Source: Rhodospirillales bacterium
Lineage (GTDB): Bacteria > Pseudomonadota > Alphaproteobacteria > Rhodospirillales > UBA2165
NCBI GenBank assembly: GCA_012960465.1
Contig: DUBF01000012.1
Span: forward strand, 1 to 32,676
Length of the DNA: 32,676 nt
Direction of reading: 5' to 3'
A program made the position numbers and the translations under genes. Positions 1 through 32,676 of the stretch are shown here, piece after piece. Under the pieces are notes generated by a model. The model had not been told where the DNA came from, did not search any database, and was given only the letters and a program-made list of their open reading frames with translations. How positions within the stretch are numbered: position 1 is the stretch's first letter; every line of letters begins with the position of its first letter.

Positions 1-124
1 GCAATTTTTAACCCCAGCAATTAGTTTGTGGTTTGAATTTTTAAGAAAAAAATAGGCATTAAAGCTGTCTAAAAATTAAATTTTATATGATTACGTATAT
101 TACTGAAATTTATTTTTCATATTT

Positions 125-262
125 ATGAAAAAAAGTCGATTCACAATATTTGCTATAGTAGGAAGTGTGATTTTTTATTCTGTATTAATTTCTATTTCAG
201 ATTTTGAAGAATTTTCTAACGAAGTATCTTTATTAAAAATAGAATTGAATATAAATTTATGA
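125..262 (+). CDS. Possible small single-pass membrane peptide (45 aa), coupled to the MFS gene
   Basis: An open frame of 45 codons starts at ATG 125. Its TGA (260-262) overlaps the ATG of the transporter gene at 259, an ATGA overlap typical of translational coupling. The product begins with a basic Met-Lys-Lys-Ser-Arg head, then about 19 hydrophobic residues (roughly 7-25, FTIFAIVGSVIFYSVLISI), then an acidic, polar tail, the shape of a small inner-membrane protein. There is no convincing Shine-Dalgarno upstream, and AT-rich DNA often yields hydrophobic chance frames. I recognise no family. It could equally be the leader region of the transporter transcript. Confidence 0.25.
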   Translation: MKKSRFTIFAIVGSVIFYSVLISISDFEEFSNEVSLLKIELNINL

Positions 263-1488
263 CATTAAGAATAGCGCTTCGCGTCTTCTTGCCTTTTGCT
301 TTCGGGTTTTATCTCTCGTATTTGTACCGCTCTGTGAATGCAATCATAGCTCCCGATTTGATTGGTGAAATTGGTCTTGATGCAGCCAGCCTAGGCCTTT
401 TGAGTAGTGCTTATTTTATCTCATTTGCGGCGTTTCAGATACCTCTAGGAATAATTCTAGATCGCGTAGGTCCTCGGAAAGTAGAAGCTGCTTTGCTTAT
501 TATAGCTGCGCTAGGTGCTGGTATATTTGCCTCATCTGATACATTAGCGAACCTTATTATTGGGCGCTCTTTCATTGGTCTAGGAGTTTCTGCGTGTTTA
601 ATGGCCTCATTTAAATCTTTTGTTGACTGGTTTCCTAAGGAACATCTTCCTTTATCTAATGGAGCTATAATGATGGCTGGTGGATTAGGTGCTCTTACCG
701 CAACAGCACCCATTGAACTTGTTTTAGAATTCACTGATTGGCGAGGTATTTTTTGGATTCTTGCGGCTCTTACATTGATTAGTTCTATCATGATTTATTC
801 TATTGTGCCCGAACGCTCTATCGAGCGAAAAATTGTTGGCGATACGACGCTACGTGAACAAATATCCGGTTTACTGGAAGTTATTAGCAACCCATTATTT
901 CAACGTTACGTGCCAATTTCTGTTACCTCTCAGGGGTCTATGCTCGCGTTGCAAAGCTTATGGATGGGTCCATGGCTCCGAGATGTGGGAGGTCTTACGC
1001 GTACGGAAACGGCCTCTAGTTTATTAATAATGGCAGTAGCTTTGGCATGTGGGTTTTTATCTTGGGGAATTATAGGTGAGCGTCTAGGACGCTATGGCAT
1101 TTCGCCCATGAAAATTTCACTACTCGGTGTTGCAGTATTTTTAATTATCCAACTTGTTATTATTTTTGAGCCGTTATCTTTCATTTTGCCTATATTATTT
1201 CTCTTTGGTTTTTTTGGCACAGCGGGATCATTATCTTATGTGGGCTTAATTCAGAATTTCCCCAACCATTTATCTGGTAGGGTTTTTACGACTGCCAATC
1301 TTTTGATCTTTTTAGTAGCTTTTTTAGGGCAATGGGGTATTGGCCTAATTATTGATTTATGGCCTCAGGCAAGTGAAGGACATTTTTCCCAGATTGGATA
1401 TCAAGTCGCCTTCGCGGTTGTTTTATTTGTCCAGATTATATCATTTTCATGGGTTGGAATATCCAAGCTTCTTTGGCCGCAGATTTAA
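259..1488 (+). CDS. Major facilitator superfamily transporter
   Basis: The 409-residue product is an integral membrane protein with about twelve hydrophobic segments in two halves. The MFS loop 2-3 signature appears as GIILDRVGPRKV at about residues 64-75, after TM2. The N-terminal helix starts almost at once, so ATG 259 leaves no extra extension. MFS proteins move small solutes by proton symport, antiport or uniport; the substrate cannot be read from the sequence, and the neighbours (purine genes on the far side of a 93-bp gap) do not settle it. No clear Shine-Dalgarno precedes the ATG, which overlaps the stop of the small upstream frame. Family assignment is firm; a specific substrate is not offered. 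Confidence 0.85.
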   Translation: MTLRIALRVFLPFAFGFYLSYLYRSVNAIIAPDLIGEIGLDAASLGLLSSAYFISFAAFQIPLGIILDRVGPRKVEAALLIIAALGAGIFASSDTLANLIIGRSFIGLGVSACLMASFKSFVDWFPKEHLPLSNGAIMMAGGLGALTATAPIELVLEFTDWRGIFWILAALTLISSIMIYSIVPERSIERKIVGDTTLREQISGLLEVISNPLFQRYVPISVTSQGSMLALQSLWMGPWLRDVGGLTRTETASSLLIMAVALACGFLSWGIIGERLGRYGISPMKISLLGVAVFLIIQLVIIFEPLSFILPILFLFGFFGTAGSLSYVGLIQNFPNHLSGRVFTTANLLIFLVAFLGQWGIGLIIDLWPQASEGHFSQIGYQVAFAVVLFVQIISFSWVGISKLLWPQI

Positions 1489-1581
1489 ATAATTCTACGA
1501 TGGTGCCTTCAAAATTTGGGAGATACCTGATATACCGTAAATTAATTGTGATGTTTAAACATTAATAAGAAGAGTTTTAAA

Positions 1582-2880
1582 ATGATTTCGCGTTATAGTC
1601 GTCCCGAAATGGTTGCTATCTGGGAACCAGAAAATAAATTTCGAATTTGGTACGAGATTGAAGCTCATGCCTGCGACGCACAAGCTGAGCTTGGTGTGAT
1701 CCCAAAAGAAGCTGCGCAGGCGGTTTGGGATAAGGGTGCTTTTGAGGTTGATCGGATTGATGAAATTGAGCGTGAAACCAAACATGACGTGATAGCATTT
1801 CTGACGAACCTAGCTGAACACGTTGGTGATGAAGCTCGATTTGTTCACCAAGGCATGACCTCCTCTGACGTCTTAGATACATGTTTAGCAGTTCAATTAA
1901 CGCAGGCGACAGAAATTTTATTATCAGATATAGATCGTTTATTGGTTGCATTAGAAAAACGTGCTTTGGAATTTAAGATGACACCTACCATAGGCCGTAG
2001 TCATGGAATTCATGCGGAGCCAACTACCTTTGGTATTAAGTTAGCAACTTTTTTTGCTGAGTTTTCTCGTAATAAGGATCGTTTATTTCAGGCTGGTAAA
2101 GATATTGGTACATGCGCTATTTCGGGCGCTGTTGGTACCTTTGCTAATATTGATCCTTTTGTTGAAGAATATGTTGCAAAAGCTCTGGGATTAGAGCCGG
2201 AACCAGTTTCTACTCAGGTTATCCCACGTGATCGGCATGCTATGTATTTTTCGGTGTTGGGTATAATTGCAAGTTCTATCGAGCGTCTCGCGACTGAAAT
2301 CCGCCATATGCAGCGGACTGAGGTTCGAGAGGTTGAAGAGTTTTTCTCTAAAGGTCAAAAAGGCTCGTCGGCGATGCCGCATAAACGAAACCCTATATTA
2401 ACAGAGAACCTTACGGGTCTTGCTCGTATGGTTCGTTCCGCCGTTGTACCAGCACAAGAAAATGTTGCTCTTTGGCATGAACGAGATATTTCGCATTCTT
2501 CAGTGGAGCGTATGATCGGCCCAGATGCCACAATAACACTCGATTTTGCTCTTAATCGATTGGCTGGCGTAATTGAGAATTTGCTCGTTTATCCGGAGAG
2601 CATGCAAAAAAACCTCGATGAATTGGGAGGTCTGATATTTTCTCAGCGCGTTTTACTTGGGTTAACGCAGGCGGGGATAAGTCGAGAAGACGCCTATCTA
2701 TTTGTTCAACGTAATGCGATGAAAGTTTGGGAAGAAGGGGCCGATTTTTTGACCGCTCTCAAGTCTGATAAAGATGTTATTTCAAAAATCAGTCCTAAGG
2801 AATTGGATGCTCTTTTTGATGTAAAATATCATACTAAAAACGTTGATACTATTTTTAATAGGGTTTTTGGTAAAAATTGA
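1582..2880 (+). CDS. purB: Adenylosuccinate lyase
   Basis: PurB cleaves SAICAR to AICAR and adenylosuccinate to AMP, releasing fumarate each time; it acts twice in purine synthesis, in the cytosol as a homotetramer. The 432-residue length matches the short bacterial form. Fumarase/aspartase superfamily marks are present in order: TSSDV at 93-97, GRSH at 138-141 with the conserved His, and the signature loop GSSAMPHKRNP at 261-271 carrying the catalytic serine region. A purine-rich AAGAAGAG sits just upstream of ATG 1582. It is the first gene of a purine block that resumes at purS, interrupted by two genes on the other strand and an NRDE gene. Confidence 0.97.
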   Translation: MISRYSRPEMVAIWEPENKFRIWYEIEAHACDAQAELGVIPKEAAQAVWDKGAFEVDRIDEIERETKHDVIAFLTNLAEHVGDEARFVHQGMTSSDVLDTCLAVQLTQATEILLSDIDRLLVALEKRALEFKMTPTIGRSHGIHAEPTTFGIKLATFFAEFSRNKDRLFQAGKDIGTCAISGAVGTFANIDPFVEEYVAKALGLEPEPVSTQVIPRDRHAMYFSVLGIIASSIERLATEIRHMQRTEVREVEEFFSKGQKGSSAMPHKRNPILTENLTGLARMVRSAVVPAQENVALWHERDISHSSVERMIGPDATITLDFALNRLAGVIENLLVYPESMQKNLDELGGLIFSQRVLLGLTQAGISREDAYLFVQRNAMKVWEEGADFLTALKSDKDVISKISPKELDALFDVKYHTKNVDTIFNRVFGKN

Positions 2881-2933
2881 TCGGGGAAGCTAACTTATTT
2901 AATTTTATTTTTTTAACTTATAGGGCCTAGTGG

Positions 2934-2960
2934 TTTTTTTCACCATGTTGGTGGGTTTTT
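2934..2960 (+). terminator. Weak intrinsic terminator candidate for purB
   Basis: A short hairpin CACC-ATGTT-GGTG (2941-2953) is followed by GGTTTTTT on the plus strand. It lies just past purB but inside the last codons of the convergent DUF924 gene. The stem is only four base pairs, so this is a weak call. Confidence 0.3.
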
Positions 2961-3500
2961 TAGATATATGCTTTCTTCTGGTGTGTTTTGTCGACCTAAC
3001 ACAGCATTGCGGTGCGGAAATCGGCCAAAACGCAGGATTGTCTCATAATGCTCAGTTGCTGCCTTGCTAATTCTTTTATCATTAATGGCGTTTATTAATT
3101 TCAAACTCTGTTCTTGATCATCCATAATTTCACTGTGTTCGAGAGGTAGGTAAAAGAATAACTTGGCAACGTGGCTAATATTTTTATCGAACCCTTGGGT
3201 GATTGCATAGTAAGTGACCTCCCTAGCCTTGGGATCGGCTGCAAAAGCTTTTGGGCTCTCACGAAACAAATTACGCGAGAATTGATCTAATATTATGATA
3301 AGCGCTAGACAACTTTTTTGGTTTTCTTTCATATTGTCAAGGCGACCAGCTGCTGCGTCTTCATAGCTGTGTATAAAGTTTTCATGGATCTGTTGATCAA
3401 ATTCAGATGACGATTTGAACCAAATCCTGCGGGGTTTTAGTTCCAATTTTAAATCTGATTTTCCAAACCAAAAATTAAAAACCTTATCTGTTAAGTACAT
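2940..3500 (-). CDS. DUF924 family protein
   Basis: The 186-residue soluble protein matches the DUF924 family, common in Proteobacteria and of unknown biochemical role; members are thought to have a TPR-like helical fold. Conserved blocks visible are the N-terminal VFNFWFG, then LDQFSRNLFR near residue 92, FFYLPLEHSE near 116-125 and RFGRFPHRN near 157-165. Length is usual for the family. It is transcribed toward purB and lies downstream of the DUF1476 gene with a 30-bp gap, so these two minus-strand genes may share a transcript. The stop codon falls in a T-rich hairpin that may end purB transcription. Confidence 0.85.
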   Translation of the reverse strand: MYLTDKVFNFWFGKSDLKLELKPRRIWFKSSSEFDQQIHENFIHSYEDAAAGRLDNMKENQKSCLALIIILDQFSRNLFRESPKAFAADPKAREVTYYAITQGFDKNISHVAKLFFYLPLEHSEIMDDQEQSLKLINAINDKRISKAATEHYETILRFGRFPHRNAVLGRQNTPEESIYLKNPPTW

Positions 3501-3530
3501 TTAAACGATTTTCCGGCTGTTTTGGAGGAA

Positions 3531-3857
3531 TTACAGTTCTTTGACAATCTGTCTGTGAGCTTCTCCAGTGAATTCAATAATTTTATTTCTAATATCATCA
3601 TCACTAATCTTAGCGCCACGCATTTGGATGTCGGCCATGCATTTGCGGATAACGTCTTCGTCTCCCGGTTCTTCTAAATCAGAAGCTACTACACTAGCAG
3701 AAAAATCATCGATTTCAGATTCGTTTAAACCTAAATGTTCTCCTAGCCATAGACCTAATAATTTATTCCGGCGGGCGGTAATTCGGAATTCAGTTTCTTG
3801 ATCAAACTTAAATTTTGCTTCAAAGCCTTTTTCTCTATCGTTAAACGAATTAACCAT
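3531..3857 (-). CDS. DUF1476 protein, ATPase zeta-subunit-like
   Basis: The 108-residue, highly charged, mostly helical protein matches the DUF1476 family, largely confined to Alphaproteobacteria. In Paracoccus denitrificans the member is the zeta subunit, an inhibitor of F1-ATPase hydrolysis. Recognisable features are the N-terminal NSFNDREKGFEAKF, the block ARRNKLLGLWLGEHLG at about 28-43, and the acidic centre. The zeta inhibitory role is known to vary between species, so inhibition here is only inferred. In many alphaproteobacteria this gene lies beside the purC/purS/purQ/purL genes, which fits the location. Confidence 0.88.
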   Translation of the reverse strand: MVNSFNDREKGFEAKFKFDQETEFRITARRNKLLGLWLGEHLGLNESEIDDFSASVVASDLEEPGDEDVIRKCMADIQMRGAKISDDDIRNKIIEFTGEAHRQIVKEL

Positions 3858-3998
3858 TCTTATTAACTCTTATTTTGGGATTGAACTATTGCGTAGTATT
3901 TAAGGTCCTTTTAGCTAATGCGCAACTCCTTGAGCAGAGCTTTAATTAGTTGAACTACAGTCTGGTCATTTCTGAATCAAGTCGTTAACAATGTAATC

Positions 3999-4769
3999 AT
4001 GTGTACTTTTGTAATATTGCGGCGTCCGGGTAATGATTGGCCTGTTATCATTGGTGCTAATCGGGATGAAATGAAAGATAGACCATGGCAAGCACCTGGC
4101 CGTCATTGGCCGGATCGTGAAGATGTAATGGCGGGAAAAGATGATTTAGCTGGTGGCACTTGGCTTGGTATGAATGATGTCGGATTAGTCGCGGGTGTGC
4201 TAAATCGCCGCGGCTCGTTGGGCCCAAAAGAAGGTTACCGCAGCCGCGGGGAATTACCGCTTGAAATACTCAGTCATGTGGACGCATCGGATGCCGCAGA
4301 TGCGCTTAAGGATATTAACCCTAATGCTTATCGGCCTTTTAATATTGTTTTTGCTGATAACCGCGATGCATATTGGTTAAGGCTCGCCGAGACCCGTTGG
4401 GGGCTGCATGCAGAAGTCCATTCGATTCCTCCCGGAATATCTTTGATTACGGCGAGCGATAGAAATGATATATCATCTGCGCGTATTCGCACGTATCTTC
4501 CACAATTTGAGAAGGCCGAGGTGCCTGATCCAGATACGGGAAATTGGTCAGCTTGGCAGTCTTTGTTTTCTAGCCGCATGTTTGATCCGAATGATGGGCC
4601 GGAAGGTGCGATGATGCTATCAACCGACGCTGGCTTTGGCACTGTTTCATCATCGCTTATCGCGTTGCCATCACCAAATTACATTAATATCAAGCATGGT
4701 ATTAGACCCGTTTATTTATTTGCCGAGGGTGCCCCTGCTGAGGCCAGTTATAAACCCGTTAATTTTTGA
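3999..4769 (+). CDS. NRDE/TANGO2 family protein
   Basis: The 256-residue protein starts Met-Cys-Thr and carries GANRDE at about 20-25, the NRDE motif that names the family (TANGO2 in animals). Cys2 is conserved in this family, which resembles N-terminal-nucleophile folds. Bacterial function is unsettled; eukaryotic members have been linked to heme or lipid handling. No signal peptide or membrane segment is visible. The gene sits exactly where related genomes often have purC, between DUF1476 and purS, with 164 bp separating it from purS. It is divergent from the DUF1476 gene across 141 bp, which must hold its promoter. Confidence 0.85.
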   Translation: MCTFVILRRPGNDWPVIIGANRDEMKDRPWQAPGRHWPDREDVMAGKDDLAGGTWLGMNDVGLVAGVLNRRGSLGPKEGYRSRGELPLEILSHVDASDAADALKDINPNAYRPFNIVFADNRDAYWLRLAETRWGLHAEVHSIPPGISLITASDRNDISSARIRTYLPQFEKAEVPDPDTGNWSAWQSLFSSRMFDPNDGPEGAMMLSTDAGFGTVSSSLIALPSPNYINIKHGIRPVYLFAEGAPAEASYKPVNF

Positions 4770-4933
4770 TTTTAACAAACGAGGATACGTTGTTTTGTTA
4801 TGCTACCTCTGCTAAGAAGGCCAAAAAACGATTTACCTAAGATGTGATCGCGCGTGGAGCTCTGTAAAAATGATAAAAGTAAAGTTCAATGCCCATTGCT
4901 ACCATTTTAGGTCTAGTAAATAAGGAAAACATT

Positions 4934-5176
4934 GTGAAAGCAAAAATACATGTCACTCTCAAAAACGGGGTTCTTGACCCCCAAGGAAAGGCCGTCGGCC
5001 ATGCGCTTGGATCGCTGGGTTTTGATGGTGTGCAAGAGGTTCGTCAAGGCAAGTATATTGAGCTCGACCTTGAAGAAACAGATTTTGATAAAGCGCGGAA
5101 TAATGTTGATGCTATGTGTCGCCAGCTTTTGGCAAATACTGTTATAGAAAATTATGATATTGAAATAGAAGTTTAA
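4934..5176 (+). CDS. purS: Phosphoribosylformylglycinamidine synthase, PurS subunit
   Basis: PurS is the small bridging subunit of the three-part FGAM synthase, joining the glutaminase PurQ to the synthetase PurL. The 80-residue product has the family sequence: [20 protein letters not shown] at the start and a [12 protein letters not shown]-like middle ([15 protein letters not shown]). I place the start at GTG 4934 because AAGGA (4922-4926) precedes it by seven bases and homologues begin at this Lys-Ala-Lys; an in-frame ATG at 4889 would add 15 unrelated residues. It is followed by purQ after 37 bp, in one transcript with purQ and purL. Confidence 0.93.
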
Positions 5177-5213
5177 TGCCTATCAAAATCTGACGAAAGA
5201 TATAATCCCTCGA

Positions 5214-5915
5214 ATGAAAGCCGCAGTTATTATTTTCCCCGGATCCAATCGCGAACGCGATATGGTTATGGCCCTCAAATCAAGTTTAGGTAAGCCCCCA
5301 ATAGAGGTTTGGCACGGTGATATTGAGTTGCCAAAAGTGGATTTAATTGTCTTACCTGGTGGATTTTCATATGGTGATTATTTGCGCTCGGGTGCAATGG
5401 CGGCTCATTCGCCTATTATTAGTGAAGTTAAGCAACAGGCAAAAAGGGGTGTTCATGTTTTAGGTGTTTGCAATGGTTTTCAAATATTGACCGAGACAGG
5501 ATTGTTGCCCGGTGCCCTAATGCGTAACGCAAATTTAAAATTTATCTGTAAAGATGTACATTTAAAGCTCGAGCGTGATGACACTATTTTTGCGGAGGGC
5601 TATAGCATTAATGATGTTATTCGCGTACCGGTTGCCCATCATGACGGCAATTACTTTGCTGACGATGAAACACTTAAAATGCTAGAGGATGATGGAAGGG
5701 TTGGATTTCGATACTGCGGTCCGGATGGAAAAATAGATAAAACTAATAATTTAAACGGTTCGCGTAATAACATCGCAGGTATCTACAATAAACGCGGTAC
5801 AATTCTTGGTATGATGCCGCACCCTGAGAATGCGGTCGAAAAAATGCTGGGGGGAACTGGCGGCAAGCCGATGTTCGACGGCATTTTTACTGGCCTTGAG
5901 AGGTTGCTCGCATGA
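5214..5915 (+). CDS. purQ: Phosphoribosylformylglycinamidine synthase, PurQ subunit (glutaminase)
   Basis: PurQ is the class I glutamine amidotransferase that supplies ammonia to PurL for converting FGAR to FGAM. The triad is visible: Cys86 in LGVCNGFQ, and His203 and Glu205 in MPHPENAVE. The oxyanion region [12 protein letters not shown] lies at about 47-58. The 233 residues are the normal length for the separate subunit, as opposed to the fused domain of large PurL. Its TGA overlaps the ATG of purL by four bases, consistent with coupled translation and a fixed subunit ratio. Confidence 0.97.
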
Positions 5916-8101
5916 GTAAAATAACGCCTAAAATTGTTGCTGAGCACGGACTATCAGAAGAAGAATATCAAAATGTTCTAGATATTATGGGTAGGGAGCC
6001 AAATCTCACGGAACTAGGTGTTTTTTCGGTCATGTGGTCTGAACATTGTTCCTATAAATCTTCTAAAAAATGGTTAAAAACGCTCCCAACTTCAGCTCCT
6101 TGGGTAATTTGTGGTCCCGGTGAGAATGCGGGAGTTGTAGATATTGGAGATGGACAGGCCGCTATTTTTAAAATGGAAAGCCATAACCATCCCAGTTATA
6201 TTGAGCCTTATCAAGGTGCTGCAACTGGGGTGGGCGGAATATTGCGGGATGTGTTCACCATGGGTGCCCGTCCGATTGCCAACATGAATGCGCTTCGCTT
6301 TGGATCGCCTGATCACCCAAAGACCCGGCATCTGGTTTCTGGTGTGGTAGCAGGTATTGGCGGTTATGGTAACTGTATTGGAGTTCCAACGGTGGGTGGC
6401 GAAACAAACTTTGATCCGAGTTATAATGGAAATATTTTAGTCAATGCGATGACAGTGGGTCTTGCGGATACCAATAATATTTTTTATTCGGCAGCTACGG
6501 GCGCGGGAAACTCTGTAGTCTACATTGGCTCTAAGACAGGTAGAGACGGTATTCATGGGGCAACAATGGCGTCTACGGAGTTTAATGAGGATTCAGAAGA
6601 AAAGCGTCCAACGGTTCAAGTTGGAGATCCATTTACAGAAAAGCTTTTAGTTGAGGCGTGCCTTGAATTGATGGCGACTGACGTAATCGTTGCTATTCAG
6701 GATATGGGTGCGGCTGGTTTGACTTCTTCGGCATTTGAAATGGCGTCTAAGGGTGGAGTTGGCGTAGAGATGGACCTTGATAAAGTTCCAGCCCGGGAGC
6801 CTGGAATGACGGCTTATGAGTTTCTGTTATCGGAGAGCCAAGAGCGTATGTTAATGGTTATCGAGCCAGGTAAGGAATCCGTTGCTCAAGCCATTATGGA
6901 GAAGTGGGAGCTTGATTTTGCTGTCGTTGGTCAGTTAACAGATTCTGGCCGAATGGTGATTAAGATGAATGGTAAGATTGAAGCCGATTTACCGATTGAT
7001 CCGCTGGCCTTAGCTTCACCTGAATATGATCGGCCATGGGTTAAAACTGAATCACAGGCAGAGGTTGCGTTAAGTGAGGATATTGTGCCTGAAAATTATC
7101 TGTACACTTTGAAACAAATTCTTAGCTTACCCAATATGTGCTCCCGTCGATGGATTTGGGAACAATATGATCAAATGGTGATGGGTAATACTGTACAACG
7201 TCCTGGCGGTGATGCTGCTGTTATCAGGATCCAAGATACATTGAAAGGGCTAGCGATAGCAACTGATTGTACACCACGGTATTGTTTGGCTGATCCATAC
7301 GAGGGAGGTAAACAAGCAGTTGCAGAAACTTGGCGAAATATTACCGCTGTTGGTGCCAGGCCACTTGCAATAACTGATAATTTGAATTTTGGTAATCCGG
7401 AAAAGCCAGAAATTATGGGGCAATTAGTGGGCACAATTCAGGGTATTAGGGAGGCTTGTAATGTATTAGAATATCCTGTCGTCTCTGGTAATGTTTCTCT
7501 CTATAATGAGACTGCAGGGCAGGCAATTTTGCCGACACCGGCAATTGGGGCTATTGGAATAATGACCGATTATCGGAAATCGGTTAGCATTGCTTTTCAA
7601 AGTGAAGGTGAGAGTATTCTTCTCATAGGTGAAACGTTAGGTCATCTTGGTCAGTCGATTTACTTACGCGAGATTAGTAAAATTGAACACGGGCCGCCGC
7701 CGCCGGTTGATCTTTCTGTTGAGCGGCGCAACGGAGATTGTGTTCGTAGTTTGATTGACGATAGTTTGCTAACGGCTTGCCATGATTTATCCGATGGCGG
7801 CCTTCTTGTAGGCTTAGCAGAAATGGTAATGGCTTCCAACATAGGCGCTAGTATACATGATGTCTCCGGCGATATAGCTCTTGTCCGGTGGGCCTATGGT
7901 GAGGATCAGGCACGTTACTTGGTTACTACCAAAAAAGGTAGTGAAATTATCTCGAGGTGTACTGCTGAAAATGTGCAAGTGCTAGAACTTGGAATGACGG
8001 GTGGTATTGATCTATCTTTTGCTGATGAGAGTATTACGATTGCAGAACTCAAAGAAGCTCATGAGAGCTGGTTACCTAAGTATATGACCGTCATTAATTA
8101 A
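5912..8101 (+). CDS. purL: Phosphoribosylformylglycinamidine synthase, PurL subunit (small form)
   Basis: PurL uses ATP and ammonia from PurQ to turn FGAR into FGAM. At 729 residues it is the small, PurS/PurQ-dependent form, not the 1,300-residue single-chain enzyme of gammaproteobacteria, and both partner genes lie directly upstream. Motifs include the conserved His45 in [10 protein letters not shown], the metal/ATP block KMESHNHPS at 87-95, [18 protein letters not shown] near 163-180, and a second AIRS-type ATP-binding half with [13 protein letters not shown] near 526. No frameshift is seen. The start overlaps purQ by four bases. Confidence 0.97.
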
Positions 8102-8196
8102 GGTTCCTATGTTTATTATGTATTTCATCGGTAAATTTTGTAGTAGTGTTATCTAAAATAAATATCAATAATAAACCAATACAGGAAACAAATGTG

Positions 8197-8436
8197 ATGG
8201 CAATGGATATCGAAGAGATAGAACGACTTATAAAAGAAAGTTTGCCTGATGCAGAAATTCGTATTGAAGATCTGCGTGGCGATGGGGATCATTATTCGGC
8301 TTATGTTGCTTCAAAAGCGTTTGAAGGTCTTCCTAGGGTAAAGCAACATCAAATGGTCTATAATGCTCTTCAAGGTAGAATGGGCAATGAATTACACGCA
8401 TTGGCCTTGCAAACTAGTGTTCCCGAGGTTACTTAA
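8197..8436 (+). CDS. bolA: BolA family protein
   Basis: The 79-residue protein has the BolA/KH-like fold signature: a helix starting MDIEEIERLIKESLPDAE, then the DLRGDGDHYSAYVASKAFEG strand region, and the VKQHQMVYNALQGRM helix. BolA proteins bind a bridging [2Fe-2S] cluster with monothiol glutaredoxins, and the next gene is such a glutaredoxin, 53 bp away. The start is set at ATG 8197, preceded by AGGA at 8183-8187; a GTG at 8146 in frame would add 17 residues without a ribosome site, and ATG 8203 is a close alternative. Whether it belongs to the BolA or the IbaG branch is not decided. Confidence 0.9.
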   Translation: MAMDIEEIERLIKESLPDAEIRIEDLRGDGDHYSAYVASKAFEGLPRVKQHQMVYNALQGRMGNELHALALQTSVPEVT

Positions 8437-8489
8437 GCCATAGTGATTTTTTAAAAAGTCATAATGATATTTTAAGAAGGATTGAGAGC

Positions 8490-8834
8490 ATGAGTGATAA
8501 TCCAGTATTTGATCGCATTCAGACCGAAATTGATGAGAACTTGGTAACTTTGTTTATGAAGGGCACACCTATGTTTCCCCAATGTGGTTTTTCATCTGCT
8601 GTGGTCCAGGCCCTAACCATGATGGGTGTTAAATTTAAAGGTGTTGATGTTTTGGCAGATATGGAAATTCGTGATGGCATTAAACAGTTCAGTGATTGGC
8701 CTACGATCCCACAGCTGTATGTAAAGGGCGAGTTTGTTGGGGGCTGCGATATTATTCGCGAAATGTTTGAAACGGGTGAGTTAAAGAAAGTATTTGACGA
8801 AAACGATATTGAATATTCTGAGGTTCAGCAATAG
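8490..8834 (+). CDS. grxD: Monothiol glutaredoxin, Grx4 type
   Basis: The 114-residue glutaredoxin has the single-cysteine active site CGFS at 32-35, inside the typical block GTPMFPQCGFSSAVVQ. CGFS glutaredoxins bind and hand on [2Fe-2S] clusters using glutathione, often with BolA, encoded just upstream. The glutathione-site stretches WPTIPQLYVKGEFVGGCDI near 71-89 and the C-terminal helix are intact. An AAGGATTGAGAGC ribosome site precedes ATG 8490. It is the last gene of the purS-to-grxD run before convergent transcription. Confidence 0.95.
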   Translation: MSDNPVFDRIQTEIDENLVTLFMKGTPMFPQCGFSSAVVQALTMMGVKFKGVDVLADMEIRDGIKQFSDWPTIPQLYVKGEFVGGCDIIREMFETGELKKVFDENDIEYSEVQQ

Positions 8835-8916
8835 GATTTTTGCATAAGAATTAAAAGCCACCTGTTTAGATTAGGGGATTTTTAATCTTCCACATGCCGC
8901 GAATAAATTAGAATAC

Positions 8917-9819
8917 TCAGACGACCGGATTATTTAGCTCACCGATCCCTTCAATTTCTAACCGCATTGTATCACCTGGTTTGAGAAATATACCTCGGAA
9001 AAATCCCACACCGGCACATGTGCCAGTAGCTATGATATCGCCGGGTTTTAAAGTTACTTGTTTTGTAAGGGAAACAATGAGTTCGGCGATTGAAAAAACC
9101 ATTGTGCTGGTGTTTCCTTCTTGCATGACTTGATCACCGATAGTGGTTTTTAGGTTTAAATTCTGGGGATTAACTATACCGGTTGCTGGAATGATCCAAG
9201 GTCCCATTGGAGCTGAAGTATCAAAGGATTTATGTCGAAACCAATCCATACCAAAATTCCAATCTGTTCGGCGACCCACATCTCTTGCTGAAACGTCGTT
9301 AAATATCGTATAGCCAGCGACGATGTCCATCGCATTCTCTGTTGTTAAATGGTGTCCTTCGTGTCCAATTATGGCCGCTAGTTCGACTTCCCAATCGTAT
9401 TTCTGAGAATATTCTTTAACTAATTGGACATTATCGTTGGGACCCACAATTGCCCCACAAGATTTAAGGAAGAATAAAGGTTCAATTGCGTCCTTATCTA
9501 TTGTGGTGCCCATCTCTTCAGCATGATCAAAATAATTTGCACCAGCACAATAAATTGTGCCCGGATTATATAATGGAGCGGCAAGCTTTAAACTGTTTAA
9601 AGGGCGCGCACGGGTTGATGGAGAATTTGAAATTTTATTTAGTAGAGGTTCTAGATCATTCCAACGTCGAATTGCTGTATCAAGTGAAGTGCCGTCGATG
9701 TTTGAATCAGGTCCGTGGAATGCTATTTCAGAGGCTAGGTTAAAGACAGAACCGTCCACTTCGACGCCAGCTTTTATTTCTTTATTATCGTGATAGGAAA
9801 GTAATTTATAGGAAGGCAT
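8917..9819 (-). CDS. Fumarylacetoacetate hydrolase (FAH) family protein
   Basis: The product is about 300 residues with a C-terminal FAH catalytic domain. Visible marks are GTIYCAGANYFDHAEEMG (typical FAH entry), WEVELAAIIG with the metal-binding glutamates, YTIFNDVSARD, the downstream FRHKSFDTSAPMGPW, and the closing GDIIATGTCAGVG. The family includes acylpyruvases, oxaloacetate decarboxylases and hydrolases of aromatic or sugar-acid breakdown; the substrate cannot be named. I start at 9819 because GGAG (9828-9831) lies eight bases upstream and the homologous start is there; a start at 9849 adds ten residues. Separated from rpsD upstream by a strong terminator, so it needs its own promoter. 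Confidence 0.88.
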   Translation of the reverse strand: MPSYKLLSYHDNKEIKAGVEVDGSVFNLASEIAFHGPDSNIDGTSLDTAIRRWNDLEPLLNKISNSPSTRARPLNSLKLAAPLYNPGTIYCAGANYFDHAEEMGTTIDKDAIEPLFFLKSCGAIVGPNDNVQLVKEYSQKYDWEVELAAIIGHEGHHLTTENAMDIVAGYTIFNDVSARDVGRRTDWNFGMDWFRHKSFDTSAPMGPWIIPATGIVNPQNLNLKTTIGDQVMQEGNTSTMVFSIAELIVSLTKQVTLKPGDIIATGTCAGVGFFRGIFLKPGDTMRLEIEGIGELNNPVV

Positions 9820-9935
9820 TTTATGTTCTCCAAGGGATATACTCATCACTGGTATTTGTAATTACAATATCATAACAAACTATTTGGTAAAAAATAAAGT
9901 TAGTTGTACCAATCGTATGCAGCTTTTATGCGCAA

Positions 9936-9973
9936 AATAAATAAAAAAGGGCGTATTATACAGGGCCCTTTAT
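9936..9973 (-). terminator. Intrinsic terminator after rpsD
   Basis: Read on the minus strand, AAAGGGC (9965-9971) pairs with GCCCTTT (9946-9952) around a 12-base loop, followed by a T-rich tail (TTTATTTATTTT). It lies about 55 bp past the rpsD stop and would stop transcription before the FAH gene. Confidence 0.8.
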
Positions 9974-10025
9974 TTACTAGTTATGGATAATTACATATTG
10001 TTGGATTATTAATTTTCTTTCACGT

Positions 10026-10640
10026 TTAACGGGAATAAAACTCGATCACGAGGTTAGGTTCCATCTGAACCGGGTAAGGTACATCGCTTAAGCCAGGTTG
10101 GCGTGTATATGACCCCTTACATTTTGCAAAATCGACAACCATGTAATCAGGAACATCGCGTTCTTGAGATGATATTGCTTCTATAACTAAAGGTAAATCA
10201 CGTGACTTTTCTTTTACCTCGATAGCGTCGCCATCATGAACCATATAAGATGAAATGTTAACACGAATACCATTAACCTTTATGTGGCCATGATTAATAA
10301 ATTGACGAGCTGAAAAAACCGTTGGAACAAATTTCATACGATAGATAACGGCATCAAGGCGGCGTTCTAAAATACCAATGAGGTTCTCGGACGTGTCACC
10401 TTTGCGGCGAACAGCTTCTTTATAATAACGGCGAAACTGTCTCTCGGTAATATTGCCGTAATAGCCTTTTAGTTTTTGCTTAGCTTGTAATTGAAGACCA
10501 TAGTCGGTAGGTTTTTTGCGGCGCTGCCCATGGAGACCTGGGCCATATTCGCGTGAATTAAAAGGTGATTTTGGTCTACCCCATAAATTACAACGCAGGC
10601 GACGGTCAATCTTATACTTCGACTGGATACGTTTTGACAT
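10026..10640 (-). CDS. rpsD: 30S ribosomal protein S4
   Basis: S4 is a primary 16S rRNA binder in 30S assembly. The 204-residue product, at the usual length, starts [15 protein letters not shown] and has the N-terminal block [18 protein letters not shown], then the S4 RNA-binding domain with [29 protein letters not shown] at about 97-125 (given in parts: [24 protein letters not shown]), and the family-typical C terminus [10 protein letters not shown]. The start is set at 10640, where GAGAG (10646-10650) precedes the ATG; 10670 would add ten residues foreign to S4. It is a single-gene unit with its own promoter, a roughly 135-base leader with alternative hairpins, and a terminator, instead of lying in the alpha operon. 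Confidence 0.97.
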
Positions 10641-10690
10641 TTTATCTCTCTTTCTTAAAGACAAGAGCATTTTGCTCTCATCTGTTTTTT

Positions 10691-10739
10691 GTCCCAGTAG
10701 GCCCCGTTGTTTTACGGGACGGTAAACCCAAATATTTGG
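10691..10739 (-). promoter_or_regulatory. Structured 5' leader of rpsD
   Basis: Between the predicted start site and the rpsD start codon, the minus-strand RNA can form CCCGU-(AAAACA)-ACGGG (10703-10718) or instead GUCCC (10716-10720) with GGGAC (10691-10695). The two pairings use the same CCC bases (10716-10718) and exclude each other. A 12-bp perfect palindrome CCAAATATTTGG lies at 10728-10739. No U-run follows, so this is not a terminator; a switch controlling translation or processing is possible but unproven. Confidence 0.45.
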
Positions 10740-10781
10740 AGTACGCGTTTCCGGGAATATACTTCGTATTGAAGCGGAGGC

Positions 10782-10809
10782 ATAATAGGGATTTTGATAG
10801 CGCTGTCAA
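10782..10809 (-). promoter_or_regulatory. Sigma-70 promoter of rpsD
   Basis: On the minus strand a perfect -35 TTGACA (10804-10809) and -10 TATTAT (10782-10787) are separated by 16 bases. Predicted transcription start is near 10775, giving a leader of about 135 bases. This is the best consensus promoter in the window. It starts 27 bp past the HNH stop codon, so rpsD does not depend on read-through from that gene. Confidence 0.75.
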
Positions 10810-10835
10810 CAAGAGGTATAGGTATTCTATAGCGC

Positions 10836-11399
10836 TTAAGAGTTTTCCAACTCGCTGTCCCAATATAGAAAATCGCGCCAACTTTTATGAAGATAATTTG
10901 GGGGAAATGCGCGCCCAACCCGTTGTAAGTATTTGTTATTTGGTTGCACTGGTTTTTTGAGTATTTGCATACCAGATTTGGTAACTGATTTGTTAGCTTT
11001 ACGCAGATTACAATGGCTACAAGCCGCAACCACATTGGCCCACTCAGTGCGGCCACCTAACGATTTTGGTAAAACATGGTCAAAGGTTAATTCCTGGGTC
11101 GGGAAATGGTGACCACAATATTGACAGGAAAAGCGATCTCTTAAAAACACGTTGAATCGAGTAAATGCTGGTTTTGTGGATACATTCACATAGTCTTTAA
11201 GTGAGATTACACTTGGTAATTTCATCTCCCAAGTTGGAGAGTGGATAGCATTATCATATTCCGAGACAACATTAACGCGATCAAGAAAAACCGCTTTAAC
11301 TGAATTTTGCCAAGACCAAAGCGAAAGCGGAAAATAATTGAGTGGTCTAAAATCGGCATTCAATACAAGTGCAGGACAGCTATCTAATGCTACAGACAT
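10836..11399 (-). CDS. HNH endonuclease domain protein
   Basis: The 187-residue protein has a zinc-bracketed HNH fold: Cys92-x2-Cys95, then the catalytic pair FDHVLPKSLGG with Asp107-His108, Asn122, and Cys127-x2-Cys130-Asn131. The N terminus (ALVLNADFRPL, PLSLWSWQNSVKAVFLDRV) is typical of the stand-alone HNH proteins widespread in alphaproteobacteria and cyanobacteria, whose physiological role is not known. All likely catalytic and zinc residues are present. A good GAGGGAG ribosome site lies nine bases upstream of the ATG. There is no methyltransferase or other restriction gene nearby, so a restriction role is not supported. Confidence 0.88.
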   Translation of the reverse strand: MSVALDSCPALVLNADFRPLNYFPLSLWSWQNSVKAVFLDRVNVVSEYDNAIHSPTWEMKLPSVISLKDYVNVSTKPAFTRFNVFLRDRFSCQYCGHHFPTQELTFDHVLPKSLGGRTEWANVVAACSHCNLRKANKSVTKSGMQILKKPVQPNNKYLQRVGRAFPPNYLHKSWRDFLYWDSELENS

Positions 11400-11462
11400 T
11401 CCAAGCGTCTCCCTCTATTCTAAAAGGCTGAATAACCATAATGTTTTCTCTCAATATTTCAA

Positions 11463-11512
11463 CCGTTCAAGTATTTTGGAACGGAAATATAATATATATG
11501 TAACGTAATCAA
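11463..11512 (-). promoter_or_regulatory. Possible HNH promoter with inverted repeat at the start site
   Basis: On the minus strand TTGATT (11507-11512) and TATATT (11486-11491) are 15 bases apart, a short but usable spacer. Directly after the -10 lies a perfect 6-bp inverted repeat CCGTTC-N10-GAACGG (11463-11484), in the position of an operator over the transcription start. Confidence 0.35.
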
Positions 11513-11594
11513 TATATTGGGGTTTGGTATCATAGTTGTGCCGAAAATATCTATTAAGATAAATTGTATGAGAGTTTAAACATTTATTTTTAAT

Positions 11595-12269
11595 TTAATT
11601 GAATATTTTCTGTAAGAATTCGCATCCAATTTGAATCCCCTCAGCGTCAATTGAATGACCGAGATTGGGCCGTATATGCCCCTCAACTTCAATCCCGACC
11701 GCTTTTAGTTGCTTGACTGCAATTTGTTGTTGTTGAACTGGGATCAATTCGTCTTGATCTCCGTTTATTAGTACCACCCGTGGGCAACTAATGATTTCGG
11801 TTGTTAATTCTTCTTTACCTACAAGTCGTCCTGAAAAGCCAACAACACCAGCGATTCGTGCTTTGCGGCGCGCAGCTACAAACAATGACATCATTGTTCC
11901 TTGAGAAAATCCAATAAGGGCTAATTTATCTTCTTTCAGACCATATTTTTCTAATTGATCATCAATGAATTTATTTAAAATTGGTTCGGCTGACCTAGCG
12001 CCTGCCAGCATATCCGATTCTTCTCTTCTTTGAAGGCTAAACCACTGGAAACCTGTCTGCATTCCAGGAGGGGCCATATCACAGTTTTCTGGAGCATTTG
12101 GTGAAATAAAACGAGCATTTGGTAACACCTGAGCAAAATGAGGTGCAAGGTTAATGAGATCAAAACCGTCGGCACCAAGTCCGTGTAATAGAATAACCAA
12201 CTGCTTTATATTTTCTGACGTATCCATTGGACCAAATTCTGGCCCAACAAGGGGCGGGATAGTATCCAT
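11595..12269 (-). CDS. Alpha/beta-hydrolase, phospholipase/carboxylesterase family
   Basis: The product (about 224 residues) belongs to the small carboxylesterase / acyl-thioesterase-like group (Abhydrolase_2). It shows the oxyanion entry VILLHGLGADG, the nucleophile elbow GFSQGTM with the catalytic serine, Asp in INGDQDELIPV and His in NLGHSID. These enzymes hydrolyse short acyl esters; the natural substrate is unknown. I choose the ATG at 12269 because AAAGGG precedes it by nine bases and homologues begin a few residues before the first strand; an ATG at 12308 in frame adds 13 residues with no ribosome site. It is divergent from the gluQ-type gene. Confidence 0.85.
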   Translation of the reverse strand: MDTIPPLVGPEFGPMDTSENIKQLVILLHGLGADGFDLINLAPHFAQVLPNARFISPNAPENCDMAPPGMQTGFQWFSLQRREESDMLAGARSAEPILNKFIDDQLEKYGLKEDKLALIGFSQGTMMSLFVAARRKARIAGVVGFSGRLVGKEELTTEIISCPRVVLINGDQDELIPVQQQQIAVKQLKAVGIEVEGHIRPNLGHSIDAEGIQIGCEFLQKIFN

Positions 12270-12346
12270 ATTAGAAAACCCTTTCGTTATAAGTTTTGTG
12301 AAGGACATTAATGGTATTGCATTGATGCCCCAAGCAAAACATAAAT

Positions 12347-13240
12347 ATGAGTATGCAAAATAAAATAGTTACCCAAGGCCCCATTGTTACTCGATTTGCA
12401 CCAAGTCCTTCAGGTTACTTGCATTTGGGTCATGCGTATTCAGCTTGGTTTGCCGAGCGGATTGCAAAAGAAGCCGAGGGTAAATTTTTGCTTCGTATTG
12501 AGAATATTGATAACAACCGGTGTCGTCCGGAATACGAAGAAGCTATTTTGACAGATCTTACCTGGCTTGGTTTGAAGTGGGAAAAACCAATCCGCCGTCA
12601 GTCTGATCATATGGCGGAATATGCGTTTGAACTGGCAAAGCTCAAAGATATGGGTCTAATTTACCCTTGTTTTTGTACAAGAAAAGAAATTAGGCGGGAG
12701 GTTGAAAGGATTAACGCAGCACCGCATGAGGATATCAAAGATAAACGTGGCCCTATTTATCCAGGTACCTGCCGTATAATTAATTTGGATGCTCTTGAAC
12801 ACAAAATCTCTTTGGGGCACCCATATGCACTTCGTCTAAATATGAAAAAAGCGGTTCGACTAGCACTACAAAAACGCAAAAATCTGTGTTGGATTGATCA
12901 AGATGCGGGATTGCAATCTGCCACACCAGAAATTTTTGGTGATGTTGTGCTTGCTCGTAAGGACGAACCGACCAGTTATCATCTTTCTGTCGTGATTGAT
13001 GACGCCGCTCAAAGGGTTAACTTTATAACTCGCGGTGAGGATCTTAGGGATGTTACCCATATACACTGTTTACTTCAAGCATTGCTAGATTTTGAATCGC
13101 CTAATTATCGTTTTCATCGAGTATTGGTTGATAAGGCAGGAAAACGGTTTGCAAAGCGAAATAAATCTACAACTTTAAAGAAATTACGTGAAGACGGTAA
13201 AACGTTAGCTGAAATTAGGAAGATGATAGGTTTGCTTTAG
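12347..13240 (+). CDS. gluQ: Glutamyl-Q tRNA(Asp) synthetase
   Basis: The 297-residue protein is a truncated glutamyl-tRNA synthetase: only the catalytic domain is present, the anticodon-binding domain is absent. GluQ-RS charges glutamate onto queuosine at position 34 of tRNA-Asp. Seen here are TRFAPSPSGYLHLGHA (HIGH-like HLGH at 26-29), the LLRIENID strand, the zinc-type pair CFC near 106-108 with a later YPGTCR, and the degenerate KMSKS-like FAKRNKS near 268-274. Length fits GluQ-RS, not full GltX. No strong Shine-Dalgarno is seen; ATG 12353 is an alternative two codons in. Confidence 0.92.
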   Translation: MSMQNKIVTQGPIVTRFAPSPSGYLHLGHAYSAWFAERIAKEAEGKFLLRIENIDNNRCRPEYEEAILTDLTWLGLKWEKPIRRQSDHMAEYAFELAKLKDMGLIYPCFCTRKEIRREVERINAAPHEDIKDKRGPIYPGTCRIINLDALEHKISLGHPYALRLNMKKAVRLALQKRKNLCWIDQDAGLQSATPEIFGDVVLARKDEPTSYHLSVVIDDAAQRVNFITRGEDLRDVTHIHCLLQALLDFESPNYRFHRVLVDKAGKRFAKRNKSTTLKKLREDGKTLAEIRKMIGLL

Positions 13241-13257
13241 CTTGAGTAAAATATTTG

Positions 13258-13710
13258 TCACAAGTTTTCATTGATAGCATAATCTAGAACTTGAACAACT
13301 TGAGTTGGTTTTTCAGTGACGGCTAACGCTGCGGCATCTATCTCTTTCAAAGCGTGAGTTAGGTCTTTAGCATGTAATACGATTATTGGTTTACCTAAAG
13401 TAGCCGCAATACCGGCGTCAAATGCTGCATTCCATTGACGAAATTTATCTCCGAATTTAATTACAACAATATCTGATTTTGCAATTAATGTTCGTGTTCG
13501 AATCGCATTGACTTGAGCACTTTTATGATCTTTCCAAAATGGATTATCTTCCTGGCCGAGTATTTCAACACCGCAATCGTCGCTGGCTTCGTGGTTAGTG
13601 ACAGGACCAACAATGATTACGGGTAAATTTTTTGCCAAACAGCCGTCCTTGATCTGGTCGCGCCAATCCGAATGTATTTCACCAGATAGATAAATTATCC
13701 AATTTTCCAT
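13258..13710 (-). CDS. ytoQ: YtoQ family protein
   Basis: The 150-residue protein matches the YtoQ family, named from Bacillus subtilis and related in fold to nucleoside 2-deoxyribosyltransferases. It has the entry WIIYLSGEIHSDWRDQI, VGPVTNHEASDD near 36-47, and the C-terminal core SDIVVIKFGDKFRQWNAAFDAG near 79-100 (quoted in part: VVIKFGDKFRQWNAAFDAG). A biochemical role has not been fixed for the family. It ends 17 bp from the gluQ-type stop and lies downstream of gcrA on the same strand with a 57-bp gap. Confidence 0.85.
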   Translation of the reverse strand: MENWIIYLSGEIHSDWRDQIKDGCLAKNLPVIIVGPVTNHEASDDCGVEILGQEDNPFWKDHKSAQVNAIRTRTLIAKSDIVVIKFGDKFRQWNAAFDAGIAATLGKPIIVLHAKDLTHALKEIDAAALAVTEKPTQVVQVLDYAINENL

Positions 13711-13767
13711 TAATATACGGTAAGGCCCTTTAGCGTAGCAAATAAGTTTTATAAGGTTTCAAAAATT

Positions 13768-14127
13768 TTAGGCTGCAATAGTTTTTTTCTTAGTGTTAGG
13801 CACATAAGCAATTTCACAATGAGCCGCGCAATAGGGCTTTCCTATTTCTGCCGGTTTTCCGCAAAAACGGAAATCAGGCTTCCCTGGTTCACCATTTGGC
13901 CAAGAGCACATATTTGCCTTTAAGCTATCTAATGTTATAATTTTACGATCTATTTTGGCGACAGGTGGTTGACGTCTCATAGCCAAATCGAGACGGCGGA
14001 CTTTGCCAACAACGGCATTTTTGGTAATACCCAGTTTTCGACCAATTTCGCTCGCTGAAAGACCTGTTGCCCATAATTTTGTAAGTTCTTCAACGCGTTC
14101 CGGTGTCCACTCAAAGCCTATCGACAT
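13768..14127 (-). CDS. gcrA: GcrA cell cycle regulator
   Basis: GcrA is an alphaproteobacterial transcription cofactor that binds sigma-70 RNA polymerase and favours promoters carrying methylated GANTC sites. The N-terminal helix-turn-helix is clear: WTPERVEELTKLWATGLSAS then EIGRKLGITKNAVVGKVRRL. The C-terminal sigma-interacting part has the CSWPNGEPGKPDFRFCG block and a PYCAAHCEIAY end. At 119 residues it is shorter than Caulobacter GcrA, with a reduced linker, as in several Rhodospirillales. AGGGG lies nine bases before the ATG. A promoter and a perfect DnaA box lie upstream. Confidence 0.94.
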   Translation of the reverse strand: MSIGFEWTPERVEELTKLWATGLSASEIGRKLGITKNAVVGKVRRLDLAMRRQPPVAKIDRKIITLDSLKANMCSWPNGEPGKPDFRFCGKPAEIGKPYCAAHCEIAYVPNTKKKTIAA

Positions 14128-14166
14128 AAATTAATTCCCCTGTTTAAAGTTAAACAACTTGTTCAG

Positions 14167-14186
14167 GGACCTTTTTTCTCAGGTCC
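14167..14186 (-). promoter_or_regulatory. Hairpin in gcrA 5' leader
   Basis: GGACCT (14167-14172) and AGGTCC (14181-14186) form a perfect 6-bp stem about 40 bases upstream of the gcrA start, inside the predicted transcript. Two further small palindromes follow it (GTTTAA-AG-TTAAAC at 14142-14155 and AACAA-C-TTGTT at 14153-14163), next to the ribosome site. Confidence 0.4.
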
Positions 14187-14220
14187 ACGAAAATTATATA
14201 AATTTAGTTGTTATGCTCAT

Positions 14221-14250
14221 ACTATATTTAGTATTATGTATAGGCGTCAA
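14221..14250 (-). promoter_or_regulatory. Candidate gcrA promoter
   Basis: Read on the minus strand, TTGACG (14245-14250) and TATAGT (14221-14226) are spaced by 18 bases, giving a start near 14214. The -10 lies within an inverted repeat ATACTA-TATT-TAGTAT (14219-14234). The DnaA box at 14265-14273 is 14 bases upstream of the -35. Confidence 0.5.
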
Positions 14251-14264
14251 TACTAGATTTAGGG

Positions 14265-14273
14265 TTATCCACA
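14265..14273 (+). promoter_or_regulatory. Perfect DnaA box upstream of gcrA
   Basis: TTATCCACA matches the high-affinity DnaA 9-mer exactly. It lies in the 277-bp divergent region between gcrA and the SH3 gene, 14 bases upstream of the predicted gcrA -35. DnaA activates gcrA transcription in Caulobacter, so the place suits an activator site. Confidence 0.6.
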
Positions 14274-14404
14274 ATATATTGATTTAATTAGCCTATTTAT
14301 ATGAGTTGTACGATAGAAACCGAAGTATCATTATCTGTGGTATTTTATTTTATCTTATTCTTCTGATTAATGACATTCTGGTTGTTAGCGACAGGACATA
14401 ATAA

Positions 14405-15223
14405 ATGCTTCTTATATGCGCGATAATTATTAAATTTATTAGTTTATTTTCTATAATACTTGTTTTCTTACCAGGCCACGGACGGGCCGATGATCTCTTT
14501 GCTAATATCCAACTATCACCATCAGCTAAAACCTATCTGGTACTCAAAGATGTAAGTGTGCGTGCAAAGCCTAGGAATAAATCAACACGTGTTGGTCGAT
14601 TGCGAAAGAATGAGAGAGTTGGTGCTATTGGCAAAGCCAAAAGAACTAAATGGGTTGCGGTCAAAAAAGGTGGGAAGAATATAGGGTTTGTTTATGATAA
14701 GGCTCTTGTGCCTGTGATTGATGGTAGTCTTATGAAACCAATTAGCAGTAATATAGTTGTTGGCGAGAAAAGTGATGGAAAACTGTGGCCATGTTATTAC
14801 AAAATTAAATTTATCGGTAAAGTTAAAATTAAGGATAGTTTGCAGGTTACTTCTGATTATGATTTGGAAATGGAATGTGATTACAAGAAAAAAACGATTA
14901 AAATAAATGCCACGATGTTTTTAACAGAATTGCCATATCTTGAGAATAAGAAGCCAATTTTTCAGATAAATGTTGATTTATATAATATTCCGGTGGGGGC
15001 AGAAGATGTATTCTCAGCAACAGTATTATATCACGCTTTGAAAAATAAGATTGTCTTTGATGGAGTGAACAAAGAACCCTTGAAATCAAAAGAAAAGATT
15101 ATAAAAAAGGAGGCGCTTGATTTGCGTGCAGTTCTTAAAGGAGCTGTGGCTATGGCACATCAAAGTTGGGGTCCAATAGTATGGTCTGAATTAGCTAAAA
15201 CTCAAAAAAAATTAGGGTTCTAA
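14405..15223 (+). CDS. Secreted SH3-domain protein of unknown function
   Basis: The 272-residue protein begins with a long hydrophobic signal peptide (residues 1-27), with probable cleavage after GRA (GHGRA-DD). A bacterial SH3 domain follows at about 42-92, with the typical VLKDVSVRAKPRNKSTRVG and GRLRKNERV runs; such domains bind cell-wall peptides. The remaining 170 residues are lysine-rich and strand-like and match nothing I recognise; Cys129 and Cys159 could form a disulfide in the periplasm. AGGA lies eight bases before ATG 14405. The gene is divergent from gcrA and ends four bases from the convergent purD. Confidence 0.75.
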   Translation: MLLICAIIIKFISLFSIILVFLPGHGRADDLFANIQLSPSAKTYLVLKDVSVRAKPRNKSTRVGRLRKNERVGAIGKAKRTKWVAVKKGGKNIGFVYDKALVPVIDGSLMKPISSNIVVGEKSDGKLWPCYYKIKFIGKVKIKDSLQVTSDYDLEMECDYKKKTIKINATMFLTELPYLENKKPIFQINVDLYNIPVGAEDVFSATVLYHALKNKIVFDGVNKEPLKSKEKIIKKEALDLRAVLKGAVAMAHQSWGPIVWSELAKTQKKLGF

Positions 15224-15227
15224 TTTA

Positions 15228-16502
15228 TTACTTCCGATTAATTGCCCGCCAGCCAATATCTCGGCGACAAAATCCTTGTTTCCAGTCAATGGAATCTACT
15301 GCAGAATAGGCTTTTTTTTGGGCGGCCTTAACATCGGAACCAAGAGCCGTGACGCCAAGAACTCTACCACCATTTGCCAGGATTTTTCCATTTTTAGCTT
15401 TTGTCCCCGCATGAAATATCGTGACCCCATCAATCTCACTTACCTCGTTCAGGTTTTTAATTTCAGTGCCATTTTGGTATGTGCTGGGATAACCATTTGT
15501 AGCCATAACTACCACTAAGGCAGCCTCTTCTTTCCACGAAAGGTTAATATCTACAAGCTTTCCAGTAACAGCAGCATCTATAGCTTCAACAATATCAGAA
15601 TCTAAACGTGTCATTAATACCTGACATTCGGGATCGCCAAAACGGACATTAAATTCTAACGTTTTAACTTCACCGTCTTTAATCATTAAACCAGCAAATA
15701 AAATTCCTTTAAAGGGACAGCCTTCGGAAGACATTGCATTAATAGTTGGTTGTATTATGGTTGTCATTATTCTTGTAGCAGTAGCGTTAGTCACAATAGT
15801 TGCTGGAGAATACGCGCCCATACCACCTGTGTTAGGTCCTTTATCACCGTCATAAGCTGTTTTATGGTCTTGTACTGAAATTAAGGGTATGGCTGTTTTG
15901 CCATCGACCAGCGCAAAAAAGCTCACTTCTTCGCCATCTAAGAATTCTTCAATAACGACTTCTTTACCCGCATCACCAAAGATTTTTTTATTCATAATCT
16001 GATCTAGGGCGTCAATGGCTTCTTTTTCTGTATTGACTATTATTACCCCCTTACCTGCCGCCAGGCCGCTGGCCTTGATGACAATGGGTGTATTGTGTTT
16101 GCGTATATAAGCTGTGGCCCGCTTGAAATCTGTAAAGCATTCAAAAGCTGCAGTTGGGATATTATATTTCTTAAAGAGCTCTTTCATAAATGCTTTTGAT
16201 CCCTCGAGTTTTGCTGCATTAGCGTTCGGACCAAATGCTTTGATATTTTCTACTTCTAACGCATCTACTAAACCGAGGACGAGGGGGACCTCAGGTCCAA
16301 TTACAACTAAATCAATGTTATTTTCTTTGGCAAACGTCACTATACCTGAAACGTCATTGTCTGGAATATTTACGCATTCGGCGATGTTTGCTATGCCGGC
16401 ATTACCAGGGGCACAATAGAGTTTATTGCATTTTAGAGAGTTAGATATAGCCCAGCAAAGAGAATGTTCACGTCCACCGCCACCCACAATAAGTATATCC
16501 AT
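15228..16502 (-). CDS. purD: Phosphoribosylamine-glycine ligase
   Basis: PurD (GAR synthetase) joins glycine to phosphoribosylamine with ATP, the second step of purine synthesis. The 424-residue ATP-grasp enzyme starts MDILIVGGGGREHSLCWA. It has PGNAGI, VVIGPEVPLV, the ATP-grasp strand IVIKASGLAAGKGVII near 140-155, FLDGEEVSFFALVDG, DHKTAYDGDKGPNTGGMGAY near 219-238, and FNVRFGDPECQ with metal ligands near 290-300. GGAG lies seven bases upstream of the ATG. It is apart from the other pur genes, divergent from xseA across 66 bp. Confidence 0.97.
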   Translation of the reverse strand: MDILIVGGGGREHSLCWAISNSLKCNKLYCAPGNAGIANIAECVNIPDNDVSGIVTFAKENNIDLVVIGPEVPLVLGLVDALEVENIKAFGPNANAAKLEGSKAFMKELFKKYNIPTAAFECFTDFKRATAYIRKHNTPIVIKASGLAAGKGVIIVNTEKEAIDALDQIMNKKIFGDAGKEVVIEEFLDGEEVSFFALVDGKTAIPLISVQDHKTAYDGDKGPNTGGMGAYSPATIVTNATATRIMTTIIQPTINAMSSEGCPFKGILFAGLMIKDGEVKTLEFNVRFGDPECQVLMTRLDSDIVEAIDAAVTGKLVDINLSWKEEAALVVVMATNGYPSTYQNGTEIKNLNEVSEIDGVTIFHAGTKAKNGKILANGGRVLGVTALGSDVKAAQKKAYSAVDSIDWKQGFCRRDIGWRAINRK

Positions 16503-16568
16503 TTACAAGCTCCAATATATTATCGTATTGTCCTCCAAGCATTTTGTACCATAAATTATCAATAAGCC

Positions 16569-18023
16569 ATGATCGATAATGATAAAAAAATTGTTAATGC
16601 AGAAACCTCGGGCGATAACCGTCCAATTTTTTCTGTTAGTGAAATTTCTCAGGCCCTTAAACGATCTGTAGAAGAAAAGTTCTCTCATGTCCGTGTGCGT
16701 GGAGAAATTTCTAGGTTCACACTGGCCCGTTCTGGCCACATGTATATGACTATGAAGGATGAGAGTTCGGTATTGGACGCTGTTTGCTGGAAAGGTACGT
16801 CAAGCCGCCTTTCAATAAAACCTGAAGATGGTATGGAGGTGGTGGCGACCGGACGTTTGACGACGTATCCCGGTCGTTCTAATTATCAAATTGTGATTGA
16901 GCAACTGGAGATTGCTGGTGAAGGCGCACTTTTAAGGCTTCTCGAAGATCGTCGTAAAAAACTTCTCGGGGAAGGTCTTTTTAATCAGGAGCTTAAAAAG
17001 GAATTGCCTTATTTGCCGGACTGTATCGGAGTTGTGACTTCTCCAACAGGGGCTGTTATTCAAGATATTTTACACCGGCTAGATGATAGGTTTCCCCGAC
17101 ATGTATTGTTATGGCCAGCAAATGTGCAGGGTGACGGAGCTGCTGAACAGATAATAGCGGGAATAGAGGGTTTTAATTGTATAAAGAGGGGAGAAAATGT
17201 GCCTAGACCCGATCTTCTTATTATTGCCCGTGGTGGTGGTAGTCTGGAGGACCTATGGGCATTCAATGAAGAAGCGGTTGTACGTGCTGCTGCTGTTAGC
17301 GATATCCCATTGATTTCGGCCGTTGGCCATGAGACTGATACAACATTGATCGATTTTGTTTCAGATAAACGCGCTCCCACTCCATCCGCAGCGGCTGAAA
17401 TGGCGGTTCCAGTGCGTGCTAATTTGATTGAAACACTCACAACTTCTGGTGCTCGTCTACACCGGGCCATGAATAGATCCTATAGGGATAATAGGCGTGA
17501 TATTGAGAGTGTGTCACGGGGGCTCCCAAATTTGACACGAGTAGCAGAAGAAGCTACCCAACGGCTCGATCACTGTTTTGAGCGATTAATTAACGTAAAA
17601 GACATTCATTTCAAAAACCTTTCGTCTGAGATTTTACGACTATCGGTCGGGCTTGTTAGTCCAACTCAGTATATTGCAGTAAAACAAAATGAATTTGCTA
17701 GTCAAATTCGAGCATGGCGCCACGGCGTTAGCGCGTTTGTTGAAAAAAAATCGCATGAACTTGATCTTGCCTCCGTAAAATTGGAGGGTGTCTCGTTCCA
17801 ACGAGTATTGGATCGTGGATTTGCACTAGTGACAGATTTTCACGAGCAGCCCGTTCTTTCTGCAGCCTCGACGAAGCCTGGAATGAGTATAGGCATAAAA
17901 TTTAGTGATGGTGATGTCAGTGGTACTGTTTCGAGTAAAAGCAGGTTGAGAGAAAAGAAAAATAAACCCATCGGGAAACGAAGCTTAAATAAGGATAATA
18001 AATCACAAGGTTTCCTTCTGTGA
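16569..18023 (+). CDS. xseA: Exodeoxyribonuclease VII large subunit
   Basis: XseA with XseB forms the single-strand-specific exonuclease VII, which trims DNA ends in repair. The 484-residue product shows the N-terminal OB-fold (FSVSEISQALKRSVEEKF to about 110), the catalytic region with GVVTSPTGAVIQDILHRL, LLIIARGGGSLEDLWAFNEE near 216-235, SAVGHETDTTLIDFVSD and the PTPSAAAEMAVP motif near 274-285, then a long coiled-coil and a basic C-terminal tail. The small subunit XseB is not in the window. The TGA overlaps the GTG of the M23 gene by four bases. Confidence 0.96.
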   Translation: MIDNDKKIVNAETSGDNRPIFSVSEISQALKRSVEEKFSHVRVRGEISRFTLARSGHMYMTMKDESSVLDAVCWKGTSSRLSIKPEDGMEVVATGRLTTYPGRSNYQIVIEQLEIAGEGALLRLLEDRRKKLLGEGLFNQELKKELPYLPDCIGVVTSPTGAVIQDILHRLDDRFPRHVLLWPANVQGDGAAEQIIAGIEGFNCIKRGENVPRPDLLIIARGGGSLEDLWAFNEEAVVRAAAVSDIPLISAVGHETDTTLIDFVSDKRAPTPSAAAEMAVPVRANLIETLTTSGARLHRAMNRSYRDNRRDIESVSRGLPNLTRVAEEATQRLDHCFERLINVKDIHFKNLSSEILRLSVGLVSPTQYIAVKQNEFASQIRAWRHGVSAFVEKKSHELDLASVKLEGVSFQRVLDRGFALVTDFHEQPVLSAASTKPGMSIGIKFSDGDVSGTVSSKSRLREKKNKPIGKRSLNKDNKSQGFLL

Positions 18024-18826
18024 TTTGGGCGCGAGCTTCTTTTTTATTGGTTTTATTTATTTATTCAACATCTGTTGCCAGCCAATTAAAGTTGACTGGT
18101 AAAATGATACAAGGTGGATTGGTTATCGGTTGGGCGACGCCAGGAGCAAAAATACATCTTGACGGCAGACCTATAACCCAATCCGATGAAGGTGATTTCT
18201 TAATAGGGTTTCCTCGTGATGCTAAACCTAGTTTTAAATTAGAAATTTTTTCCAAAGGTGGTTTGTCTCATAGTCGGTTACTTTCAATCGGGCAGCGTCA
18301 TTATGATATTCAACGAATTGATGGTTTGTCGAAACGAAAAGTGACACCTAATGCAAAAGATTTAGATCTAATAAGGCGTCAGAGTGAGCTTATTAGTAAA
18401 GCTCGCCTAGAATCTGTAATGGAACCATATTTTACCGCAGGTTTTATTCGTCCTATTGTAGGACGGGTAACTGGTGTTTTTGGATCGCAGCGCATACTGA
18501 ATGGCAAACGAAAGCGTCCTCATTTTGGTCTAGATATTGCGGCACCTGAGGGTTCAGCTATCAAAGCTGCATCTGATGGAGTAGTTGTTTTTGTCCATAA
18601 TGGCATGTTTTTTAATGGTAAAACGGTTATTATTAATCATGGATTGGGTTTACGCTCAACTTATATCCATATGAGTTCAATTACCGTGAAGCCTGGTATG
18701 AAGGTCACAAAGGGACAAATTGTTGGTACAGTCGGCAAGACTGGCCGAGCTACAGGCCCACACCTTCATTGGGGATTGCAATTAAATCAAACGCCACTTG
18801 ATCCTGAACAATTATTAAGGGATTAG
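18020..18826 (+). CDS. M23 family metallopeptidase, secreted
   Basis: The 268-residue protein has a hydrophobic signal peptide (about residues 1-21, ending SVAS) and a C-terminal LytM/M23 domain. Zinc ligands are all visible: His168 and Asp172 in HFGLDIAAPEG, and His250 of HLHWG (248-252); His217 in YIHMSS is the expected catalytic His. It is therefore probably an active peptidoglycan endopeptidase, unlike degenerate EnvC-type activators. No LysM domain is seen. It starts at GTG 18020, overlapping the xseA stop, and its TAG directly abuts the stop of the convergent acyltransferase. Confidence 0.9.
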   Translation: MIWARASFLLVLFIYSTSVASQLKLTGKMIQGGLVIGWATPGAKIHLDGRPITQSDEGDFLIGFPRDAKPSFKLEIFSKGGLSHSRLLSIGQRHYDIQRIDGLSKRKVTPNAKDLDLIRRQSELISKARLESVMEPYFTAGFIRPIVGRVTGVFGSQRILNGKRKRPHFGLDIAAPEGSAIKAASDGVVVFVHNGMFFNGKTVIINHGLGLRSTYIHMSSITVKPGMKVTKGQIVGTVGKTGRATGPHLHWGLQLNQTPLDPEQLLRD

Positions 18827-19720
18827 TTAATGCTCATTTGGCCAGCGATTATGAACCCACAGCCATTGTTCTGGGTGTTGTTTAATCCAGTTATCTAGAT
18901 GATTATTTACCTCTGTCATTAAGTGAAGAATATCGGATTGTTTATCACCGGTATTTGGGTGAATTAAAGGTGGGTGGATGGTGACCCGGAAGTTGGCACC
19001 TTTCAATCTTTCAACTTGTACGGGAATTACCGGACAATTGAAACGTAGCGCCAATTGTGCAAGTGCTGGAGCCGTCATAGCATTACGCCCCATAAATGGA
19101 ACTTCAATACCATCATTCATTTTTTGGTCTACTAACATAGCAAGATGCTGACCTTTGCTAAGTGCACGCAGAATATCTTTTGCACCGTCTGGGCCTTTGG
19201 GAAGATACTGTCCTCCAGTGCTCACACGTCCTCTTTGAACTAAACGATCAAAGAATGGATTATTTGCCCGGCGGTAAATTAAATGTAGTGGCAATCCTCT
19301 TTTTGTAGAAACGAGGGGGACTAATTCCCAATTAGCTAAGTGGCCACTAAAGGCTATACCGGGCTCGTTATCGTCACGTGCTTGATCTAATATTTTTCCT
19401 CCAATCACCTCAACTCGGCTATTTTCTGCATATGGATTAAATTTTGCTAGATGAGGGTGTTCTCCTGCGGTCCGGCCTAGATTATCCCACATCCCATCTA
19501 TAATTTTTTTGATTTCATATGAATTTAATAAAGGAAAAACAATGGCTAGCTCTCGACGGGCATTTCCTGTAACCCTTAATCGGGGGCCAATTTGGCGCCC
19601 CATCCAACCGCCTAGGGCCGAGGCCCAATCTAGTGGAAGTATAGTAAAAAAAGCATTTAAAATCCACGCTATGACAGCCTGGCTAGGGTGCAAAATAAAT
19701 TTGCGAAACCATGTTTTCAT
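18827..19720 (-). CDS. Lipid A late acyltransferase (LpxL/HtrB family)
   Basis: The 297-residue membrane-bound enzyme transfers a secondary acyl chain to the Kdo-lipid A precursor. The HX4E catalytic motif is present as GHLANWE with His127 and Glu132. An N-terminal hydrophobic anchor (about 10-30), LIYRRANNPFFDRLV, MLVDQKMNDGIEVPFMG and the C-terminal EQWLWVHNRWP also match the family. LpxL versus LpxM type is not decided. It is the last gene of the msbA-DUF374-waaA-lpxK run, 30 bp after lpxK, and its stop touches that of the M23 gene. Confidence 0.92.
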   Translation of the reverse strand: MKTWFRKFILHPSQAVIAWILNAFFTILPLDWASALGGWMGRQIGPRLRVTGNARRELAIVFPLLNSYEIKKIIDGMWDNLGRTAGEHPHLAKFNPYAENSRVEVIGGKILDQARDDNEPGIAFSGHLANWELVPLVSTKRGLPLHLIYRRANNPFFDRLVQRGRVSTGGQYLPKGPDGAKDILRALSKGQHLAMLVDQKMNDGIEVPFMGRNAMTAPALAQLALRFNCPVIPVQVERLKGANFRVTIHPPLIHPNTGDKQSDILHLMTEVNNHLDNWIKQHPEQWLWVHNRWPNEH

Positions 19721-19750
19721 ATAATTTTATCTCGTCGTATTTTAAAGTAT

Positions 19751-20746
19751 TTAGATGAATGGTTTTAAGATGCTATCTAGCGCACTTCTATCTGTCCAGT
19801 CGAGTGTTACAGGTAAGACTGCAATTTCCTTTTGTTGTGAGGTGGTTAAACGGACGTAATCTTTTGAAGTTGTAATTAATTGTGCATTTTCTATTTGGGC
19901 TATTTCGAGTAATCGGGATATTTCGTTTGTTGTATACTGATGATGATCAGCAAAATCTCTTTTCCCGATTATATTACAGCCCATTTTAATTAAGGTATTA
20001 TAAAATTTCTCCGGGCGCCCAATACCCGTAAAAGCAAATAATTTCTTATTGCGTAGCAACCCAGAATTGACATCGGGTTTAAGTTGAGCTGTAAAAATTT
20101 TAATAGGATTTCGTGATGGATAGTTGATAATATTTGATAAGGTGGCTTTGAGATTTAATCGATCTTCACCGATGATAACAACAGCATTTGCTCTGGAAAG
20201 TCCAGCAGTTATACCTTCTCTTAACGGCCCTGCTGGGATTAGGCGTCCGTTGCCAAAACCTACTTCCCCATCAATAACGACGATAGACAGATCTTTTTTT
20301 ACTGATAGATTTTGAAACCCATCATCCATCACGATAATTTCTGCTCCCATTTTGTGGGCTAATCTAATGCCGGCTTCTCGGTTTGCACTTATCCAGGTTG
20401 GCGCGAGCTTGGATAATAATAAAGGTTCGTCGCCAACCTCATTTGCTGTATGAGATTTTGAATCTACCAAGAGTGGTCCGTGAAGAGATCCTCGATAGCC
20501 TCGGCTTATGAAGTGAACAGATTTGTTATTAAATTTTAGAGCGTTGCAAATAGAAAGAGCCGCCGGTGTTTTTCCATGACCACCTGTTACTAAATTTCCA
20601 ATGCATATAACGGGGATTGGCGCTTGCCATGGTTTGGCGCGATCTTGGATTATTGCACGTGTTAATCCGTAGATCCAACTCATCGGTGCTAATACGAATG
20701 ACAATGCCAAATTTTTTTGGTTGTACCAAAATTTAGGTGTCCGCAT
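19751..20746 (-). CDS. lpxK: Tetraacyldisaccharide 4'-kinase
   Basis: LpxK phosphorylates the 4' position of the lipid A disaccharide at the inner membrane. The 331-residue product has an N-terminal membrane-associated helix and the unusual Walker A loop GNLVTGGHGKTP at 50-61. Further blocks are SRGYRG near 89, DEPLLLSKLAP, EIIVMDDGFQN near 134-144 (Walker B-like) and AFTGIGRPEKFYNTL. Length is normal. Its first 14 bases overlap the end of waaA, a sign of coupled expression. Confidence 0.95.
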   Translation of the reverse strand: MRTPKFWYNQKNLALSFVLAPMSWIYGLTRAIIQDRAKPWQAPIPVICIGNLVTGGHGKTPAALSICNALKFNNKSVHFISRGYRGSLHGPLLVDSKSHTANEVGDEPLLLSKLAPTWISANREAGIRLAHKMGAEIIVMDDGFQNLSVKKDLSIVVIDGEVGFGNGRLIPAGPLREGITAGLSRANAVVIIGEDRLNLKATLSNIINYPSRNPIKIFTAQLKPDVNSGLLRNKKLFAFTGIGRPEKFYNTLIKMGCNIIGKRDFADHHQYTTNEISRLLEIAQIENAQLITTSKDYVRLTTSQQKEIAVLPVTLDWTDRSALDSILKPFI

Positions 20747-22010
20747 GGGTTGTCACCAAAACTTTATTAATTTCCTCAGCCACTGAATTTACTACTTCAG
20801 ATTGGGAATTCACAAAATCGTGACCGATGCGAATCATATTGTCTCGCTTTTTATGGTCTGATAATAAATTAGAAATTGCCTCTGTAAGTTCTTCAGCGGT
20901 GTTAACTTGAACGGAACAACCAAGTTTAATCATTTGCTCGGACATCCATTGGAAATTTGTCATATGCGGACCATGGAGGACTGCGCAGTTTAGGTTTAAT
21001 GCTTCTAGAGGATTCTGGCCACCAAGTGGAACTAAAGATTTACCCATAAAAACGATTTCAGTTAGTCTATAAAATAAGCCAAGTTCTCCTATGGTATCAG
21101 CGATATAAATATTAGTTGCGTTGGTTATTAAGTCGCCTTTAGAACGCAATATGTTGTTAGCCGTTATTGGCTCAATCGCGCAGAGTATTTCTGGTCCCCT
21201 CGTCGAGTGCCGCGGGATTATAATGGTTAGAAGATCTGGGTATCTTGATTTCAAATTGTTATGGGTCGTTGCAATGATTTTTTCTTCGCCGGCATGGGTG
21301 CTAGCTGCTAAACAAACAGGACGGTTTCCGATATCCGATCGGAGTGAATCAAGGGCCTCTGTGTTGGCAGGTAAAGGGGGCACGGCGAATTTTAAATTAC
21401 CAAGGTTTTTTGAATTAGGTGCTCCTAGTTGATTTAGTCGGTCGACATCATTATCTGACTGCCCGAGACACAGCGTAAAGCATTGCAACAAGGTTTTAAT
21501 CAAGCCCGGTGCACGTTGCCAACCCGTAAAGGATTTATTTGAAATACGTCCGTTTACTAATACCATAGGTATATTGCGCTTTCGCGTTTCTGTAATAATA
21601 TTTGGCCAGAACTCACTTTCTGCCCAAAGAGCAATATCTGGTTTCCAATGGTCTATAAAACGTCGAACGTATGGTGGTCGGTCGATTGGAATATATTGAT
21701 GAAAAGCTCTTTGTGGTAGGCGACTTTCCATTAGTTGGGCTGATGATACTGTTCCCGTTGTCATCATTAAGTGGCAATTAGCATGTTCTTTTAATAATTT
21801 ATCGATTAATTGTAGCATAGAAATTGCTTCACCAACGCTTGCTGCATGAAGCCAAATCAGTGTTCCAGAAGGGCGGCTAGATGTAGATATGCCGAAACGC
21901 TCATTAATCCGCTCATTATCTTCTTTACCATTGCCTTTACGCCAATTGAGATAAAATAAAATAAATGGTACTCCCAAAATGGTTGCTATCCGATAGATTT
22001 TAAGAATCAT
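20733..22010 (-). CDS. waaA: 3-deoxy-D-manno-octulosonic acid (Kdo) transferase
   Basis: WaaA (KdtA) adds Kdo to lipid IVA using CMP-Kdo. The 425-residue GT30 protein has an N-terminal membrane helix, then LIWLHAASVGEA with the conserved Glu61, WAESEFWPNII near 127-137, LVNGRISNKS, the nucleotide-site FMGKSLVPLGGQNPLEA near 334-350 and a C-terminal Rossmann fold. How many Kdo residues are added cannot be told. It overlaps lpxK by 14 bp and the upstream DUF374 gene by four. Confidence 0.95.
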   Translation of the reverse strand: MILKIYRIATILGVPFILFYLNWRKGNGKEDNERINERFGISTSSRPSGTLIWLHAASVGEAISMLQLIDKLLKEHANCHLMMTTGTVSSAQLMESRLPQRAFHQYIPIDRPPYVRRFIDHWKPDIALWAESEFWPNIITETRKRNIPMVLVNGRISNKSFTGWQRAPGLIKTLLQCFTLCLGQSDNDVDRLNQLGAPNSKNLGNLKFAVPPLPANTEALDSLRSDIGNRPVCLAASTHAGEEKIIATTHNNLKSRYPDLLTIIIPRHSTRGPEILCAIEPITANNILRSKGDLITNATNIYIADTIGELGLFYRLTEIVFMGKSLVPLGGQNPLEALNLNCAVLHGPHMTNFQWMSEQMIKLGCSVQVNTAEELTEAISNLLSDHKKRDNMIRIGHDFVNSQSEVVNSVAEEINKVLVTTHADT

Positions 22011-22726
22011 CGGATAGTTTCTCCACTTTCAGGCTCTGGGGTTTGTTGTCCTACTAATTTATCTGCAGATTTAGTGAGTTGAGTAAGTTGCTCTTCTAGT
22101 TTTTGGCGCGCAGCCTCTATTTCCATTTTGTCTGCTTTTTTTGAAATTTCAATTGGTTCGCCCCATATAAAAACACCCTTTGCGAAGGGTAACGGTAAAA
22201 CAAAACGATCCCAGCTTTGAAATATTTTCCATTTTGATGAACTATAACTTATTGGTAATATTGGGGTCCCGGATAATTTGGCGAGTGCAATTGCTCCATA
22301 ACCGGCACGCATACGCGGACCTCTTGGGCCGTCCGGCGTAATGCCTACATAATTGCCTTTACCTAGGGCGCTCACCATCGAACGCATTGCTAAAGCGCCT
22401 TTATTTTTCCCTGAGTTTTCTAGAACCTTAAAGCCAAGGCGTTTAATCGTTTTGGCAATTAGTTGCCCATCGGGATGGGTAGAAATTAGCATATAAAAAG
22501 ACGAATTATATGGCCAGGCAAAGGACATCATTAGCAAACGGCCATGCCAGAAACATGTGATAAATGTTTTTCCTTCATTGATTAATTTTTCTGGGATGAC
22601 TTGGTTTTCAACCCTCCACTGCCCACTTGCATGGATGAAGCGAATGTATAGGCTTCCCAATAAACAAGTGAAGTTTCTTAATGCGCTATTTCGTGAAATT
22701 GTTTTTATAAATCTTGGTGTTGCCAT
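22007..22726 (-). CDS. DUF374 lysophospholipid acyltransferase family protein
   Basis: The 239-residue protein belongs to the DUF374 branch of the PlsC-like acyltransferases often encoded beside waaA in alphaproteobacteria. It shows FWHGRLLMM near 59-67, STHPDGQLIA, and TPDGPRGPRM near 129-138, the family's acceptor-site block, followed by PILPISY. A role in outer-membrane lipid or lipid A modification is inferred from the genes around it. The stop overlaps the waaA ATG by four bases, and msbA ends nine bases upstream. Confidence 0.88.
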   Translation of the reverse strand: MATPRFIKTISRNSALRNFTCLLGSLYIRFIHASGQWRVENQVIPEKLINEGKTFITCFWHGRLLMMSFAWPYNSSFYMLISTHPDGQLIAKTIKRLGFKVLENSGKNKGALAMRSMVSALGKGNYVGITPDGPRGPRMRAGYGAIALAKLSGTPILPISYSSSKWKIFQSWDRFVLPLPFAKGVFIWGEPIEISKKADKMEIEAARQKLEEQLTQLTKSADKLVGQQTPEPESGETIR

Positions 22727-22735
22727 AATTATGTA

Positions 22736-24547
22736 TTAACCATCTACAATTAGTTGTTTATCGTTCTTTGTTGTGATTAAGGAGGATTCATCACGGAACT
22801 GCATTTGATAAAGTCGCGCATAAATACCATTTTGCGCAATTAATTCAGCATGGGAACCAGATTCCTTGATAGTTCCTTTATCAATTACATGGATTAAATC
22901 GGCATCCATGACGGTTGAAAGACGATGGGCAATCACCAGTGTTGTTCGGCCTTGCATTAATTTAGCTAGAGCGGCCTGGACATTGCGTTCAGATTCGGTG
23001 TCTAAAGCAGATGTTGCTTCATCTAGAAGAAGAATAGGAGCATTCTTGAGCATTGCGCGTGCGATTGCTATGCGTTGTCTTTGGCCGCCAGAAACTTTGG
23101 TACCACGTTCACCAACATAAGTATTATAACCATCAGGCATGCTCATTATAAATTCATGAGCTGAGGCATTTTTAGCGGCATTGATTATTTCATCTTCGGA
23201 GGCATCCTGACGCCCATAAGAGATATTGGAACGGATGGTATCATCAAAAAGTGTTATATCTTGGCTCACAAGTGCAATGGCGCCGCGCAAACTTTTTAGC
23301 GTCACATCTCGGATATCAATGCCATCAATGCTGATTTTACCACTATCGATATCATAAAACCGCGGTATTAAATTGAGAACTGTCGATTTTCCTGCACCCG
23401 ACATACCAACTAGTGCGACCGTTTTTCCGGCGGGCACATCAAAGTCAACGTTTAAAAGGGCAGTTTTTTTTGTGATATAGGAAAAATGAATATTCTCAAG
23501 TTTGATCTGACCGCCCGTAACTGTAAGCGCTTGGGCATCCGGTTTCTCAATGATTGTGGGCTGACGATCCAGAAGTTTAAATAAGCGGTCTGCTCCGGCT
23601 AGACCTTCTTGCAGACTTGCATTCAAATTAGCCAGCCGTTTCATTGGTTCGTAAGCTAGCAGTAATGCAGTGATAAAGGAGAAAAATGTACCGGCATCCA
23701 TATTGTCATGAATGACTTGATAGCCGCCATAGGCAATAACCATTGTAATTGCTATGCCACCCAGACTTTCCATGATTGGGCTGGCTAGTGCGCGGACGCG
23801 CGCTGATTTAAAGACCAAAATAAAAATTCGTTCAGCAATTTCACGCACCCGATCCTTTTCGTACTCTTCCATGCTGTAGGATTTAACAACGCGCGCACCT
23901 TGAAAAGTTTGTTCAAGAAGGGTCGTAAATTGCCCCATTTCTTCTTGTGTATTTATAGTGACTTTACGGATACGTTTGCCTAGACGGACAATGGGGATAA
24001 CGGCAATAGGAAAAACTATAAATGCCAAGGCGGCTAAGCCCCAGTTTTGCCAAAACATAACACCAACCAAGCCTATGAGTGACAAGAAATCTTTACCAAA
24101 TGCCGTTAGAGCATTAGAGACTGCAACACGCATCATATTAATATCTATAGTGAAACGTGAAATTAAATTACCTGTGGGTAGGTTATGGAAGAAATTGAGT
24201 TCCATTTGGGTGAGGTGTGCATATAGGCGATGCTGAGTATCGGTGATGATGCGTTGGCCCACGTAGCTCATCAAAACCGATTGGCCGTAATTGGCTATAC
24301 CTTTGATAGTGAAGGTAACAAAGACTGCGCAAGAGATTATCCAAAGTAATTCTTCGTTTTTTTCAACAAAAACGTCATTTATAATCGGCTTCATTAGCCA
24401 AGCACTGGTTGCTGTTGCGGCGGCAACTAACGCCATGCATATGAGCGCAAATCCGATCCAGTTAATATACGGACGTATGCTTTCCCGAATTAGCCGCGAC
24501 ATCAGGGCATAAGTGGTATTACTTTGGATTTGCGGCTTAATACTCAA
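22736..24547 (-). CDS. msbA: Lipid A export ABC transporter, MsbA-like
   Basis: The 603-residue half-transporter has six N-terminal membrane helices (about 28-300) and an ATPase domain: Walker A GMSGAGKST at 381-389, Q-loop in LVSQDITLF, signature VSGGQRQR at 485-492, Walker B ILLLDEATSALD at 505-516, and the switch His in IAHRLST. MsbA flips lipid A to the outer leaflet; the lipid A genes directly downstream support this over a drug-export role. It begins with TTG at 24545-24547, ten bases after AAGGA, with no better ATG nearby. Confidence 0.92.
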   Translation of the reverse strand: MSIKPQIQSNTTYALMSRLIRESIRPYINWIGFALICMALVAAATATSAWLMKPIINDVFVEKNEELLWIISCAVFVTFTIKGIANYGQSVLMSYVGQRIITDTQHRLYAHLTQMELNFFHNLPTGNLISRFTIDINMMRVAVSNALTAFGKDFLSLIGLVGVMFWQNWGLAALAFIVFPIAVIPIVRLGKRIRKVTINTQEEMGQFTTLLEQTFQGARVVKSYSMEEYEKDRVREIAERIFILVFKSARVRALASPIMESLGGIAITMVIAYGGYQVIHDNMDAGTFFSFITALLLAYEPMKRLANLNASLQEGLAGADRLFKLLDRQPTIIEKPDAQALTVTGGQIKLENIHFSYITKKTALLNVDFDVPAGKTVALVGMSGAGKSTVLNLIPRFYDIDSGKISIDGIDIRDVTLKSLRGAIALVSQDITLFDDTIRSNISYGRQDASEDEIINAAKNASAHEFIMSMPDGYNTYVGERGTKVSGGQRQRIAIARAMLKNAPILLLDEATSALDTESERNVQAALAKLMQGRTTLVIAHRLSTVMDADLIHVIDKGTIKESGSHAELIAQNGIYARLYQMQFRDESSLITTKNDKQLIVDG

Positions 24548-24717
24548 GGTATTGATTTCCTTGTGTTTATGAGACGTTCAGCCTTGAAATTATGAACCAA
24601 CACAGTTCTTTCCGGAACATAACACGACATTTGATAGAAAGTCACTTAACACCCAATAAATAAATATATTAAGTATTACTTATTCATCTTCTTAATTTTT
24701 TATCGTTTCAAAAAGTA

Positions 24718-26061
24718 TTATTTTCCAGCTAAAGTCATACCATCAATTCTTAACGTTGGAGCATCTACTCCGTAGCGATATTCTAGATCGTTTGCCGTGG
24801 TTAAATTAAGGAACATATCATTTAGATTTCCAGCAACGGTGACTTCGCTTACGGGGTAGGTAATCTCTCCGTTTTCAATCCAGTAACCTGATGCTCCTCG
24901 GCTATAATCGCCGGTCAGGTTATTAATTCCCATCCCAATTAACTCTGTTATATACAGCCCACTTTTAATGTCACTTATGAGCTCGTTAGGTGAAATATTG
25001 CTGGGTTCAAGGTAAATATTCGTTGCCGATGGTGAGGGTGGTGAGCCGGTTCCTCGTGAAGCGTGACCTGTTGTCTCAAGACCCAATTGTCGAGCAGAGC
25101 GAAGATCTAACAACCAAGTTGTTAGTCGGCCGTTGTCGATAATTTTGCGTTTTTTATTCATAACGCCTTCTGCGTCAAAAGGTTTTGATCGTAGGCCCCG
25201 TATTCGGTGGGGGTCATCAAAAATCGAAATATTATCTGCATAAATTTTCTTACCCATTTTTTCTTTCAGAAAGCTGGTGTCTCTTGCAATTGCAGAGCCG
25301 TTTATGGCACTTAATAAATGCCCTACAATACCACGTGATACACGGGGATCATATACTACGGGAACCTGAGCAGTTTGAGCCTTTTTGGGGTTTATTCGCT
25401 TGACGGCTTTATTACCGGCGTTGCGACCGATTTCTTCGGGAGAAATCATATCGTTTGCGTAAACTGCACCGGTATAATCATAATCCCGCTCCATTTCTAC
25501 CCCTTTACCAGCCAAAACAGAGGCGCTGAGCGAATAGTGGGAGCCGGAATAAACTTGAGAAAAACCGTTGGTGGCGGCAACAGAAACCGTGGCCTTTCCC
25601 CATCCAGCTTCCGCGCCTTCGGAATTGGTAATTCCAGGGATGGCTCGTGCTGCGTCTTCGGCTCGGTTTGCCCAATCGACAAGAGTTTCTGTGGTTGGCT
25701 CACTGGGGTCGTAACTATCAACATCTATAATTTTCGTGACTAATTGGTCTTTATTTGCAAGACCACAATATGGATCTTCAGGGACCACTTTTGCCATGTA
25801 AATCACACGATCAATTAATTCTTTTAAGGCCTCTGAGCTGCTGTCGGATGAGGAGACGATTGCTTGGCGTTTGCCGAAAAATACACGAAGTCCAATGTCT
25901 GAGCTTTCGGAGCGCTCTAATTTCTCAGGATTACCAAGTCGTTGAGCGACCGTTAAAGATTGGCTTTCAATATGAACGGCATCCGCTGCATCCGCGCCTT
26001 TTGCGAGTGCTTTTGCAAGTAAGTCTCCGAGAAGATTTAGCATAGCTTTATTATTGGTCAT
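24718..26061 (-). CDS. pmbA: TldE/PmbA family metalloprotease partner
   Basis: TldE (PmbA) pairs with TldD to form a zinc protease that degrades unfolded peptides and matures some modified peptides; the zinc motif resides in TldD, and TldE is the noncatalytic partner. The 447-residue product matches PmbA: an N-terminal ADAADAVHIES strand, the SDIGLRVFFGKRQAIVSSSD block near 49-68, VPVVYDPRVSRGIVGHLL, and SRGTGSPPSPSATNIYLEPS near 333-352. No HExxxH zinc motif is present, as expected. tldD is not in the window. It lies 26 bp past ubiD and probably shares a transcript with it; msbA follows after 170 bp. Confidence 0.92.
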   Translation of the reverse strand: MTNNKAMLNLLGDLLAKALAKGADAADAVHIESQSLTVAQRLGNPEKLERSESSDIGLRVFFGKRQAIVSSSDSSSEALKELIDRVIYMAKVVPEDPYCGLANKDQLVTKIIDVDSYDPSEPTTETLVDWANRAEDAARAIPGITNSEGAEAGWGKATVSVAATNGFSQVYSGSHYSLSASVLAGKGVEMERDYDYTGAVYANDMISPEEIGRNAGNKAVKRINPKKAQTAQVPVVYDPRVSRGIVGHLLSAINGSAIARDTSFLKEKMGKKIYADNISIFDDPHRIRGLRSKPFDAEGVMNKKRKIIDNGRLTTWLLDLRSARQLGLETTGHASRGTGSPPSPSATNIYLEPSNISPNELISDIKSGLYITELIGMGINNLTGDYSRGASGYWIENGEITYPVSEVTVAGNLNDMFLNLTTANDLEYRYGVDAPTLRIDGMTLAGK

Positions 26062-26087
26062 ATGGCATTTTCCTAATAAATTTTATG

Positions 26088-27587
26088 TTATTTTTTCCAG
26101 ATGGGCGAACCACTACCAGGTAAACCGAGGTTGTCCCATATACTGGAGATCTTCTCAATCACCTCATCAGTCATTTGAATTTTAACACCCCAATCTCTGT
26201 CAGTCTCTGGTGGAATTTTATTGGTCGCATCCATACCAATTTTTCCGCCAAGGCTAGCTTTGGGAGAGGCAAAATCAAGGTAATCAATCGGGGTATTTTC
26301 TATCATTGTTATATCGCGAACGGGATCCATCCGGGTAGATATTGCCCAAATAACATCTTGCCAATTGCGTACATTGATATCTTCATCAACGACGATAACA
26401 ATTTTTGTGTAAAGAAATTGTTGCAGAAAGGACCAGACGCCCATCATAATACGTTTGGCATGACCAGGATAGGCCTTTCTAATAGACACAACAGCAACGC
26501 GGTATGAGCAGCCTTCTGGAGGCAGCCAAAAATCAATTACTTCTGGGAATTGTTGTATAAATAGTGGAATAAAAAGATCGTTAAGTGCTTCACCGAGGAT
26601 CGACGGTTCATCTGGTGGGCGTCCTGTAAAAGTTGATAGATATATTGGATTTTTGCGCATAGTAATAGCGCTGATGGTAAAGACTGGAAACTTTTCAACT
26701 GAATTGTAGTAACCCGTATGATCGCCAAATGGTCCTTCATTCTCATAATTATCCAAAGATACGTGACCTTCGAGGATAATTTCTGCTTCAGCTGGAACTT
26801 TTAACGGCACAGTCTTGCAATCGACCAATTCGACTTTCTGCTTTCTAAGTAAACCAGCAAATTGATATTCAGACATGGTATCCGGCACCGGGGCAACCGC
26901 GGCTATGATTGTTCCTGGATCGGCCCCTATTACCACTGCAACTGGCATATTTTCACTTTGCTTTGAGTGATGTTGGGCTCCACCACGATGTTTGAGCCAG
27001 CGCATTAATGTAGTATTTTTACCGGTGACCTGCATACGATAAATACCAAGATTAAAACTATCGATTTCCTTGGAATCTGTGCCTTTCGTGACTACCAATG
27101 GCCAAGTGATTAAGGGAGAGGGCTCATTCGGCCAACAAGTTTGGATTGGTAGGTTATAAAGATCAATATTATCCCCTTCGAGAATTATTTCCTGACATGG
27201 CGCATTGGAAACTGTCTTTGGTTTCATTGCCATCGCAGTTTTCATCATTGGGAACATGTTGATGGCTTCCTTCCAGCCGCCAGGCGGCCGTGGTTGGCGC
27301 AAAAAGGCAAGAGTTTTGCCTAGTTCGCGTAGTGTTTCTGGCTCTTGGCCAATACCCCACGCAACTCGCTCAACAGTTCCAAATAAATTTACTAAAACTG
27401 GTAAATTAAATTTTTCACCATTTTCTTTGATAACATTTTCAAACAAAATAGCCGGTCCCGATTCTGCCAGAATACGTGTCTGTATTTCAGTTATCTCGAG
27501 AACGGGAGAAATTGGTTCGGAGACCCTTATCAAACGACCCTTAATTTCAAGCATTTCTATGAATTCTCTTAGATTCTTGAAAGCCAT
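26088..27587 (-). CDS. ubiD: UbiD family decarboxylase
   Basis: UbiD removes the carboxyl group of 4-hydroxy-3-polyprenylbenzoate in ubiquinone synthesis using prenylated FMN made by UbiX. The 499-residue product shows the cofactor regions [17 protein letters not shown] with Arg184 and HRGGAQHH at 200-207, and the catalytic Glu pair in [14 protein letters not shown] (Glu282, Glu284). Length equals true UbiD. I place the start at 27587 (MAFKNLREF) because AAAAGG precedes it; a start at 27662 would add 25 residues not found in the family. ubiX is not in the window. Divergent from dnaG across about 300 bp. Confidence 0.94.
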
Positions 27588-27893
27588 GATGCCTTTTCTT
27601 ATTTTTAAGTGATAATGGATTGTCGGGAATACTATAGGTATGGCATGGTTGCCAGAGGTCAAGTCAAAGATTACGCTTATTTTTGTTTGTCAACAGGTAA
27701 TCCGATATAGAAGTGTTTTTGTATTTAGCTCACAACATACATTTTTTTTGCTAAATCTATCTGATTACCGATTTTTTCGTTTTAATTGATTAAATCTGTG
27801 GATTGTGGGGATAACTAGAATAACTTAATCAAATACTACCTCTACTAACTGCACTTTGTCAGCTATGATAGTCTGCAACAAATAGGAAATGGT
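27588..27893. promoter_or_regulatory. Divergent region between ubiD and dnaG with an imperfect inverted repeat
   Basis: This 306-bp gap must hold both promoters. An inverted repeat pairs GGTAATC-C-GATA (27696-27707) with TATC-T-GATTACC (27758-27769), eleven of twelve positions matching. On the minus strand TTGACA (27688-27693) and TTGACC (27657-27662) offer -35 elements, the latter with a TATAGT-like -10 at 27631-27636 but a long 20-base spacer. For dnaG, TATGAT at 27864-27869 is a possible -10 without a good -35. No gene is seen. Confidence 0.35.
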
Positions 27894-29750
27894 ATGGCTT
27901 TTTCATCACGTTTTTTGGATGAAGTTAGAAATCGAGTCGGTTTGGCCGAGGTTGTGGGCAGGCGCGTGCGCCTAATTAAAAAGGGGCGTGAATATCACGG
28001 GCTTTGCCCATTTCATAACGAAAAGACACCATCATTTACCGTTAATGAAGATAAAGGCTTTTATCATTGCTTTGGTTGTGGCGAACATGGGAGTGTTTTT
28101 GATTTTGTTATGAAAACTAACAATATGTCATTCCCCGAATCTGTTGAGCAGCTTGCAAATGAAGTTGGGCTTGAAATTCCAGTTGAAACGCCGGAGGAAC
28201 GTCAGCGCCAAATGCGGGCTAAAAATCTTTTTGAAGTGGTTGAGGCAGCGACTGCACATTATGAAAAACTACTCTACATGCCGGAAGGGAAAGATGCGCT
28301 GAATTATTTATTTAACCGGGGAGTGAATGAAGAATCAATCAAACAATTTCGGATAGGATTTTCAGCTAATAGTAGTAGTTTGAAAAGAGCTCTGGTTCGT
28401 GAGGGTATTTCTGATCAATTAATGACTGAGGCAGGATTATTAATCCAACCGGATGATCCATCTCGAACGCCATATGATCGCTTTAGAGGTCGTGTGATGT
28501 TTCCAATAACCGATCGTCGGGGGAGGGTAATTGCATTTGGAGGCCGCATTTTGGGCAATGGTGAGCCTAAATATCTTAATTCGCCAGAAACACCACTCTT
28601 TCATAAAGGAGATAGCTTATATGCTCTATCTCAAGCGGTTGAGGCGGCACGTGATACCAAAACAATTTTGGTGACAGAAGGTTATACAGATGTAATTGCC
28701 CTACACCAGGCTGGCTTTAAGCATGCGGTTGCTCCATTGGGAACCGCATTAACAGAGAATCAAATACAAATATTGTGGAAAGTTGTTCCAGAACCGATCC
28801 TTTGTTTTGACGGAGATAATGCAGGTCAAAAAGCTGCGCTTCGTGCCGCGGAGCGGGCCATGCCACTTTTAAAACCTGGAAAAAGCTTAAGGTTTATAGC
28901 ACTTCCCGATGGCGAAGATCCTGATAGTTTAATCAAAACCAAGGGTATCAAGGCTATTGAAGAGACACTAGGAGAGGCGGTGCATTTATTCGAAGTAATT
29001 TGGCGGTTCAATACCTTTGGTTGTAGGCTCGAAACACCTGAAGATAGAGCCGGTCTGGAAAATCGTCTAAAGGAAGCCGCCGCAATTATTAAAGATAAAA
29101 CTGTGCAGCGCTATTACTTGAACAGTTTTAAAAGCCGTTTGTGGGATGAATTTGGCAAGAACCGGAGTATGAATAATGTTTCGGGAGGTAGAGGGAATTG
29201 GCGCAATCAGCAAACGTCTTTTGTTCAAATGACAGAAAAATCTGGTCAAGGCGCTCATATTGATACGATTTGGATTCAACAGGCTATTTTGATTGCGACT
29301 TTAATCAATCACCCGTTGCTATTTGATCGTATTGGAGAACGGTTAGGTAGCCTTGAATTTAAGGCTCCAGACCTTGACAAGTTACGCCAAGAAGTATTAA
29401 AGACGCTTGCTTTGTCTCCTAGACTTGAAAAACAAGTTTTGAGAGACCATTTAGAGGTTACCGGGTTTGCTGTGCTATTGAACGGCCTTTTGAGTCGACA
29501 GGTTATAAACCATGCCAAATTTGCCCGGCCAGATGAAAATATTGATGTTGTCCAGAAAGGCTGGGAGCAAACTTTTCGGCTTTACCGTCGTAATCAACTG
29601 CTTGAAGAAATTCAGACAGTTGAAAAAGAGCTTTCTGAAAATCCAACTACGGAAACGTTTGAGTTGCTCAAAGCCTTAAAACAGACGGCAATGCAGAAAG
29701 AGGATGCGGAAATTTATTTGTCTAATTTCAGCAGTGCTAAAAGTGCTTAG
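27894..29750 (+). CDS. dnaG: DNA primase
   Basis: DnaG makes RNA primers at the replication fork. The 618-residue enzyme has the CHC2 zinc finger (Cys38, His41, Cys59, Cys62), the catalytic core with YLNSPETPLFHKGDSLYAL near 227-245, and the TOPRIM metal site with Glu262 in TEGYTDV and Asp306/Asp308 in CFDGDNAGQ. A C-terminal helicase-binding region follows from about 450. AGGA lies six bases upstream of the ATG. It is followed by rpoD, as in the macromolecular synthesis operon, but rpsU is missing upstream. Confidence 0.97.
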   Translation: MAFSSRFLDEVRNRVGLAEVVGRRVRLIKKGREYHGLCPFHNEKTPSFTVNEDKGFYHCFGCGEHGSVFDFVMKTNNMSFPESVEQLANEVGLEIPVETPEERQRQMRAKNLFEVVEAATAHYEKLLYMPEGKDALNYLFNRGVNEESIKQFRIGFSANSSSLKRALVREGISDQLMTEAGLLIQPDDPSRTPYDRFRGRVMFPITDRRGRVIAFGGRILGNGEPKYLNSPETPLFHKGDSLYALSQAVEAARDTKTILVTEGYTDVIALHQAGFKHAVAPLGTALTENQIQILWKVVPEPILCFDGDNAGQKAALRAAERAMPLLKPGKSLRFIALPDGEDPDSLIKTKGIKAIEETLGEAVHLFEVIWRFNTFGCRLETPEDRAGLENRLKEAAAIIKDKTVQRYYLNSFKSRLWDEFGKNRSMNNVSGGRGNWRNQQTSFVQMTEKSGQGAHIDTIWIQQAILIATLINHPLLFDRIGERLGSLEFKAPDLDKLRQEVLKTLALSPRLEKQVLRDHLEVTGFAVLLNGLLSRQVINHAKFARPDENIDVVQKGWEQTFRLYRRNQLLEEIQTVEKELSENPTTETFELLKALKQTAMQKEDAEIYLSNFSSAKSA

Positions 29751-29865
29751 CTGATCTAAGTAGAATTGGAAGTGTCATAGAGTGAGTTAGACGGACGAGA
29801 ATAAATATATAACTATTAGGAAATCTCAATCAGCTCTTTTATGGGCGATATTAAGCGGGGTTAGA

Positions 29866-31947
29866 ATGGCCACAACGAAAGCGACAGCTACTGCGAGAAA
29901 ATCACGAGCACAGGGTGAAGTAAATGATGCCCCTCTTTTGGATTCAATCAATGCCGCTGTAAAGAAGATGATTGTTCTTGGTAAACAACGCGGTTTTGTA
30001 ACCTATGATGAGTTAAATGCAGCTTTACCGCCGGAACAAGTTTCGTCTGAGCAGATTGAAGATACGATGTCTATGCTATCGGGATCCGGTGTTAATGTTG
30101 TTGAAAATGAAGAAAGTGAAGATGCTGGTGAAAACATCGAAGTCCAAAAAGAAGAAGAAAAAGAACCAGAATCAGGCAATGTCGGTGAAAGTGATGCTGG
30201 TCGCTCTGATGATCCAGTTCGAATGTATTTACGCGAGATGGGTAGTGTAGAACTTCTGTCACGTGAAGGTGAGATTGCGATAGCAAAAAGGATTGAAGCT
30301 GGCAGGGAAATGATGATCGGTGGAATTGTTGAGAGCCCCATGACCATTAGAGCCCTTCTTCAATGGCGTAAAGACTTAGATGACGAAAATATGTTGTTGC
30401 GAGATATTATTGATCTTGATGCGACATTCTCAGGCCCAAAAGAGGATCATACTGTACCGAAGGCAGAAGGTGACGGGGAAGCAAGTATCGAGGGCGTTAT
30501 CGCCGCTGCAGCACCTGCAGTTAGAGAAGAGGCCGAAAAAAAAATTAAAGCTAACCTGGAAAAATCAAATCGCGATACCTTAGTGGATGGTGAGGCAAAA
30601 ACGGATGCAGAGCCCGGCGATAATGATAATGATAATGATAATGATAATGATGACGATGATGATGATGATGGGGATAACAGTGTATCTCTTGCCGTTATGG
30701 AGCAGACGTTATTACCAATAGTATTGGACAAATTTAATCAGATAAAAAAGACCTACGCAAAATTAAACCGTGCTCAAGAGAAGCGATTGGCAGCTGTCCA
30801 ATCTGGTAATTCAGTTACAACAACCGCTGAAAAACGAATTTTTAAGCTTCGTAATGAGCTGATTGAGTTGATGGAAGGTATCCATATTAACAATAATAGG
30901 CTCGATTACCTGTTAGGTCACATGTATGACCTTAATCGCAAATTGGTTAGCCATGAAGGCAAACTTTTGCGTATTGCCGTAAAGGCAAAAGTAAAGCGAG
31001 CTGATTTTCTCGAGGAATACACTAGCCATGAACTTGATCCTAATTGGCTCAGTCGAGTAATAAAACTCAATAGGAAGGGTTGGGCGGACTTTGGAAAGAA
31101 ACATACAGATGAAATTATAGAGATACGCAGTGAAATTGCAGAAATAGCCAATGAAGTTAGTCTTCCAATTGGCGAGTTTCGTCGTGTCGTTAATACAGTT
31201 CAAAAAGGTGAACGGGAGTCAGCCAAAGCAAAAAAAGAGATGATCGAGGCTAATTTGCGTCTCGTTATATCAATTGCGAAGAAATATACTAATCGTGGGT
31301 TGCAGTTTCTGGATTTGATCCAGGAAGGAAATATTGGCTTAATGAAAGCCGTTGATAAATTTGAATATCGCCGCGGGTATAAGTTTTCCACCTATGCAAC
31401 ATGGTGGATCCGGCAGGCAATTACCCGCTCTATTGCGGATCAAGCTCGGACCATTCGTATTCCCGTGCATATGATAGAAACCATTAATAAGTTAGTGCGA
31501 ACGTCCCGGCAGATGTTGCATGAAATTGGCCGGGAGCCGACGCCGGATGAGTTGGCAATTAAGCTAGCGATGCCGGTGGATAAAGTACGTAAAGTTCTGA
31601 AGATAGCAAAGGAGCCAATTAGTCTCGAAACTCCTATCGGTGATGAAGAAGATAGTCATCTGGGTGATTTTATTGAGGACAAGAATGCAATTCAGCCTTT
31701 AGATGCAGCAATTCAAGGTAATTTGAGAGAAACGACGACTCGTGTATTAGCCAGTCTCACGGCTCGCGAGGAAAGAGTTTTACGTATGCGTTTTGGCATA
31801 GGTATGAATACGGATCATACGTTGGAAGAAGTTGGTCAGCAGTTCTCGGTCACACGTGAACGTATACGCCAGATCGAAGCAAAGGCGCTTCGTAAACTCA
31901 AACACCCTAGTCGTTCCAGAAAGCTTCGTAGTTTTTTGGATTATTAA
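29866..31947 (+). CDS. rpoD: RNA polymerase primary sigma factor (sigma-70)
   Basis: The 693-residue RpoD directs housekeeping transcription. Region 1.1 spans about 24-85, region 1.2 about 115-146 ([11 protein letters not shown]), then a long nonconserved region, region 2 about 455-530 with [20 protein letters not shown] and [15 protein letters not shown], region 3 to about 605, and region 4 with the helix-turn-helix [20 protein letters not shown], ending [14 protein letters not shown]. The nonconserved region contains a pure Asp/Asn tract (252-268) encoded by a DNA tandem repeat. Start ATG 29866 has a GGGG-containing upstream site. Spaced 115 bp from dnaG. Confidence 0.97.
30619..30669 (+). 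repeat. Hexanucleotide/trinucleotide tandem repeat inside rpoD
   Basis: Five perfect copies of GATAAT (30619-30648) are followed by GATGAC and five GAT units (30655-30669). They encode (Asp-Asn)5 then seven Asp, residues 252-268 of RpoD. Unit lengths of six and three keep the frame whatever the copy number. Confidence 0.95.
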
Positions 31948-32018
31948 ATGTTAATGGTAGTATCCCAAAAACGCTGGTAGATTTATTTTGTTTGCACTTT
32001 AGGTTGCATATTTTGGTC

Positions 32019-32046
32019 TTGACCAACCAGTGTTTACCGCTAATTT
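32019..32046 (+). promoter_or_regulatory. Candidate tRNA-Ile promoter
   Basis: TTGACC (32019-32024) and TAATTT (32041-32046) are spaced by 16 bases, placing a start about 30 bases before the tRNA. The -35 overlaps a hairpin TTGGT-CTTG-ACCAA, and another 5-bp hairpin GGGTT-GATCT-AACCC (32060-32074) lies in the short leader. Confidence 0.4.
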
Positions 32047-32083
32047 GTCGCTTTCTTTAGGGTTGATCTAACCCAAGTGGTGG

Positions 32084-32160
32084 GGGCCTGTAGCTCAGTT
32101 GGTTAGAGCCGGCCGCTCATAACGGTCTGGTCGCAGGTTCGAGTCCTGCCGGGCCCACCA
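32084..32160 (+). tRNA. ileX: tRNA-Ile2 (anticodon CAU, read AUA after lysidine modification)
   Basis: The 77-base cloverleaf folds fully: acceptor GGGCCTG with CGGGCCC, D-arm GCTC/GAGC, anticodon stem GGCCG/CGGTC with one G-U pair and loop CTCATAA (anticodon at 32118-32120), T-arm GCAGG-TTCGAGT-CCTGC, and an encoded CCA. A CAU anticodon can mean Met or Ile. The TCATAA loop, the TGGTCGC variable region and the body resemble the bacterial tRNA-Ile2 whose C34 becomes lysidine by TilS, and differ from initiator tRNA (which has an unpaired first base and GGG/CCC anticodon stem). Automated tools may label it tRNA-Met. Confidence 0.88.
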
Positions 32161-32205
32161 TTCACTTTATTAACCTATTGATCTTATTCAGTTTTTCAGG
32201 ATGCG

Positions 32206-32248
32206 CCCCAAACTTTATTTAAGATTTGGGGGAATTTGTTCCCTTTTT
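32206..32248 (+). terminator. Intrinsic terminator with competing hairpin, after tRNA-Ile
   Basis: GGGAA-TTTG-TTCCC (32230-32243) is followed directly by TTTTT, a compact terminator 70 bases past the tRNA. An upstream stem CCCCAAA (32206-32212) with TTTGGGG (32225-32231) shares two of the terminator's G residues (32230-32231), so the two folds compete. Confidence 0.6.
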
Positions 32249-32419
32249 ATCCATCTATGCGCTTTCGAACACTTTCTGCAAGACGCTTCTGTCTTGCCAA
32301 AACAAATGATTATATTGGTAGCGCCGTTAAACTTATACGCCGACAATTGAGTTGCACTTACTCATTGATTCCATGTATGATTTTCGAATATTTGACACAC
32401 ATTTACTCTGAGAGAGCCT

Positions 32420-32486
32420 AAACGCTTGGGAAATATTACTGGTGTAATGTTAACAAACTCAACTTCCTCCCTGCCGCCAAGCGTTT
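32420..32486 (+). ncRNA. Possible structured RNA with CU-rich loop
   Basis: AAACGCTTGG (32420-32429) pairs perfectly with CCAAGCGTTT (32477-32486). Inside sits an 8-bp hairpin AATATTAC-TGGT-GTAATGTT (32432-32451, one G-U) and about 25 unpaired bases rich in C and U, including CTTCCTCCC (32464-32472), complementary to Shine-Dalgarno sequences. The strand is inferred from the CU-rich loop. It ends 60 bases before the cysC-like start, so it could be a leader element or a separate small RNA. No family match is claimed. Confidence 0.35.
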
Positions 32487-32546
32487 TAAATTATCGCCTA
32501 ATAGGTATCCCTACAATGTCTGTACTCAGCAACATAGAGAACGTTT

Positions 32547-32663
32547 ATGGAGGCTGAAAAACCAGGAACCGTATTTTGGCTGACAGGACTGGCTGGAGCT
32601 GGGAAAAGTACCTTGGCACAGGAATTAGCGAAAAAATTACGCGATCAAGGTCGAGAAGCGTGA
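32547..32663 (+). pseudogene. CysC-like adenylylsulfate kinase, 5' part only, broken at the window edge
   Basis: ATG 32547 opens a frame with an N-terminal P-loop, VFWLTGLAGAGKSTLAQELA, typical of adenylylsulfate kinase (CysC), which phosphorylates APS to PAPS. After 38 codons the frame meets TGA (32661-32663), just where homologues continue into a strand ending in the LLDGD motif. The last 25 or so bases are also more GC-rich than their surroundings. Since the window ends 13 bases later, an assembly error or a join to foreign sequence is more likely than a real mutation. The stand-alone start, without a CysN domain in front, argues against a CysN-CysC fusion. GGAGG overlaps the start codon itself instead of preceding it. 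Confidence 0.55.
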
Positions 32664-32676
32664 CGGCAAGACCTAC

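Follow-up and report, generated by a model that had tools for sequence, protein, structure and literature searches.

The gcrA promoter region of this Rhodospirillales bacterium carries a consensus DnaA box set directly beside a pair of NrdR-like palindromes, and from sequence patterns and their conservation we consider it probable that DnaA and the dNTP-sensing NrdR control gcrA together. Cells may thus read both signals at the gcrA promoter. The window analysed here is the whole stretch of 32,676 nucleotides, taken from a genome of 3.74 Mb in 245 contigs, and the features at the locus are collected in Table 1. The initial annotation had drawn attention to the DnaA box, to a candidate promoter and to an inverted repeat around its -10. 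The repeat is real, and it is one member of a palindrome pair. The earlier reading of it was incomplete, in that the paired NrdR-type operator that adjoins or overlaps the DnaA box was not recognised.

Table 1. Features in and around the gcrA promoter region (window positions)
Feature	Position	Strand	Remarks
gcrA, GcrA cell cycle regulator	13768-14127	-	119 codons; PF07750, E 1.5e-33
SH3-domain protein gene, divergent from gcrA	14405-15223	+	SH3_3, E 8.6e-6, slightly under the cut-off
DnaA box TTATCCACA	14265-14273	+	exact 9-mer; reads TGTGGATAA towards gcrA
Candidate -35 TTGACG	14245-14250	-	TTGACN kept in 7/7 same-genus genomes with a gcrA match
Candidate -10 TATAGT	14221-14226	-	18-bp spacer to the -35
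NrdR-like box 1 ACCCTAAATCTAGTAT	14250-14265	-	overlaps the DnaA box and the -35 by one base each
NrdR-like box 2 ATACTAAATATAGTAT	14219-14234	-	contains the candidate -10; 31 bp from box 1
Composite TTATCCACAATATATTG	14265-14281	+	joins the DnaA box to an AT-rich half palindrome; sole occurrence in the window genome

The gcrA product scores 102.5 bits against the equivalog model NF050816, below the cut-off of 280, which was passed by just two of the 289 class genomes. Its closest counterpart among the named records is the GcrA of JABIHH01, a Rhodospirillaceae assembly, at 92% identity. We take COG5352 to be gcrA. A YtoQ-family gene (TIGR03646, window positions 13258-13710) comes after gcrA, and many of the named loci, extra-family ones included, have relatives of it in the vicinity of gcrA. 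Upstream lies the SH3-domain gene, with the DnaA box and the palindromes between it and gcrA. These sites could in principle serve the SH3 gene instead of gcrA, as the two genes are neighbours in the family loci. We regard this as scarcely credible, and it was rejected on the loci from outside the family: none of the 60 named extra-family loci has the SH3 gene next to gcrA, within the flanks covered, and the operator persists at gcrA in extra-family loci without an SH3 neighbour. The distance from the sites to the SH3 start also exceeds 130 bp, and the sites coincide in part with the -35 and -10 of gcrA. Another candidate, control of the gcrA promoter by GANTC methylation, was dropped because the window has no GANTC site in the intergenic stretch between gcrA and the SH3 gene.

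A consensus DnaA box was found inside the gcrA promoter region of the window. The exact 9-mer claimed in the initial annotation is there in letters and coordinates, as are the 14 bp that separate the box from TTGACG, the spacer and the TATAGT. The candidate promoter, with 10 of 12 consensus matches, ranks first among the four promoter-like matches of a 321-bp scan, for which shuffles give a mean of 1.6; transcription of gcrA would accordingly be placed near 14214. By count alone, the DnaA box is no more than chance. The window has one exact 9-mer against 0.40 expected, with at least one in 34 of 100 shuffles, and the whole genome has 38 against 35 for the reversed pattern. Since both the window and the genome counts are at chance level, the value of the DnaA box rests on its conservation.

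The same-genus set consists of eight other genomes, seven with a gcrA match; the eighth, G002, is 57% complete and gave no gcrA match. The layout TGTGGATAA-14-TTGACN-18-TATAGT is identical in all seven (8/8 including the window), and the flanks around it differ among the genus genomes. The 9-mer and its distance to the -35, proposed with the initial annotation as features to look for in relatives, were therefore retained in every same-genus genome with a gcrA match (7/7). In the rest of the family, six genomes (G009, G010, G012, G017, G019 and G020) carry TTATCCACA on the opposite strand and ~8 bp farther upstream, and three (G018, G022 and G023) carry a one-mismatch form of the 9-mer. The exact 9-mer was not found in the gcrA upstream stretch examined in G011, G015, G016 and G021, and the family genomes G013 and G014 gave no gcrA match. 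The strand of the DnaA box at gcrA switches between genera of one family (for example, G020/L018 as against L010-L016), with the box remaining beside box 1. This strand switch is an instance of site turnover.

Wider sampling drew on two sets of loci. In the 80 named loci, which are the best 80 of 433 and bear mostly Rhodospirillales or Rhodospirillaceae titles (20 repeat family genomes, and record CP058705 is counted twice), the exact 9-mer lies within 320 bp upstream of gcrA in 43, on one strand in 25 and on the other in 18. The reversed 9-mer was found in 0/80, permuted 9-mers gave a mean of 0.23 and a maximum of 7, and the DnaA 9-mer is the commonest of all 9-mers upstream of gcrA in these loci. 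The class set holds 90 gcrA upstreams from 40 families, chosen by score from the 187 class genomes with a gcrA match and leaving out G294 (long frame), the second G152 copy and G285. In these loci, outside the order, the 9-mer is present in 13/30 and 17/60 (30/90 together) and its reversed control in none, and at least one member of 15 of the 40 families has it, the family tally being the one way in which kinship is addressed in loci counts that come from related genomes. The notion that the 9-mer is a functionless chance match, for which the window and genome counts alone would speak, is contradicted by the conservation, and with the enrichment in the 80 and 90 loci against reversed controls of zero we consider it very unlikely. 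The conservation of the DnaA box points to selection. Because the 9-mer is so frequent at gcrA in the named and class loci, the link between DnaA and gcrA probably reaches past the model orders. The suggestion in the initial annotation of a wider link thus gains from the locus and family counts, and it is weakened by the strand flips within the family and by the loci that lack the exact 9-mer (37/80 named, 60/90 class).

The palindromes beside the DnaA box have the form of a known operator. Boxes 1 and 2 are each 16 bp long and lie 31 bp apart from start to start with 15 bp between them, in agreement with NrdR spacing, and both have the conserved C4 and G13. The predicted operator overlaps the candidate polymerase site, as box 2 holds the -10 and box 1 touches the -35. 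NrdR boxes have been described as two 16-bp palindromes that cover the polymerase site; the gap between them is 15 bp in the E. coli operons, and in the Streptomyces nrdRJ fragment the GC pairs 9/18 and 40/49 are highly conserved (PMC9110341, PMC12176259). In Streptomyces, inversion of such conserved GC pairs lowered NrdR binding 50- to 60-fold (PMC9110341), and spacers of 14-17 bp between the boxes are reported to give good binding (PMC12051234). At 23.5 bits, a score that 0 of 1000 shuffles reach, the window pair ranks above every other pair in the window, the runner-up having 9.7. Within the genus, box 1 keeps C4/G13 in 8/8 genomes, and box 2 is without the highly conserved C4 in four of the eight (G001, G004, G006 and G007). 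Among pairs of at least 15 bits, C4 and G13 are present in both boxes in 42 of 53 from the 80 named loci and in 29 of 43 from the class. A first, exact search pattern, two TAAATATAGT units separated by 19-21 bp, was rejected: with the window's first copy reading TAAATCTAGT, it had no match in its own genome.

Pairs were scored with a PWM trained on nrdJ promoters of the order, with gcrA excluded. Of the 40 genomes whose nrdJ upstreams were taken, nine were dropped for having no pair with at least 20 consensus matches, and the 31 with a clear pair were kept (62 boxes); 30 of these 31 come from outside the window's family, the exception being L222 (G018). The nrdJ boxes were picked by a presumed NrdR consensus, and the PWM from the 62 boxes reads CCACAAAATTTTGTGG. 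In E. coli K-12, the PWM ranks a spacing-31 pair upstream of nrdH, and another upstream of nrdD, first in each 7-kb stretch, and these pairs were equated with the published NrdR boxes by gene and spacing, not by letters. At gcrA, the best pair with a spacing of 31 or 32 beats all 40 dinucleotide shuffles in 20/20 family loci and 47/60 other named loci (67/80), and in 26/30 and 30/60 class loci (56/90). No significant pair was found in 13 of the 80 named and 34 of the 90 class loci.

Could DnaA alone control gcrA, the palindromes reflecting nothing but the AT-rich, promoter-like make-up of the sequence near the -35 and -10? Such an account is at ease with a conserved DnaA box, with a -10 inside box 2, as AT-rich repeats are common near promoters, and with the loss of the box 2 C4 in half of the genus genomes. 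Its difficulty begins with box 1, which is upstream of the -35 and keeps its C4/G13 throughout the genus. Spacing is a second difficulty, since 31 peaks above the neighbouring spacings. Class mean scores have a single peak at 31 (13.7 bits, next 5.0; in the second set 5.3, next 1.1), and in the named loci spacing 31 stands out (11.3 and 10.5 bits), with spacing 19 equal or higher (13.5 and 11.6 bits). Moreover, column-permuted palindromic PWMs of the same composition (up to 200) always stay below the true score, the best reaching 11.6 vs 16.1 bits in the 80 loci and 5.7 vs 11.5 in the class. Finally, a single box of at least 12 bits is present in 26 of 30 gcrA upstreams but in just 1 of 132 other upstreams from the same first 30 class loci. 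Control by DnaA alone therefore appears improbable to us.

The pair is unevenly spread over the class. Some member of 24 of the 40 class families has a pair of at least 15 bits, and in 20 families at least half of the members do; 16/40 have none. The two loci most like Caulobacter GcrA, those over the NF050816 cut-off and by inference Caulobacteraceae, have weak pairs of 9.2 and 14.1 bits, which were reached by 5 and 0 of 1000 shuffles. In many of the 80 named gcrA upstreams (L070-L149) a third palindrome recurs; it lies 19 bp farther up than box 1 and consists in part of the DnaA box. A spacing of 19 bp fits no NrdR geometry known to us.

Another possibility is that the pair is bound in alphaproteobacteria by a different regulator with an NrdR-like preference. 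The extra box at 19-bp spacing in the 80 named loci would be odd for NrdR, as would the loss of C4 in part of the genus. Against a different regulator, the motif was learned at nrdJ and yet finds pairs at both the E. coli nrd promoters and gcrA, and the spacing is the same as that of NrdR; we judge it unlikely. NrdR itself is the reading that we prefer. An nrdR gene is present in the window genome (TIGR00244 over its cut-off, G000:C40), in 22 of the 24 family genomes (21 over the cut-off) and in 262 of the 289 class genomes. With nrdR in most genomes, the co-occurrence of nrdR and the pair is uninformative. G235, which has gcrA and no nrdR, has a poor pair of 2.3 bits, reached by 68 of 1000 shuffles, which is in line with a role for NrdR, in this one genome.

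The DnaA box and the NrdR-like boxes share bases more often than random placement would give. Part of this is built in, because CCACA is common to both motifs; an NrdR-like box of at least 10 bits shares sequence with the DnaA 9-mer in 27 of 43 cases among the named loci, where 5.3 are expected at random places, and in 11 of 34 cases in the class, where 3.3 are expected. DnaA 9-mers elsewhere in the fetched loci overlap such a box in 1 of 23. The overlap registers are few, at -8, -6, -4, -7 and -16 to -19 relative to box 1.

The composite was searched for as the pattern TTATCCACAANATNTTG, which has 22 occurrences in 21 of the 289 class genomes, with 2 for the reversed control. Ten of the 22 are upstream of gcrA, in four families (G173, G210, G246, G282, G307, G332, G362, G386, G404 and the window), a count that is not fully independent, as the pattern was picked after some class loci were known. 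The composite 17-mer was also seen elsewhere. It precedes smc in three genomes of one family (L388, L389 and L390, that is G162, G274 and G354), with one smc assignment made by family search and two by likeness, and nrdJ in two, again from one family (L392 and L393, that is G406 and G335). Single occurrences precede dnaE (L381, G313), pyrG (L394, G327) and a YbjN gene. The genes smc, dnaE, pyrG and nrdJ are a set of chromosome-cycle genes.

Genome-wide searches were made with model R1, built from the same 31 nrdJ pairs. In the window genome, the sole match reported at E<=1 is the gcrA promoter itself (C12:14221-14263, E 0.12), with 150 of 528 first-look candidates scored, and the genome's own nrdJ is not among the R1 matches. 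Across the 24 family genomes at E<=1, there are 51 distinct sites: 10 upstream of gcrA (a gene present in 21 of these genomes), 12 upstream of nrdJ, of which one (G018) was in the training set and two are in one G002 promoter, and 29 elsewhere. The 29 are close to chance, as a threshold of E<=1 over 24 genomes allows about 24. Class-wide, with stricter filters over 289 genomes, gcrA upstreams account for 4 of the 129 distinct sites listed, the window's included. So few sites at gcrA would suit control by DnaA alone, though the yield seems, weakly, to exceed that of random places.

Further sites came to light at other genes. At nrdJ, TTATCCACA lies upstream of the NrdR-like boxes in four (L065, L057, L067 and L068) of eight same-genus genomes compared, and in the same four there is a further box ~73 bp downstream of the NrdR-like boxes. 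An NrdR-like pair precedes parE, for topoisomerase IV subunit B, in two family genomes: L288 (G008:C165:1966-2009), where the gene has TIGR01055 as its best match, and L296 (G014:C229:7930-7972), where it was assigned by likeness. The pair upstream of parE suggests a topoisomerase under dNTP control.

If gcrA is under joint control, the layout lends itself to a switch. A single DnaA box would stand directly upstream of the NrdR box pair, often overlapping it in other genomes, and the two NrdR boxes would be three helical turns apart, box 1 ending at the -35 and box 2 covering the -10. When dATP is high and there is no replication, an NrdR tetramer with dATP and ATP would sit on both boxes, so that the DNA is bent and RNA polymerase blocked. 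Upon the start of replication, dNTPs would drop and NrdR would be released, and gcrA would then be activated by DnaA bound at its box. The outcome would be a rise of GcrA only once replication has begun and dNTPs are consumed. We infer NrdR binding at these boxes, repression of gcrA by NrdR and competition between DnaA and NrdR, and DnaA would presumably act at the window box. NrdR is known to bind such pairs at nrd promoters of other species in a dATP-dependent manner. In Caulobacter, deletion of nrdR is reported to give more spreading, which in the reading of its authors fits a longer swarmer phase. This counts against the switch model, as it is the opposite of what a simple release of gcrA would give; the evidence from the nrdR deletion is confounded by more reductase.

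The two halves of the proposed switch have counterparts in known systems. In Caulobacter crescentus, the gcrA promoter likewise has one DnaA box nearby, and DnaA is reported to activate gcrA, perhaps via DnaA-ADP (PMC3193534, PMC8203912). The window comes from a far relative, where a palindrome pair adjoins the exact consensus 9-mer, whose place is fixed, and the action of DnaA is putative. The E. coli nrdAB promoter combines DnaA boxes with an NrdR box pair that has 15 bp between its boxes (PMC12176259, PMC8203912). The E. coli target is ribonucleotide reductase, whereas the window target is a cell-cycle regulator and its DnaA and NrdR-like boxes touch or overlap. The pairs of the nrd operons (S. 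coelicolor nrdRJ, E. coli nrdHIEF and nrdDG, and alphaproteobacterial nrdJ) share with the window pair the 16-bp palindromes, the 31-bp spacing, C4/G13 and the position over promoter elements. Unlike them, the window pair is at gcrA, which is not an nrd gene, and some genomes of the genus have a degraded box 2.

NrdR sites in Proteobacteria have been predicted comparatively by Leyn et al. (2016), who covered 186 regulons of deoxyribonucleotide biosynthesis (PMC5343134). Neither gcrA nor COG5352 appears in the main text of that paper, to which this statement is confined; an earlier prediction may be contained in its supplement or in the RegPrecise tables. A link between NrdR and gcrA was likewise not found in the accessible text of the open-licence literature on NrdR, Caulobacter, Alphaproteobacteria, gcrA and the DnaA box, and GcrA and ribonucleotide reductase. 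That DnaA acts widely in the alphaproteobacterial cell cycle had already been predicted (PMC8203912), so novelty seems confined to the NrdR side and the composite arrangement.

A broader proposal can be framed, about which we are in two minds and incline slightly towards doubt. In many alphaproteobacterial lineages, gcrA, a cell-cycle master regulator, may be a member of the NrdR regulon by way of a composite DnaA/NrdR site for which the initiator and the dNTP sensor compete, so that the dNTP state would gate the S-phase programme directly; the composite would also mark nrdJ, smc, dnaE and pyrG, with NrdR pairs at parE. In Caulobacter, raised dNTPs delay S-phase entry by a mechanism, apart from CtrA and DnaA levels, that its authors call undefined (PMC12186491). 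The proposed gcrA switch matches this delay without proving a link to it. For the sensing of DNA precursors by the bacterial cell cycle, dATP-loaded NrdR at gcrA would be a direct candidate. If true, NrdR would extend past the reductase genes to an input into the cell cycle, and the link between DnaA and gcrA would go well past the model orders.
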